From Candidatus Neomicrothrix parvicella RN1 (lineage in GTDB: Bacteria; Actinomycetota; Acidimicrobiia; Acidimicrobiales; VFJN01), in the NCBI GenBank assembly GCA_945898515.1, contig CAMDIH010000006.1, positions 1 through 52,950 of the forward strand: 52,950 nt of DNA, written 5' to 3'. A model generated the notes under the pieces. The model saw only the letters and a list, made by a program, of their open reading frames with translations, ran no database searches and was not told where the DNA came from. Below, piece after piece: positions 1 through 52,950 of this stretch. Position 1 is the first letter of the stretch. Each line of letters opens with the position of its first letter. The position numbers and the translations under genes were made by a program.

Positions 1-599
1 CCACCGAAGCCCCCCTCGACGGTCGGCGGCAGCGCCGGGATCGCAATCGGGACGCCGTGGTAGATGCGCTGTTGGACCTCTACCGGGCTGGCAACCTTGC
101 CCCCCGTGCCGAGGAGATCGCCGAGAGCGCCGGTATCTCCGCTCGGTCGCTGTTCCGGTACTTCGATGACGCCGATGCGCTCGTGCGAGAGGCGATAGAT
201 CGACAGCAGGAACGTTTGGCCCCGCTCTTTGCCCTCACCGTGAGGCCAGAGCAACCGCTGGCGTGGCGGGTGAACCGTTTCGTTGCCGAACGCGCGGAAC
301 TACTTGATGCCATGGGTCCCGTGGGCGAACTCGCCCGGTCCCTTTCCCCCAAACAGCCGCGAGTGGCCAGTGAACTGGGTCGCATCCGGGCGGTACTGCG
401 AGGTCAACTGGCGGAGGTCTTCGGGCCAGAGTTACGGCAACTCCCCGCCGCCGAACGCGGCGATGTCCTAGCCGGGCTTGACGTGGCTTGTTCCTGGGAG
501 GCGCGCTACTTATTGCGCAAGGATCAGCGCATGAGCAGCGCTGCCGCCCGCCGCGTGACCACTCGTGTCATTCTGGGCCTCCTGGCCGGGCCCGCCTGA
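1..599 (+). CDS. TetR-family transcriptional regulator (5' end outside window)
   Basis: Probable ligand-responsive DNA-binding repressor of the TetR family. The frame is open from base 3 with no stop, so the true start lies upstream. An in-frame GTG at 57 is unlikely to be the start because the codons before it give an Arg-rich stretch (GRRQRRDRNRDAV) typical of a TetR N-terminus. The helix-turn-helix reads AEEIAESAGISARSLFRYF, followed by an all-helical C-terminal half with no recognisable ligand signature. About 198 residues are visible, close to full family length. Its TGA overlaps the ATG of the next gene (TGATG), so it leads or belongs to the operon 1-3875 and may control it. Family call is firm; target and ligand are unknown. 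Confidence 0.85.
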   Translation, partial: TEAPLDGRRQRRDRNRDAVVDALLDLYRAGNLAPRAEEIAESAGISARSLFRYFDDADALVREAIDRQQERLAPLFALTVRPEQPLAWRVNRFVAERAELLDAMGPVGELARSLSPKQPRVASELGRIRAVLRGQLAEVFGPELRQLPAAERGDVLAGLDVACSWEARYLLRKDQRMSSAAARRVTTRVILGLLAGPA

Positions 600-1030
600 T
601 GCGGGCATCGCAGCGCCGCCAGCGCGTGATCGAGGTATCGGCAGAGCGAGCCTGGGAGGTCGTGGGGCAAGCAGCTCTGCTGCATCTCTGGTTCCCCGGC
701 ATCACCTCTTGTGTTGTCGAAGGCGATACCCGCACCATCGTGCTGGGGAGCGGTGTGAGCCTGTCTGAAACCATCCTCACCAACGATCCGCTGCAACGCC
801 GATTCCAGTACCGCATCTCCGGGGGGCTGTTCGCAGAGCATCTCGGCACGATCGATGTGATCGCGCTCGAAGAGCATCGCTGCCTGGCCGTCTACAGCAG
901 TGACGCCGATCCCGGGGTCATGGCCATCGTGCTCGGCGGTGCCACCGGCGGCGCCCTGGAAGAACTCGCTCGCCAACTTGAGACCGGTGTCGGACCGGCA
1001 ATCGACGCTCTCACCACCACGGAGACCTAA
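599..1030 (+). CDS. SRPBCC (polyketide cyclase/START-like) family protein
   Basis: A 143-residue protein with the layout of the SRPBCC helix-grip fold: an N-terminal strand (QRVIEVSAERAWEVV), the helix/loop LLHLWFPGITSCVVEGDTR, a run of beta strands, and a long C-terminal helix (ATGGALEELARQLETGV). Members bind hydrophobic ligands in a cavity; some are cyclases, many have no known activity. The ATG at 599 was chosen because it overlaps the TetR stop and matches the fold's usual beginning; upstream in-frame codons give low-complexity sequence. Its TAA overlaps the ATG of the sulfatase, so co-expression is likely. No specific ligand can be inferred. Confidence 0.75.
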   Translation: MRASQRRQRVIEVSAERAWEVVGQAALLHLWFPGITSCVVEGDTRTIVLGSGVSLSETILTNDPLQRRFQYRISGGLFAEHLGTIDVIALEEHRCLAVYSSDADPGVMAIVLGGATGGALEELARQLETGVGPAIDALTTTET

Positions 1031-2598
1031 TGGGCCGCAAGATCCTCTTCATCACCACCGATCAGCAGCGCTACGACACGTTGCGGTGCAACGGCGGCGA
1101 GTTGAGCCGCACGCCGGTAGTAGACAGCCTCGCCGCGCAGGGAGTGCGTTACGAGCGTGCGGTGCCGCAGTCGGTAGTGTGCATGCCATCGCGCTGCACG
1201 ATGCTGACCGGTCAGTATCCGACTACCCACGGCGTGTGGATGAACGGCGTGGCGCTGCCCGTCGATGCTCCCTCGGTGGCCGCGGTGCTCCACCAAGCCG
1301 GCTACCGCACGGCACTGGTGGGCAAACCGCACTTCGAACCGTTCCTAGACCCCTTCAACCGGTTCACCGAGAATCGAGTGGCCGCCACCGGTCTTCCCAC
1401 GGCGCAGTCGCTTCAGGCAGACGGCGGGATGGGTCCGCACCGGGGCTTCGATCATCTCGAGTTTGCCGGCCACTCGCCGGTGGGGTCGCTCCATTACGGC
1501 CGGTGGATGGTTGAAAACCATTTCGATGCCCTGGGTGGTTTCTACGCCGTGCTCGACAAGGACCTAGAGGTGAACGCCGATGGTGGGGGCGATACGGGAG
1601 CGCCACAGGTGCAAGTCAACCCCGTGGCCCGTGAGTGGTATCACACCGATTGGGTGGCCGACCGCACGATCGCGTGGCTCAACGGGTTGGATGCCGATGA
1701 CGACTGGTTCTGCTGGATGAGTTTCCCGGACCCGCATCATCCGTGGGATCCGCCCGCCTCCGAACTCGGGCGAGTGGATTGGCGCGACGTGCCCCTGCCG
1801 GCGGGTTATGTGGAGGACCCCGCCGAACGCGAGAGGATTCTCGACGATAAACCCCGCCATTGGCGCCTCTGGTACGACGGTAAGTTGGTGTCGAACTATG
1901 AGGCCCCTACCCGGTGGGTGCCGGCCACGATGACCGCCGATCAGGTGCGGGAAGTGAACGCCGTGAACGCGGTGGAGGTGGAACTCATCGACGAAGCCAT
2001 CGGTCGGGTACTGGCGGCGGCGGCGGCCAAGGGGTGGGCCGATGATCTCGACGTGGTGTTCACTACCGATCATGGCGAATTGCAAGGCGACTTTGGTCTG
2101 CTGTTCAAGGGTCCGTACCACGTCGATGGCCTGATGCGACTGCCGTTGATCTGGCGGCCGGCGCCCGGTGCCGGGATAGAGGCCGCCACGGTCACGGCCC
2201 CGGTGGGCTTAGTGGATCTCGCCCCCACGTTCTGCGCCATTGCCGGCGTCGACGCTCAGCCCTGGATGGAGGGCCACGCGTTGCCGCATCACGATGCTGA
2301 CGCCAGCGCCCGCGGGTTCGAGCGAGTCTTGACCGAATGGGAGAGTGAACTCTTCGGCGTGGCGGTGTATCTGCGCACGATCACCCGGGATGGCTGGGTG
2401 TGCACCACCTACCGGCCCGGCACCGTCCACGATGGGAGCGAAGGAGAGTTGTACGACCTCTCCGAAGATCCGCTTCAGCAGGTCAATCGGTGGGACGACG
2501 CCGCCGTGAGGTCGATACGCGATGATTTGGTGGCCGATCTGGTGGATCACCTCCCGACCCCCCGGGTACCCCGACTGCCCGTCGATGCCCCCGTATGA
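1030..2598 (+). CDS. Sulfatase, formylglycine-dependent type I
   Basis: Hydrolyses sulfate esters, or a related phosphonate/phosphate ester, using a formylglycine made from Cys. The 522-residue protein has the N-terminal metal-binding motif FITTDQQRYD (Asp11), the maturation motif C51-M-P-S-R55 within VVCMPSRCTMLTGQYP, and the C-terminal metal site TTDHGE followed by GDFGLLFKGPYH. The overall pattern resembles choline-sulfatase/arylsulfatase relatives of the alkaline phosphatase superfamily. No signal peptide is visible, so it is probably cytoplasmic. The gene overlaps both neighbours by 1-4 bases. Natural substrate is unknown; an FGly-generating enzyme must be encoded elsewhere because none is in the window. 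Confidence 0.9.
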   Translation: MGRKILFITTDQQRYDTLRCNGGELSRTPVVDSLAAQGVRYERAVPQSVVCMPSRCTMLTGQYPTTHGVWMNGVALPVDAPSVAAVLHQAGYRTALVGKPHFEPFLDPFNRFTENRVAATGLPTAQSLQADGGMGPHRGFDHLEFAGHSPVGSLHYGRWMVENHFDALGGFYAVLDKDLEVNADGGGDTGAPQVQVNPVAREWYHTDWVADRTIAWLNGLDADDDWFCWMSFPDPHHPWDPPASELGRVDWRDVPLPAGYVEDPAERERILDDKPRHWRLWYDGKLVSNYEAPTRWVPATMTADQVREVNAVNAVEVELIDEAIGRVLAAAAAKGWADDLDVVFTTDHGELQGDFGLLFKGPYHVDGLMRLPLIWRPAPGAGIEAATVTAPVGLVDLAPTFCAIAGVDAQPWMEGHALPHHDADASARGFERVLTEWESELFGVAVYLRTITRDGWVCTTYRPGTVHDGSEGELYDLSEDPLQQVNRWDDAAVRSIRDDLVADLVDHLPTPRVPRLPVDAPV

Positions 2599-3875
2599 CC
2601 ACCCCGGTAGCGGGCGGGGCGTATTGGGATAGCCCGTGGCCGGCGGAAGACGGGGGAGCCCGGCGGCAACAGGTTCCCGTTGGGCATCGCGGCCTGGGGA
2701 TGGCCAACGGCGCCACATTGGTGGTGACGCACCGGGAGTCGCCTGGCACCACGATGGTGGTACTGCGCGACCCCGGCGAGGTGTACGTGCTGCGCCATGG
2801 CTTCGGCCCCGAGGTGGAGTGCTGGGTGGAGCAGATCGATCCGATCAGCCTCGCCGTCGTGCGGCGGAGCCCCACGCTGGCGGCCGGACCGATGTGGCCG
2901 GGCGGGCTGGCCTGTCATGCCGACGGATCTCTCCATGTTGTATTCGGTAACCACGCCCACCGTTTGGCCGCCGATCTCACCGTGCTGGTATCGGTGACCC
3001 TGCCGCGTGACCGCCCGTACAACTCATTCGTGGTGCTCCCCGACGGCAATCTGGTGACCAAGGACTTCGCCGGACAACGTCCGGGCCAGCCGGTGACCCC
3101 CCGGGCGCCCGCCGAGGTGCTCGTCCTCCATCCCGAGACGCTAGAGATCCTCAGCCGTCTGATCCTGCCCGAGCCCTCCATCGCCCGTCTCTCCGCCGAC
3201 GGCTGCGACGTGTACGCGGTGGGCGACACCAGCCTGCTGCGAGCGCGCTGGGACGGCAGGGCGTTGGTGCTCGACAAGGATTTTGTGGCGCCCTACCGCA
3301 CCCTCGGGGGTCAGTCGTACGGGTGGGATGCGGTGATCGCAGCCGGGGCGGCGTGGTTCCTCGACAACGGCGAGGGCACCGAGTGCTACAACGGCTCCTT
3401 CACCGGCGGGGGCGTGGCCACCGCCCCCCTCCACATCGTGCGAGTGGACCTCGCCACCGGCGCCGTCACCCTCACCGAGGTGTGCGGGCTCCCCGGCGGT
3501 TTGATTGCTAATCCGCCGCTGGTGGACGAGGACCGTCGGATTGTGGTGGGTTTCGACAGCAGCAACGGCGTGCTGGCCGCCTTCGACCTTGCTGCCGATG
3601 GGACGCTCCAACCTCGTTGGTCCCGTCCGCAGAACCATGCCGCCCATCTGTTGCTGTTCCCTGATACCGGGGAACTCGTGAGCGCCCATCACGATGGTGA
3701 GCGCATGGTCGAAGAGGTAGTGGTGCTCGACATTTCCACTGGTTTCGAGTTGGCTCGCGCCGCATCAGGGGGGCCGTTGCAGTCCGTGGTGTTTCCGGCG
3801 GCGGGTTTCGCGGGCGACGCCTACCTCACCTCGTTTTCCACCCTCACCCGGATTCATGGTGAGCCGGTTAGGTGA
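2595..3875 (+). CDS. Beta-propeller-like protein of unknown function
   Basis: A 426-residue protein starting at an ATG that overlaps the sulfatase stop (ATGA). The sequence is almost all beta with repeated segments of the type 'strand-G-DG-strand' (for example ADGSLHVVFG, LPDGNLVTKDF, SADGCDVYAVGD, LFPDTGELVSAHHDG), suggesting a propeller of the SMP-30/gluconolactonase or YVTN-like type. No signal peptide or catalytic signature is evident. As last gene of the TetR-SRPBCC-sulfatase operon it may act on, or bind, the desulfated product, but this is inference. Its 3' end overlaps the convergent amidohydrolase by 8 bases. A lactonase or a quinohemoprotein-like fold are alternatives. Confidence 0.55.
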   Translation: MTTPVAGGAYWDSPWPAEDGGARRQQVPVGHRGLGMANGATLVVTHRESPGTTMVVLRDPGEVYVLRHGFGPEVECWVEQIDPISLAVVRRSPTLAAGPMWPGGLACHADGSLHVVFGNHAHRLAADLTVLVSVTLPRDRPYNSFVVLPDGNLVTKDFAGQRPGQPVTPRAPAEVLVLHPETLEILSRLILPEPSIARLSADGCDVYAVGDTSLLRARWDGRALVLDKDFVAPYRTLGGQSYGWDAVIAAGAAWFLDNGEGTECYNGSFTGGGVATAPLHIVRVDLATGAVTLTEVCGLPGGLIANPPLVDEDRRIVVGFDSSNGVLAAFDLAADGTLQPRWSRPQNHAAHLLLFPDTGELVSAHHDGERMVEEVVVLDISTGFELARAASGGPLQSVVFPAAGFAGDAYLTSFSTLTRIHGEPVR

Positions 3876-5100
3876 TGGCCCGAGTGTCCATGTCGCTGGA
3901 CATCTGCGGCAGAGTTTTTTCAGGTACGGCGTCGATCGGGGTTCGCACCTCGGCCACCGTGGGGCCGATCTGGGCGGCGAGCGGCCGCAGGGCCTCGAGG
4001 TCGAAGCCGTAGAGATCGGCGGCATTGGTGGAGAGCATCATCTGCACCTCGGCGGGATCGACGTTGCTAAAGCGGGCCCGCAGGTGCTCGCGGGTATGGG
4101 GATGGGTGCCTTCGTCATGGGGGTAGTCGCTGCCCCACATGAAGCGGTCGAGACCAATGGTGTGTCGTGCGGCCACGTCGGCGGCTCCGGGTGCGCTCAC
4201 CCCCATCCACACGTTTTGCCGGAAGTAATCCGTGGCCAGTTTGGGCAGGGTGCCGCCCTCAGTGAAGCGGATTTCCCCGGCGGCCCCCGTTTGGCCGATG
4301 CCGGCCATCACCGTATCGAGTTGATTCAGTAGCGGCGGCACCCACGCACATCCGGCTTCGGTCATCACGAAGCGGAGCCGGGGGAACCGCTCGAACACCC
4401 CGGAGAGGGTGAGCTGCACGAAGGGACGTTGGGTGTAGAAGATCACTTCGTTGATGTAGAGCAGCATCGAGGTGGGGTAGGGCCCGTAGTCGGGGTTGCC
4501 GGTGCCGCTGTGCACGTTCACCGGGATTTCCAGGTCTTCACACACCGCCCACAGCGGGTCGTAGATGGGATCGTAGAGCGGCTTCACCCACGTCACATCG
4601 GGGGCGATGTTCGGGAGGAGAATCCCGCCGCGTAGTCCGTGATCTTTGATCCAGTGCACGTCTTGGATGGCGTCGTCGATGTTGTTGAGAAAGATCTGCC
4701 CCACCCCAGCGCGTCGGGCGGGGAACTCGTTGCACCAATCCACCAGCCAGCGGTTGTGGGCCTGCGCTCCAGCCCGGCGATGGGCGTACTCCGCGTCGGT
4801 GGGTGGTTTGGCGAAGAGCACAAAACTGGGGAAGAAGGGGGGCACCGTGTTCGGGAAGACAACCTCGGCCGCGATGCCGTCGGCCTCCTGTTGCGAGTTG
4901 CGCATGTCGTTGTCCCAGTTACGCAGACGTCGATTATCGCCGAGGTCCCGGTACGGGTTCCGGTACTTTTCCCGCCAGGCGTCGAAGTCGTCGAGGAACT
5001 GCGGATCTAGGTAGCCGCGGTAGGCGGCGTGGGAGCCGCCGGCATGACAGTCGGCCGAGATGATGGTGTAGCGGTGGTCGGCCTCGATGGCAGTGCTCAT
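3868..5100 (-). CDS. Amidohydrolase family 2 (COG2159) metal-dependent hydrolase
   Basis: A 410-residue TIM-barrel hydrolase/decarboxylase of the ACMSD-like amidohydrolase-2 family. Visible landmarks are ISADCHAGG (Asp17, His19) at the first barrel strand, PVNVHSGTGNPDYG with the mid-barrel His, VMTEAGCAWVP, and the C-terminal Asp motif FMWGSDYPHDEGTHP. Family members act on C-C or C-N bonds of cyclic or carboxylated substrates; the substrate here is not deducible. The ATG at 5100 has a purine-rich GGGGAAGGGA upstream; a longer in-frame reading exists but its extra N-terminus is low-complexity and lies in a palindromic intergenic region. It is divergent from the SDR gene at 5207 and more distant from the other two amidohydrolases than those are from each other. 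Confidence 0.85.
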   Translation of the reverse strand: MSTAIEADHRYTIISADCHAGGSHAAYRGYLDPQFLDDFDAWREKYRNPYRDLGDNRRLRNWDNDMRNSQQEADGIAAEVVFPNTVPPFFPSFVLFAKPPTDAEYAHRRAGAQAHNRWLVDWCNEFPARRAGVGQIFLNNIDDAIQDVHWIKDHGLRGGILLPNIAPDVTWVKPLYDPIYDPLWAVCEDLEIPVNVHSGTGNPDYGPYPTSMLLYINEVIFYTQRPFVQLTLSGVFERFPRLRFVMTEAGCAWVPPLLNQLDTVMAGIGQTGAAGEIRFTEGGTLPKLATDYFRQNVWMGVSAPGAADVAARHTIGLDRFMWGSDYPHDEGTHPHTREHLRARFSNVDPAEVQMMLSTNAADLYGFDLEALRPLAAQIGPTVAEVRTPIDAVPEKTLPQMSSDMDTRAIT

Positions 5101-5149
5101 GCGGTTCCCTTCCCCTTGGTGTCCCCAACCTAAGCCGTCCACGGTGGCC

Positions 5150-5166
5150 GGGGTTCCCCGAACCCC
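5150..5166. promoter_or_regulatory. Inverted repeat GGGGTTC-N3-GAACCCC between divergent genes
   Basis: Perfect 7-bp arms (5150-5156 and 5160-5166) separated by CCC, in the 106-bp gap between the amidohydrolase (start 5100, minus) and the SDR (start 5207, plus). Spacing and symmetry fit a dimeric repressor operator serving both promoters. A hairpin in the SDR leader RNA is an alternative. No regulator is assigned. Confidence 0.5.
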
Positions 5167-5206
5167 CGGCTCGTAGGCGAGTGCCTCGGGATGCAAGGGT
5201 GGAAGG

Positions 5207-6709
5207 GTGGTTGACGAATCGGATCTGAACGAACGACTACGGGCGGTCACCGAGTTGCTGGAGGCGGTCTGTGCCGACCGTTCGCTGCTCGACGGCCTGG
5301 AACCCGAGGAGCGGATCCGTCTTCTGAACGCGGCGGCCAACACCTTTGCTCCCGATGCCGATGCCCGCCGTCAGCAGACAAAATCCCGCCGTCGCCAAGA
5401 AAAAGCTGACCGAGTGGCCCGTGATGAAGATGTGCTCACCGATACCGGTATTCGTCGACTGCGCTCTCGGCCCGTGTTCGTCACCCCGAACGTGTTCGTA
5501 CCCGAAGGCGTTGACACCGCCACCGTGGAAGATGAAGTCATCGCCCGAGCGGGTGAGGAACGGCGGGTTGCGGAGCAGCATTGCTACATATGCAAGCGAA
5601 AGTATGGGGAGGTTCATTCCTTCTACGACCAACTCTGTGGTGAGTGTGCTGAGTTCAACTTCGCCAAACGCACCGAGACGGCCGACCTCAGCGGTCGAGT
5701 GGCGCTGCTCACCGGGGGGCGAGTGAAGATCGGCTATCAAGCCGGCATCAAATTGTTGCGAGCAGGGGCGTTCCTCATCGTGACCACTCGCTTCCCGCAA
5801 GACGCGGCCCGGCGGTACAGCGAGGAAGCCGATTTCGCGCAATGGAGCGATCGCCTGGAGGTCTACGGGCTGGATTTGCGACACACTCCGAGCGTTGAAG
5901 TGTTCTGCCACCATCTGGCCACCACTCAGGAGCGCCTGGACTACATCGTGAATAACGCCTGTCAGACCGTCCGGCGGCCACCGGGGTTCTATGAACACAT
6001 GATGGAGCGAGAGAACGCGACCAACGGGCATCTTTCAGCAGCGGCGCGCCGGGTGCTCGGCGGAGTGGATGGTGTGCGCACCCCTGAAGTGCTCGGTGAC
6101 CCCGCCCCCAGCAGCGCGGAACGTTCCCAACTCGTGCTGCTCCCTGAGGATGCCGAGACGGGTTCGCATCTCTTCCCCGTGGGTCGGCTCGATCAGGACC
6201 TCCAGCAGGTGGACCTACGGGGTCGGAACTCGTGGCGACTCACCTTGGCCGAAGTGTCCACGGTGGAACTGCTCGAGACACAACTGGTGAATGCGGTGGC
6301 GCCGTTTGTACTCAACGCTCGCTTGAAGCCACTGATGCTCCGCACCCCGGGGAACGACAAGCACATCGTGAATGTGAGCGCAGTGGAGGGGCAGTTCTAC
6401 CGGCGCTTTAAGACCACCCGACACCCGCACACGAACATGGCCAAGGCCGCCCTGAACATGATGACGCGCACCTCGGCGGCCGATTACCAGGCCGATGGCA
6501 TTCACATGAACAGCGTCGATACCGGATGGGTGAGTGACGAGGACCCGGTGGCGATCGCCGAGGCCAAGCGCGCCGAGCATCGCTTCCATCCTCCACTCGA
6601 CATCGTGGACGGGGCCGCCCGGATCGTGGATCCGATCATCACTGGTGCCAACACGGGCGTTCACCGTTGGGGCCAGTTCCTCAAGGACTACACGCCCACC
6701 GACTGGTAA
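5207..6709 (+). CDS. SDR-family oxidoreductase with N-terminal zinc-finger extension
   Basis: A 500-residue protein, twice the normal SDR length. Residues 1-120 are mostly helical and charged; C126-x2-C129-x14-C144-x2-C147 looks like a treble-clef/zinc-ribbon site. The Rossmann domain begins near 163 (GRVALLTGGRVKIGYQAG), followed by LDYIVNNA (about 245-251), a roughly 80-residue insert (265-345), and a C-terminal half ending NSVDTGWVSDEDP. At the position of the catalytic YxxxK the sequence is HTNMAK, so Lys413 is kept but the Tyr is Thr409. Start is GTG with upstream AGGGTGGAAGG. NAD(P)-dependent reduction is the expected role, but the missing Tyr makes the chemistry uncertain. The next gene is an aminotransferase 29 bases downstream. 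Confidence 0.75.
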   Translation: MVDESDLNERLRAVTELLEAVCADRSLLDGLEPEERIRLLNAAANTFAPDADARRQQTKSRRRQEKADRVARDEDVLTDTGIRRLRSRPVFVTPNVFVPEGVDTATVEDEVIARAGEERRVAEQHCYICKRKYGEVHSFYDQLCGECAEFNFAKRTETADLSGRVALLTGGRVKIGYQAGIKLLRAGAFLIVTTRFPQDAARRYSEEADFAQWSDRLEVYGLDLRHTPSVEVFCHHLATTQERLDYIVNNACQTVRRPPGFYEHMMERENATNGHLSAAARRVLGGVDGVRTPEVLGDPAPSSAERSQLVLLPEDAETGSHLFPVGRLDQDLQQVDLRGRNSWRLTLAEVSTVELLETQLVNAVAPFVLNARLKPLMLRTPGNDKHIVNVSAVEGQFYRRFKTTRHPHTNMAKAALNMMTRTSAADYQADGIHMNSVDTGWVSDEDPVAIAEAKRAEHRFHPPLDIVDGAARIVDPIITGANTGVHRWGQFLKDYTPTDW

Positions 6710-6738
6710 CCACCGTCTGGGGCCAGGGGGAGTTCCAT

Positions 6739-8133
6739 GTGAAACCGGCGGTCTACTTCCGCCAAGATAGGGAGATGGTCTTGCTCGAACCTGTTGCTGC
6801 CACCAATGCCGAAGTGTCCGCCGTGGATCACCAACACATTTTCCACTCGTGGTCCGCCCAGCACCTCATCAACCCCATGCCTCTGGCTGGCGGTGATGGC
6901 TGTGAGTTCTGGGATCACGAGGGCAATCGCTGGCTCGACTTCTCCTCGCAACTCGTGAACCTGAACCTCGGGCACCAGCATCCGAAGGTCATCGCGGCGA
7001 TCGTGGAGCAAGCCCAACGGCTCTGTACCGTGGCGCCGACTTTCGCCAACCAGACCCGCAACGAAGCGGCCCGGCTGATTGCCTCCCACGCCCCCGAGGG
7101 CCTCGATCGAGTGTTCTTTACCAACGGTGGGGCCGAGGCCAACGAGAACGCCATCCGGATGGCGCGAACTCACACCGCTCGCCCCAAAGTGCTGGCCGCC
7201 TACCGCAGTTACCACGGCGGCACTGCGGCCACTATGGCCCTCACCGGTGAGCCGCGGCGTTGGGGCTCCGAGCCGTCGATCCCCGGGGTCGTTCATTTCC
7301 ACGGCCCCTACCCGTACCGGTCCTCCTTTGCCGCCACGACCGATCAGGAGGAGGCCGACCGGGCCATCGCCCACCTCGCTGAAGTGATCCAGTTTGAAGG
7401 GTCCGAGTTGGTGGCGGCGATCATCCTCGAGCCGATCGTGGGTACCAACGGGGTGTTGATCCCCCCGGCCGACTATCTACCGCGGGTGCGGGAACTGTGC
7501 GATGCCCACGGCATCCTGCTGATTCTCGACGAGGTGATGGTGGGCTTTGGTCGTACCGGCGCCTGGTTCGCCGCCGACCATTGGAAGGTAACCGCCGACC
7601 TGATCTGCTTCGCCAAGGGCGTGAACTCGGGGTATGTGCCCCTCGGTGGAGTGATCATGACCAACGCCATCGCCGAAACCTTCGCCACGCGCGCCTACCA
7701 GGGTGGTCTCACCTACTCGGGGCACCCGCTGGCGTGTGCGGCGGCGGTGGGGGCCATCACGGCCATGGAGGATGACCAGATCGTGGCCCACGCCGCCCAC
7801 ATCGGCGACGACGTGCTCGGCCCCGGTTTGGCCGAAGTGGCCAAGCGGCATCCCTCGGTCGGCGAGGTGCGGGGCCGGGGTTGCTTCTTCGCCGTCGAGT
7901 TGGTGAAGGATCCCGATACCCGTGAAGGGCTCGTGCCGTTCAACGCATCGGGCGCGGCGGCCAAGCCGATGGTGGAGGTGGTCAACGCCTGCAAGAGTGC
8001 CGGCCTCTGGCCCATCGCTCACTTCAACCGCCTGCACATGGCCCCGCCGCTCATCGTGAGCGAGGAGGAAGTGGCCCGGGCGCTGGCCATTCTCGACGAC
8101 GCGCTAGCGGTAGCCGATGGTTTTACAACCTGA
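6739..8133 (+). CDS. Class III PLP-dependent aminotransferase
   Basis: Transfers an amino group between an omega-amino compound and a keto acid, using PLP. Family landmarks are HSWSAQ near the N-terminus, LNLGHQHPKV, FFTNGGAEANENAIRMAR (phosphate binding), SYHGGT, ILDEVMVGFGRTG (cofactor Asp), and the Schiff-base Lys in FAKGVNSGY (Lys293 from this start). The pattern is like taurine- or beta-alanine-pyruvate aminotransferases, but the substrate is not certain. Two starts are possible: GTG 6739, with AGGGGGAG six bases upstream (used here), and ATG 6775, which better fits usual family length but has no well-spaced ribosome site. The HAD gene follows one base after the stop. Confidence 0.9.
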   Translation: MKPAVYFRQDREMVLLEPVAATNAEVSAVDHQHIFHSWSAQHLINPMPLAGGDGCEFWDHEGNRWLDFSSQLVNLNLGHQHPKVIAAIVEQAQRLCTVAPTFANQTRNEAARLIASHAPEGLDRVFFTNGGAEANENAIRMARTHTARPKVLAAYRSYHGGTAATMALTGEPRRWGSEPSIPGVVHFHGPYPYRSSFAATTDQEEADRAIAHLAEVIQFEGSELVAAIILEPIVGTNGVLIPPADYLPRVRELCDAHGILLILDEVMVGFGRTGAWFAADHWKVTADLICFAKGVNSGYVPLGGVIMTNAIAETFATRAYQGGLTYSGHPLACAAAVGAITAMEDDQIVAHAAHIGDDVLGPGLAEVAKRHPSVGEVRGRGCFFAVELVKDPDTREGLVPFNASGAAAKPMVEVVNACKSAGLWPIAHFNRLHMAPPLIVSEEEVARALAILDDALAVADGFTT

Positions 8134-8134
8134 G

Positions 8135-8791
8135 ATGTCGGTTGTCCTGTTCGACCTCGACGGCACGCTCACCGATCCCAAAGAGGGCATCACCAAGTCG
8201 GTGCAGCACGCGCTGCGCGCCATCGGCCAGCCCGCCGATGACCTCGACGCCCTCACAGGATTTATCGGTCCACCGCTGAGAGAATCGTTCCGGGAGATAG
8301 CCGGCCTCACCGCTGGCGAAGCCGAGGCGGCCATCGATGCCTATCGGGAGTACTTCGGAGCACAAGGACTGTACGAGAACTTCGCCTACGACGGCATCGC
8401 AGAGGTGCTGGCCGAACTTGCCGCTGAAGGTAGACGTCTGGCGGTGGCCACCTCCAAACCGGGGGTATTCGCCGAACCCATTCTCGACCGATTTGGCTTA
8501 CGGGGCTGGTTCGAAGTGGTGGCCGGGTCTGAACTCGATGGCACCCGCACCCGCAAGAGCGAGGTCATCGCCTACGCCCTGGACCTCCTGGGCTGCGAGG
8601 CCAGTCGTACGTGCGTGATGATCGGCGACCGCCACCACGACATCGCGGGGGCGCATCAAGCCGGCGTTTCCTCGATCGGGGTGCTGTGGGGTTACGGCGG
8701 TATCGAAGAAATGATCCTGGCCGAACCGGACCGGCTCGCCGGCACGGTGGATGAGTTGCCAAACCTGGTGGCCGACCTCGCTCGCCGCTAG
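8135..8791 (+). CDS. HAD-superfamily phosphatase, phosphoglycolate-phosphatase-like
   Basis: A 218-residue HAD hydrolase that dephosphorylates small metabolites. All four motifs are present: I FDLDGTLTD (Asp7, Asp9), II VATSKPG, III the Lys of RKSEV, and IV MIGDRHHDI. The helical cap between motifs I and II is of the Gph type. The ATG at 8135 lies one base after the aminotransferase stop; an in-frame ATG at 8117 is also possible but adds only six residues before the typical start. It may recycle 2-phosphoglycolate or act on a product of its neighbours. It meets the convergent thiolase with overlapping stop codons in a shared CTAG. Confidence 0.85.
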   Translation: MSVVLFDLDGTLTDPKEGITKSVQHALRAIGQPADDLDALTGFIGPPLRESFREIAGLTAGEAEAAIDAYREYFGAQGLYENFAYDGIAEVLAELAAEGRRLAVATSKPGVFAEPILDRFGLRGWFEVVAGSELDGTRTRKSEVIAYALDLLGCEASRTCVMIGDRHHDIAGAHQAGVSSIGVLWGYGGIEEMILAEPDRLAGTVDELPNLVADLARR

Positions 8792-9996
8792 GCGGCGCTC
8801 TTTTCGAGGATGTGCACGCCACAGGCCGAACCGAGGCCGATGACATGGGCCAAGCCCACTCGGGCCCCCTGGATCTGGCGGTCGCCGGCTTCGCCCCGGA
8901 GGTGATGGCACACCTCCCAGATGTTGGCGATGCCGGTGGCGGCGATCGGATGGCCCTTGGACTGCAGGCCACCGGAGACATTCACCGGCATGGTGCCATC
9001 TCGCCACGGGGCACCGCTGTTGAAGAAGTCCACCGCTCCGCCCTGCTCGCAGAGTTGGAGGTTGTCGTAGTGGACGAGTTCTGCGGTGGCGAAGCAATCG
9101 TGTAGTTCCACCAGGTCGAGGTCGGCTGGACCCACACCGGCTTGCTCGTAGGCCTGGGTGGAGGCCATGCGGGTGAGCGTGTTCACGTCGGGGAGGACCT
9201 GGCAACTCTCCGACCACGGATCGCTGGTGAGGACCGAGGCCGAGACTTTCACCGCCCGCCGTTGCTGTTCCAGCGAGAGGGTCTTGAGCTTCGCGCCGGA
9301 GATGACCACCGCGGCGGCGCCACCGTCGCAGTTGGCCGAGCACATCGGCCGGGTGTTGGGGTAGGCGATCATCATGTCGCCCATGATCTGCTCGAGGCTC
9401 ATCTTCTTGGTGTAGGCGGCCAGCGGGTTCAGCGTGGAGTGGCTGTGGTTCTTCTCGCTGATCTTGGCGAAGAGTTCAAAGCTTGTCCCGCCGTATTTGT
9501 GACCGTATTCCATGCCGATTTGGGCAAAGGTGCCCGGCATGTTGTTGGTGCCGATGCGGCCATCGGTATTGGTGACCGCTCCGTACCGGCCGGAAGGCTC
9601 GTACACGTTCTTGTCGCTCTTGGCTGTGCCGCCCGCGCCCAGCAGACCGGCACCAGCGAGTTTCTCCACCCCCACGGCGAGGCCCATGTCGCACTCCCCG
9701 GCCTTGATCGCCATGATTGCCGTGCGCAAGGCGGTGGCCCCGGTGGCGCAGGCGTTGGACACGTTGTACACAGGGATGCCGGTTTGGCCGATCTGCTTTT
9801 GGAGTTGTTGACCCAATCCGCCGCCGCCGATCAGGTTGCCCGCTGCCAGCACGCCCATGTCGGCCATCGTCACCCCACCGTCGGCCAGGGCCGCCATGGC
9901 CGCCTGGGCGGCCAGGTCGACCGTGTCCAGATCAGGGTGCTTGCCGAATTTGGTCATGTTGATTCCGAGGATCCAAATGTCGTCACTCATGGTCAT
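8788..9996 (-). CDS. Thiolase (SCP-x/lipid-transfer type acetyl-CoA acetyltransferase-like)
   Basis: A 402-residue thiolase-fold enzyme. The nucleophilic Cys is in NACATGATAL (Cys83); the second active-site regions are LHDCFATAEL and GLQSKGHPIAATG. This sequence type (HDCF instead of NEAF) is found in SCP-x-like and steroid side-chain thiolases/aldolases, which usually need a DUF35 partner. Such a partner (9993-10391) is immediately upstream and overlaps the start codon by ATGA. It probably cleaves, or reverses a C-C bond in, an acyl-CoA or a steroid-like CoA ester. Convergent with the HAD gene, sharing CTAG as both stops. Confidence 0.88.
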   Translation of the reverse strand: MTMSDDIWILGINMTKFGKHPDLDTVDLAAQAAMAALADGGVTMADMGVLAAGNLIGGGGLGQQLQKQIGQTGIPVYNVSNACATGATALRTAIMAIKAGECDMGLAVGVEKLAGAGLLGAGGTAKSDKNVYEPSGRYGAVTNTDGRIGTNNMPGTFAQIGMEYGHKYGGTSFELFAKISEKNHSHSTLNPLAAYTKKMSLEQIMGDMMIAYPNTRPMCSANCDGGAAAVVISGAKLKTLSLEQQRRAVKVSASVLTSDPWSESCQVLPDVNTLTRMASTQAYEQAGVGPADLDLVELHDCFATAELVHYDNLQLCEQGGAVDFFNSGAPWRDGTMPVNVSGGLQSKGHPIAATGIANIWEVCHHLRGEAGDRQIQGARVGLAHVIGLGSACGVHILEKSAA

Positions 9997-10391
9997 GCCT
10001 CCAGGGGTGCAAAGCCGAAGCCGATGGCCTCGGTGCCGTCATCATCGGTTCCCACCACATAGGTGGTCAGTTTCACCTTCATGCCCAGCGCCACATGGTC
10101 GGGGTCGGGGTCGACGCCGATCACGTTGCCGCGCACGCTCGTGCCGTCGCAGTCCACCACTCCGGCCACGAAGGGCACCGGCACGCCCGGGGCGGCGAAC
10201 GCCACGATGGTGAACGCTTTCAACTCCCCGGTGGTGGCCACGGGGGTATCAGCGAAGGTGGTGGCGAAGCAGGAAGCACAGGCGTTGCGGCGGTCGAAGA
10301 ACCGCGCCCCACAGCCGGTGCACTCCCGAGCGATCAGATGAGGATCGTCCCCCAGTACCAGATAATCGACGATCGGAACGGCTGTGGCCAT
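9993..10391 (-). CDS. DUF35 zinc-ribbon/OB-fold acyl-CoA-associated protein
   Basis: A 132-residue DUF35 protein with an N-terminal rubredoxin-like zinc ribbon (CTGC...CASC, in ARECTGCGARFFDRRNACASC) and a C-terminal OB fold (GELKAFTIVAF, VPFVAGVVD, VIGVDPDPDHVALGMKVKL). Proteins of this family form obligate complexes with thiolases or SCP-x-type aldolases and channel acyl-CoA. The ATG at 10391 (MATAVPIVDYLV) has AAGGGGGG four bases upstream and was preferred to a longer reading of poor sequence quality. It overlaps the thiolase by four bases, so the two are surely co-translated. Confidence 0.88.
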   Translation of the reverse strand: MATAVPIVDYLVLGDDPHLIARECTGCGARFFDRRNACASCFATTFADTPVATTGELKAFTIVAFAAPGVPVPFVAGVVDCDGTSVRGNVIGVDPDPDHVALGMKVKLTTYVVGTDDDGTEAIGFGFAPLEA

Positions 10392-10462
10392 GGGCCCCCC
10401 TTGTGCGTGCAACGTCTCCGTCCCCATCGTTAGCAGGTTGGCGGCGACACCGTCGAAGCCAC

Positions 10463-12457
10463 TCAATCACCCTGGGGCGCGGAGGGAATAATGCCGTCTT
10501 GGATTAGCCGTGCCGTGATCGCCTCTGCCAAATGGGCCGAGAAGGTCCCGGTGATGTGATTCGAGTCGCGTTTCACGATGAGGCCGTCTATCACCGGCTC
10601 GCAGGTGGGAAGTTGCGGGCACACCAGTTGGTCGAAGTCGAGGGAGAACACATCAACGCCGTTGGCTCGAGCGCGATAGAAGGTTTCGATCGGCGTGGGC
10701 GTGGCGTTGGCCTGATAACGGCAGGCTGCGCTGTTGCGGGCACTGGACAGGCAGAGCAGGGGGTCGTTGTCCTTGCTGGCGATCGGGATCGGCTCGATGA
10801 TGACGACCTGACGGCCATCGGCCACGAGCCGGTCGATCGTGCGGCCCGCCGCCGCCTCCAGCGAAGCCTCGAAGGCGGAGGTGCCGCTAACCATGCGGCC
10901 CTCGGGGGTGAAGAGGTCGGCCGGGTTGGAGGGGTCGTCCATCGGGCGTTGCGCCAGCACGATCACATCGGGATCGAGGTCACCGATGAGTTGTTCGTAC
11001 CAGAATTCTTTCGCCACGCGACACGCCTCACCACTGGTGAGATAGAAGACATCGGGCGGCCAAGGGCACAGGGGGGCTACCCCCACCGACAAGGTGAGAT
11101 CCTGGCGCCGGGCGATTTCGGTGAAGGCGGGGATGTACATCCGGGCGTTGCTGTCGCCCAGCAGCAGTACGTGGGGCCCCGCGCCCTCCACCACGGTGCA
11201 CCCAGCGGGGTTGTCTCGGCGACAGTCCGGCAAGGGAGGATTGTCGCGTTGGGCGGCGCGCCAGTCGAGGGGAGTGGACCCCGCGGGTTTGCGGGCGAGG
11301 ATGCTCGGGGCCAGCACGAGACCCCCCACGATGCTGAGGGCTAGGCCCGCGGCGATCACGCCCGAGCGGTGGCGGTCGAGGGTGCGTGACAGCCGCACCG
11401 GTTGTTCCAGCAGGTGGAAACTGATGGCGGCCAGTCCGGTGGAGGCAATCACCGCCACCGCAGCCACGGCCAGGGGCTCCAGGGTGAACTCGGTGGTAAC
11501 CAAGATGATGACCGGCCAATGCCAGAGGTAGGTGCCGTAGGACACGCGCCCGAGATAGACCGCCCCGGGCCGGGCCAACAGGCCCGGAACCAGGCCACCG
11601 GGGACGGCACTCATGGCGACGATCAGCAGGCTCGTGACAACAGTGATCGCTACGCCCCGCTCGATCGGCTCCAGGGGGGTGGCGGTGGCCAGGAGCGCGA
11701 TGGCGACCACCGCGATCACCGCCAGTACCTGGGCCGCTCGGGGTCGTGCAGCGGCCCGCGTCACCAGGCTCGGGGTCAGGGCCAGAAACGCCCCGGCGAG
11801 CAGTTCATACGCCCGGGTATCGGTGCCGTAATAGGCCCGGGTGAGGTCGGTCGAAGCCCACTGAAGCGCCAGGGCCATCGAGGCAAGACCGGCCAGGGCG
11901 ATGATGCCTCGCAGCCACTGGAACTGACGCTGCATCCGACGCGTCAGAGCGTAGAGACCACCGAGCAGTAGCGGCCAGACCAGGTAGAACTGTTCTTCCA
12001 CCGCCAGCGACCAAAAATGGATCAGGGGGTTGCGATCGATGTCGGCCGCAAAATAGTCGGCGGCTTGATGGATGAAATACCAGTTGGCTACGTAAAGAAA
12101 CGCCGCCCGGAAGGCGTTGGTGGCCTCGGACACCTCGGCGGCGGTGGCGATAACCGTGAACACCACCGCCGTGGTGATCAGCACCACGAACGAGGCGGGG
12201 AGAAGGCGCCGATAGCGGCGGGCGTAAAAACGCCGAAGGCGAATGCCACCGTTGGCCGCGAGGTCTCGAAGAAGCAGTTGGGTGACTAGGTAGCCGGAGA
12301 GCACGAAGAAGATGTCCACGCCGATGAAGCCGTGGCGGAAGACGCCCAGGCCGGAGTGGTAGAGCACCACGAGGTACACCGCCACGGCCCGCAGGCCATC
12401 GAGGTAGGGCCGGTAGGTTGCCGCGCTGGCTCCGGATACAGCCTCGTGTTCCGTCAC
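10463..12457 (-). CDS. OafA/YrhL-type acyltransferase with C-terminal SGNH domain
   Basis: A 664-residue membrane protein that O-acylates cell-surface glycans. The N-terminal 380 residues are an acyltransferase-3 domain: PYLDGLRAVAVYLVVLYHSG with the catalytic His, FIGVDIFFVLSGYL, RFYARRYRRLLPA, and about ten hydrophobic segments. After a linker, an SGNH esterase-like domain carries HVLLLGDSNARM (nucleophile Ser) and RDSNHITGTFSAHLAE (Asp-x-x-His). The full two-domain organisation is that of peptidoglycan or polysaccharide O-acetyltransferases. Start is GTG 12457, seven bases after the enoyl-CoA hydratase stop. It could modify the glycan made by the 25-29 kb cluster, which is speculative. Confidence 0.9.
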   Translation of the reverse strand: MTEHEAVSGASAATYRPYLDGLRAVAVYLVVLYHSGLGVFRHGFIGVDIFFVLSGYLVTQLLLRDLAANGGIRLRRFYARRYRRLLPASFVVLITTAVVFTVIATAAEVSEATNAFRAAFLYVANWYFIHQAADYFAADIDRNPLIHFWSLAVEEQFYLVWPLLLGGLYALTRRMQRQFQWLRGIIALAGLASMALALQWASTDLTRAYYGTDTRAYELLAGAFLALTPSLVTRAAARPRAAQVLAVIAVVAIALLATATPLEPIERGVAITVVTSLLIVAMSAVPGGLVPGLLARPGAVYLGRVSYGTYLWHWPVIILVTTEFTLEPLAVAAVAVIASTGLAAISFHLLEQPVRLSRTLDRHRSGVIAAGLALSIVGGLVLAPSILARKPAGSTPLDWRAAQRDNPPLPDCRRDNPAGCTVVEGAGPHVLLLGDSNARMYIPAFTEIARRQDLTLSVGVAPLCPWPPDVFYLTSGEACRVAKEFWYEQLIGDLDPDVIVLAQRPMDDPSNPADLFTPEGRMVSGTSAFEASLEAAAGRTIDRLVADGRQVVIIEPIPIASKDNDPLLCLSSARNSAACRYQANATPTPIETFYRARANGVDVFSLDFDQLVCPQLPTCEPVIDGLIVKRDSNHITGTFSAHLAEAITARLIQDGIIPSAPQGD

Positions 12458-12464
12458 GGCCGAG

Positions 12465-13298
12465 CTACCAGCCTTTGAACTCGGGGGCCCGCCGTTCGCT
12501 GAAGGCCTTGATGCCCTCGATCATGTCGGCGGTGGCGGTGACGAGCTCCTGGGCGTAGGCCTCCTCTTCGAAAGCGGTATGGCGTGAGCTTTCATGGCTG
12601 CGGTTGATGAGCCACTTCGTCATCGAGATGGCTTTCGTGGGGCCCTGGGCCAAGCGGGTGGCGAGATCGTTCACGGTGGCGGTCAACTCGGAGGCGGGGA
12701 CCACGCGGTTGGCGATGCCGAACCGTTCGCACTCCGCCGCCGGAAGATCGTCGCCGAGGAACATCAGTTCCTTGGCCCGGTGGGGACCGACCAGGCGGGG
12801 GAGGAGGTAGGCCCCGCCGGCGTCGGGAATGATGCCGCGTTTGACGAATACTTCGATGAGGCGGGCGTGGTCGGCCATGACCACGAGATCACAGGCCAGG
12901 ACCAGGTTGGCCCCGCCCCCCGCCGCCGTGCCATTGACGGCGGCAATCACCGGTTTCTCGCAATCCATGATGGAAATCACCAGGCGCTGCCAACCGTGGC
13001 GGATGAGTCGGGAGATGTCGCCGAGGGTGCGGTCGGGAGCCCCGGGAGGGCGAGGCGGCGACGGCGGCTGCGCCCCGCCCAGGCCGGCTCCGGTGCAGAA
13101 ATGTTTCTCACCGGTGCCGGTGAGGACCACGGCTCGCACCCCGAGGGTGGCCGAGAGTTGGTCGAAGGTCTCGGCGAGTTGGTCGCGCATCTCCGCCGTG
13201 AGGGAGTTGCCGGCCTCGGCCCGGTTGATCGTGACGCGTGCAATGCCGTCGTCGATGGTGGTGAGGATTAGTTCGGTCACGGGAACATCATCATCCAT
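12465..13298 (-). CDS. Enoyl-CoA hydratase/isomerase (crotonase) family
   Basis: A 277-residue crotonase. The CoA-binding and oxyanion regions are GEKHFCTGAGLGG and AAVNGTAAGGGANLVLACDLVVM; the second catalytic acidic position is near VFVKRGIIPDAGGAYLLPRLVG. The IPDAGG motif keeps the Asp-Ala-Gly-Gly variant rather than the Glu of true hydratases, so isomerase or another crotonase chemistry is possible. ATG 13298 has AGGAGG only two bases away and overlaps the end of the SPOUT methyltransferase by 8 bases; a downstream GTG (MTELILTT) is an alternative start. Probably part of fatty-acid or ring degradation. Confidence 0.85.
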   Translation of the reverse strand: MDDDVPVTELILTTIDDGIARVTINRAEAGNSLTAEMRDQLAETFDQLSATLGVRAVVLTGTGEKHFCTGAGLGGAQPPSPPRPPGAPDRTLGDISRLIRHGWQRLVISIMDCEKPVIAAVNGTAAGGGANLVLACDLVVMADHARLIEVFVKRGIIPDAGGAYLLPRLVGPHRAKELMFLGDDLPAAECERFGIANRVVPASELTATVNDLATRLAQGPTKAISMTKWLINRSHESSRHTAFEEEAYAQELVTATADMIEGIKAFSERRAPEFKGW

Positions 13299-14100
13299 GG
13301 CCTCCTACGCTACTCATCACGCGCTGGAGCACGATTCCAGCCGCCACCGCCACGTTGAGGGAACTGGCCGAACCGGCCATAGGAATGGCCAGGCTCACAT
13401 CGGCCAGTTCGGCTAGGGCGGTCGCTAGCCCGGTGCGCTCGCTGCCCAAAAGGATGACCGCTGGCCGAGAGAGAACAACAGCGCCACTCAGCGGGACCTC
13501 ACCGTGCTCATCGGTGGCGTACACGGTCACCGGCGCCGTCGCCCGCCATTGCTCCAGCCAGTCGATCAGGGCCTGATTGCTGGGCACGGGCACCACCGGT
13601 AGGGCAAAGAGCGATCCCACGCTGGCCCGCACCGTCTGGGGGTCGTAGAGGTGGGCGCCGTGTCCGCTGAGGAGTACCCCGGCCGCGCCGAGCGCGTCGC
13701 TGGTGCGGATGATCGTGCCGAGGTTGCCGGGATTGCCTGGCCGGTCCAACACCACCACCACCCCGTCGGGGTGGTGGGGAACGGCGGCGAGGTCGGGCGC
13801 CGGGATGCGGCCGAGGAGCATCAACTCTGGCGGCTCCTCCCGAGCCGTCAGGCGGGCGAACAGATCGGGGCGGATCTCGATGACCGTGTCCACCTGCGCC
13901 AGGCAGGCCTCGGCCCACGGCGAACGGTGGGTCGCCGCCGGCACCAATCCGGCCCGCAGCGGCCACTCGGCGGCCAGGGCCCGGGTGATGGCTTGTACCC
14001 CCTCGATGATGAACTCGCCGCGTTGCTCGCGCTTGCGGCGGTTGTGCCGCAGCGCCTCCAGGAGTTGGAACTCAGCGTTCTCCGTGAGGATGCGCGTCAT
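13291..14100 (-). CDS. SPOUT (TrmH/SpoU) family RNA 2'-O-methyltransferase
   Basis: A 269-residue SAM-dependent RNA methyltransferase. An N-terminal substrate-binding part (LLEALRHNRRKREQRGEFIIEGVQAI) precedes the trefoil-knot catalytic domain with motif 1 DRPGNPGNLGTIIRTSDALG, motif 2 ILLGSERTGLA and motif 3 SLNVAVAAGIVLQR. It probably methylates a ribose in rRNA or tRNA, in the TsnR/RlmB group. ATG 14100 (MTRILTENAEFQLL) was preferred to a TTG further upstream because the extra residues are proline/arginine rich. No ribosome site is apparent. It lies 73 bases downstream of the phosphatase gene. Confidence 0.88.
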   Translation of the reverse strand: MTRILTENAEFQLLEALRHNRRKREQRGEFIIEGVQAITRALAAEWPLRAGLVPAATHRSPWAEACLAQVDTVIEIRPDLFARLTAREEPPELMLLGRIPAPDLAAVPHHPDGVVVVLDRPGNPGNLGTIIRTSDALGAAGVLLSGHGAHLYDPQTVRASVGSLFALPVVPVPSNQALIDWLEQWRATAPVTVYATDEHGEVPLSGAVVLSRPAVILLGSERTGLATALAELADVSLAIPMAGSASSLNVAVAAGIVLQRVMSSVGGHG

Positions 14101-14173
14101 CGGGGCGGAGGCGGCGGGGCGGCGTGGTACGGGGCGAGACAAGAGGAGGCGTGGTGGGTGTTTTGTGCTCCGT

Positions 14174-14686
14174 TCACGGTTGCTCCAGACGGGTTGCCAG
14201 GGTGGCCACCAGATCCACTATGGCGCGCGCACAGGTGGCAAACTGCTCGGCGTCCCCGCCTCCGGGGTCCACCACTTCCTCCCAGTCCTCCATGACGATG
14301 CCGGCCAAGCCGAGGCGAACAACTCGATCGGCCAGGGAGGCGGAGTCGTGGGGTAGGTCTCGGGCCAGGCGGCGCAGCGTGCCGGTTCGGTGGGCTACCT
14401 CGGGGTGGGTGCGGCGCACCCAATGGACATGTTCGGGGGCCAGGGCGATCACCACGCTCGCCGCCTCGAGGTCGGGGCGCGAGGCCTGCCGACTGCGGTG
14501 GGCCGGAGCCGACAGGCCCACGCCGTCGAGGGCGGCCCGGGTGCGCCAGCTCATGGGTTGGCCCTCCACCACCAGGGTGCCGGCCGTGGTCACCGACCAG
14601 GCCGGAAGGTGGGCCTGCAGGGCCGCCCCGGCCATGACCGAGCGGGCGGCGTTACCCGTGCACAGGAACACCACGCGGCCGGTCAC
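14174..14686 (-). CDS. Low-molecular-weight protein-tyrosine phosphatase/arsenate-reductase-like protein
   Basis: A 170-residue protein with the LMW-PTP P-loop C-x5-R-S right at the N-terminus (VVFLCTGNAARSVMAG) and a C-terminal Asp-Pro (EEVVDPGGGDAEQF) at the position of the general acid. The fold also serves some arsenate reductases, but the DP motif favours phosphatase activity on phosphotyrosine proteins or small phosphates. GTG 14686 was chosen because it overlaps the EEP gene's stop (GTGA) and begins directly with the core beta strand. Co-transcription with the EEP hydrolase and the UbiB-like kinase is likely. Confidence 0.85.
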   Translation of the reverse strand: MTGRVVFLCTGNAARSVMAGAALQAHLPAWSVTTAGTLVVEGQPMSWRTRAALDGVGLSAPAHRSRQASRPDLEAASVVIALAPEHVHWVRRTHPEVAHRTGTLRRLARDLPHDSASLADRVVRLGLAGIVMEDWEEVVDPGGGDAEQFATCARAIVDLVATLATRLEQP

Positions 14687-15414
14687 GGAATCCGGATCCT
14701 TGCCCGGACAGCCCGATGGTCTGATCCCAGGTCGGCCGACACGTCGCTCCACACCTCCCTTACCGCGTCGCTGCACAACACATGGTCGATGCGGCTGATG
14801 GGGCGATGGGCGGGCCAGGTCTTGCCCGACCCGATGCGGGTCCAGCCGGCAGGGGCAATGGCGCTGAGGCACCAGCCCCACATGTTCATGTCGCCGAGGA
14901 GGACCGCCGCCTGATCAGGGGCGGGGAGGCTTCGTCGCAACGGTCCGGCGTGTCGCACCGAACCGAACTCGAGGTGGCTGAAATGGGTACCGATCACGGT
15001 GAGGGGAGAGCCGTCCACGTCGAGATCGACCAGCAGTAGTGCCCGGTGGACCTTGTCGAGACGCAGCGGCGGGAGATCGATTTGGCGCTGTCGGAGGATT
15101 GGAAAGCGCGAGATCACCGCCACCCCCCATCCGCCTTCGCCCACCCCCACAGCCCCCGGGGGGCCGATGACCTCGGGCAGCGGGTGGAGGGTGGAGCGAC
15201 CGAGCGACGCCGATGCCGCCGCCGGCCAGCCCAGCATCGCCGCGGTGGCGTCGTGGTGGCTGGGGGCATCATCGGGCGCCCAGGACTCCTGCAGGACGAT
15301 GACCTCCGCGTCGAGGTTGGCGCAGGCGGCGGGGACATCGAAGGGAACGAGCCCGCCGCGCACCGGCCCTCTCCCCCAGTGGATGTTGAAGGTGGCCAGG
15401 GTGACTTCGGTCAT
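14683..15414 (-). CDS. Endonuclease/exonuclease/phosphatase (EEP) family protein
   Basis: A 243-residue metal-dependent phosphodiesterase/phosphatase of the DNase I-like EEP superfamily. Recognisable parts are TLATFNIHWG (metal Asn), DAEVIVLQESWAP (metal Glu), TVIGTHFSHL (catalytic His), LLGDMNMWG (GDxN motif) and the final DHVLCS...SDHRAVRARI (SDH motif). The substrate may be nucleic acid, phospholipid or inositol phosphate and cannot be told from sequence. The ATG at 15414 overlaps the stop of the upstream kinase gene (ATGA). No signal peptide is visible. Confidence 0.85.
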   Translation of the reverse strand: MTEVTLATFNIHWGRGPVRGGLVPFDVPAACANLDAEVIVLQESWAPDDAPSHHDATAAMLGWPAAASASLGRSTLHPLPEVIGPPGAVGVGEGGWGVAVISRFPILRQRQIDLPPLRLDKVHRALLLVDLDVDGSPLTVIGTHFSHLEFGSVRHAGPLRRSLPAPDQAAVLLGDMNMWGWCLSAIAPAGWTRIGSGKTWPAHRPISRIDHVLCSDAVREVWSDVSADLGSDHRAVRARIRIP

Positions 15415-16880
15415 CGCGGCGCTCGAGCGGCGGCCCATTCGGCCGCTCGTCGTCCCAGTTTGGTGGACGGGGGGCCCTGGACAAACGGCCAGATCTCCTC
15501 GGAGATTCGCCGCCAGTTAGCGGTGGCGTGGAGTTGCCCGAAGATGGCGTAGAGGCCGAGGTTGATGCGTTGAATGATGACGAAGGTGGGCGGCACGTTG
15601 GCCGACTTCAGGATGGGTCCGAACTGACTGCTGGCGTCGAAGAACCGGCGGACGGTCTCCGAGGCGTACTCCGCGGTGATGGCCCGCACCTCGTCATGCC
15701 GCACGAAGTCGTAGAAGTGCCCGAAGTAGTCCTCCACTTCGGCATCGCTAAAGGCATCCCCGCCTTTCATCAGGCCGATGTCTTCGATGAGGCGCCGGTA
15801 GGTGCCGATGTCGTGATCCACGACCATGGCCTTGAGCATCGCCCCGATCAGGTCCACCTCCGAGGGGGTGAAGCGCTTCACGAGGCCGAAGTCCAGGAAC
15901 GTCACCTGGCCACCCCGCCCGAACAAGTAGTTGCCGGGGTGGGGGTCACCGTTGAAGGCTTGGAGTTGGTAGAGGCTGCCGAACACGAAGCGGAAGATGG
16001 TTTCTGCGGCGAGGTCACGTTCGGCCTGGGACCAACCCTCCACCTCCGCGAAGCGCGCCCCTTGGGCCAGTTCGGTGGTCAACACCCGTTCGGTCGAGAA
16101 CTCCGGGAGCACCGCTGGGATATGAATGAAGGGGTGCCCGGCGTAGAAGCGGGCGAAGAGGGCTTGGTTCTCCGCCTCGAGTCGGTAGTCGAGTTCCTCC
16201 AACAGGCGCTCGCGTAGTTCGGCCACCAATGGCTCGGGTTCGAGGCCGGGAAAGAGCATCCGCATCGCCCCGAACACCATTCCGGCGTTATCTAGATCGG
16301 CTCGAATCGCCGCACCGACCCCGGGGTACTGGACCTTCACCGCCACGGCCCGACCGTCGTGGGTGATGGCGCGATGTACCTGGCCGATCGACGCTGACGC
16401 GATGGGTTGGGGATCCCATGTGGCGAAGATCTCCGCCGGGGCGCGGCCGAGTTCTTCGCGCACTACCTGGGCGGCGAGGGCGGCGCTCATGGGTGGCGCG
16501 TTCTGCTGCAGTTCTGCCAGCGCCTGGCGCACCGGGCTAGGCAGGCCGGGGTCCAAATAGCTGGCCATTTGCCCCAACTTCATCATGGCGCCCTTCATCT
16601 GGCCGAGGGCTTCGGTGATCGATTCGGCGGTCTGCAGTTCGAACCGCTCGTCGAGTTCCCCTTGCCGCTCCGCCGAAGCGAACGCTCGCCGGGCCCGGTG
16701 CAGGGCGTACTGGCGGCCCGCCTGGGCCCCCAGGCCGGCCATCTTCAGGGTGCGGCGGCCGCGGCCGGCGGAGGCGATCGGCCCCGGTTGAGGCCTCATC
16801 GCGTGGTGCACCGCCACCAGCGCCGCCGTGCCCGCCAGGATGAGGGCCGCCCGCCGTGCGGTCTTGAAAAAGCTGGGCAT
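15411..16880 (-). CDS. ABC1/UbiB (AarF) family atypical kinase
   Basis: A 489-residue protein of the UbiB/ADCK family of atypical kinase/ATPases. Residues about 10-27 form a hydrophobic membrane segment (AALILAGTAALVAVHH). The family signature KxGQ is present in MMKLGQMASYLD, followed by the Ala-rich loop IASASIGQVHRA, the VAVKVQYPG Lys, the catalytic NGDPHPGNYLF and the metal-binding FLDFGLVKR. Relatives support quinone or other lipid metabolism. ATG 16880 is preferred to a longer reading that runs across the divergent DoxX gene. It heads the minus-strand operon with EEP hydrolase and phosphatase. Confidence 0.9.
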   Translation of the reverse strand: MPSFFKTARRAALILAGTAALVAVHHAMRPQPGPIASAGRGRRTLKMAGLGAQAGRQYALHRARRAFASAERQGELDERFELQTAESITEALGQMKGAMMKLGQMASYLDPGLPSPVRQALAELQQNAPPMSAALAAQVVREELGRAPAEIFATWDPQPIASASIGQVHRAITHDGRAVAVKVQYPGVGAAIRADLDNAGMVFGAMRMLFPGLEPEPLVAELRERLLEELDYRLEAENQALFARFYAGHPFIHIPAVLPEFSTERVLTTELAQGARFAEVEGWSQAERDLAAETIFRFVFGSLYQLQAFNGDPHPGNYLFGRGGQVTFLDFGLVKRFTPSEVDLIGAMLKAMVVDHDIGTYRRLIEDIGLMKGGDAFSDAEVEDYFGHFYDFVRHDEVRAITAEYASETVRRFFDASSQFGPILKSANVPPTFVIIQRINLGLYAIFGQLHATANWRRISEEIWPFVQGPPSTKLGRRAAEWAAARAPR

Positions 16881-16906
16881 GGCCCCCAAGCGTACTGACG
16901 CCCCGG

Positions 16907-16912
16907 TACCGT
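16907..16912 (+). promoter_or_regulatory. Putative leaderless -10 element TACCGT for the DoxX gene
   Basis: TACCGT fits TANNNT and ends 7 bases before the GTG at 16920, so transcription would start at the first codon. No convincing -35 is seen. It lies in the 39-base gap to the divergent kinase gene. Confidence 0.35.
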
Positions 16913-16919
16913 TCCGGCC

Positions 16920-17450
16920 GTGAAGAACATCGACGCGATCAACTTGGCTCTGCTCCTGCTGCGCGGCGGGGTGGGAGCGGTGATGTTGGCCCACGGCATC
17001 AACCACATCTTCGGGGGCGGGAAGATCGAAGGGACGGGTCGGTGGTTCGCCAGCCTCGGGATGAAACCGGCTCGCCTGCACGCATGGCTGGCCAGCATCA
17101 CCGAGATCATCGGCGGCATCCTGCTGCTCCTCGGGCTACTCATGCCGCTGGCGGGAGCGGCGGTGGTGGGGGTGATGTTGGTGGCCTGGATCACCAACCA
17201 CCGCGGGAATGGCTTTTTCATCTTCCGCCCGGGTGAGGGCTGGGAATACGTGATGACCCTCACGCTCACCGGCTTGGCTCTAGGGGTACTGGGAGGCGGG
17301 GACTGGTCGCTCGACCACCAACTGGCGATCTTCGATCCACCGGGAGCAGATGGTTTGCTCATCGTGGTCGGGGCGGGCGGCGTCGGGGCTCTGGCGTTGC
17401 TGGCGCTGTGCTGGCGCCCGCCGGCCAAGGACCCCCAACCGACCCCCTGA
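16920..17450 (+). CDS. DoxX family membrane protein
   Basis: A 176-residue protein with four predicted membrane helices (about 8-27, 57-75, 78-95 and 138-160 are the most hydrophobic). The N-terminal motif LLLRGGVGAVMLAHGINHIFGGGKIEGTGRWFASLGM is cut here for length: key residues are the Arg and the HG pair of LAHG, typical of DoxX. Such proteins are linked with oxidative stress or quinone-dependent membrane oxidoreductases, in complex with other proteins. Start is GTG. The C-terminal tail (PPAKDPQPTP) is polar. The gene is single, between two minus-strand genes. Confidence 0.8.
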   Translation: MKNIDAINLALLLLRGGVGAVMLAHGINHIFGGGKIEGTGRWFASLGMKPARLHAWLASITEIIGGILLLLGLLMPLAGAAVVGVMLVAWITNHRGNGFFIFRPGEGWEYVMTLTLTGLALGVLGGGDWSLDHQLAIFDPPGADGLLIVVGAGGVGALALLALCWRPPAKDPQPTP

Positions 17451-17470
17451 TGAGCAGCGTGCGGCGCCGG

Positions 17471-18361
17471 CTACGGAAACGACGCCGCGATGTGGGACGC
17501 GATGGTCCGGGCGCCACGAGGGGCGAGCAGGATTGAGTGGTGGTTGGTGTTTTCCACCAGCATCTCGAGACGGATCGGCCAGGTGGCCCGGAAGGGGTTG
17601 ATCAGTTCGTCGGGCAGCAGAGGAGGAATCTGGTTGAGTAAACCCCGGGGGGCGCGCAGCAACACCGCCCGCTGGGGGAGGGCGAGGAAGGCCCCGCGTA
17701 CTTCGGGGTCTGTGAGGAGTTCTCGCCCGTCGAACCCGACGGCCTCGATCGAAATGGAAGACCGCAGATTCGGTTCGGTGCTGCCGATGAGGTCGTGGTC
17801 GAGCCAGGCCTTCGTGTCGGCGTTCCAGGCGCCAGGATCGGCCAGGGCGGGGTGCGCCCGCCAGAACGCATCGTGGTCGGCGCGGGTGGCGAAGGTCTGT
17901 GCCAGACGGTTCAGGGTGGGGCCGAGCACGCCCTCGAAGAGCGATTCGGGATCGATGTTGCGAGGGAGTCGGAGGGGTACCCCGCCATCCACCAAGATCA
18001 CCGCCGACCAGCGGTTCGGGTTGACGGTGGCCGCCGTGGTGGCCACGTAGGCCCCCAGCGAATGGCCCGCCAACACCGCCTGTTCGAGGCCCAGGTGATC
18101 GAGGATGGCCACGAGGTCGGCGGCGTGCGCTCGCATGCCGAACGGCGCCGGGAGGGTGTTGGACATGCCCCGACCGCGCAGGTCTGGGGCAATCAGTGAG
18201 ATACTCGGATCGATCATCCGGGCCACCGACTGCCAGGAGCATTGGTTGCCGATGATGCCGTGGGCTGCCACCACCACCCGGGGGCCCTCGCCCCAGCGCC
18301 GCACCCCCAGCGACCCGCCCGCCACCGGTACTTCGAAGGTGGAGTGCGGCCCGAGTGCCAT
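17471..18361 (-). CDS. Alpha/beta hydrolase
   Basis: A 296-residue alpha/beta-hydrolase fold protein. The oxyanion motif is AAHGIIGNQCSW, the nucleophile elbow AGHSLGAYVA (Ser), and the C-terminal His lies in ENTNHHSILLAP; the acid is probably in the preceding EMLVE region. It may be an esterase, lactonase, epoxide hydrolase or C-C hydrolase; the substrate is unknown. ATG 18361 has TACCCT exactly six bases upstream, so the mRNA is probably leaderless. It is divergent from the HMG-CoA-synthase-like gene, and the shared gap contains a palindromic site. Confidence 0.85.
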   Translation of the reverse strand: MALGPHSTFEVPVAGGSLGVRRWGEGPRVVVAAHGIIGNQCSWQSVARMIDPSISLIAPDLRGRGMSNTLPAPFGMRAHAADLVAILDHLGLEQAVLAGHSLGAYVATTAATVNPNRWSAVILVDGGVPLRLPRNIDPESLFEGVLGPTLNRLAQTFATRADHDAFWRAHPALADPGAWNADTKAWLDHDLIGSTEPNLRSSISIEAVGFDGRELLTDPEVRGAFLALPQRAVLLRAPRGLLNQIPPLLPDELINPFRATWPIRLEMLVENTNHHSILLAPRGARTIASHIAASFP

Positions 18362-18367
18362 GGCCGC

Positions 18368-18373
18368 AGGGTA
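18368..18373 (-). promoter_or_regulatory. Putative leaderless -10 element TACCCT for the alpha/beta hydrolase
   Basis: TACCCT (minus strand) ends six bases before the ATG at 18361, the same geometry as other genes of the window. No good -35 hexamer is visible. Confidence 0.5.
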
Positions 18374-18403
18374 GCGCCGCCGTTGGGAGGACCCAGGATA
18401 AAT

Positions 18404-18433
18404 GTGACGACCCGTCAGAGAGCGTCGTAACCT
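18404..18433 (+). promoter_or_regulatory. Leaderless promoter with overlapping TGACG-N3-CGTCA operator
   Basis: -35 GTGACG (18404-18409), 18-base spacer, -10 TAACCT (18428-18433), then six bases to the ATG at 18440. The -35 is part of a perfect inverted repeat TGACG-ACC-CGTCA (18405-18417), so a bound repressor would cover it. The site also sits between the divergent alpha/beta hydrolase and this gene. A similar 13-mer, TGACGNNNNGTCA, occurs at 31143-31155. Confidence 0.6.
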
Positions 18434-18439
18434 CGCCGC

Positions 18440-19816
18440 ATGGCAACCCGCGGAATCGTCGGTGCCGCCGTCTACCTACCTCATCGTCGCCTCGATCGCA
18501 CCACGATGGCGGCCATCTCCGGTGGCGGGGGAGGTCGCGGTACCCGCACCGTGGCGGGCTACGACGAGGACACCACCACGATGGGAGTGGAAGCCGCCCG
18601 CGCCGCGCTGCGGCCCCTGGCCGATGTGAAGGCGCAGGCACTGTGGTTCTCCACCGTGGCCCCGGCCTACGCCGACAAGACAAACGCCACAACCATTCAC
18701 GCCGCGCTGCGGTTGCCGACCTCAACCGGCGCCTTCGATGTCAACGGGTCGGTGCGCTCGGCCATCGGTGCTCTGCGCGCCGCGCTGGCTGCTCCCGGTC
18801 CTCAGGTGGTGGTGAGCGCCGATCTCCGCACGGGGTTGCCGGGTGGTGCCGATGAAGCCACCTTCGGTGATGGTGCAGCCGCACTGGTGATTGCTGATGC
18901 CGACACGGCACCGGTGCTGGCGGAGGTCATCGGGTGGGGGTGTGCCACCGAGGAGTTCCTCGACCGTTGGCGCACACCGGGAGAGGACCGCTCCCGTACC
19001 TGGGAGGAACGCTTCGGTGAGACGCGCTACCTGCCCCTGGGGGTAGCCGCATGGGAACAAGCGTTGGCCGCCGCTGGGCAGAGATCCGATCAGATCGACC
19101 ACATCATCATCACGGGAACCTCCACCCGCGCCAATGCCGCCTTGGCCAAGAAGCTCGCCGTGGGGGAGCGCCGCATCGACGACTTAGGGGCCACGGTGGG
19201 CAATACCGGCGCCGCCCATCCGGCCTTGCTCCTGACGGCGGCGCTCGAGGCGGCGAGCCCGGGGCAGGTCATTGCCTTGATCGTTCTGGCCGACGGGGCC
19301 GATGTGATGCTGGTGCGCACCACCGATGCCATCGCCGCCTGGGCACCGTCTCGGCCGCTGGCCCCGCAGGTGGCCGCCGGGGGGGAGATCGCCTACGGCA
19401 CATACCTGCGCTGGCGGGGCCTGCTTCCCGTGGAACCCCCGCGGCGTCCCGAGCCGGCTCGCCCGTCGGCCTCGGCGGCGGGTCGCTCGGCCGAGTGGAA
19501 GTTTGGTTTCGTGGGCTCGTCGAGCGAGGGTGGTCCCGTGCATCTCCCGCCCCAGCCTGGCGACGAGGTGGCGGTGCCGATGGCCGATGCGAGGGGCACC
19601 ATCGTGACCTTCACGGTGGATCGCCTGGCGTACTCGCCCAGCCCTCCGGTGGTGTTCGCGGTAGTCGACTTCGATGGCGGTGGGCGCCTACCGGTGGAAC
19701 TCACCGATGTTGACATCGATCAGGTGCGCGTCGGCGGACGGGTGGAACCCACCTTTCGCAAACTCTTCACCGCTGATGGCATCCACAACTACTTTTGGAA
19801 GGCTCGGATGACCTGA
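18440..19816 (+). CDS. HMG-CoA-synthase-like/OB-fold fusion protein, probably non-catalytic
   Basis: A 458-residue two-domain protein. Residues 1-310 have the thiolase/HMG-CoA synthase fold (GIVGAAVYLPHRRLDR, DEDTTTMGVEAAR, EATFGDGAAALVIAD, ATVGNTGAAHPALLL). Where the nucleophilic Cys is expected the sequence is FDVNGSVRSAIG (98-109), with no Cys. Residues about 330-455 look like a DUF35 OB fold (GTIVTFTVDRLAYSPSPP, VVFAVVDFDGGG), but the zinc-ribbon Cys are absent (FVGSSSEGGPVHLPP). It overlaps the following thiolase by one base and is likely its stable partner, as DUF35 proteins are for SCP-x thiolases. Catalysis seems unlikely; a scaffold role is inference. Confidence 0.75.
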   Translation: MATRGIVGAAVYLPHRRLDRTTMAAISGGGGGRGTRTVAGYDEDTTTMGVEAARAALRPLADVKAQALWFSTVAPAYADKTNATTIHAALRLPTSTGAFDVNGSVRSAIGALRAALAAPGPQVVVSADLRTGLPGGADEATFGDGAAALVIADADTAPVLAEVIGWGCATEEFLDRWRTPGEDRSRTWEERFGETRYLPLGVAAWEQALAAAGQRSDQIDHIIITGTSTRANAALAKKLAVGERRIDDLGATVGNTGAAHPALLLTAALEAASPGQVIALIVLADGADVMLVRTTDAIAAWAPSRPLAPQVAAGGEIAYGTYLRWRGLLPVEPPRRPEPARPSASAAGRSAEWKFGFVGSSSEGGPVHLPPQPGDEVAVPMADARGTIVTFTVDRLAYSPSPPVVFAVVDFDGGGRLPVELTDVDIDQVRVGGRVEPTFRKLFTADGIHNYFWKARMT

Positions 19817-21015
19817 TGGGCTCGCATGGGATCAAGGATCGCGTCGCCATCGTGGGCATGGGCTGCACCCGCTTCGCTGAGCACTGGGACAAGGGGCTCG
19901 ATGACCTCTTGCTGGAAGCCACCGGCGAGGCCTTCGCCGACGCGGGGGTACACCAGGACGACGTGGACGCCTACTGGCTGGGCACGGCCCAAGGGGGCAT
20001 GAGCGGGATGCTGCTCTCGAAGCCGCTGCAACTCGAGGGCAAGCCCGTGAGCCGGGTGGAGAACATGTGTGCCACCGGTTCTGATGCGCTGCGCCAGGCC
20101 GCCTACGCCGTGGCCTCGGGTGCCTACGACCTCGCCATGGCGGTGGGCGTGGAGAAAGTGAAGGACTCGGGCTACCAGGGGCTCAACGCCTTCCCGGTGC
20201 CCAACGATGGCACCGGCCGCACCCTCACGGCGGCCGCCATGTTTTCGATGGTGCTGCCCGCCTACGCCAGCCGTTACGGGGTGGATGCCCACGAACTGAA
20301 GGCGGTGCTGGCTCGCATCGCTTCCAAGAATCACTACAACGGTGCCCGCAATCCGCGGGCACAGTTCCGTCGGGAGATGTCGGTGGAGCAAATCCTGGCC
20401 ATGCCCGAGGTGGCCGGGGGTCTCTCGGTGTTCGACTGTGCGGGCGTGGCGGACGGGGCGGCGGCGGCGATTGTGTGTCGAGCCGAAGATGCTCATCGTT
20501 ACACCGACAAGCCGTTGTATGTGAAGGCTCTGTCTTTTGTGGCGGGCAACGGTTCGGGTCTTACCGATCCCGCCTACGACTACACCACCTTCCCCGAGAT
20601 CGTGGCCTGTGCCCGCGATGCCTACGCCCAGGCTGGCATCACCAACCCCCGAACCGAACTCGCCATGGCCGAGGTGCACGACTGCTTCACCCCCACCGAG
20701 TTGGTGCTGATGGAGGACCTCGGCTTTTGCGAACGCGGTACGGCGTGGCAGGAGATCCAGGCGGGCGCCTTCGATCTGACCGGCGACTTGCCGGTGAACC
20801 CCGATGGCGGCCTCAAGTCTTTCGGCCATCCGGTGGGGGCGTCGGGCCTGCGCATGATGTTCGAGGCCTGGCTGCAACTGCGCCATCAGGCCCCCGCCGA
20901 TCGTCAGATCGCCACCACCACCGACCGCCACTTGGCCCTCACCCACAACCTGGGCGGCTACCCCGGGGAGATGGTGAGCTTTGTGTCGATCCTCGGAACC
21001 GAACTCGACGGCTAG
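19816..21015 (+). CDS. Thiolase (SCP-x/acetyl-CoA acetyltransferase-like)
   Basis: A 399-residue thiolase with the nucleophile in ENMCATGSDAL (Cys85), then VHDCFTPTELV and GGLKSFGHPVGASG. Like the thiolase at 8788 it has the HDCF form, but the two are clearly different in sequence. The ATG at 19816 overlaps the stop of the HMGS-like/OB protein (TGATG), and co-translation suggests a heteromeric complex. It probably handles a bulky acyl-CoA. An ATG 21 bases upstream is also in frame but lies inside the preceding gene. Confidence 0.88.
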   Translation: MGSHGIKDRVAIVGMGCTRFAEHWDKGLDDLLLEATGEAFADAGVHQDDVDAYWLGTAQGGMSGMLLSKPLQLEGKPVSRVENMCATGSDALRQAAYAVASGAYDLAMAVGVEKVKDSGYQGLNAFPVPNDGTGRTLTAAAMFSMVLPAYASRYGVDAHELKAVLARIASKNHYNGARNPRAQFRREMSVEQILAMPEVAGGLSVFDCAGVADGAAAAIVCRAEDAHRYTDKPLYVKALSFVAGNGSGLTDPAYDYTTFPEIVACARDAYAQAGITNPRTELAMAEVHDCFTPTELVLMEDLGFCERGTAWQEIQAGAFDLTGDLPVNPDGGLKSFGHPVGASGLRMMFEAWLQLRHQAPADRQIATTTDRHLALTHNLGGYPGEMVSFVSILGTELDG

Positions 21016-21025
21016 CGCAGCCCCC

Positions 21026-21031
21026 TAGGGT
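21026..21031 (+). promoter_or_regulatory. Putative leaderless -10 element TAGGGT for the GH36 gene
   Basis: TAGGGT ends seven bases before the ATG at 21039 and lies 10 bases after the thiolase stop, so the glycosidase probably has its own promoter in addition to any read-through. No clear -35. Confidence 0.4.
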
Positions 21032-21038
21032 CAGCCGG

Positions 21039-22736
21039 ATGCAGTTCCGAGAAGATCGGGTGGACCTACGCTCGGGCGAGGTGGGTGCCATCGAGGTGGA
21101 GTGGGGTTGGTCCTCACAGCGGCTCAGTTGGTCGATCACCAATCGCTCCGACGCGCCGGTGGCGGTGGATGCGGTGGCGGTGGTGGGGCGGCTTGAGGGG
21201 GTGCGAGAGCCGCTCCGGGTGCTCCGCCACGGGTATCAATCGTGGTCGCCCACCGCCGTAGCCACCTTTCGGGTGGATCAGGATGGATCGCGTGCCACCG
21301 GGGTTGGTTCACTTCCGATCGGAATGCACCACGCCGATTGGGTGCCGGCAGAGCCCGACGAGTTGCGCAGTGAGATGGTCACCGCGCTGCGCGACGACAC
21401 GGGGGCGGTCGTGGTGGCCGGGTTCCTCGGCGGATCCGAACACGACGGCACCTTCCGGGTTCGGGCGGCTCGTGACGGGAGCGAGCACATCGAGTTGTGG
21501 ATCGAAGCTTTCCTCGGGGGGGCGGTGTTGGGGCCAGGGGAACGGCGCGATCTGCACGAAGTCAGCCTGGCGGTAGGCGAGGGCGAGCCGTCGACTCTGC
21601 TCTCGGCGTGGGTCGCCGAGCGCGGGGCGGTGGACTCGGCCCGCACCACCGCGGCCTACCAGGTGGGCTGGTGTTCCTGGTACCACTATTTCCATGCCGT
21701 GTCCGAAGCAGACCTGCGTTCCAATCTGGCCCTGGCGGGGGAGTGGCCGTTCGATGTGTTCCAACTCGATGACGGTTTCCAGGCCGCCATCGGCGACTGG
21801 CTGGACACCAACGACAAGTTCCCCACCCCCATCGAGGGATTGGCCACCGCGATGGCCGCCGAAGGCCTCACCCCGGGTATCTGGGTGGCGCCGTTCTTGG
21901 CCGGTCCGGCATCCGAACTCGCCCGGGCTCACCCGGAGTGGTTGGCGGTGCATCGCCCCAGCGGGCGGCCGCTGGTGGGGATGGTCAATGACCACTGGGG
22001 GGGTGCGGTGCACACGCTGGACACCTCGAATCCGGAGGTGCTCGACCATCTCGAGCACCTGGCGCGATCGCTCGTGGAGGCTGGCTACCCGTACCTCAAG
22101 CTCGATTTCACCTACGCGCCCTCGATCCCCGGCGGCTACGCCGATCCCAGCCGTACCCCGGCGCAACGGGTGCGGGCGGGCTTCGATGCGCTGCGGCGCG
22201 GCGCGGGCGAGAACACCTTTCTCCTGGGATGCGGCGCGCCGCTCGGGGCCACCGTGGGGGTGGTGGACGGTATGCGGATCGGGGCCGACGTGGCGCCGTG
22301 GTGGCACCCGCAACCCGAGCAGTATCAGCCCGCTGGCCATCTCGGTGGGGAACCGGCCACCCTCAACGCGTGGCGCAACACGCTCAGCCGCTCCTTCATG
22401 CACCGTCAACTATGGCTGAATGACCCGGACTGCCTCATGCTCCGGTCGGCGCGAACCCGGTTGGATCCCAACCAGATGCGGGCCTGGGCCCTAGCGGTGG
22501 GGGTGAGTGGCGGTATGGCCTTGGTGTCTGATGACCTCGCCCTGCTCGGTGCCGATGAGCGGGCTCTGCTCGATGAGGTGGTGGCCCTTGGTCGAGAGGT
22601 GGATGCCGAGCCCAATCCGGCCCGTTGCCTCGATCTGATGGATGCGGACCCCCCGAGTCGTCTGGTGAGCGCCACCGTTGAACTGGTGGGCGACCCGGCC
22701 CGGGGCGTGGCCCACCTGCAGGGCCGACTGGCCTAG
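21039..22736 (+). CDS. Glycoside hydrolase family 36, alpha-galactosidase-like
   Basis: A 565-residue retaining glycosidase. The N-terminal half is a beta-sandwich; the TIM barrel starts near 207 with YQVGWCSWYHYF and FQLDDGFQ. The nucleophile is Asp356 in YLKLDFTYAP and the acid/base is Asp417 in MRIGADVAPWW, both at expected GH36/GH-D positions; LLGCGAPLG lies between them. It most likely removes terminal alpha-galactosyl residues, inside the cell because there is no signal peptide. Its location beside CoA-ester genes is unexpected. Its stop overlaps that of the convergent ligase in a shared CTAG. Confidence 0.88.
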   Translation: MQFREDRVDLRSGEVGAIEVEWGWSSQRLSWSITNRSDAPVAVDAVAVVGRLEGVREPLRVLRHGYQSWSPTAVATFRVDQDGSRATGVGSLPIGMHHADWVPAEPDELRSEMVTALRDDTGAVVVAGFLGGSEHDGTFRVRAARDGSEHIELWIEAFLGGAVLGPGERRDLHEVSLAVGEGEPSTLLSAWVAERGAVDSARTTAAYQVGWCSWYHYFHAVSEADLRSNLALAGEWPFDVFQLDDGFQAAIGDWLDTNDKFPTPIEGLATAMAAEGLTPGIWVAPFLAGPASELARAHPEWLAVHRPSGRPLVGMVNDHWGGAVHTLDTSNPEVLDHLEHLARSLVEAGYPYLKLDFTYAPSIPGGYADPSRTPAQRVRAGFDALRRGAGENTFLLGCGAPLGATVGVVDGMRIGADVAPWWHPQPEQYQPAGHLGGEPATLNAWRNTLSRSFMHRQLWLNDPDCLMLRSARTRLDPNQMRAWALAVGVSGGMALVSDDLALLGADERALLDEVVALGREVDAEPNPARCLDLMDADPPSRLVSATVELVGDPARGVAHLQGRLA

Positions 22737-24178
22737 CCCAGATCGGGCTGGTCCAACTCACGGGCGGCCAGGTGCCGACGGTCGATCTTCTGCATCGCGG
22801 TGAGGGGAAGTTCCGCCACGACCCGGAGCGCCTCAGGCCACTTGTAGCGCGCCAAGGTGGGCTCCAGAAACGACCGCAGGTCCGCCAGGGTGGGGGGTCG
22901 TTGAGGGTCGGCGGGTACGACGATGGCTACCCCCTGTTCCCCCATGAGCGCGTCGGGGCGCGGCACCACCACCACCTCGGCCACCTTGGGGTGGTCGGCG
23001 AGCACCGCTTCCACCTCGGCGGGGTACACGTTGTAGCCCCCTCGAATGAACATCTCGGTGAGGCGTCCCGCAAGGCGTAGGAAGCCTTTTTCATCGATGA
23101 GGCCGAGGTCGCCGGTGCGTAGCCAGCCGTCGCGTAGTGCATGAGCAGTGGCATCGGGGTCCTGCCAGTAGCCCGTCATGGCGGTGGGGGAACGCAGCCA
23201 CACTTCGCCCACTTCGCCCCCGGCCAGGGTCTTGGTGTCGTCGCGGATGGCGATGCTGATGTCGCCGCGCGCTCGGCCCACTGTGAAGAGGGCTTCGTCG
23301 TCGTCGGCGTCGAAGGCGGTGCCGGTGCCACAGCCCCCCGACTCGGTGGAGGAGTACCGGATCGAATAGTCGGCCTGGAACCGGGTTTTGGCCTCTCGCA
23401 CCAGCGCCGGTGGCGAGGCGGCGCCGCCCACGATCAGATGTTTCACGGCGCGCAGGTCGTAGGCGTCGAGGTCCTCGCGCAGCAAAAGGGCGATCTGGGG
23501 TGCTACTCCGCCGATGGCGCTCATGTGGTGGGTGGCGATGCAGGCCAACGCATCGCGGGCGCGCCAGCGCGCCAACAGATGCGTGGTGGTGCCGAGTCGG
23601 AGGTACCACGGCAGTTTGGTCATGAAGCCGACGTGGGCAAATTGGGTGCCGGCGAGCATCTGTGCACCGGGGGTGGTGGGGTCGCCCCAGACATCGGCCC
23701 CATCAATGCGGGTGATGGCGGCTAGTTGTCGGTTGCCAAATACGGCCCCTTTGGGCGCGCCGGTGGTGCCGGAGGTGAACACCAACGCGACGGGGCGGTC
23801 GGGGTCGGGGGGAAGGGCGGGGATGGCATCGGAACGGCGCAGCGCCTCAACCTCGGCGGCGGTGGTGAGGGTGAGAGCCGCCCCCGCCACCGCCGCCACC
23901 GCCGCCTGCTCGGGGGGTGCCAAGCGCGGGTTTACCCCCGCGGTGATGGCACCGATCTTGGCGGCGGCGGCGTAGGCGATCACGTAGGCAGAATCCGAGG
24001 GTAGGCCGAGCAGCACTACATCGCCCGGGGTGACCCCGGCGGCGGCCATGCCGGCGGCCACCTCCCGGGAACTCGTGTCGAGGTCGGTGTAACTCAGGGT
24101 GTGTCCATCGGGATCCACGAAGGCCACCCGGGGTCCGAATCGGGCGGCCGCCTCCCGAACGGTGGCCGCCAGTGTCAC
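22733..24178 (-). CDS. AMP-dependent acyl-CoA synthetase/ligase
   Basis: A 481-residue ANL-superfamily enzyme that activates a carboxylic acid to its acyl-AMP and CoA thioester. The P-loop is VFTSGTTGAPKGAVFG; other motifs are YSSTESGG, WLRTGDLGLIDEKGFL, GGYNVYPAEVEAVL and the C-terminal catalytic Lys in LTAMQKIDRR. GTG 24178 overlaps the enoyl-CoA hydratase stop (GTGA), which fixes the start. Paired with that crotonase, it probably feeds one acid into beta-oxidation. The substrate is not deducible. Confidence 0.9.
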   Translation of the reverse strand: MTLAATVREAAARFGPRVAFVDPDGHTLSYTDLDTSSREVAAGMAAAGVTPGDVVLLGLPSDSAYVIAYAAAAKIGAITAGVNPRLAPPEQAAVAAVAGAALTLTTAAEVEALRRSDAIPALPPDPDRPVALVFTSGTTGAPKGAVFGNRQLAAITRIDGADVWGDPTTPGAQMLAGTQFAHVGFMTKLPWYLRLGTTTHLLARWRARDALACIATHHMSAIGGVAPQIALLLREDLDAYDLRAVKHLIVGGAASPPALVREAKTRFQADYSIRYSSTESGGCGTGTAFDADDDEALFTVGRARGDISIAIRDDTKTLAGGEVGEVWLRSPTAMTGYWQDPDATAHALRDGWLRTGDLGLIDEKGFLRLAGRLTEMFIRGGYNVYPAEVEAVLADHPKVAEVVVVPRPDALMGEQGVAIVVPADPQRPPTLADLRSFLEPTLARYKWPEALRVVAELPLTAMQKIDRRHLAARELDQPDLG

Positions 24179-24981
24179 CGGATCGTGGGTTCGATGCGCA
24201 CCCCGGAGGTGAAGACCGACTGGCCTTGGGCGAGGGCCTCGGGGCTCATGGCGAGATGCAGAAACGTATTGCCCATGTCGAGCATCTGGGACCGCGTGAG
24301 TTCCCGGGCGGCCCACAGGGAGCGGAGGCTGGCTTGCACGGCGGCGGGGGGCTGGGAGGCGATGGCGGCGGCGATGCGCTGGGCGGCGGGGAGGAGATCA
24401 GCGATGGGTACGACCTCGGTGACCAAACCGATCTCCAGCGCCCGTGCCGCGCTGATGCGTTCGTGGTTCCCGAGCAGGGTCATGCGCATCACTTCCCCGA
24501 AGGGCATGTGCTGCAGCATGAGGGCCGGCTCGAACACGGCCGGCATGCCGTAGGTCACGTGGGGGTCGAAGAAACTGGCGTGGTCGGCGGCGATGAGGAT
24601 GTCGGCTTCGCCCAACAGATAGAAGGCGCCGCCACAGGCCATACCGTTGATGGCGGCGATGACCGGCTTCCAGCATTCGTTGCTGCGGGGGCCGAGGCGG
24701 CCACCGGGATCGCGATAGGTGAGAGGGTCGAAGGTGTAGGCCACCCCGTCTTCGGCGGGCACTTCGGAACGGTCGATGCCCGTGCAGAAGGCCTTGGTGC
24801 CCGCGGCGGTCACCACGATGGCCCGTACGGCGTCGTCCTCCCGCACGTGGGCCCAGGTGGCGGCCATCTCGTCGCACATCGTGGTGGTGAACGCGTTGTG
24901 CTGATCAGCCCGGTCGAGGGTGATGGTGGCCACGCCCTCGGCGACCTCGTAGCGGATTGTGGTCAGCGTGGTTGGGTCCAT
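24175..24981 (-). CDS. Enoyl-CoA hydratase/isomerase family protein
   Basis: A 268-residue crotonase: TKAFCTGIDRSEV and AAINGMACGGAFYLLGEADILIAAD form the CoA and oxyanion sites, and FFDPHVTYGMPAVFEPALMLQHMPF spans the second catalytic region (shown in pieces: the FDPH and the GMP turn are the key parts). Neither of the two canonical Glu is obvious, so the reaction may differ from hydration. Begins at ATG 24981 after a 109-base gap and leads the ligase gene by a GTGA overlap. Different in sequence from the crotonase at 12465. Confidence 0.85.
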   Translation of the reverse strand: MDPTTLTTIRYEVAEGVATITLDRADQHNAFTTTMCDEMAATWAHVREDDAVRAIVVTAAGTKAFCTGIDRSEVPAEDGVAYTFDPLTYRDPGGRLGPRSNECWKPVIAAINGMACGGAFYLLGEADILIAADHASFFDPHVTYGMPAVFEPALMLQHMPFGEVMRMTLLGNHERISAARALEIGLVTEVVPIADLLPAAQRIAAAIASQPPAAVQASLRSLWAARELTRSQMLDMGNTFLHLAMSPEALAQGQSVFTSGVRIEPTIR

Positions 24982-25003
24982 CGCCCGGCGACGCTATCCG
25001 CCT

Positions 25004-25077
25004 CGGCCCGGGGCCGTCAGATGCACCCGGAGTTGACTGGGCGGGGACGGGGGAATGATCGCTCCTGAGTGCGAGCG
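25004..25077. other. Intergenic region with two short inverted repeats
   Basis: The 109-base gap between the epimerase stop (25091) and the crotonase start (24981) has CGGCCC-G-GGGCCG (25004-25016) and CGCTC-N8-GAGCG (25060-25077). The second is next to the epimerase end and could help terminate that operon; the first could be an operator for the crotonase. Neither has a T-tract. Confidence 0.3.
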
Positions 25078-25090
25078 TTCGGGGGCGGTG

Positions 25091-26113
25091 TTAGATGCGA
25101 CCGTCAGCGAGGGCTTGCTGGATCCACGGGATGACCTCGTCGAGCATGTCCTCGAGACTGGTGGTGGCTTCGAAGCCGAGTACGCGCTGGGCCTTCAGGG
25201 TGGAGGGAACTCGGCGGTTCACGTCGTGGTCGTAGCCGGGGTCCGACACGGTCCGTAGCGGCTCGCCGGGGCCCTTGATCTTGTGCCAGATGATCTCCGC
25301 CAACTCCATCACGGTGGTGGATCGCTCAGTGGAGAGGTTGAAGTCGTCGTTGCGAGCATCGGGGTGCTCCATCGCCGTCACGATGCCTCGGGCAAGGTCT
25401 CCCCCGTAGGTGTAATGACGGATTTGGGAGCCGTCGCCCAGGATGTGCAGAGGGTCTTGGCCCTTCAGGATCTTCTGGACGAGGTCGGGCACAACGTGGC
25501 TCATAGCCAATTTCACGTTGCCACTGTCCACCTCCACATCGCCCAGCGCCCGGGCCTCACCAATGCCCACGCAGTTGAACGGGCGGACGATGGTGTACGG
25601 CAGTTGGTATTGGTCCCAGGCGGCCCGAGCGAAGTACTCCACCGCAAGTTTTTGGAACCCGTAGGAGGAGAGCGGCGGGGCGATCCTGCGCTCGTCGCCT
25701 TCGGTTGAGGGCCAGGTATCGGTGGACTCATAGACCATCGACGAGCTCATGTAGGTGACCTTTTGCAGCCGCCCGTCTTTGGCGGCGGCGATGCTGGCAT
25801 CACAGGAGGCGGCCATGATCCGCTCGTTGTTGGCGAGCAAGTCGTAGGCGTAGGCGTGGAAGTAGGAAATGCCGCCGATCATGGCGGCGCCGGCGATGAA
25901 GTGGTCGCAGTCTCGAAGGATGTCAGTCATGAGGGCAACGTCGCGGGCGTCGCCCTCCACGAGGCGGTAGTTGGGGTCGTCGTCGTACGACTTGGCCACC
26001 TTGCCGTACTTGGAGTGGTCATCGATGCCGATCACGGAGTAGCCGCGTGAGAGGAGTTCCGCCACGACGTAGCCGCCGATGAAGCCCGATGACCCACTCA
26101 CCAAAACGTTCAT
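25091..26113 (-). CDS. NAD-dependent epimerase/dehydratase (nucleotide-sugar SDR)
   Basis: A 340-residue extended SDR. The NAD site is VSGSSGFIGGYVV (GxxGxxG, Gly7-Gly13) and the catalytic pair Tyr151/Lys155 in SYGFQKLAVEY, with Ser in MSSSMVYE. The region RPFNCVGIGEARALGDVE resembles UDP-glucose 4-epimerase/dTDP-glucose dehydratase relatives. It acts on a nucleotide sugar in the cytoplasm. The ATG at 26113 overlaps the GT2 stop (ATGA); a longer reading adds a non-homologous N-terminus. It is the last gene of the operon that begins near 28004. Confidence 0.88.
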   Translation of the reverse strand: MNVLVSGSSGFIGGYVVAELLSRGYSVIGIDDHSKYGKVAKSYDDDPNYRLVEGDARDVALMTDILRDCDHFIAGAAMIGGISYFHAYAYDLLANNERIMAASCDASIAAAKDGRLQKVTYMSSSMVYESTDTWPSTEGDERRIAPPLSSYGFQKLAVEYFARAAWDQYQLPYTIVRPFNCVGIGEARALGDVEVDSGNVKLAMSHVVPDLVQKILKGQDPLHILGDGSQIRHYTYGGDLARGIVTAMEHPDARNDDFNLSTERSTTVMELAEIIWHKIKGPGEPLRTVSDPGYDHDVNRRVPSTLKAQRVLGFEATTSLEDMLDEVIPWIQQALADGRI

Positions 26114-26814
26114 GACAACCTCGGCCCGAAGGAATAGCGATACCACCGCAGGTAGCGGGGCAACCAAGACCAGATCTGGAAGTTGGACTGACCTACCGTG
26201 CGGTCTACCCAGATGGTGGGAAGTTCCGCAACCGGCAGACGATATCGCCTGGCCTTGGCCACCAGTTCCACGCCCATCTCGAAGCCCGTGTCGGATTCAA
26301 CGCCCACCTTCTGCAGGAAGGCACGGTCGTACGCCTTGAAGGAGTTGGTGGCATCGTGCGTCCCCACTCGCGCCAACCAGTAGAGCGAGAGGCCGGCCAT
26401 TCGCGAGAGCGTTCGTTTGAGGAAGGGTCCGCCTACCTGTTGGCCCCCTTTGGCGTAACGGGAGGCCACCGCAATCACAACACCACGGTCCACGAGATGG
26501 GCCAGGGCTTCGATTTGGCGAGGATCGTCGCTGCCGTCGGACATGGTGACCACGATGATGCTGGCTTCGGCCTGGTCGACCCCAAAGCGGATGGCGTGGC
26601 CTGGTCCTCTGCCATAGGTGTTGAGTGTCGGGATCACGCGTGGCTCGCGGAGGGCGTATGCCTCCAGATGCGAGCGGGTGGTGTCTTCCTCGTTGTCATA
26701 GACGGCCAGGATCTCGCACGGCATGGTGACCGATTCAAAGACCCTGTCCAGAAACGCGTTGATGCTGTCGCCCTCATTGAACACCGGCACGACCACGCTG
26801 ATGCGGGCGGTCAC
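26110..26814 (-). CDS. Family 2 glycosyltransferase, dolichol-phosphate-mannose-synthase-like
   Basis: A 234-residue GT-A enzyme without membrane segments. Motifs are ISVVVPVFNEGDSINAFL, ILAVYDNEEDTT, GRGPGHAIRFGV and VVTMSDGSDDPRQ (metal Asp), then ATNSFKAYDRAFLQKV, typical of polyprenyl-phosphate sugar transferases. It probably transfers a sugar from a nucleotide donor to a lipid or glycan acceptor. GTG 26814 overlaps the upstream dehydrogenase stop (GTGA); the much longer open frame upstream is the reverse frame of that gene. Sits between the dehydrogenase and epimerase. Confidence 0.88.
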   Translation of the reverse strand: MTARISVVVPVFNEGDSINAFLDRVFESVTMPCEILAVYDNEEDTTRSHLEAYALREPRVIPTLNTYGRGPGHAIRFGVDQAEASIIVVTMSDGSDDPRQIEALAHLVDRGVVIAVASRYAKGGQQVGGPFLKRTLSRMAGLSLYWLARVGTHDATNSFKAYDRAFLQKVGVESDTGFEMGVELVAKARRYRLPVAELPTIWVDRTVGQSNFQIWSWLPRYLRWYRYSFGPRLS

Positions 26815-28004
26815 GGCGACTCCCCGGTGGGGATCACGTTCCAGATGTCGATCACCGGGACCTGAGGGGCGAGCGACCGGTAGAGGTCGTGCGGCGCGCC
26901 AACGACCAGGAGGTCGGCCTGTTCGAGCACCCGATCTAGCGGCTCGAGTTGGTCGTCGAGGGTGACGTAGGGATCGGTGCAAAGGACCCGGGCGGCCTTC
27001 AGTTGCAACAGGCGTTTGAGCTTGTAGCTCAGGCTCGATCGGATGTCGTCGGACTCCCCCTTGAAGGCCATGCCGAGGAGTCCGACCGTCATGGTGGAAA
27101 GGTCGTGGGCCGCCGTGATCTGGTCGACGACATAGTCGGGTAGGCCTTCGTTCACCAGCATGCTGGCATGGCCGAGCATGAAATTGTTCCGATTGAAGGC
27201 GGCGAGCTGCATCGTGTCTTTCAACAGACACGGGCCAGCGGCGAACCCTGCCCCGGGGATGTCGGCCGCCCGGGGGTAGTCCTCGCTCATGGCCGCCCGG
27301 ATCCGTTCGAAATCGGCTCCATAATCGTTGGCGATCATGTACAGCTGGTTGGCGGCGGCGAACTTGATGTAGCGCCAGGTGTTGGTGAACAACTTGGCCA
27401 GTTCGGCCTCTTCGACCTCGAGCGGGATCGTCTTGTCGGTGAGCCACCCAAAGAGTTCGCTGGCCCGCCGCACGGCTTCGGGAGTGCGGCCGGACACAAT
27501 CTGGGGGAGCGAGTGGAGTTCCTCGAGCGCCTTGCCTTCGGCGATACGTTCGGGGCAGAACGACACGTCGATGGCCAGGGAATGCCGGGCCAGCAAGCGC
27601 TCCACCAGGGCAGTGACCCCCGGGTAGACGGTGCTGCGCATCACGAGGTGCTGGCCATCACGCAGGTGGTCGATCATGAGCTCGATGGCTTGCACCACCG
27701 CAGCGGGATCGGGGTTGAGGTGCTCGTCGACGGGTGTCCCGATGACCACCACCACGTGCTCGACGTCGCTGACCAAGGTGGGGTCGCAGGTCATGGTCAG
27801 ATTCCCCTTGGCCAGCACGCGTGCCAGCACCTCATCGGCACCCTTCTCCACGAAGGGCATCTGGCCGTTGCCCACGAGGGCCACCGCGTCGGCGTTGATG
27901 TCGTAGAGCAACACCGGCAGGCCAGCATCGGCAAAGGCGAGCCCAAGGGGCAGTCCGACATGCCCACATCCGCCCACGATGACTACTCGACCGTTAGCAA
28001 TCAT
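26811..28004 (-). CDS. Nucleotide-sugar dehydrogenase (UDP-glucose/UDP-ManNAc dehydrogenase family)
   Basis: A 397-residue four-electron dehydrogenase that oxidises a UDP- or GDP-hexose at C6 to a uronate. It has the NAD fold VVIVGGCGHVGLPLGLAFA, VVVIGTPVDE, FCPERIAEG (150-158, as in WecC-type enzymes), catalytic Lys204 in ELAKLFTNTWRYIKFAAANQ and nucleophile Cys259 in GPCLLKDT, and a C-terminal UDP-binding domain (LLGMAFKGESDDIR). ATG 28004 has a GGGGGG purine run upstream that lies in an inverted repeat. It begins the epimerase/GT2 operon. Product sugar acid cannot be named. Confidence 0.92.
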   Translation of the reverse strand: MIANGRVVIVGGCGHVGLPLGLAFADAGLPVLLYDINADAVALVGNGQMPFVEKGADEVLARVLAKGNLTMTCDPTLVSDVEHVVVVIGTPVDEHLNPDPAAVVQAIELMIDHLRDGQHLVMRSTVYPGVTALVERLLARHSLAIDVSFCPERIAEGKALEELHSLPQIVSGRTPEAVRRASELFGWLTDKTIPLEVEEAELAKLFTNTWRYIKFAAANQLYMIANDYGADFERIRAAMSEDYPRAADIPGAGFAAGPCLLKDTMQLAAFNRNNFMLGHASMLVNEGLPDYVVDQITAAHDLSTMTVGLLGMAFKGESDDIRSSLSYKLKRLLQLKAARVLCTDPYVTLDDQLEPLDRVLEQADLLVVGAPHDLYRSLAPQVPVIDIWNVIPTGESP

Positions 28005-28046
28005 CGTCGGCCCCCCGCGCTGAGTATCCGTGCAAAGGCCGACGAT
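28003..28046 (-). promoter_or_regulatory. Perfect 10-bp inverted repeat enclosing the dehydrogenase ribosome site
   Basis: ATCGTCGGCC (28003-28012) and GGCCGACGAT (28037-28046) are exact complements 24 bases apart. On the minus-strand mRNA the 3' arm includes the AU of the start codon and abuts the G-run that serves as ribosome site, so folding would hide both. A possible -10 TATCGT overlaps the other arm; if transcription starts there the RNA stem would be incomplete and the repeat would be a DNA operator instead. Confidence 0.5.
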
Positions 28047-28119
28047 AGCAACCCTGCCTGATCCCTCCTACACGGCGGGGGTGGGGGCCCGGCCGGGCGG
28101 GCACATGGCTGATCGGGCT

Positions 28120-28824
28120 TCAGGGGTGGGCGGGGTTCGCCCGCGCCACCACGAAGGTTTGCTTGCCGAAGAGCCATTGCGCGGGAGGAAACCGGAGATA
28201 GAAGCGAATCAACGGCGCCGAAATGGGGAGCCGCGATTCGGTGGTGTAGGGCAGGAAGCGGACCTTCATCGTCTCGACGCTGAATCCGGTGAGGGTCAGC
28301 GCCTCCCGCAGGCTTTTGTCGGTGATGGGCAGTGAGTGGTCGACGAAGTCCCAGTAGGCGGACCCCAGGAGCCGGATGTTGGGCTGCAGCACCAGCAGGC
28401 GGCCGCCGGGTCGAAGCACCCGGTGGAGTTCCCGCAGCGTGGCCAGCAATTCGCCGGAGTCTTGGAGGTGCTCGAAGAAGTTGCTGACCCAGGCCACGTC
28501 CACGGCATCGGTGAGGTCCTCGGGCAACGCCGTTGATCGGCTGTGGCAGACCCGCACGTCAGGGCCGGCCATCTCGGTGATGGTCGGGTTCAGATCGACG
28601 GCGATCTTGGTGCCGCAGCGGATGGTGTTGATGAACTCGCAGTAGCCAGCGGCCAGGTCAAGTACCACGTCGGTCGGTTTCACGAACCGCTGGAAGTGGG
28701 CTGCTACGAGCGTTTCCCACAGGACGAGCCGGTCATCGGTGCGGTGTCCGAACCGTGTCGCATAGATGGCTTTGAGCGCTTCGGGGTCGTCGGGAGCATC
28801 GCTGGGCGGGACGGAGCCATCCAT
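28120..28824 (-). CDS. Class I SAM-dependent methyltransferase
   Basis: A 234-residue methyltransferase. The SAM motif I is VVLDLAAGYCEFINTI (an AAG variant of GxGxG), followed by KIAVDLNPTI, VDVAWVSNFFEHL and LHRVLRPGGRLLVLQPN, the usual order of a Methyltransf_11/23 fold. The ATG at 28824 was chosen for normal length; a TACAGT hexamer lies eight bases upstream and no Shine-Dalgarno sequence is seen. It is the first gene of the glycan cluster, 115 bases ahead of the dehydrogenase, so it could methylate a sugar or lipid carrier. This role is inferred only from context. Confidence 0.82.
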   Translation of the reverse strand: MDGSVPPSDAPDDPEALKAIYATRFGHRTDDRLVLWETLVAAHFQRFVKPTDVVLDLAAGYCEFINTIRCGTKIAVDLNPTITEMAGPDVRVCHSRSTALPEDLTDAVDVAWVSNFFEHLQDSGELLATLRELHRVLRPGGRLLVLQPNIRLLGSAYWDFVDHSLPITDKSLREALTLTGFSVETMKVRFLPYTTESRLPISAPLIRFYLRFPPAQWLFGKQTFVVARANPAHP

Positions 28825-28898
28825 ACCGCTGCACTGTAGGTGATCGTCCTTGTCGCCCCTGGCCCAGCGGGGGAGCATCGGCCTGACAGGATCCCGGT

Positions 28899-29876
28899 GT
28901 GATCAAGATGCGATGGGCGGCGCCGGTGCCGAAGCAGAACCGGCAGTGGGCGGCCCTTCTCGCCGCCATCGCCGCCGCCGATGGGCGGGGGGAGATGTAT
29001 GTCGCCGAGGACCTCGCCGACGAGTGGGGGTCGGCCTGGTCGCACCCGGCCACCGATGCCGTGTTCGTGGGGGACGGTCCGGATCTGGTGGGGTTCGCCT
29101 GGTTGAAAGCGATCCCCGGGGTGGGGGATGCCCACCAGGTGGCCTGTTGGGGAGGCGTAGCGCCCACCCACCGCCGCCAGGGTGTGGGGACGGCGCTGTT
29201 GGACTGGTCGGCCTGGCGCGCCCGGGAGATTGCCGCCACCTTCGATGCCGCCTGGCCCACCAATGTGATCATCGAGGTGGGGCAGGCGGAGACTGATCTA
29301 TGGGCGTTGGTGCGCCGGGCCGGGTTTGATCCACAGCGCCGGTTTCTCGATGTGGCCCGTCCCACGTCGCGGCTCAACGCAAGCGGGCCCGCCGGTCCGG
29401 TGGGGCTCGAGTGCGTGGGCTGGAGCCCGGCCCTGGACCACCGGGCACGGTTGGCCCACGCCGAAGCCTTCGCCCACCATTGGGGACGACGACCCCGCAA
29501 CCGTGACGAATGGGCGCAGTGGTACACCGGCCACCGGTACTTCCGGCCGGATCTCTCGGTGCTCGCCGTAGACCGCACCACCTTGGCGGTGGTGGCGCTG
29601 GTACTCACCGCCGCCTACCCGCAGGATTGGGACACCGGCCCGGTAGAGGCGTGGATCACCACGGTGGGCACGGTGCCGGATCGGCGCCGCGAGGGCGTGG
29701 CGGGCTGGCTGCTTGATGAGGTGCATCGGCGCCTAGCGGAGTCCTCCACCGGATTCGAGCGCTCGATCCTGGGGGTGGATGAGGGGAACTCCACCGGGGC
29801 AGTGGCCCTCTACCGTCGGTTGGGCTACGAGTTGGTGCGGTCGGTCACCACCCTGGCGCGCCCGGTGGGGGATTGA
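28899..29876 (+). CDS. Tandem GNAT acetyltransferase, mycothiol-synthase-like
   Basis: A 325-residue protein with two GNAT domains. Acetyl-CoA motif A appears twice: VAPTHRRQGVGTALLDW (about 87-103) and TVPDRRREGVAGWLLDEV (about 260-277), each with R/Q-x-x-G-x-G/A. The second domain ends with SILGVDEGNSTGAVALYRRLGYE. The organisation and size match MshD, which acetylates the final mycothiol precursor, and other tandem GNATs. Substrate identity is uncertain, so no gene symbol is given. Start is a GTG; no ribosome site is evident. Its stop lies 9 bases from the end of the convergent amidohydrolase. Confidence 0.75.
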   Translation: MIKMRWAAPVPKQNRQWAALLAAIAAADGRGEMYVAEDLADEWGSAWSHPATDAVFVGDGPDLVGFAWLKAIPGVGDAHQVACWGGVAPTHRRQGVGTALLDWSAWRAREIAATFDAAWPTNVIIEVGQAETDLWALVRRAGFDPQRRFLDVARPTSRLNASGPAGPVGLECVGWSPALDHRARLAHAEAFAHHWGRRPRNRDEWAQWYTGHRYFRPDLSVLAVDRTTLAVVALVLTAAYPQDWDTGPVEAWITTVGTVPDRRREGVAGWLLDEVHRRLAESSTGFERSILGVDEGNSTGAVALYRRLGYELVRSVTTLARPVGD

Positions 29877-29885
29877 CGCAAGGGC

Positions 29886-31112
29886 TCAGTGAATGTCGAG
29901 CATGCGACGGGCGTTCCCGCGCATGATTTTTTCCACGACGGGGTGGGGCAGGCCTTCCATCAGTTTGGTGGCCACCGCCTTGGTGTCCGGCCAGGTGGAA
30001 TCGGTGTGGGGGTAGTCAGTCTCGAAGGTGATGTTGTCCTCGCCCACCTTGTCGAGGGCATCGATTCCGTGCTGGTCGCGGAAGAAGCACCCGAAGATCT
30101 GACGGTAGTAGTAGGTGGACGGGGGCTCGGGAACCAACTCGGCCACACCGCCCCACGCCCGGTGCTGCTCCCATACGGTGTCGGCCCGCTCGAGGATGTA
30201 GGGGATCCAGCCGATCTGGCCCTCGCTGTAGGCGAGTTTCACCTCGGGGAACTGCACGAGTTTTCCCGAAAAGAGCCAGTCGGACATGGAGGCCATGGCG
30301 TTGCCGAAGGACAAGGTGGCCGCCACCGCCACCGGGGCATCGGCGGAGGTGGCGGGCATCCGCGACGACGAACCGATGTGCATGCAGATGACCGTCTTGG
30401 TGTCCTGGCAGGCGGCGATGAACGGGTCCCATTCGCCGGAGTGAATAGACGGGAGGCCGAGGTGGGGCGGCACTTCGCTGAAGCACACGGCGCGCGCACC
30501 GCGTGCGGCATTGCGCATCACTTCCTGGGCGGCTAGTTCGGCATCCCACAACGGGATGATGGGCAGCGGAAGTAACTGGCCGTCGGAGTCGCCGCACCAT
30601 TCCTCCACCATCCAGTCGTTGTAGGCCCGCACGCAGGCCTCGGCGAGGTCTCGGTCCTTGGCTTCGGCAAAGGTCTGGCCGCAGAAGCGGGGAAAACTGG
30701 GGAAGCAGAGCGACGCTTCCACGTGGTTCATTTGCATGTCGCGGATCCGGGCCTGGGGGTCGTAGCAACCCGGCCGCATCTCGTCGTAGGTGATGGGCGA
30801 CATTGTCATGTCGTCGCGGTCGAAGCCCACCGCCGCCACATGGCGTTTGTGGATATAGACGAGGTCCTCGTAGACCCAGCAGTCGGCTGGGGGTCCGTCG
30901 GGGTCGAAGGTCTGCTCGTACTGGCCGCCGCCGATGTGCTTCATGTGGCCGATACCGCGACGCTCCACGTGCGGACCCGCTTCCCGGAAGCGCTCCGGCA
31001 GCCATCGCTCCCAGAGGTGGGCGGGTTCCACTACATGGTCGTCCACGCTGACGATGGTGGGAAGTTCCCACGCGCTGTCGCTGGATTCGGCCATGGGGTC
31101 GGTGATGGTCAT
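29886..31112 (-). CDS. Amidohydrolase family 2 (COG2159), paralogue A
   Basis: A 408-residue TIM-barrel metal-dependent hydrolase. The metal motif is IVSVDDHVVEP (Asp24-Asp25-His26), with VICMHIGSSSRMPATS holding the mid-barrel His and ITFETDYPHTDSTWP the C-terminal Asp. It shares long stretches with the protein at 41286-42500, including MNHVEASLCFPSFPRFCGQ and the AYSEGQIGW block, so the two are recent duplicates. ATG 31112 has GGGAG seven bases upstream; ATG 31094 is an alternative. Divergent from the isochorismatase-fold gene, with a palindromic operator in the gap. Substrate unknown. Confidence 0.88.
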   Translation of the reverse strand: MTITDPMAESSDSAWELPTIVSVDDHVVEPAHLWERWLPERFREAGPHVERRGIGHMKHIGGGQYEQTFDPDGPPADCWVYEDLVYIHKRHVAAVGFDRDDMTMSPITYDEMRPGCYDPQARIRDMQMNHVEASLCFPSFPRFCGQTFAEAKDRDLAEACVRAYNDWMVEEWCGDSDGQLLPLPIIPLWDAELAAQEVMRNAARGARAVCFSEVPPHLGLPSIHSGEWDPFIAACQDTKTVICMHIGSSSRMPATSADAPVAVAATLSFGNAMASMSDWLFSGKLVQFPEVKLAYSEGQIGWIPYILERADTVWEQHRAWGGVAELVPEPPSTYYYRQIFGCFFRDQHGIDALDKVGEDNITFETDYPHTDSTWPDTKAVATKLMEGLPHPVVEKIMRGNARRMLDIH

Positions 31113-31140
31113 GCAGGTGCTCCCGGTGGGCTCGCCAGAA

Positions 31141-31157
31141 TCTGACGGTGTGTCAGA
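31141..31157. promoter_or_regulatory. Operator-like palindrome TCTGAC-N5-GTCAGA
   Basis: Perfect 6-bp arms around GGTGT in the 76-base gap between amidohydrolase A (start 31112, minus) and the isochorismatase-fold gene (start 31189, plus). Its core TGACGGTGTGTCA matches TGACGNNNNGTCA, also found at 18405-18417. Position over the -35 region of the plus-strand gene fits repression. Confidence 0.6.
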
Positions 31158-31175
31158 CATTGTAGCGGCGCCCTG

Positions 31176-31181
31176 TAAGGT
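31176..31181 (+). promoter_or_regulatory. Putative leaderless -10 element TAAGGT for the isochorismatase-fold gene
   Basis: TAAGGT ends seven bases before the ATG at 31189. The palindrome at 31141-31157 occupies the -35 region. Confidence 0.45.
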
Positions 31182-31188
31182 GCGGTCC

Positions 31189-31809
31189 ATGGTGCTCGAC
31201 TTGGCCGGTCTAGTAGAGCCGGCCCACACCGCGATCGTGACCTCCGAGGTACAAAACGGGGTGGTGGGAGCCACCTCGGCTCTGCCGAGATTGGCCGAAG
31301 CGGCCGCCGTAGAGATGCTCCCGAACCTGGGTCGGCTCCTGCCCGCCGCCCGCGCCGCGGGGGTGCAGGTGGTGCACTGCACGGCGTATCGCCGAGCCGA
31401 CGGCAAGGGGGCCAACCACAACGCCCGCCTGTTCATGGGGGTGCGCAAAGCGCCGGTGAGCCTGCTGCCGGGCAGCACGGCAGTGGCGGTGGTCCCGGCC
31501 CTCGGCCCGGAGCCCGATGACCTCGTGCTCACGCGCACCCATGGCCTCAGTCCGATGGCGGGTACCGATCTGGACCCGGTGCTGCGCAACCTCGGGATTC
31601 GCACGATTGTGGTTACAGGGGTGTCGGTGAACGTGGCGATCACCAACCTGGTGATGGATGCCGTCAACCACGGCTACGACGTGGTGCTGCCCCGCGACGC
31701 AGTATGCGGTATTCCGGGTCCGTATGCCGATGCGGTCATCGACAACACGCTGGCGTTGCTCGCCGCGGTAACCACCACCGCCGAACTCATGACGATCTGG
31801 GCAGGGTAA
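31189..31809 (+). CDS. Isochorismatase-fold hydrolase with atypical active site
   Basis: A 206-residue cysteine-hydrolase/isochorismatase-like protein. The fold is clear (AIVTSEVQNGVVG, VQVVHCTAYRRADG, GIRTIVVTGVSVNVAIT, GYDVVLPRDAVCG). The usual first Asp is Glu20 (SEVQN) and the position of the nicotinamidase-type nucleophile Cys is Ala150 (SVNVAIT), so amidase chemistry through Cys is unlikely; true isochorismatases also lack it. A vinyl-ether or other non-Cys hydrolysis is possible. The AMP-ligase gene follows 11 bases after the stop, so the two are probably cotranscribed. Confidence 0.8.
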   Translation: MVLDLAGLVEPAHTAIVTSEVQNGVVGATSALPRLAEAAAVEMLPNLGRLLPAARAAGVQVVHCTAYRRADGKGANHNARLFMGVRKAPVSLLPGSTAVAVVPALGPEPDDLVLTRTHGLSPMAGTDLDPVLRNLGIRTIVVTGVSVNVAITNLVMDAVNHGYDVVLPRDAVCGIPGPYADAVIDNTLALLAAVTTTAELMTIWAG

Positions 31810-31820
31810 TCAGGGGAACC

Positions 31821-33401
31821 ATGGAGACAGGAGTACGCGGCGACTTACAATGGGGTACAACCGCCAACCTCGTGCGGGCGGCCGCCGAGCGATTTGGCGC
31901 TCTGGAGGCGTTGGTTGATGGCGAGCAGCGCTTCTCCTTCACCGAACTCGCCGCCGCCGTGCACGACGCCGGTCGGGCGTTTCTCGCCGCCGGCCTCGAG
32001 CCGGGTGACCGGGTGGCGATTTGGTCCCCCAATGTGTGGGAGTGGGTGGTGGCGCTGCTGGGCTTGCAGTCGGCCGGTGGGGTGGTGGTGCCGATCAACA
32101 CTCGCTACAAGGGGGCCGAAGCCGCTTACGTCCTGCAGCGCAGCCGGGCTCGTCTGCTCATCACCGTCCAGGGTTTCCTGGGCAACGACTACGTCACGAT
32201 GTTGGCGGACCAGGATCTCCCCGACCTGGAGCGCACGGTGGTGTTGCGCGGGGATGCGCCCGCGGGTACCACGACATGGGCGGCGTTTTTGGCTTCGGGA
32301 GCCGCCGTGGATCCCTCGGCACTCGATGAGCGGATGGCATCGCTGGGGCCCGAGAGCGTGGCCGACCTGCTCTTTACCTCCGGCACCACCGGAAACCCGA
32401 AGGGGGTGGTGGGCACCCACGGCCAGGTGCTGCGCGGTTTTGCCGACTGGGCGGCGGTGATCGGCCTGCGGTCCAGCGATCGCTATCTGGTGATCAACCC
32501 TTTCTTTCACGCCTTCGGGTACAAGGCCGGCATCGTGGCGGCCCTCACGGCGGGGGCCACCTTGGTGCCCCAGGCCGTGTTCGACATCCCGACGGCCATG
32601 GCGATGGTGGCCACCCACGGCATCACGATGCTGCCGGGGCCACCGGCGATCTACCAGACGTTCCTGAACCATCCCGACCTGGACCTCTCCCAGATGCAGA
32701 CCCTGCGCTTGGCCGTTACCGGGGCCGCGGCGGTGCCGGTGGAACTGGTGGAACGAATGAAACAGGAACTTGGCTTCGAGGTGGTGGTGACCGGCTACGG
32801 ACTCACCGAAGTCTCCGGGATTGCCACGATGTGTCGGCACGACGACGACGCGCTCACCATTTCCACCACCTCGGGCCGGGCCATCCCCGGGGTTGAGGTG
32901 CGGGTGGTGGACCCCACCGGCCGCGAGTTGCCCCCGGGCGAGGCCGGTGAGGTTGTGGTGCGTGGGTACAACGTGATGCGGGGCTACTTCGAAGATCCGG
33001 TGCAGACCGCTGAAGTCATCGATGCCGATGGTTGGCTCCATACCGGCGATATCGGGGTCATGGACGATCGCGGCTATCTGGCCATCACCGATCGGATCAA
33101 AGACATGTTCATCACCGGCGGGTTCAACGTCTACCCGGCCGAAGTGGAGCGCCTGCTCCTGCTGCACCCCGACATCGCGCAGACGGCGGTGATCGGATTG
33201 GCCGATGAGCGGATGGGTGAGGTGGGGGTGGCCTTCGTAGTGGCGACGGCGGGCACGAACCCCACCCCCGAGGCGATTATCGCCTGGGCCCGCCAGGAGA
33301 TGGCCAACTTCAAGGTGCCCCGGCAGGTGCGCATCGTGCCCGATCTGCCGATGAACGCGAGCAACAAGGTGCTCAAGACCGAACTGCGGAGGCAGGCGTA
33401 G
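31821..33401 (+). CDS. Acyl-CoA ligase of the FadD3 type
   Basis: A 526-residue ANL-superfamily ligase. P-loop LLFTSGTTGNPKGVVGTH, then INPFFHAFGYKAGIVAAL, GPPAIYQTFLNHPDLDLS, TGYGLTEVSGIATMCRHDDD, GFNVYPAEVERLL and the C-terminal Lys in NASNKVLKTEL. From memory the INPFFHxFGYKAGI and GYGLTExxGxxTMCRxDDDA blocks are close to mycobacterial FadD3, which activates the steroid-ring metabolite HIP; specificity here is not proven. ATG 31821 has AGGGG five bases upstream. Its TAG stop forms the -10 of the following TetR gene. Supports a steroid or terpenoid catabolic role of the region. Confidence 0.88.
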   Translation: METGVRGDLQWGTTANLVRAAAERFGALEALVDGEQRFSFTELAAAVHDAGRAFLAAGLEPGDRVAIWSPNVWEWVVALLGLQSAGGVVVPINTRYKGAEAAYVLQRSRARLLITVQGFLGNDYVTMLADQDLPDLERTVVLRGDAPAGTTTWAAFLASGAAVDPSALDERMASLGPESVADLLFTSGTTGNPKGVVGTHGQVLRGFADWAAVIGLRSSDRYLVINPFFHAFGYKAGIVAALTAGATLVPQAVFDIPTAMAMVATHGITMLPGPPAIYQTFLNHPDLDLSQMQTLRLAVTGAAAVPVELVERMKQELGFEVVVTGYGLTEVSGIATMCRHDDDALTISTTSGRAIPGVEVRVVDPTGRELPPGEAGEVVVRGYNVMRGYFEDPVQTAEVIDADGWLHTGDIGVMDDRGYLAITDRIKDMFITGGFNVYPAEVERLLLLHPDIAQTAVIGLADERMGEVGVAFVVATAGTNPTPEAIIAWARQEMANFKVPRQVRIVPDLPMNASNKVLKTELRRQA

Positions 33402-33404
33402 CCT
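33399..33404 (+). promoter_or_regulatory. Putative leaderless -10 element TAGCCT for the TetR gene
   Basis: TAGCCT ends six bases before the ATG at 33411. Its first three bases are the stop codon of the ligase gene. A weak -35 (AAGACC) is 18 bases upstream. Confidence 0.45.
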
Positions 33405-33410
33405 TTCGTC

Positions 33411-34094
33411 ATGTCCGAGCCAACTCCGCTGCGAAGGGTGGAAGACCACAGCGAAGAGTTGCGGGCCGCCGACGGACGGGTGCCCGGCCTTCGCGGACGC
33501 GCCACGCGGCAACGCCTACTGGCCTGCACCCTCGAGATGCTCACCAGTACCTCCTACCGCGACGTGAAGGTCATCGACATCGCCCGCGAAGCCGGCACCT
33601 CACCGGCCACCTTCTACCAATACTTTCCCGACGTAGAGGCGGCCACGTTGGTGTTGGCCGAGGAGATGGCGCAGCAAGGCCAACACCTTCGCCTGATCAT
33701 CACGGAGGGATCATGGCTGGAGGGTGAGGCGATGGCCACGGCGCTGGAATTGGTAGACGCGTTCTTGGTGTTTTGGGACAGCCATCGCTCCGTATTGCGA
33801 GTGGTGGACCTCGCCACCGACGAAGGGGATGGTCGGTTCCAGAAGATCCGGGTGCGCCTACTCAACGACATCACCACTGCGCTAGCCGAGGTGGTGCGGC
33901 AGGCTCAGAAGGCCGGGCGCATTCCCAAGACGATCGACCCGATGGCGGCGGCGGGGGTCTTGGTGGCCATGCTCGCCCACACCGCCGCCCACCAGTACGG
34001 CTTCGAGTTTTGGGGAATCCGTACGGCGAAGTTGCGCCAGTCGATGGCCCGCCAGGTGTCGTGGGGCGTAACCGGGATCATCCCGCCCGACTGA
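33411..34094 (+). CDS. TetR-family transcriptional regulator
   Basis: A 227-residue repressor. A roughly 25-residue polar leader precedes the domain; the HTH is VKVIDIAREAGTSPATFYQYFPDVEAA (helix-turn-helix with FYQYF recognition helix). The C-terminal all-helical half (LVDAFLVFWDSHRSVLRVVDLATDEG) should bind an acyl-CoA or other ligand, as in neighbours of FadD genes. ATG 33411 lies 9 bases after the ligase stop. Its TGA overlaps the ATG of the LLM oxidoreductase. It may bind one of the palindromes nearby, but its recognition helix does not resemble KstR as I remember it. Confidence 0.88.
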   Translation: MSEPTPLRRVEDHSEELRAADGRVPGLRGRATRQRLLACTLEMLTSTSYRDVKVIDIAREAGTSPATFYQYFPDVEAATLVLAEEMAQQGQHLRLIITEGSWLEGEAMATALELVDAFLVFWDSHRSVLRVVDLATDEGDGRFQKIRVRLLNDITTALAEVVRQAQKAGRIPKTIDPMAAAGVLVAMLAHTAAHQYGFEFWGIRTAKLRQSMARQVSWGVTGIIPPD

Positions 34095-34981
34095 TGGAAG
34101 CCTCCGCGGGTGGGAAGGCGATAGCGCTGGGCCTTCTGCCGCCCTATCGCCTCGGGGTGGCCAGTGACCCGGCCTGGATGGGGGTGTTTGCGCGGCACGC
34201 CGATGAGAGCGGATTCGAGTCGCTGCTGGCCGTGGAGCATGTGGTGGTGCCGGTGGGTCACTCCAGTCGCTACCCCTACAGCGACACCGGGCGCATGCCC
34301 TTACCCGACGATTGCGATCTGCCCGATCCGCTTGACCTGCTGGCCTGGTTGGCTGCTCGCACCGAGCGGATTCGGCTGGGTACGGGCATTCTGGTGCTGC
34401 CCGAACACCACCCCCTCGCGTTGGCGAAACGCTGCGCCACGATTGATCGCCTCTCGGGGGGGCGGTTCTTTCTGGGTGTTGGGGTGGGCTGGAATCGCGA
34501 GGAGGTGGCCGCTTTGGGCATCGACCCAAACGAGCGCGGCACGCGCACCGATGAAGCCATCGATGCCCTCCGGGTGATCTGGCGAGACGACACCCCTGAG
34601 TTCGCTGGGCAGCATTTCAACTTCGCGCCGGTGCACAGCCACCCCAAGCCCGCCCAGGCGCGGATTCCGATTTTGGTGGGGGGCCATGCCCCCGCCGCTG
34701 CTCGGCGCGCCGGTGAGCGCGGCGACGGGTTCTTCCCCCTCGGCCTGGCTGGCGACCTCCTCGATGAGCGCTGGGCCCAGGTGCAGCAGGCCGCCATCGC
34801 AGTCGGCCGCAACCCGGCGTCGGTGTCGCTTACCCTCGGCGGCGTGTTGGGGGATGACACCGCCATCGCGCGGGCGGCGGAGCGGGGTGCCGAACGGGTC
34901 GTGCTCAGCCTCCGCACCGATGATCTGAACGCGGCCCGTCACGCCATGGATGCCGCCGTCGCCTACCGCGACACCCTCTAG
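34094..34981 (+). CDS. LLM-class F420-dependent oxidoreductase
   Basis: A 295-residue luciferase-like monooxygenase-fold enzyme of the F420 group. Typical parts are LGLLPPYRLG near the N-terminus, RIRLGTGILVLPEHHPLALAKRCATIDRLSGGR (read in parts: GTGILVLP, LAKRCATID, LSGGRFFLGVGVGWNREE) and ILVGGHAPAAARRAGERGDGFFPLG. It transfers hydride to or from an organic substrate using coenzyme F420. ATG overlaps the TetR stop (TGATG). The 3' end shares CTAG with the convergent transporter gene. Substrate is unknown. Confidence 0.88.
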   Translation: MEASAGGKAIALGLLPPYRLGVASDPAWMGVFARHADESGFESLLAVEHVVVPVGHSSRYPYSDTGRMPLPDDCDLPDPLDLLAWLAARTERIRLGTGILVLPEHHPLALAKRCATIDRLSGGRFFLGVGVGWNREEVAALGIDPNERGTRTDEAIDALRVIWRDDTPEFAGQHFNFAPVHSHPKPAQARIPILVGGHAPAAARRAGERGDGFFPLGLAGDLLDERWAQVQQAAIAVGRNPASVSLTLGGVLGDDTAIARAAERGAERVVLSLRTDDLNAARHAMDAAVAYRDTL

Positions 34982-35823
34982 ATTCCTCCGCCGGTAGCCA
35001 TGAGCGCGGTGGCGGCCAGTGCTAGGACAATCCCCACCCGTTGAATCGCCATGAACCGTTCGCCGAGCACGACTCGCGCCAGCACGATGGTGCTCACCGG
35101 ATAGAGCGATGACAGCACCGCCACCACGCTCAGGAGGCCCTGGCGCAGGGCGAGCAGATAGCACGCGTTGGCGACAAGGTCGAGGCCTCCGGCGGAGGCG
35201 GTGAGCGGCCGCGACGGACCGCGCCGTATCTCGGGATCGATCCGGCCGCTCAGCGCCAGCAGCACCATCACCGAAACAGACGCCATGCGGGCCGCCAAGA
35301 GGGGCCAGAGCCCGGCGTTGTCGCCGGTAGCGGCCAGCGCCACAAAGAACAGGCCAAAGCCAACGCCCGCCCCGATCGCCCCGCTGACCCCGCGGCGGAG
35401 CGAGGGGGCCAGGGTGCGGTCGCCGCCGGCACAGACCGCCACGATGGCCACCAGGGCGAGGGTCATTCCCACCCCCACCGCCGGTCCGGGCCGGTCGCCG
35501 GTGACCAATCCGACCGACGCGGGGATGGCGGCGGCGATCAGGGCCGCCACCGGGGCCACCACGATCATGGGCCCGATCGCCAAGGCCTGGTAGAGCAGAC
35601 CCACGCCCGCGGCACCGGCGAGGCCGCCGAGGGCGCCGAGCACGAGGTCACTGGTGGTGGCGGTGCCGCTCATGAAGGGCATCACCGCCACAATGAGAAG
35701 CAGGCCCACGCCGTGGGACCACAGCAATACGGCGGCCGCCGAGGCACCTTTGGTGGCCATGCCACCGCAGAAGTCGCCCACGCCGTACACGGCGGCGGAC
35801 AGGAGTGAGAGCAGGACCGCCAT
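34978..35823 (-). CDS. EamA/DMT-family transporter
   Basis: A 281-residue integral membrane protein with about ten hydrophobic helices in two EamA repeats (residues about 1-135 and 145-281). The first repeat contains LLSAAVYGVGDFCGGMATKG, the second GLDLVANACYLLALRQGLLS and a final LSSLYPVSTIVLARVVLGERF, the characteristic EamA end. It probably exports or imports a small metabolite across the inner membrane. Start ATG 35823 with GAGAGAAGG upstream. Single gene facing the second LLM gene; the shared 90-base gap contains two overlapping palindromes. Confidence 0.85.
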   Translation of the reverse strand: MAVLLSLLSAAVYGVGDFCGGMATKGASAAAVLLWSHGVGLLLIVAVMPFMSGTATTSDLVLGALGGLAGAAGVGLLYQALAIGPMIVVAPVAALIAAAIPASVGLVTGDRPGPAVGVGMTLALVAIVAVCAGGDRTLAPSLRRGVSGAIGAGVGFGLFFVALAATGDNAGLWPLLAARMASVSVMVLLALSGRIDPEIRRGPSRPLTASAGGLDLVANACYLLALRQGLLSVVAVLSSLYPVSTIVLARVVLGERFMAIQRVGIVLALAATALMATGGGI

Positions 35824-35862
35824 GCCTTCTCTCTAGCCGATGAGGGCAGCCCGGTAAGGGTG

Positions 35863-35887
35863 GGTCTGGTAGACCACGTTCTAGTTT
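35863..35887 (+). promoter_or_regulatory. KstR-like operator with -10 TAGTTT for the LLM/SDR/EthD operon
   Basis: 35868-35885 (GGTAGACCACGTTCTAGT) matches the perfect site at 46198-46215 at 15 of 18 positions when that site is read on the opposite strand, and fits TnnAACnnGTTnnA with one mismatch (AAC to ACC). Its last bases begin TAGTTT (35882-35887), a -10 about 26 bases upstream of the GTG start. A second palindrome, GGTCT-GGT-AGACC (35863-35875), overlaps it. No -35 consensus is seen, so an activator may also be involved. Confidence 0.55.
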
Positions 35888-35913
35888 TTGAGCCGTCAAG
35901 GAGAGAGGGAGCC

Positions 35914-36831
35914 GTGGTCGCCTTCGGGATGCAGCTTCCGGTGCAGTCACAAAGCACCCTGTTCGCCCAGCCGTGGGAAGCGACGGCCGGGGTGACCGAA
36001 ATCGTGCAGGCGGCGCAGGCCTGCGAGGCGGCTGGCTTTGCTTACGTGGCCGTGTGCGATCACGTGGCCATACCGGCCCGAGCGGCCGAGTCGATGAGCA
36101 CCGAGTGGTGGGACACCATCGCCACGCTCTCCTATCTCGCCGCCGTCACCGAGCGAGTGCGTCTGCTCAGCCACGTGTACGTGCTGCCGTACCGTCATCC
36201 CCTCATGGCGGCCAAGGCGTGGGCCACCCTTGATGCGCTCTCAGGTGGGCGAGCCATCCTCGGTGTTGGGGCGGGCCATGTGGAAGGCGAGTTCGCCAGC
36301 CTGGGCGTGCCGTTCGCCGAGCGCGGCGCGCTCCTCGACGAATCCATCGACGCTCTCCGGGCGGCCTTCTCAGCCGAGTTTCCCTCCCACCATGGCCATC
36401 GTTGGCGCTTCGACGCGGTGGGGCAACGACCCCGGCCGGTGCAGGCCACGCTCCCGATTTGGGTGGGGGGTTCGTCCAAGCCGGCCATGCGTCGGGCCGC
36501 CGAACGCGGCGACGGATGGTTGCCCCAGGGGCCACCGGAGGGTGGCATGGAAGCCGGCATCCGCTTCATCCGTGAGCACCGCGCCGCCACTCGGGGCGAT
36601 GACCCGATCGTGATCGGCGCCCTGTCGGGTCCGCTGGTGGTGGGGGAGCCGGGCTGGGATACGCCCCGTTGCTTCCGTGGCCCGCCGGCCAAGGTCGCTG
36701 CCTACCTGCGCACCTACGCTGATCTTGGGGTAGATCAGATCCAGGTGGGCTTCCCCAGTCGTTCGGCCGGGGAACTGTGCGATCAGATCGCCGCCTTTGC
36801 GGCCGAGGTCATCCCGCTTGTCAACCAGTAG
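35914..36831 (+). CDS. LLM-class F420-dependent oxidoreductase (second copy)
   Basis: A 305-residue F420-type LLM enzyme, different from the one at 34094. It has MQLPVQSQSTLFAQPWE at the N-terminus, CDHVAIPARA, RVRLLSHVYVLPYRHPLMAAKAWATLD (parts: VYVLPYRHP, AKAWATLD), LSGGRAILGVGAGHVEGEF and PIWVGGSSKPAMRRAAERGDGW. Start GTG 35914 has GGAGAGAGGGAG just upstream; an in-frame ATG codon lies at the eighth codon of this reading... the GTG gives the better ribosome spacing. It heads an operon with SDR, EthD and Tag. The promoter carries a KstR-like operator. Confidence 0.88.
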   Translation: MVAFGMQLPVQSQSTLFAQPWEATAGVTEIVQAAQACEAAGFAYVAVCDHVAIPARAAESMSTEWWDTIATLSYLAAVTERVRLLSHVYVLPYRHPLMAAKAWATLDALSGGRAILGVGAGHVEGEFASLGVPFAERGALLDESIDALRAAFSAEFPSHHGHRWRFDAVGQRPRPVQATLPIWVGGSSKPAMRRAAERGDGWLPQGPPEGGMEAGIRFIREHRAATRGDDPIVIGALSGPLVVGEPGWDTPRCFRGPPAKVAAYLRTYADLGVDQIQVGFPSRSAGELCDQIAAFAAEVIPLVNQ

Positions 36832-36840
36832 GAGAACGTG

Positions 36841-37623
36841 ATGCTGCTCGAAGGCAAAGTGGCCATCGTGTCGGGGATCGGTCCGGGCATGGGGCGAGAT
36901 GTTTCGTTGCAACTCGCCCAACACGGTGCCGACATCGTCTTGGGGGCGCGCCGCACCGAAACGTCCGATGAGGTGGCCGAAGAGATTCGCGCCATGGGCG
37001 CCCGGGCCGAGGTCGTGGCCCTGGACATCACCGACCCGGCCATGTGTCTGGCGGCGGTCAACACGGCGGTGGCTACCTTTGGGGGTCTCGACATCCTCGT
37101 GAACAACGCCTTCCAGGACGGCAACCGGCGACAGTTCATGGACGCTCCGCTGGAGGAGTGGCGTCTCACGATGGACGTCAACTTCTGGGGCACCCTGCAG
37201 ATGACCCGGGCGGCGGTACCGGCCATGATCGAGCGAGGGGGTGGTCGGATCGTGATGGTCAACTCCATGTCGGCCCACCGCATCGAAGCCCGCTCCGGGG
37301 CCTATGCCGCCTCCAAGGGTGCCTTGGAGACAGCCACCAAAACACTGGCCACCGAACTCGGGGTGCACGGCATCCGGGTGAACGGGATTCACCCGGGGTA
37401 CATCTGGGGCGATTCGGTGGAGTGGTATTTCAATTACCTGGGCGAGAAGCGAGGGATCACCGGCGAGGAGGTGTACCGCGAGGTGGCGGAGGAGACGAGC
37501 CTCAAGTACCTGGCTCACTCGCGGGAGATCGCTGGGTCGGTGGTGTTCTTTGCGTCGGATCTCTCCAAGCCTGTCACCGGCCAGAGCCTTGACGTGAACT
37601 GCGGCCACTGGATGACCCCGTGA
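36841..37623 (+). CDS. Short-chain dehydrogenase/reductase (SDR)
   Basis: A 260-residue classical SDR: cofactor motif SGIGPGMGRDVS, ILVNNAFQDG, catalytic Ser in MVNSMSAHRIE, Tyr-x3-Lys in GAYAASKGALE, and VNGIHPGYIWG. It oxidises or reduces a hydroxyl or keto group using NAD(P). ATG 36841 (MLLEGKVAIVSG) has GGAG six bases upstream and is better spaced than the GTG three bases before it. It starts 9 bases after the LLM stop and overlaps EthD by GTGA. Likely consecutive step with the LLM enzyme. Confidence 0.9.
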   Translation: MLLEGKVAIVSGIGPGMGRDVSLQLAQHGADIVLGARRTETSDEVAEEIRAMGARAEVVALDITDPAMCLAAVNTAVATFGGLDILVNNAFQDGNRRQFMDAPLEEWRLTMDVNFWGTLQMTRAAVPAMIERGGGRIVMVNSMSAHRIEARSGAYAASKGALETATKTLATELGVHGIRVNGIHPGYIWGDSVEWYFNYLGEKRGITGEEVYREVAEETSLKYLAHSREIAGSVVFFASDLSKPVTGQSLDVNCGHWMTP

Positions 37624-37958
37624 TCAAACTCACGGTTCTGGTGAAGCGCAACCCGGCGTTGTCGGTAGAGGAGTTCCATGAACAGTGGCGCCAACACGGT
37701 CGCATGATCGCCGAGGAACCGGTGTTCTGCCGTTACATCAGACGCTATGAGCAGCATCACCGTGCCCTCACCGATTACCGCAACGGTGGCACCTTCGATG
37801 GCATGGCCATCCAGTGGTACGACCATTTCTCGGACTTCATGGAGCTCATCAGCACACCGGAATACACCGCCAAAATGCAGCCCGACGAAACCCGCATCCT
37901 GGACCCGGATGGCCTGGTCATCCTCTTCACCGAAGAGGCCGAAGTGTTCATCGCCTGA
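37620..37958 (+). CDS. EthD-domain protein
   Basis: A 112-residue dimeric alpha/beta-barrel protein of the EthD family (IKLTVLVKRNPALSVEEFHEQWRQHG, with the typical phrase FHEQWRQHG; IQWYDHFSDFMEL; LVILFTEEAEVFI). Members are found in degradation operons for ethers, polycyclics or polyketides and are sometimes essential though the reaction is unclear. GTG overlaps the SDR stop and its own stop overlaps Tag's ATG (TGATG), placing it firmly in the operon. Confidence 0.85.
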   Translation: MIKLTVLVKRNPALSVEEFHEQWRQHGRMIAEEPVFCRYIRRYEQHHRALTDYRNGGTFDGMAIQWYDHFSDFMELISTPEYTAKMQPDETRILDPDGLVILFTEEAEVFIA

Positions 37959-38512
37959 TGTCGATGACGCGATGCTGGTGGTGCGGCGAGGATCCGCTGT
38001 ACGTGGCGTATCACGACGAGCAGTGGGGGGTTCCCGTGGTCGATGAGCGGGAACTGTTCGAGTTGCTCTGCCTGGAGGGCTTCCAGGCCGGTTTGTCCTG
38101 GATCACCATCCTGCGCAAGCGGGAAGCTTTTCGCGCTGCGTTCGACGGCTTCCGCATCGCCTCGGTGGCGGCCTACGGCGACACCGAGGTGGCGCGACTG
38201 GTGGCCGACGCTGGGATCGTCCGCCACCAGGGCAAGATCGCCGCCACCATCGCCAACGCCCGGGCGGTGGAGGCCATGCACGGGGCGGGCCGCACCCTGA
38301 CGGAATTGGTATGGAGCCACGCGCCCCCCGTCCGCCCTGCCCCCTTGCGTCGGCGCTCGGAGGTTCCGGCTACCACCCCGGCATCGATGGCCCTGGCCCA
38401 GGCCCTGAAGCAGGAGGGCATGCGGTTCGTGGGTCCCACCACGGTGTACGCCTTCATGCAATCCGCCGGGTTGGTGAACGACCATCTGGCCGAGTGCTTC
38501 CGCTCCGGTTGA
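37958..38512 (+). CDS. tag: DNA-3-methyladenine glycosylase I
   Basis: A 184-residue base-excision repair enzyme that removes 3-methyladenine. Landmarks: RCWWCGEDPLYVAYHDEQWG (zinc ligands Cys6 and His19 in the E. coli-like pattern), LFELLCLEGFQAGLSW (catalytic Glu region and HhH-like fold), ILRKREAFR, and the C-terminal zinc His/Cys in LVNDHLAECF. ATG 37958 overlaps EthD's TGA. A DNA-repair gene at the end of a catabolic operon is a common rider; no functional connection is implied. Confidence 0.92.
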   Translation: MSMTRCWWCGEDPLYVAYHDEQWGVPVVDERELFELLCLEGFQAGLSWITILRKREAFRAAFDGFRIASVAAYGDTEVARLVADAGIVRHQGKIAATIANARAVEAMHGAGRTLTELVWSHAPPVRPAPLRRRSEVPATTPASMALAQALKQEGMRFVGPTTVYAFMQSAGLVNDHLAECFRSG

Positions 38513-38519
38513 CGAGCAG

Positions 38520-40409
38520 CTAGATCCGAGCGGCCACTTCAGCGGCGCTGGCGAAGGCGGCGGCGAGGCCACCGGGGCCGGCCCCCTGGGCATCGCCGAT
38601 CACGTGGAGTTCGGGATGATTCGGCGGCGGGGGACCGGCTCGGGGCGTCATTCGCACCACCGTGGTCGCGTCGGTCGGGGCTTCCGTCTCGAGGATCACC
38701 CCGGCACTCGCGGCGGCCGCCACGAGGCGGAACCGCCCCGGCAGTCCGAGTTCGGGAGCCAGCACGGGCGCGTCCGGAACAAGGGTGACCGCGAGACCAT
38801 CGTGTCGTGCTCGCAGCGCCACCGACACGGCGGCCTTGCTGCTGCCGTGGACCGTCACTGGTCCGGCCAGCGGGGTCACCCCATCCAGCCACGGGCGCAA
38901 CACCGAATCCTGCGGCCATGAGCCGCCGGTGGCCCACACCACTACGTCGGCGTGAATCTCCCCTTCCACCGCCGCGCCGAGTCGGATGGTCACCCCGGCA
39001 TCTTCGGCCCCGCCGATGAGCCAGGCCAGCAACCCGCCCAGGTCCGGATCGGTCGCTTCGGCCAGGGCCAGGGCACCACCGAGTTGCTCGCTGGCCTCCC
39101 ACAGTTCCACGGTGTGGCCGCGCTCAGCCAGGCGGCGGGCACATTCGAGTCCCGCCGGGCCGCCACCGGCTACCAGCACCCGACGCGCGGTCACCACTGG
39201 CGCAAGGGGCGCGGCGGCTTCGTGTCCGGCCTCGGGATTGACCGAGCACTGCACCGGCGCATTTTGGAAGATGGCGCCGATGCAGCGGTACTGGTAGGTG
39301 CAGGGGCGGATGCGATGCCGGTGGCCCGCCGCCAGTTTGGCGGGCAGGTCGGGATCGGCGATGAGGGGGCGGCCCATGGCGATCACGTCGGCGAGGCCGT
39401 CGGCCAGGGCCTGCTCGGCGGCTTCGGGGGTAAGGCGGCCCATGGCGATCACCGGCACGCCGAGGTCGTGGCGAACCCGGGCGGCGTCGGCCAGCAGTGC
39501 TCCCGGTTCGTGCGGGGTATGACCGTCGGTGATGCCGGTGGCCACCATCGGGTCGCCGTAGGCCGTCACATGGATGGCATCGAGGCCGGCCTCCCGGCCC
39601 AGCGCCATCGTGCTGAGGGCATCGTCGATCCGCTGGCCGGGCTCGCGGTGGGCCTCGAAGGTGCCCACCCGGGCCCACAGCGGGAAGGCCGGTCCCACCG
39701 CCTGGCGAACGGCCCGGATCACTTCCACGAACAGTTCGCTACGGGCGGCCACCGAGCCCCCCCAGCGGTCGCGGCGCTGGTTGCTATAGGGCGACAGGAA
39801 CGCATGGAGCAGGTAGCCGTGGCCGGCGTGCAGTTCAATGGCGTCGAAGCCCGCCGTTTTCACGCGCACGGCCGATTCCACGAAACGGGCCACCACCCAG
39901 GCCAGGTCGTCGTCGCAGGCCGGTTGTACGCGGTAGGCGGCGGTGGGGGAAGCGAAGGGCGCCATCATCTGGGCCGATTCCTCGGCGGTCACCATCGCCG
40001 ACAGCGCGTCGGGCGGGTCGGGGTGCTTCTTCGATGGCACGAGAAGGGGTCGGCCCTCGGCGATGTCGAGGAGACTGTTACCACCACCGTGCACGAGTTG
40101 CGCCGCCACCACGGCACCGTGGCGGTGAACGTCGCGGGCAAGGCGCGTCAGCCCGGGCAGTTGGGCATCGTCGGAAGCGGCGATCTGGCGCCGGTCGAAG
40201 GACGCAGCGGGATAGGCCACGGCCACCGAACCCACGATGACCAGGCCAGTTCCACCGCGTGCCCGTGCTTCGAACCACGCCGCTTGGGCATCGCCGACGG
40301 TGCCGTCGGGCTCGCCCAGGTTCACCCCCATGGGGCACATGGCGATGCGATTGCGCAGCGCCAAGGACCCGATCGCTCCGGGGGCGAAGAGGTGGGGGAA
40401 GGCGTTCAC
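38520..40409 (-). CDS. Old-yellow-enzyme/2,4-dienoyl-CoA-reductase-like flavoprotein
   Basis: A 629-residue enzyme with an N-terminal FMN TIM barrel (residues 1-360: RNRIAMCPMGVN, AAQLVHGGGNS, ELHAGHGYLLHAFLSPYSN, RWGGS, DVIAMGRPLIADPDLPAKL) and a C-terminal NAD(P)H/FAD module (RVLVAGGGPAGLECARRLAERGH, read in parts: VLVAGGGPAGLE). Between them FadH/TMADH-type enzymes bind a 4Fe-4S cluster with four Cys; here the pattern is C370-x2-Q373-x2-C376-x11-C388, so one ligand is Gln. Reduces activated C=C bonds. GTG 40409 overlaps the previous gene. The substrate is unknown. Confidence 0.88.
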   Translation of the reverse strand: MNAFPHLFAPGAIGSLALRNRIAMCPMGVNLGEPDGTVGDAQAAWFEARARGGTGLVIVGSVAVAYPAASFDRRQIAASDDAQLPGLTRLARDVHRHGAVVAAQLVHGGGNSLLDIAEGRPLLVPSKKHPDPPDALSAMVTAEESAQMMAPFASPTAAYRVQPACDDDLAWVVARFVESAVRVKTAGFDAIELHAGHGYLLHAFLSPYSNQRRDRWGGSVAARSELFVEVIRAVRQAVGPAFPLWARVGTFEAHREPGQRIDDALSTMALGREAGLDAIHVTAYGDPMVATGITDGHTPHEPGALLADAARVRHDLGVPVIAMGRLTPEAAEQALADGLADVIAMGRPLIADPDLPAKLAAGHRHRIRPCTYQYRCIGAIFQNAPVQCSVNPEAGHEAAAPLAPVVTARRVLVAGGGPAGLECARRLAERGHTVELWEASEQLGGALALAEATDPDLGGLLAWLIGGAEDAGVTIRLGAAVEGEIHADVVVWATGGSWPQDSVLRPWLDGVTPLAGPVTVHGSSKAAVSVALRARHDGLAVTLVPDAPVLAPELGLPGRFRLVAAAASAGVILETEAPTDATTVVRMTPRAGPPPPNHPELHVIGDAQGAGPGGLAAAFASAAEVAARI

Positions 40410-41173
40410 CAAAGGTCGCCGGTGTAGGTATCGGTGCCCGGGAGGGTGGGGATGAACGGGGCCGACCAAAGCACCTCGGCCACTCCATCGTCATGGAGGA
40501 GGCGAGCCGCCGCTTGGCGTTCGTGGTGAGCGGTGGCCGGATCGGTGGTGGTGAAGGACAGGGTGAGCAGGCAGTCTTCCAGGCCCTCTTGGCCCTGCTG
40601 GGCTACGGGCGCGTCGGCGGGCAGAGGAATGGGGGTGAAGCCCACGTCGAGTTCGGGGTGGAACCTTGTGTGTAGGTAGGTGCCCAACGATTCGGCGGTT
40701 ACGCCCCCACCAGGACGCACCAGCGTGGCGGTCATAGCGCAGAAGGGGTGATCCAACGCGAGTTCGGCGGGCACGGAGTTTTCCTCGGCGACGGTGAAGG
40801 CGTGGCGGTACATGAGGGTGTGGATGTGATCGCGCTCGGCGAACATCCGACCGTTGGCGTGCAGCCAGTGCACCTGCCGGAGGGCCCAGTCGACGTGGTC
40901 GTCGTGGTGCCCATCGAGGATCCAGTAGACGGCCACATAGGAGCCGGCGGCGATGCCACCGAACCGGTGGGCGTCGGTGCCGAAGCGGAGGTCTTTGAGG
41001 GGTGCCGTGGCTACGAAACGGCGCCCGGCGAACAGCCACGGCCCCACCATGCAGCCCGCGTAGAAGTGATCACGTTCGTACCAGCGGTTGTAGGCCACTT
41101 CGTGGCCCCGGTGGGGCTCCACCAGGGTGAAGAGCATCGATCCCAACCGCACCTCACCCCCGATGTCGTTCAT
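40406..41173 (-). CDS. Conserved-looking protein of unknown function, possibly two ferredoxin-like domains
   Basis: A 255-residue protein I do not recognise as a named family. It begins GEVRLGSMLFTLVEPHRGHEVAYNRWYERDHFYAG (parts: LFTLVEPHRG, YNRWYERDHFYAG), which looks like the start of a dimeric alpha/beta-barrel (EthD/ABM) domain: a strand, a loop with H, then a W-Y-x-x-D-H helix. A second half with similar elements (ALDHPFCAMTATLVRP, YLHTRFHPELDVGF) suggests duplication. ATG 41173 is preceded at eight bases by TAGGAT. Its 3' end overlaps the flavoprotein gene, so the two are co-expressed, perhaps as a monooxygenase-like or ligand-binding partner. Confidence 0.5.
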   Translation of the reverse strand: MNDIGGEVRLGSMLFTLVEPHRGHEVAYNRWYERDHFYAGCMVGPWLFAGRRFVATAPLKDLRFGTDAHRFGGIAAGSYVAVYWILDGHHDDHVDWALRQVHWLHANGRMFAERDHIHTLMYRHAFTVAEENSVPAELALDHPFCAMTATLVRPGGGVTAESLGTYLHTRFHPELDVGFTPIPLPADAPVAQQGQEGLEDCLLTLSFTTTDPATAHHERQAAARLLHDDGVAEVLWSAPFIPTLPGTDTYTGDLW

Positions 41174-41285
41174 GGCGCGGGATCCTACGACCCAGGCGGC
41201 GGCTCCCGGTCCCAGGTCCCTTGTCCGAGGCTGGCGGCCCGCCCCCGGTGCGCCTCTGGCCACGAACCCTGGTCAGGTGGGCTGG

Positions 41286-42500
41286 TTAGGAGGTGATGCC
41301 GTAGCGCTCGAGACCAAACGCCCGGATGGCGTTACCGCGCACGAACTTCCAGGTTTCTTCCTCGGAGAGGCCGGCCTGGGCACAGATGTTCTCGGCCACC
41401 TTTTTGGAGTGCGGGAAGGTGCTGTCGGCATGGGGGTAGTCGGTCTCGAAGCAGATTTGGTCCATGCCGATGATGTTGCGGTTCTGGAGGCCGATCTCGT
41501 CGTCGAAGACGCACCCGTAGATGCGGTGGTGGATGTAGCTCGATGGCTTGTTCGGGAGACTGGTCCCAAAGGAGTTGTCGCCTCGCTCGGCCCAGAGTTT
41601 GTCGGCCCGCTCAATGACGTAGGGCATCCAACCAACCTGACCCTCCGAGTAGGCGATCACAAGGGTGGGGAAGCGCTCCAGCGTGCCCGAAAAGATGTAG
41701 TCGAGCATCGAGCCCATGGCGTTGGAGAAGGTAAGGGTGGAACTCACTATGAAGGGCGCATCGGGCGAGGTAGCCGGCATCCGCGACGATGAGCCAATGT
41801 GCATGCACACCACGGTGCCGGTGTCCTGGCAGGCCTGAAAGAACGGGTCCCAGTAACGGCCCTTGTCGTGCACCGACGGCAGGCCTAGAGGATACGGGTT
41901 CTCCGAGAACGTCACGGCGAAGCAACCGCGAAGCGCATTGCGCCGCACTTCAGCCGCCGCCAGGTGGGGGTCCCACAGCGGGATCATGCCGAGCGGGATG
42001 AGGCGCCCCTGGCCATCCCCGGCGCACCACTCATCGATCATCCAGTCGTTGTAGGCCTGCACACAGAGCAGGGCGAGATCTTTGTCCTCGCGTTCGTAAA
42101 AGGTCTGGCCGCAGAACCGCGGGAGGGTGTTGGGGAAGCAGATGGACGCCTCAACGTGGTTCGCCGTCATGTCGATGAGCCGATCCTTTTGGATCCAGCA
42201 GCCGGGACGGAGCTGGTCGTAGGTAACCGGGGTGACGTCGATGTCTTCAAAATCCAAGGCGGCACTGACTTTCGGGAACGGATAGATCAGGTCGTCGTAG
42301 ATCCACCAATCGCACGGTTCGCCACCCTTGACCCCCTTTTCGTAGGAGAAGACCCCGCCTTCGAAGTTGAAAATGGCGGTGTCGCGCTCCACGCGGGGGG
42401 CACGGTCGCGGTAGCTCAGGGGGAGGCGGTCGGTCCAGAGGGTGGGTGGCTCCACCACGTGATCGTCGACCGAGATGATGAGGGGGAGGTTTGCAGCCAT
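41286..42500 (-). CDS. Amidohydrolase family 2 (COG2159), paralogue B
   Basis: A 404-residue TIM-barrel hydrolase, close duplicate of the protein at 29886. It carries IISVDDHVVEP, ANHVEASICFPNTLPRFCGQ, VVCMHIGSSSRMPATS, AYSEGQVGWMPY and ICFETDYPHADSTFP. ATG 42500 has a clean -10 TATGAT exactly six bases upstream, so its mRNA is probably leaderless. A KstR-like operator lies over the -35 region. It is followed by the unknown protein and the flavoprotein on the same strand. Substrate unknown; sequence divergence from paralogue A is greatest in the 60-residue region after the metal motif. Confidence 0.88.
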   Translation of the reverse strand: MAANLPLIISVDDHVVEPPTLWTDRLPLSYRDRAPRVERDTAIFNFEGGVFSYEKGVKGGEPCDWWIYDDLIYPFPKVSAALDFEDIDVTPVTYDQLRPGCWIQKDRLIDMTANHVEASICFPNTLPRFCGQTFYEREDKDLALLCVQAYNDWMIDEWCAGDGQGRLIPLGMIPLWDPHLAAAEVRRNALRGCFAVTFSENPYPLGLPSVHDKGRYWDPFFQACQDTGTVVCMHIGSSSRMPATSPDAPFIVSSTLTFSNAMGSMLDYIFSGTLERFPTLVIAYSEGQVGWMPYVIERADKLWAERGDNSFGTSLPNKPSSYIHHRIYGCVFDDEIGLQNRNIIGMDQICFETDYPHADSTFPHSKKVAENICAQAGLSEEETWKFVRGNAIRAFGLERYGITS

Positions 42501-42506
42501 CTTCTC

Positions 42507-42539
42507 ATCATAGGACCGGCGACTTGAACTGGTTCTAGT
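42507..42539 (-). promoter_or_regulatory. Leaderless promoter with KstR-like operator
   Basis: On the minus strand, -10 TATGAT (42507-42512) ends six bases before the ATG at 42500. ACTTGAACTGGTTCTAGT (42522-42539, plus-strand reading) fits TnnAACnnGTTnnA exactly and has arms with one mismatch. It overlaps the last codons of the LEH-like gene and would sit across the -35, suiting repression. Confidence 0.6.
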
Positions 42540-42954
42540 TGCTGGCGGCGCGGGGAAGCAGAGCCCGGGCGGCCCCCCGCAGGAACGACCACACCACGTC
42601 GGCTACATCGAAGCGGTCACGCCACAACACGATGCGCCCGTCTCGTACCTCGAAGGTGCCGCACACCCAAAAGGCGGCCCGTACCGACCCGAAGGTCAAG
42701 ACGTCCGTTCGCTCAGTGAGCACGATTGGTCCGTTGGCGGCCACGTTGTGCCACTGCACCTCGAAGCCTCGTCCGTAGCGGGCGAGCCAGCGGAGTTGTT
42801 TCTCCACCGCAGCCCGGCCGCGCGCCGGGGGGATCGGCACGTTCTGATAGACGATGGCGGGATCGAGGAACTCGACCGCGGCATCGATGTCGAGGCGTTC
42901 GAGAGCGGCCAGGAATTGTTGCACGAGTTCAATTTCGGAAGTGGTGGTGGTCAT
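42535..42954 (-). CDS. Limonene-1,2-epoxide-hydrolase/SnoaL-like protein
   Basis: A 139-residue cone-shaped alpha+beta barrel protein. Position and spacing of Tyr36 and Asn38 (IVYQNVPIPP) and the acidic/basic cluster in FEVRDGRIVLWRDRFD (about 101-116) resemble the limonene-epoxide hydrolase active site (Tyr, Asn, Arg and two Asp), so it may open epoxides with water. SnoaL-type binding proteins are the alternative. ATG overlaps the HAD stop (ATGA); its own stop lies inside the operator of the next gene. Confidence 0.75.
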   Translation of the reverse strand: MTTTTSEIELVQQFLAALERLDIDAAVEFLDPAIVYQNVPIPPARGRAAVEKQLRWLARYGRGFEVQWHNVAANGPIVLTERTDVLTFGSVRAAFWVCGTFEVRDGRIVLWRDRFDVADVVWSFLRGAARALLPRAASN

Positions 42955-43511
42955 GGTTGGCTCCGTAACAGCTCCAGTAGGTCGGTGGGGTGGTGAAGGA
43001 TGTGATCACCTCGTAGAGCACCGGCTCGAGCCCGGGGGTTCCATCCGGCCAGTGCGAACCGTGCGCCGACGCGGGTTGCGCAGTCACGATCATGAGAAGT
43101 ATCACCGATGTAGATGGCCTCGGCCGCCGGCAGCCCCATGGCGGCGAGTACTGGGGCCAACTGCTTCTCGGCCCCTCCGAAGTCATCGGAGAACCAGGCG
43201 GCCATCGGCACCCAACCGAGACGCGCCAGTTCGCTCCGGCCAGAGGTTCGGTCCTTGTTGGACGCCAGCCCCCAGGAGGCGAGTTGGCCCAGGACGTCGG
43301 TGATGCCGCTAAAGGGAGCGGCGGCGGCTGGGTCGTAGTGATCGAGGTATGACTCCACGGTGATGCCGGCTTGTGCGCAGGCCTGACCCAAGGGCAGGCC
43401 GAGGGGGGGCACGGCGTGAGCGTCGAGGCCCAGGGCCAGGAACGGCGCGATGAGCGCAGCATCGGAGTCCACCAACGTCCCGTCGAAATCAAAGAGGGGC
43501 GTGAGGGGCAC
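42951..43511 (-). CDS. HAD-superfamily hydrolase, phosphoglycolate-phosphatase-like
   Basis: A 186-residue HAD protein, short for a capped member. Motif I is FDFDGTLVDSD, motif II LASNKDR (Ser), motif III the Lys of GGAEKQLAPV, and motif IV IYIGDTSHDRDCA. Start is GTG 43511. It forms a two-gene unit with the LEH-like gene. Likely metabolite phosphatase; no clear metabolic link to its neighbour. Different from the HAD gene at 8135. Confidence 0.82.
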   Translation of the reverse strand: MPLTPLFDFDGTLVDSDAALIAPFLALGLDAHAVPPLGLPLGQACAQAGITVESYLDHYDPAAAAPFSGITDVLGQLASWGLASNKDRTSGRSELARLGWVPMAAWFSDDFGGAEKQLAPVLAAMGLPAAEAIYIGDTSHDRDCATRVGARFALAGWNPRARAGALRGDHILHHPTDLLELLRSQP

Positions 43512-43581
43512 CGCTGCATTGTGCCCGACCCGCTCGGCCGCGGCGAGGCGGCGTCACCGGTTCGGTGGGTGAAGCGAATCC

Positions 43582-43599
43582 GCCCCCTACGATGGGGGC
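43582..43599 (+). promoter_or_regulatory. Leaderless -10 TACGAT inside a G/C-arm palindrome
   Basis: GCCCCC-TACGAT-GGGGGC (43582-43599) is an exact 6-bp inverted repeat framing the -10. The ATG at 43600 follows directly. A protein bound here would cover the -10; alternatively the symmetric G/C arms are coincidental. Confidence 0.45.
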
Positions 43600-44043
43600 A
43601 TGCCTGCTTCGCAAACCTTCATCGATGTCGTGACCAAGGGAATGAATGTGGTGCACAAGTCGGTGCTGAAGGTCAGTGGCGGTCGGCTCGGATGGGACAT
43701 GGGGGGCATGGCGGCGGTGGAGTTACACACCACGGGTCAGCGTTCTGGTCAACGCCGTTCCGTGATGCTCACCGCACCGATCCTCGACAACGATCACGTC
43801 GTGTTGATTGCCTCGAAAGGTGGCGACGATCGCCACCCCGACTGGTACCACAACCTCGTGGCTGAGCCGAAGGTGGAGATCACTCGTCACGGGGAGACCA
43901 CCAAGATGGTGGCCCGAACCGCTTCGGTGGAGGAGAAGGCCGAACTCTGGCCGACGATCGTGGCCGCCTACAAGGGCTACGCCGGGTATCAAAAGCGCAC
44001 GGAGCGCGACATTCCTGTAGTGATTTGCACCCCACGGTCCTGA
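43600..44043 (+). CDS. Deazaflavin (F420)-dependent nitroreductase/quinone reductase family protein
   Basis: A 147-residue split-beta-barrel protein of the DDN/FDOR-B type. The signature is ELHTTGQRSGQRRSVMLTAP (TxGrrSG region) followed by HVVLIASKGGDDRHPDWYHNL and ITRHGETTKMVARTAS, the usual F420 binding strands. These enzymes use F420H2 to reduce quinones or activated alkenes. ATG 43600 is preceded by TACGAT at six bases. Convergent with the lipoprotein gene. F420 biosynthesis genes are not in the window. Confidence 0.88.
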   Translation: MPASQTFIDVVTKGMNVVHKSVLKVSGGRLGWDMGGMAAVELHTTGQRSGQRRSVMLTAPILDNDHVVLIASKGGDDRHPDWYHNLVAEPKVEITRHGETTKMVARTASVEEKAELWPTIVAAYKGYAGYQKRTERDIPVVICTPRS

Positions 44044-44053
44044 CGGCGGGGCA

Positions 44054-44605
44054 TCACTGCGCCAGCGCGTTGGCCACCGCGACGAGAAGGGTGTCCACCT
44101 CGGCGGGGCTGGCCGCAGTGGGTACGATCACCAGTTCCAGATAACCGGCGTTGGCGACGATGGCGAGGTGAGTAGCCAAGTTTGTGAACCGGACAGTCCG
44201 GTCACCGGCGGCCACTTCTACCTCGCTGCCGCCAGGATTGTTGCCAGCATCGCGGATGTCGGCAGCGACGAAGTCGAAGGCGTTCTCCCCGCCGAGCGCC
44301 GCCGCGTCCAGCGAGGCGATAGACACGCTCGACTCGCTGCCAGTAGCAGATTGAAACGCGTAGGTGCACTCGGGGGTGCGGTCGCCATCGGATGCGGTGG
44401 CACTCGTGATATCCAGGCCAAGACTCGTGGCCACCATCGCCGGCGGTATCCGTTCGCAGAGCGCCGCGCCATCGAGCACCGGGAACGTGGTGGGGGGTAC
44501 CGGCCGGTCGACGGTGACGGTGGCCGGGCGGGAGCTACAGCCCACCACGGCCGGGCCAAGCGCCAGCGCAGCAAGGAGGAGCGCCCAGGAGCGGTTTGCC
44601 GGCAT
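44054..44605 (-). CDS. Lipoprotein, DUF3558-like
   Basis: A 183-residue secreted protein. The N-terminus MPANRSWALLLAALALGPAVVGC is a lipoprotein signal (parts: ALLLAALALGPA, then lipobox VVGC with Cys23). The mature part, with CERIPPAMVATSLG, ECTYAF and NLATHLAIVANAG, resembles actinobacterial DUF3558 proteins of unknown role. ATG 44605 is used because TAGCGT lies seven bases upstream; a GTG three codons earlier (44614) is in frame. It would be anchored on the outer face of the membrane. Confidence 0.75.
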   Translation of the reverse strand: MPANRSWALLLAALALGPAVVGCSSRPATVTVDRPVPPTTFPVLDGAALCERIPPAMVATSLGLDITSATASDGDRTPECTYAFQSATGSESSVSIASLDAAALGGENAFDFVAADIRDAGNNPGGSEVEVAAGDRTVRFTNLATHLAIVANAGYLELVIVPTAASPAEVDTLLVAVANALAQ

Positions 44606-44612
44606 CGGGAAC

Positions 44613-44618
44613 ACGCTA
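44613..44618 (-). promoter_or_regulatory. Putative leaderless -10 element TAGCGT for the lipoprotein
   Basis: TAGCGT (minus strand) ends seven bases before the ATG at 44605. This supports the ATG over the upstream GTG, which lies inside the hexamer. Confidence 0.4.
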
Positions 44619-44661
44619 GGGATCTACGGTCTCCGGGCGAGGACAGGAGGAGCGCCCGCAC

Positions 44662-44691
44662 CTGACACCTCCGTGGGGCGCGTTCTAGGGT
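44662..44691 (+). promoter_or_regulatory. Leaderless promoter CTGACA-N18-TAGGGT with a GTTCTAG half-site
   Basis: -35 CTGACA (44662-44667), 18-base spacer, -10 TAGGGT (44686-44691), six bases, ATG 44698. CGTTCTAG (44681-44688) equals the right half of the KstR-like palindrome found upstream of the next gene, while the left half is degraded (GGGGC for AGAAC). Confidence 0.6.
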
Positions 44692-44697
44692 TGGACT

Positions 44698-46158
44698 ATG
44701 ACCACCGCAAAGTTCAGGCTGCTCATCAATGGTGAACGGGTGGCCGGCGAGGGCGGGTCCTACGACATCATCAACCCCGCCACCGAGACGGTGGTGGGGC
44801 AGGCTCCCGAGGCTTCCCTGGCCCAGGTCACGGCCGCCGCCGAGGCTGCCGCGACGGCCTTTCCGGCGTGGAGCCGCACGAAGCCCGAGGAACGGTCGGC
44901 CTTACTGAACAAGGCGGCCGACCTGTTGCGCGAGCGGATGGATGAGCTGATTCCCTTGGTCCAGGCGGAAACGGGGGCTACCCAACGGGTGGCTTCCACC
45001 ATGCAGGTGCCTACCTGTGTCGAACGTTTTCGCCGTTACGCCCGGGGTGCGATGGAGCCCACCACCATGGCGCTGCCGCCCGGTGAGATGCCGGCCACTG
45101 CGCTGGCGGCCGGTGGGCTTATGAGCGCGATTGCGGTGCGCCAACCGGTGGGGGTGGTGGCGTGCATCACCCCGTACAACTTCCCGATCGTGAACATGGC
45201 CGGCAAGATCGGCCCGGCCTTGGCGATGGGCAATACCGTGATTGTGAAACCGGCGCCGCAGGATCCGCTGGCGGTCACGGTGTTTGGTGAGATCCTGGAT
45301 GCGGCAGGCTTCCCGCCCGGGGTGGTGAATGTTGTTACGGGTTCGGGACCGGAAGCCGGGCAGGCGCTAGTGGCCTCGGACCGCGTCGACATGGTCAGTT
45401 TCACCGGTTCCACCCCGGTGGGTCAGGCGATCGGTGAAGTGGCGGGTCGGGGGATGAAGCGCCTTCTGCTTGAACTGGGGGGCAAGGGGGCAGGCATCGT
45501 GTTCGACGACGCCGACCTCAAGACCACCATCGGCACGATTGCTAGCGTGTGGGCCTTCCACAGTGGTCAGATCTGTACGGCCCCGACGCGTGTCATTGCG
45601 CAGCGCGGGGTGTACGACCAGGTGGTGGCGGGCCTAGCCGCCGCCGCCGGTCGCCTCAAGGTGGGCGATCCGCTGGCCCGCGACACCGTGGTGGGCCCGT
45701 TGATCTCGGCGGTGCAGCGAGACCGGGTGGAGGCGCTTATTCAGACCGGCGTGGAGCAGGGCGGCGAACTCATCGCGGGTGGGTTGCGCCCCGATTGCGA
45801 AACCGGTTTCTACGTGGCGCCCACCCTTATTGCGGGGTGTCGGCCGACCAATGCCGCCGTGTTGCAGGAGTTCTTCGGCCCGGTGGTGGTGGTGGTCCCC
45901 TTCGACGATGAGGACGAAGCGGTGGCGATTGCCAACGGCACCGAGTTCGGCTTGTACGACTATGTGTTCTCCGCCGACACCACCCGTGCCTTGCGGGTGG
46001 CCCAGCAACTCCGCACCGGCAACGTGGGGCTGAACACGGCTCAGCGGAATCATGAGGCGCCCTTTGGCGGCTTCAAGATGAGCGGTGTGGGTCGCGATGG
46101 CGGCAGTTTTGGGCTGCAGGCCTACAGCGAACTGCAGTCCATCGTCTGGCCCGGCTAG
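44698..46158 (+). CDS. NAD(P)-dependent aldehyde dehydrogenase
   Basis: A 486-residue ALDH-superfamily enzyme converting an aldehyde to the acid. Motifs: CITPYNFPIVN (substrate Asn), SFTGSTPVGQAIGE (cofactor), LLELGGKGAGIVFDDAD (Glu base), HSGQICTAPTRV (nucleophile Cys), and the end phrase EAPFGGFKMSGVGRDGG. Leaderless start at ATG 44698. Forms, with the amidohydrolase and alcohol dehydrogenase downstream, a line of genes that could release, oxidise and activate a side chain. Substrate undetermined. Confidence 0.92.
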   Translation: MTTAKFRLLINGERVAGEGGSYDIINPATETVVGQAPEASLAQVTAAAEAAATAFPAWSRTKPEERSALLNKAADLLRERMDELIPLVQAETGATQRVASTMQVPTCVERFRRYARGAMEPTTMALPPGEMPATALAAGGLMSAIAVRQPVGVVACITPYNFPIVNMAGKIGPALAMGNTVIVKPAPQDPLAVTVFGEILDAAGFPPGVVNVVTGSGPEAGQALVASDRVDMVSFTGSTPVGQAIGEVAGRGMKRLLLELGGKGAGIVFDDADLKTTIGTIASVWAFHSGQICTAPTRVIAQRGVYDQVVAGLAAAAGRLKVGDPLARDTVVGPLISAVQRDRVEALIQTGVEQGGELIAGGLRPDCETGFYVAPTLIAGCRPTNAAVLQEFFGPVVVVVPFDDEDEAVAIANGTEFGLYDYVFSADTTRALRVAQQLRTGNVGLNTAQRNHEAPFGGFKMSGVGRDGGSFGLQAYSELQSIVWPG

Positions 46159-46187
46159 CGCCGATGCCCCCGGTGGTCGCGTCGGGA

Positions 46188-46217
46188 CTGACGCGCTACT
46201 AGAACGTGTTCTAGTCT
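46188..46217 (+). promoter_or_regulatory. Leaderless promoter overlapping a perfect KstR-like operator
   Basis: -35 CTGACG (46188-46193), 18-base spacer, -10 TAGTCT (46212-46217), six bases, ATG 46224. The operator ACTAGAACGTGTTCTAGT (46198-46215) has perfect 8-bp arms around GT and fits TnnAACnnGTTnnA. It covers the spacer and the start of the -10, the classical position for a repressor. Confidence 0.7.
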
Positions 46218-46223
46218 GCTGCT

Positions 46224-47957
46224 ATGGCCTCCTTCGATCTGGTGATCACCAACGGGACCGTGGTGGATGGAACGGGCCTCCCTCGTCGGCGCGCCGATGT
46301 GGGCATCAAAGACGGGCGCATCGCCGCCGTCGGGTTCATTGATGCCACCGAGGGCGATCGGGTGATCGATGCTGCCGGCCGGGTGGTGGCCCCAGGCATC
46401 GTCGATCCTCACACGCACTACGACCCGCAACTCACCTTCGAGCCCTACGGTACGTCCAGTTGCTACCACGGCGTCACCACGGTGGTAGCGGGAAACTGCG
46501 GCTTTTCGGTGGCCCCCCTCAAGCCCGGGGATGGGCCCTGGCTGATCCAGTTATTTGCCCGGGTTGAGGGCATGGATGCCAGTGCGCTCGAGGGCATTCC
46601 GGTAGACGCCTTCGAGAGTTTCCCTGAGTTTCTCGAGGTGATTCGCGGGAAGATCGGCATCAACGCGGCGTTCTACATCGGCCATTGTGCTCTGCGTCGC
46701 TATGTCATGGGGGAGGCTGCTCAGGAGCGTGCCGCCACCGCCGAGGAGATCGAGCGAATGGCTCAGATCGTGCGGGAGGCGATGGCGGCGGGGGCGGCCG
46801 GATTCAGTTCCACGCACTCACCCACCCACGTCGACTCGGCTGACCGCCCCGTGCCGTCCCGGCTCTCCAGTCTCGATGAGTTGCGCGCCTTGGTGGCGGC
46901 CACGGGGCGATCGGGGAGCGGCTCGATCGCCTATCTTCCCGGCTCGGCGGTGGGGGGCATTACCCCCGACGATGAGGAACTGCTCATCGAGCTGTCGTTG
47001 TTGTCGCGGATGCCGGTGATCATTCAGGGGCTCGGGGCGCGCTCCAAGGTGGATGCGCCGACGGCCGGATGGGACAACGCCAAGCGCTTCGTCGACGAAG
47101 CCACCAGTCGCGGGGCGGCGGTCTACTCAATGGCGATGTCGAAGCCGTTCAACCGAACCTTCGACGTGGCTACCGGCACGAAACTCTACGAAGGTGCCCT
47201 GGCGCTCAATCGCCTCTTTACCGAGGCCACCACCGTGGCCGAGCGCTTGGCCCTCATGGCCGAACCGGCCTTTCGGGAGGCGGCACGGGATTCGGTAGAC
47301 GATCCGAATCGTGATGCGGCCTTGGGCCCCACGTTGCCGCCGCCGGGATGGGCCATGCTTCAGGTGAACAAGGTAACGACAACGGAAAACAAACACCTGC
47401 TCGGCCGTTCCCTGGTGGATATCGCCGTCGAGCGGGGCGTGCATCCCACCGATGCGTTCCTCGACATCGCTGCTTCGGAGAACCTGGCGGTGGAGTTCGT
47501 TTGGAAGACCGAGACACCGGAGTGGATCGAGGGCACCAAGATGGCGCAGGACGACCCGCACATGATCGTGGGTACCTCCGACGCCGGGGCCCACTTGGAT
47601 CGTGACGATGGTGCCGAGGCCCACAGTTGGTTCCTCCAGTACTGGGTGCGCGAGTGGGCTGGGTTCACCCTTGAGGAGGGAGTGCGCCAGATCACCGCGA
47701 TCCCTGCCGCGCTGTGTGGCCTGAATGATCGCGGCCTATTGCTGGCCGGCTACGCCGCCGACATCATGATTTTTGACCCCGCTACGGTGGGTCCCGATCA
47801 GAAAGTACTCGCCCATGACTTCCCGAACGGTGCCGCTCGCTGGACATCAAAACCTCGAGGGGTGCACGCCACCATCGTCAACGGCGTGCCCATCGTGATC
47901 GACGGTGAGTTGCAACGCGATGCTGGTCTGCCGGGTCATGTCTTGAGCCCCACGTGA
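46224..47957 (+). CDS. D-aminoacylase/N-acyl-D-amino-acid deacylase-like amidohydrolase
   Basis: A 577-residue amidohydrolase-3 protein. N-terminal beta-sandwich (LVITNGTVVDGTG), metal motif IVDPHTHYDPQL, the Cys in VVAGNCGFS (bridging or metal ligand region in D-aminoacylases), GFSSTHSPTH, and the C-terminal metal Asp in VGTSDAGAHLDRDDG. It hydrolyses an N-acyl or cyclic amide bond; in these gene contexts the substrate need not be a D-amino acid. ATG 46224 is leaderless behind the KstR-like operator. It overlaps the alcohol dehydrogenase by GTGA. Confidence 0.85.
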   Translation: MASFDLVITNGTVVDGTGLPRRRADVGIKDGRIAAVGFIDATEGDRVIDAAGRVVAPGIVDPHTHYDPQLTFEPYGTSSCYHGVTTVVAGNCGFSVAPLKPGDGPWLIQLFARVEGMDASALEGIPVDAFESFPEFLEVIRGKIGINAAFYIGHCALRRYVMGEAAQERAATAEEIERMAQIVREAMAAGAAGFSSTHSPTHVDSADRPVPSRLSSLDELRALVAATGRSGSGSIAYLPGSAVGGITPDDEELLIELSLLSRMPVIIQGLGARSKVDAPTAGWDNAKRFVDEATSRGAAVYSMAMSKPFNRTFDVATGTKLYEGALALNRLFTEATTVAERLALMAEPAFREAARDSVDDPNRDAALGPTLPPPGWAMLQVNKVTTTENKHLLGRSLVDIAVERGVHPTDAFLDIAASENLAVEFVWKTETPEWIEGTKMAQDDPHMIVGTSDAGAHLDRDDGAEAHSWFLQYWVREWAGFTLEEGVRQITAIPAALCGLNDRGLLLAGYAADIMIFDPATVGPDQKVLAHDFPNGAARWTSKPRGVHATIVNGVPIVIDGELQRDAGLPGHVLSPT

Positions 47958-49033
47958 GGGGGCTCGTGTGGACCGGCGAATTGGAGGTACGCGACGACGT
48001 CGAGGTGCGCGGCCCGCGTCCTCACGAGGTCGTGGTGCGGATCGTCAACGCCGGCCTGTGTCACTCCGATGTGTCGGTCTTGAACGGCACCATTCCTTTC
48101 CCCACTCCGGTGGTGTTAGGGCATGAGGGCGCCGGGATAGTGGAGGAGATCGGCTCAGCGGTGCGCAAGGTGCAGATAGGCGACCATGTTGTGCTCACCA
48201 CGCTCGGCAGTTGTGGTCTCTGCGACGCGTGCGACCGAGGACAACCCACCCATTGCCGCGACACCATGGGCAAGTTGAGTCGTCCCTTCACCGTGGGCGG
48301 GGAAAAGGCATTTCAGTTTGCCAACGCCGGCGTGTTCACCGAGCGCACCGTGGTGGCTGAGAGCCAAGCCGTGGTGATTCCCAAGGAGATGCCCCTTACC
48401 GCGGCGTGTCTCATCGGCTGTGCAGTGGTCACCGGGGCGGGGGCGGTCATCAATCGAGCCAAGGTGCAACCAGGGCAGACGGTGGTGGTCATCGGGGCCG
48501 GGGGTATCGGACAGTCGGTGATTCAGGCCGCTCGCATCAGCGCGGCGGGGCGCATCGTGGTGATCGATGCCAACCCCGGCAAGGAGGCCGTAGCGCGACG
48601 GTTCGGCGCGACGGACTTCCTCGATGGTTCCACCTTTACCGGCGACGGCGAGTTGGTGCAGGCCGTCAAGGATCTGGGTTTGCCGAACGGGGTGGACCAC
48701 GCCTTCGAGTGCGTGGGCCATCCGGCGCTTATCCGCCAGGCGATCGATCTGCTGGATTGGGGCGGTCAGTGCATCCTGCTGGGTGTGCCCAAACTCGGCA
48801 CGGAGGCCAGTTTTGTGGTGAATGCCCTCTACAACGACAAGTCGATCATGGGATGCCGCTACGGAAGCACCCGTCCTCATCACGACATTCCCATGTTCGT
48901 GAACTTTTACCTCGATGGCCGACTCCAACTCGATGAGATGGTGAGCCAGGTGTACGACCTCGCCGACATCCAGGAGGCGCTGAAGGATATGAAGGCGGGA
49001 ACCCTCAACCGTGGGGTTCTTTCGCTTTCCTAG
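47954..49033 (+). CDS. Zinc-dependent alcohol dehydrogenase (MDR superfamily)
   Basis: A 359-residue medium-chain dehydrogenase. Catalytic zinc: Cys in NAGLCHSDVS, His in LGHEGAGIVE and Cys in LIGCAVVTGAGA; structural zinc: C-x2-C-x2-C-x7-C in CGLCDACDRGQPTHC. The NAD fold is VVVIGAGGIGQSVIQAA. It interconverts an alcohol and aldehyde or ketone. GTG 47954 overlaps the preceding amidohydrolase stop, so it is in the same operon, and with the ALDH gene upstream could make an alcohol-to-acid route. Confidence 0.92.
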   Translation: MRGLVWTGELEVRDDVEVRGPRPHEVVVRIVNAGLCHSDVSVLNGTIPFPTPVVLGHEGAGIVEEIGSAVRKVQIGDHVVLTTLGSCGLCDACDRGQPTHCRDTMGKLSRPFTVGGEKAFQFANAGVFTERTVVAESQAVVIPKEMPLTAACLIGCAVVTGAGAVINRAKVQPGQTVVVIGAGGIGQSVIQAARISAAGRIVVIDANPGKEAVARRFGATDFLDGSTFTGDGELVQAVKDLGLPNGVDHAFECVGHPALIRQAIDLLDWGGQCILLGVPKLGTEASFVVNALYNDKSIMGCRYGSTRPHHDIPMFVNFYLDGRLQLDEMVSQVYDLADIQEALKDMKAGTLNRGVLSLS

Positions 49034-49063
49034 GCCAGGGTGCAGCGGCGTTGGTGCGGCTGG

Positions 49064-49732
49064 TTACGAAGCCCTCGTGGAGGGGGTGGTCCGCAGGCGA
49101 GTGAGGAGTTCCGCTTGGGAGTGAACACCGACCTTGGCGAAGATCGCCGTGAGGTGGTTGCGCACCGTGCTGGCGCTGATGAAGAGATCGCGGGCGATTC
49201 CGGGCACCCGCTCGCCGCGCAGCAGGCGTCGCAGCACTTCCCACTGTCGGGGTGAGAGCTCCTCGGCTCCCGGCAGCAGGGTTACGTCGAGTCCGGCATC
49301 GGTGCGGACATCCAGGCCAGCGGCTTCTAGTTCTTGGGCGATGCGGCGGAGGTGCTGTTCGAGGCGAGCAGTCCGAGGATCGGTGTGAGTGGAGTCGGAG
49401 CGGGTGATCACGAAGCCCAACTCCTGCGCACCATGCGCCATCGGAGCCAACACGATCTGGACGCCAACCCAACGTCCGGGTCGGCCGAGATAGGTGGTGG
49501 TGGCCACGCTGACCCCATCGGCGATGGCGGTTTCGGGCAGGTCGATGAGGGCCTGGCGATCGCCATGGTGCACATAGTCCAGTAACGATGACGCCAGGAG
49601 CTGCGAGTTGGGGGCACCGAGCAGGCTGCCCGCGTCGATACTGATCTGGCCCACCCGCCATTCACGATCAACGATTCCGAATACGACGGCCGGGGCCTCG
49701 GCCGATTCGTCGGCGGTGTTGAGCGAGGTCAT
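49064..49732 (-). CDS. LuxR-family regulator with PAS-like sensor domain
   Basis: A 222-residue regulator. Residues 10-112 have a PAS-like order (VVFGIVDREWRVGQIS, LDYVHHGDRQALIDLP, GRWVGVQIVLAPM), then a helical linker and a GerE/LuxR helix-turn-helix at 158-214 (ELSPRQWEVLRRLLRGERVPG, split: LSPRQWEVLRRLL and IARDLFISASTVRNHLTAIFAK with VGVHSQAELL). It probably senses a small molecule or redox state and binds DNA. ATG 49732 has GGAGG two bases upstream; a TTG at 49750 is possible. It is divergent from the PAS/degenerate-kinase gene. Confidence 0.85.
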   Translation of the reverse strand: MTSLNTADESAEAPAVVFGIVDREWRVGQISIDAGSLLGAPNSQLLASSLLDYVHHGDRQALIDLPETAIADGVSVATTTYLGRPGRWVGVQIVLAPMAHGAQELGFVITRSDSTHTDPRTARLEQHLRRIAQELEAAGLDVRTDAGLDVTLLPGAEELSPRQWEVLRRLLRGERVPGIARDLFISASTVRNHLTAIFAKVGVHSQAELLTRLRTTPSTRAS

Positions 49733-49857
49733 CGCCTCCGGTAACGGCAAGAGGGGCGCCCGTCTTGAGGTTCGATCCCGTTTTTCACGTTGACGGTTTA
49801 CATCTGGGCGAGCGCGATAGCCCTCCGTCGTGGCAGAATGTCACCAGATGCGGTGGG

Positions 49858-50997
49858 ATGACCACCAAGGGGGTTTTGGTGTTACCGGATGTGGTGCTGA
49901 GGTTAGTCCTCCAAGAACTCCCGGCCGCCGTCGTGGTGATCGACCCGGGGGGGCTGGTCGTTTTCGTTAGCGACCGAGCGGCGGAGCTGTCGGGTTGGGC
50001 CAAGGCGGACTTGGTGGGTCGTAAAATGGACAATTTTTTGTCGCCGGAGGCGGTAAATCAGCACACCGATTTTGTCACCCACCAATTGCGTGAAGGGTCT
50101 GCGGCGAGCATTCGCCTGACCACCCAGCGGTTCGACGGGAGTTCGTTCCTGGTTGACGTCACCATCACTGTCTTGGAAACCAGAGAAGGGGACCGCTACC
50201 TCATCGGTCTGCTGTCGGAAGTTGGGGATCGGAGCACGAACCCAACGAGCGACTTTCGAGTGGCGTCTGGAGGCACTCGGCGTGACGAGCGGTTGGTAAG
50301 GCTCGGTCAAGCCGCCACAGAAATTTCCGGTGACTTCATCAACTCCATGTCGGTCATCCTGGACCGGGCGGCAGGCCTCGAAGCGTCCATCACCGACTCA
50401 GCGGGGTTAGCCAATCTGAGGGAGCTCCAGCAGTCCGCCGCCGCCGCAGCTGCTCTTTCCCGGCAGATCGTCAACTACGCGCGGGTGGCTTCGAGCAGGG
50501 CGGAGCCGGTCGACGTGAACGAGGTGGTGTGGACTTCGGCGGAGACGTTGGCTCAAGCCGTGGGCGACGACATCGTGGTGCGGCTTGACCTGGCCCTCGC
50601 TCCCCTATGGGTGATGGTCGATCGACGGGAACTGGACCAGGCTCTCCTGTGCATGGCGGTGAGCGCGCGCGAGGCCATGCCCGAAGGGGGGGACTTAACC
50701 ATCACCACCGGGTCAGAGCCGAATGCTGGGGGAGCGGACTATCCGCCGGCGGTGAGACTCTCCATGACCGACGGGAGGCGAGACATGTCTGCTGAAGCGG
50801 TGGAGCAAGCCTTTCTGCCGTCGTCCACCGGCAACGCGGGCACAGGAGGGCAACCCACTGGGTTGGCAGCGGTGCGGGAATTCGCCGAGTACAACCTGGG
50901 GACGGCAGAACTACGTTCCCTGGCGGGCGGCGGTATCAGCGTTCGTTTGGTCCTTCCCGCCCTCGACGCCGTGGCGCGCTTCGACCGGCCCGGCTAA
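49858..50997 (+). CDS. PAS protein with degenerate histidine-kinase core (pseudokinase)
   Basis: A 379-residue protein. PAS domain at about 15-122 (PAAVVVIDPGGLVVFVSDRAAELSG, parts given: VVVIDPGGLVVF, AAELSGW). Then RLVRLGQAATEISGDFINSM aligns with the HPK4 phosphoacceptor motif (normally AHDFNN), but the His is Gly158. The ATP-binding N-box LDQALLCMAVSAREAMPEGG has Ser269 for the Mg-binding Asn, and the G1 box DTGxGM reads DGRRDM (305-310). It thus cannot autophosphorylate normally. Start ATG 49858 follows AUG-rich leader; the TTG at 49765 is less likely. No response regulator is beside it. Confidence 0.75.
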   Translation: MTTKGVLVLPDVVLRLVLQELPAAVVVIDPGGLVVFVSDRAAELSGWAKADLVGRKMDNFLSPEAVNQHTDFVTHQLREGSAASIRLTTQRFDGSSFLVDVTITVLETREGDRYLIGLLSEVGDRSTNPTSDFRVASGGTRRDERLVRLGQAATEISGDFINSMSVILDRAAGLEASITDSAGLANLRELQQSAAAAAALSRQIVNYARVASSRAEPVDVNEVVWTSAETLAQAVGDDIVVRLDLALAPLWVMVDRRELDQALLCMAVSAREAMPEGGDLTITTGSEPNAGGADYPPAVRLSMTDGRRDMSAEAVEQAFLPSSTGNAGTGGQPTGLAAVREFAEYNLGTAELRSLAGGGISVRLVLPALDAVARFDRPG

Positions 50998-51009
50998 GCC
51001 CTCGCGTTC

Positions 51010-51029
51010 CCGACGATCTTGATCGTCGG
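51010..51029. terminator. Inverted repeat after the PAS protein
   Basis: Perfect 9-bp arms CCGACGATC (51010-51018) and GATCGTCGG (51021-51029) with a TT loop, 12 bases after the stop. May be a terminator without a T-tract, or an operator. Confidence 0.4.
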
Positions 51030-51064
51030 TGAGCCCACGGCCGAGCGACCGAGCGGTGTTTCTA

Positions 51065-51090
51065 GGCTTCGTGACCATGGTGACGAAGCC
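51065..51090. terminator. Near-perfect 26-bp palindrome in a convergent gap
   Basis: Thirteen base pairs with a single mismatch (51073/51082): outer arms GGCTTCGT and ACGAAGCC, inner ACC/GGT around AT. It lies 67 bases after the PAS gene and 41 bases beyond the end of the carotenoid-oxygenase gene. A bidirectional terminator is the likeliest reading; a protein-binding site is possible because no U-tract follows. Confidence 0.5.
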
Positions 51091-51131
51091 ATCATGGCGT
51101 CTATTGACAGCGACGCTCTGGCGGCTATCGA

Positions 51132-52481
51132 TCAGGAGGGGTCGGGGACCCAGTTGCCGTGGAAGCCAAGCGGCACCCGGTTGGGTAGTTGCACGCGCGC
51201 AACCGGGTCGCCGGTCGGGTCCATGGCGGAGAGCACCAGCAGTTCGCTGCACTGCGTAGCGGTGTCGTGCACGAAACTCATGAGCCAACCGTCGTCCTCG
51301 GCAGCGCTGCCATGGCGTGGGACCATGACCCATTCGCCCGCGGTTCGGCCTGGTCCTAACTCGACGCGTAGGAGGTCGCCCGATGGGCCATCGATGCGGA
51401 GAAGGTTCCCGCCGAAACTGTTGTCCTGATCGCGGCGACGGACTTCAGAGCCATAACCCCACTGATGTTGGCGACCCACCACTCGCTCGTCTACCCGCGG
51501 GAACTCCAGCGGCTGATCGTTGAGCTGCTGCTCGTGCACCGTGCCGGCCACGGTGTCGATTCGCCAGCGCCACAGCAGCGGCGCATCGTCATCCGGGCCG
51601 AGCGCTTGGGCATCGAACATCCGGTCGTAGCGGACGATGTCGATCACCACCGTGTCGCCTTCGTCATGGGCGTTGAGGGCATGGAACACGTAGCACGGGG
51701 CCACCTCAAACCAGCGCACCTCGGTACCCGAACCGCCGAGGGGAACCAGCCCGACCCGGGCCGGTCGGTCCTCACTCCAGGAGTAGGGGAACCGGCTCCC
51801 CTGCCGGGCGGTGTCGAGATGAAAGGTCACCGGCAGGTCGTAGACCACGACCCAGCGCGACGTGATCGAGCAGTCGTGCACCATTGGGCCATCGGCCACG
51901 GCGACGGGTGACAGGTGTTTCACCACGCCATCCGCGCTGATGACCGAGTACTCAAGGTACGGGATGCCCCAGTGGTAGGAGATGGCGTGGCGGTCGCCGG
52001 TAACCGGGTCCACTTTGGGGTGGGCGCTGTAGCCGTGGGGCAGGCCGCCGTGGAGGTCGGAGTGCCGCACGGTCTCGAGGTCGTAGGTCAATTCGACGGG
52101 GCGGGCACCGGCTTCCACGAGGGCAAAGGTCTGGCCGCCCAAGCCGATCACGTTGGTGTTGGCGGTATCCATGTTGGCGTGGCGCTCGCCGGGGGCCGGA
52201 ATCTCCCCGAGATGGTCGCTCACCCTGGTGGAGCGCACCATGCGGGCGCGGTACCAGTCCGCTCGTCCGCCGCCGAGTCGAAGCCCATGCACCATGCCAT
52301 CCCCGGCGAACCAGTGGTGGGTGGCGGGGTTCACCGGGGTAATCGGGTTCGGTCCATTGCGTAGATAGCGGCCCTCGAGTTCTTCGGGCAGGGTTCCCTC
52401 CACCACGAGTTCGGTGGCGGTCACGTCACCTTCGATGGGGGCGTAGGGCCCCGATAGCCACTTGTTGTCGGTGTTGGCCAT
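51132..52481 (-). CDS. Carotenoid-cleavage dioxygenase (RPE65/NinaB-type)
   Basis: A 449-residue seven-bladed propeller iron oxygenase. The four iron ligands are at His154 (SAHPKVDP), His202 (VHDCSIT), His267 (VFHALNAHDEGD) and His441 (GFHGNWVP). Supporting phrases are RYLRNGPNPI and HWFAGDGMVHGLRL. It cleaves a C=C bond of a carotenoid, stilbene or lignin-like compound. ATG 52481 has AGGAG seven bases upstream and begins MANTDNKWLSGPYAPI; longer in-frame readings extend over the divergent cyclase. Located next to amidase/cyclase-type hydrolase genes. Confidence 0.92.
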   Translation of the reverse strand: MANTDNKWLSGPYAPIEGDVTATELVVEGTLPEELEGRYLRNGPNPITPVNPATHHWFAGDGMVHGLRLGGGRADWYRARMVRSTRVSDHLGEIPAPGERHANMDTANTNVIGLGGQTFALVEAGARPVELTYDLETVRHSDLHGGLPHGYSAHPKVDPVTGDRHAISYHWGIPYLEYSVISADGVVKHLSPVAVADGPMVHDCSITSRWVVVYDLPVTFHLDTARQGSRFPYSWSEDRPARVGLVPLGGSGTEVRWFEVAPCYVFHALNAHDEGDTVVIDIVRYDRMFDAQALGPDDDAPLLWRWRIDTVAGTVHEQQLNDQPLEFPRVDERVVGRQHQWGYGSEVRRRDQDNSFGGNLLRIDGPSGDLLRVELGPGRTAGEWVMVPRHGSAAEDDGWLMSFVHDTATQCSELLVLSAMDPTGDPVARVQLPNRVPLGFHGNWVPDPS

Positions 52482-52560
52482 GTCGGGCTCCTGGGGTGGT
52501 TCCATTGCGACCGCTGGTTCGGTCCCCGGGGCGGGGCCAAGTGGGCTAGACACCCATGCT

Positions 52561-52950
52561 ATGGCGCAGACCAATGCACTCCACGATCTGGCGGCGGAGG
52601 TATCCAACTGGGGTCGCTGGGGTGAGGCCGACGAGATCGGCACCCTCAATCTGATCGACGAAGCGGCCGTCCTGCGGGGCATCGCCGCCGCCCGTACGGG
52701 GGTGCGTATCCCCTTGGCCATTCGGCTCGACGCCAACGGTCCACAACTTGGCACGATCCCGGGCCGTATCAATCCGTTGCACACGATGGTGGCCATCAAC
52801 GCCAACTACACCGGGGGCGATGACGACGCGACGGCCTGCTGGAGCGACGACACGATCACCATGGGCTTGCAGGCCTGCACCCACTGGGATGGTCTCGCGC
52901 ACGTGAGCTACGGAGGCTTTATCTACAACGGCTTCCCGGCCGAGAGTATT
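52561..52950 (+). CDS. Cyclase-family protein (kynurenine-formamidase-like), 3' end outside window
   Basis: The first 130 residues of a cyclase-family (PF04199) hydrolase; the frame runs off the window. WGRWGEADEIGTLNLID is the usual N-terminus, and QACTHWDGLAHVSYGG carries the family metal motif (GTHxDxxxH; here Cys-Thr-His-Trp-Asp-Gly-Leu-Ala-His). Members open cyclic amides, lactones or formamides with Zn or Mn. ATG 52561 is the first in-frame start. Divergent from the carotenoid oxygenase; the 79-base gap has CCCCGGGG but no clear operator. Confidence 0.85.
   Translation, partial: MAQTNALHDLAAEVSNWGRWGEADEIGTLNLIDEAAVLRGIAAARTGVRIPLAIRLDANGPQLGTIPGRINPLHTMVAINANYTGGDDDATACWSDDTITMGLQACTHWDGLAHVSYGGFIYNGFPAESI

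Follow-up and report, generated by a model that had tools for sequence, protein, structure and literature searches.

In Mycobacterium tuberculosis, KstR binds its own promoter at the motif TAGAAC(N2)GTTCTA, which there partly overlaps the -10 element (PMC1995591). Published KstR sites include those of Rv3503c/Rv3504, Rv3520c/Rv3521, Rv3525c/Rv3526, and Rv3573c/Rv3574 (Kendall 2007, Table 3; PMC1995591), as well as one between Rv0551c and Rv0552 (PMC1995591). In the KstR2 regulon, too, steroid catabolism is controlled by a TetR repressor that binds an inverted palindrome, of 14 bp (PMC3068626). Our literature search returned no description of KstR in Acidimicrobiia.

Here we analyzed a window of 52,950 nucleotides from Candidatus Neomicrothrix parvicella RN1, together with the rest of its genome (G000; 2.3 Mb, ~90% complete), for which our statements rest on pattern and family searches. 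The window contains the palindrome ACTAGAACGTGTTCTAGT, whose arms, ACTAGAAC and GTTCTAGT, are perfect reverse complements separated by a GT spacer. An earlier note on this DNA had described a perfect KstR-type palindrome with 8-bp arms here, and we found its position, letters, and arms to be exact. The palindrome fits the KstR operator form TnnAACnnGTTnnA, and the best form of that operator, the mycobacterial core TAGAAC-N2-GTTCTA, is present inside it as an exact match, while the KstR2 motif, AnCAAGnnCTTGnT, is unlike this site (PMC3068626). The proposed fit to KstR was also borne out by a scoring matrix built from published KstR sites, with which the palindrome obtained the top score of the window (31.8), followed by 16.9, 16.7, and 8.5.

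The operator ends 8 bp before the ATG of an amidohydrolase gene at 46224, and by inspection the -10-like TAGTCT overlaps its 3' arm, which gives a predicted position for the transcription start. Several other operators in the genome likewise have TAGTCT after their 3' arm. The palindrome had been placed exactly over the promoter spacer and the -10, and while the spacer is indeed covered, only the first four bases of the -10 are overlapped. Since the ATG follows the site so closely and we saw no Shine-Dalgarno-like run ahead of it on sequence inspection, a leaderless mRNA from this promoter is plausible. The window has two further operator-like sites with one mismatch each, and a site at 44674 is listed as a possible relic because one half-site is kept and its score lies below background.

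Table 1. Predicted operators and associated genes in the window and elsewhere in the genome (window positions unless a contig is given).
Feature	Position	Strand	Basis or remark
Putative -35, CTGACG, 18 bp from -10	46188..46193	+	Sequence inspection; predicted
KstR-type operator, perfect palindrome, 8-bp arms and GT spacer	46198..46215	.	Sequence, shuffles, genome counts, footprint in G001, G003, and G051
Putative -10, TAGTCT; first four bases are the operator end	46212..46217	+	Sequence inspection; predicted start at or near ATG
Amidohydrolase family 3 protein, 577 aa, first gene of predicted repressed operon	46224..47957	+	Nearest solved structure D-aminoacylase
Zinc alcohol dehydrogenase, 359 aa, second operon gene	47954..49033	+	4-bp overlap with amidohydrolase
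Aldehyde dehydrogenase	44698..46158	+	Full operator of its own at the G005 and G051 homologues
Possible decayed operator TGGGGCGCGTTCTA, right half intact	44674..44687	.	Same distance to ATG as main site; score -2.2, weak indication
Second operator, one mismatch in 14-bp core, before amidohydrolase family 2 gene	42522..42539	.	Pattern search and matrix
Amidohydrolase family 2 protein	41286..42500	-	76-80% identical homologues in G004, G005, G006, and G051 under perfect operators
Third operator-like site, one core mismatch	35868..35885	.	Pattern search and matrix
EamA-type transporter gene, downstream of third site	34978..35823	-	
Perfect site, amidohydrolase-2 gene	C16		
Perfect site, divergent pair: Rv3520c-family F420 oxidoreductase / amidohydrolase-2 gene, then KshA-like Rieske protein	C21		
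Perfect site, FadE34-like dehydrogenase	C27		
Perfect site, ribD	C28		
Perfect site, FadE34-like dehydrogenase and kstR-like gene	C62		
Perfect site, luciferase-like oxidoreductase	C71		
One-mismatch site, divergent ligase/dehydrogenase pair, then OB-fold and lipid-transfer genes	C62		
One-mismatch site, FadE26-type dehydrogenase ACAD_C87	C87		

The earlier note had suggested searching the genome for a KstR homologue and for further copies of the palindrome, and both were found. The genome encodes one KstR-like TetR protein (C62:7897-8484), which carries TetR_N and TetR_C_20 (PF17925) domains, the latter found in this protein only among the ~18 TetR domains of the genome. Among solved TetR proteins it is closest to KstR, with M. 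tuberculosis KstR as its best PDB match (E 4e-28), and the two share 29 of 48 identical residues in the HTH and 33 of 128 in the C-terminal domain. In a tree of 32 rows, including 16 other TetR domains of the same genome, the regulator grouped with KstR of M. tuberculosis, N. farcinica, and Tsukamurella and with Acidimicrobiia homologues in a clade (support 97/96) that leaves out all 16 of these domains; within the clade, the regulator and M. tuberculosis KstR fall in different subclades. Its score of 153 bits misses the cut-off of the NCBIfam KstR equivalog model NF033703 (280 bits), and we therefore call it KstR-like rather than KstR. The gene lies between two of the operators, as the second gene of a co-directional unit that begins with a FadE34-like acyl-CoA dehydrogenase (ACAD_C62) and has a perfect operator ahead of it at C62:6631. 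This order of operator, dehydrogenase, and kstR-like gene is kept in three other genomes (G001, G004, and G008), and the operator fits autoregulation of the regulator, with repression itself being predicted.

The seven perfect copies of the palindrome include several that stand before homologues of known KstR targets. FadE26 (Rv3504), KshA (Rv3526), and FadE34 (Rv3573c) are classical KstR-controlled genes. The Rieske protein under the C21 operator is KshA-like (best PDB match KshA, E 3e-37), and the oxidoreductase that shares this operator belongs to the Rv3520c family (470 bits, cut-off 335). ACAD_C87 matches 4x28, which we take to be the FadE26/FadE27 complex, at E 3e-140. Amidohydrolases recur among the targets, and Rv0552, which adjoins a published KstR site, is presumably also an amidohydrolase, which makes it uncertain that a D-aminoacylase-like gene falls outside the classical regulon, as the earlier note had it. 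Like the mycobacterial KstR regulon (Rv3574/MSMEG_6042), this one has the same operator core, a -10 overlap (putative here), and many dispersed sites (PMC1995591), and in both the regulator gene adjoins a FadE34-like dehydrogenase while FadE26-type, KshA-like, and Rv3520c-family genes stand under operators. On the other hand, it differs in its host class, Acidimicrobiia, in a regulator that is only ~40% identical and below the equivalog cut-off, in the presence of amidohydrolase/aldehyde dehydrogenase modules and ribD among the targets, and in that no Mce4, HsaC, or KstD was found.

Conservation of the amidohydrolase operator extends beyond the species. The two congeners that carry the gene (G001 and G003; 95% identity) both have it. 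In G051, a genome of another family with an 82% identical amidohydrolase, all 18 bp and their 8-bp spacing from the ATG persist although the flanks have diverged. Amidohydrolase homologues at 50-65% identity had no operator directly upstream; their partner aldehyde dehydrogenase or amidohydrolase-2 genes carry KstR-type sites at seven Acidimicrobiia loci (L196, L207, L208, L211, L213, L214, and L259), and a KstR-like gene adjoins the homologue loci in L206, L219, and G048. Thus, the whole module is tied to the regulator more widely than the single operator is. Within the same genus, G002 has 17 Mce4-type domain matches and one perfect operator only, and we found neither a KshA-like gene nor, at the threshold used, a homologue of the window amidohydrolase, which would point to strong regulon turnover within the genus.

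Palindromes arise randomly and most distant homologues of the amidohydrolase lack the site, so we considered whether the palindrome is a chance occurrence without function, a reading that we regard as extremely improbable. Dinucleotide-shuffled windows gave no match to it, and the only other matches in the window with three or fewer mismatches are the sites at 42522 and 35868. The genome holds seven perfect TAGAACNNGTTCTA sites against none for the reversed control and four more with one mismatch, two of these in the window, for a regulon of about eleven sites, whereas 37 relatives lacking a KstR-like gene yielded a single perfect site in 115.7 Mb, a rate at which ~0.02 sites would be expected here; retention of the site amid diverged flanks in G051 also argues strongly against chance. 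Matches with two mismatches are mostly noise (22 forward sites versus 81 for the reversed control). It is improbable, too, that the palindrome is bound by another TetR protein of the genome, even though there are ~17 further TetR HTH domains and the C71 target has a TetR gene next to it. None but the C62 protein falls with KstR in the tree, its gene is placed between two operators, and site and KstR-like gene co-occur across the order: in a sample of 60 genomes, a perfect site was present in 18 of the 23 with a KstR-like gene and in 1 of the 37 without (Fisher p 6e-10, which serves as a guide only because the genomes counted are related).

A more serious alternative concerns what the repressor senses. 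The regulon could be real and yet no longer respond to steroids, with the repressor answering some other bulky ligand, an acid or acyl-CoA of isoprenoid, branched fatty acid, or bile-acid-like type, and the operon serving that pathway; we treat this as a distinct possibility, though one held at less than even odds. The regulator shows little conservation in its C-terminal half, which binds the ligand, and several classical genes were not found. With Pfam and NCBIfam models, which were the only ones used for HsaC and KstD, the best HsaC match in G000 reached 49.6 bits and none exceeded 50 bits in G000 or its congeners, while the same search gave 240-305 bits in G005, G008, and G011. The only strong FAD_binding_2 match in G000, sought as KstD, reads as L-aspartate oxidase, and the Mce4 domain PF11887 had no match in G000, G001, G003, G004, G005, or G006, while the same search finds Mce domains in other relatives. 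Against this alternative, the FadE26-type, KshA-like, and ChsH2-type OB-fold/lipid-transfer genes are all kept, the first two under operators, and the genome is only ~90% complete. The target list favours steroid side-chain chemistry. Since HsaC, Mce4, and KstD were not found in a genome of this completeness, we describe the inducer as probably a bulky acyl-CoA, steroid-like or other. The earlier note's link to steroid catabolism therefore stands in part: homologues of known targets lie under the operators, but our searches gave no convincing KstD, HsaC, or Mce4, and the regulator falls below the KstR cut-off.

We favour the reading, with a probability of about 0.87, that the palindrome is the operator of the KstR-like TetR repressor encoded on C62 and part of its regulon of about eleven sites, where the repressor would block the promoter and be released by an acyl-CoA. 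The genome counts, the regulator, its co-occurrence with the site, the target homologues, and conservation in G051 agree on this point, and therefore the earlier proposal of KstR-type control over the amidohydrolase/alcohol dehydrogenase operon holds as a regulatory claim, supported by the regulator, the sites, and an operator kept in two congeners and a distant family. The operator, regulator, co-occurrence, conservation, and common target genes are all read from sequence, and from them we infer that the site is bound and the operon repressed, as well as the leaderless start and the nature of the inducer. In this model, the promoter of a leaderless mRNA would be occupied by a repressor dimer, and the operon would not be transcribed until a bulky acyl-CoA intermediate frees the DNA, in the way that mycobacterial KstR is released by steroid-acyl-CoA. 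KstR itself responds in this manner to 3-oxo-cholest-4-en-26-oic acid or its CoA ester. The same repressor would also govern acyl-CoA dehydrogenases, a KshA-like oxygenase, luciferase-like oxidoreductases, further amidohydrolases, its own gene, and riboflavin synthesis.

The riboflavin target is an unexpected member of the regulon, and our literature search found no paper linking KstR with riboflavin synthesis. On C28 (7402-7571 of L039, which is C28:15000-29428), both an FMN riboswitch (RF00050, 109.5 bits) and ribD lie downstream of the operator. Each of the six genomes examined in this family, which span three genera (G000, G001, G003, G004, G005, and G006), has a perfect operator with the top matrix score ahead of ribD, and not one of 25 further ribD loci from the order has it. 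In G004, G005, and G006, the palindrome reads ATTAGAAC-N2-GTTCTAAT, the outer bases having changed in concert in the two arms, a pattern that selection on a dimer site would produce. The FMN riboswitch was recognised at ribD in only two of the six family genomes, G000 and G003, where operator and ribD are ~222 nt apart, versus 60 nt and no recognised riboswitch in G001 (L143/L292), which may reflect an apparent loss or gain of the riboswitch between close species or an assembly effect. RibD makes a precursor common to flavins and F420. Since many members of the regulon are flavin enzymes or probable F420 enzymes, it is a reasonable inference that cofactor supply is coupled to the pathway. We therefore entertain, at slightly short of even odds, the broader idea that a KstR-like repressor has been rewired to a non-canonical, steroid-like side-chain pathway that includes amidohydrolase/aldehyde dehydrogenase modules but lacks the classical ring-cleavage genes, and has gained control of ribD (riboflavin, possibly F420), which would tie cofactor supply to flavin- and F420-rich catabolism.

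The regulatory reading, a KstR-like regulon of distinctive membership in Acidimicrobiia, is well supported, and it carries the KstR operator code beyond the well-studied Mycobacteriales into a mostly uncultured class. With this code, regulons, and through them gene functions, become readable from metagenome bins, and unassigned amidohydrolase, luciferase-like, and aldehyde dehydrogenase genes gain a testable pathway context. Direct transcriptional coupling of riboflavin synthesis to a lipid/steroid repressor, as proposed here, has no precedent in the literature we searched.

A Tsukamurella steroid plasmid annotated with kstR encodes proteins 41-56% identical to the FadE26-type, Rv3520c-type, OB-fold, and lipid-transfer proteins of this genome. 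It also carries operator-like sites, one of which adjoins the OB-fold gene; no gene in the Tsukamurella stretches that we read was named KstD or HsaC. The cholate-induced side-chain cluster of Caenibius tardaugens contains CoA ligase and acyl-CoA dehydrogenase genes and, next to a TetR gene, an amidohydrolase gene with ~21-fold induction by cholate (PMC12882949), whose product is possibly of the same family as the window protein. Homologues of the window amidohydrolase (~48-57% identity) occur in sphingomonad steroid degraders, including a Novosphingobium sp. Chol11 bin and Croceicoccus estronivorus, and we saw no KstR operator at these loci. We regard this parallel as a lead only.

Several other genes were also noted. 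On contig C61, which has no perfect operator, a two-domain glyoxalase-fold protein (L269) beside a fumarylacetoacetate-hydrolase-like gene and an SDR gene possibly marks a different ring-cleavage route. Wax ester/triacylglycerol synthase genes occur near the C62 operators (L035 3831-5453), near an operator in G001 (C80, L142), and in the KstR region of G008 (L172). In G006 (L149) and G004 (L153), an MFS transporter similar to the OATP family is divergent from an amidohydrolase-2 gene across a common operator, making it a candidate uptake or export system for steroid-like acids. Lastly, the window encodes a TetR protein with a TetR_C_38 domain (33411-34091) after a CoA ligase gene, and its homologues in other Acidimicrobiia adjoin a KstR-like gene or an amidohydrolase/aldehyde dehydrogenase module (L206, L219, and G048), so this protein may co-regulate the pathway.
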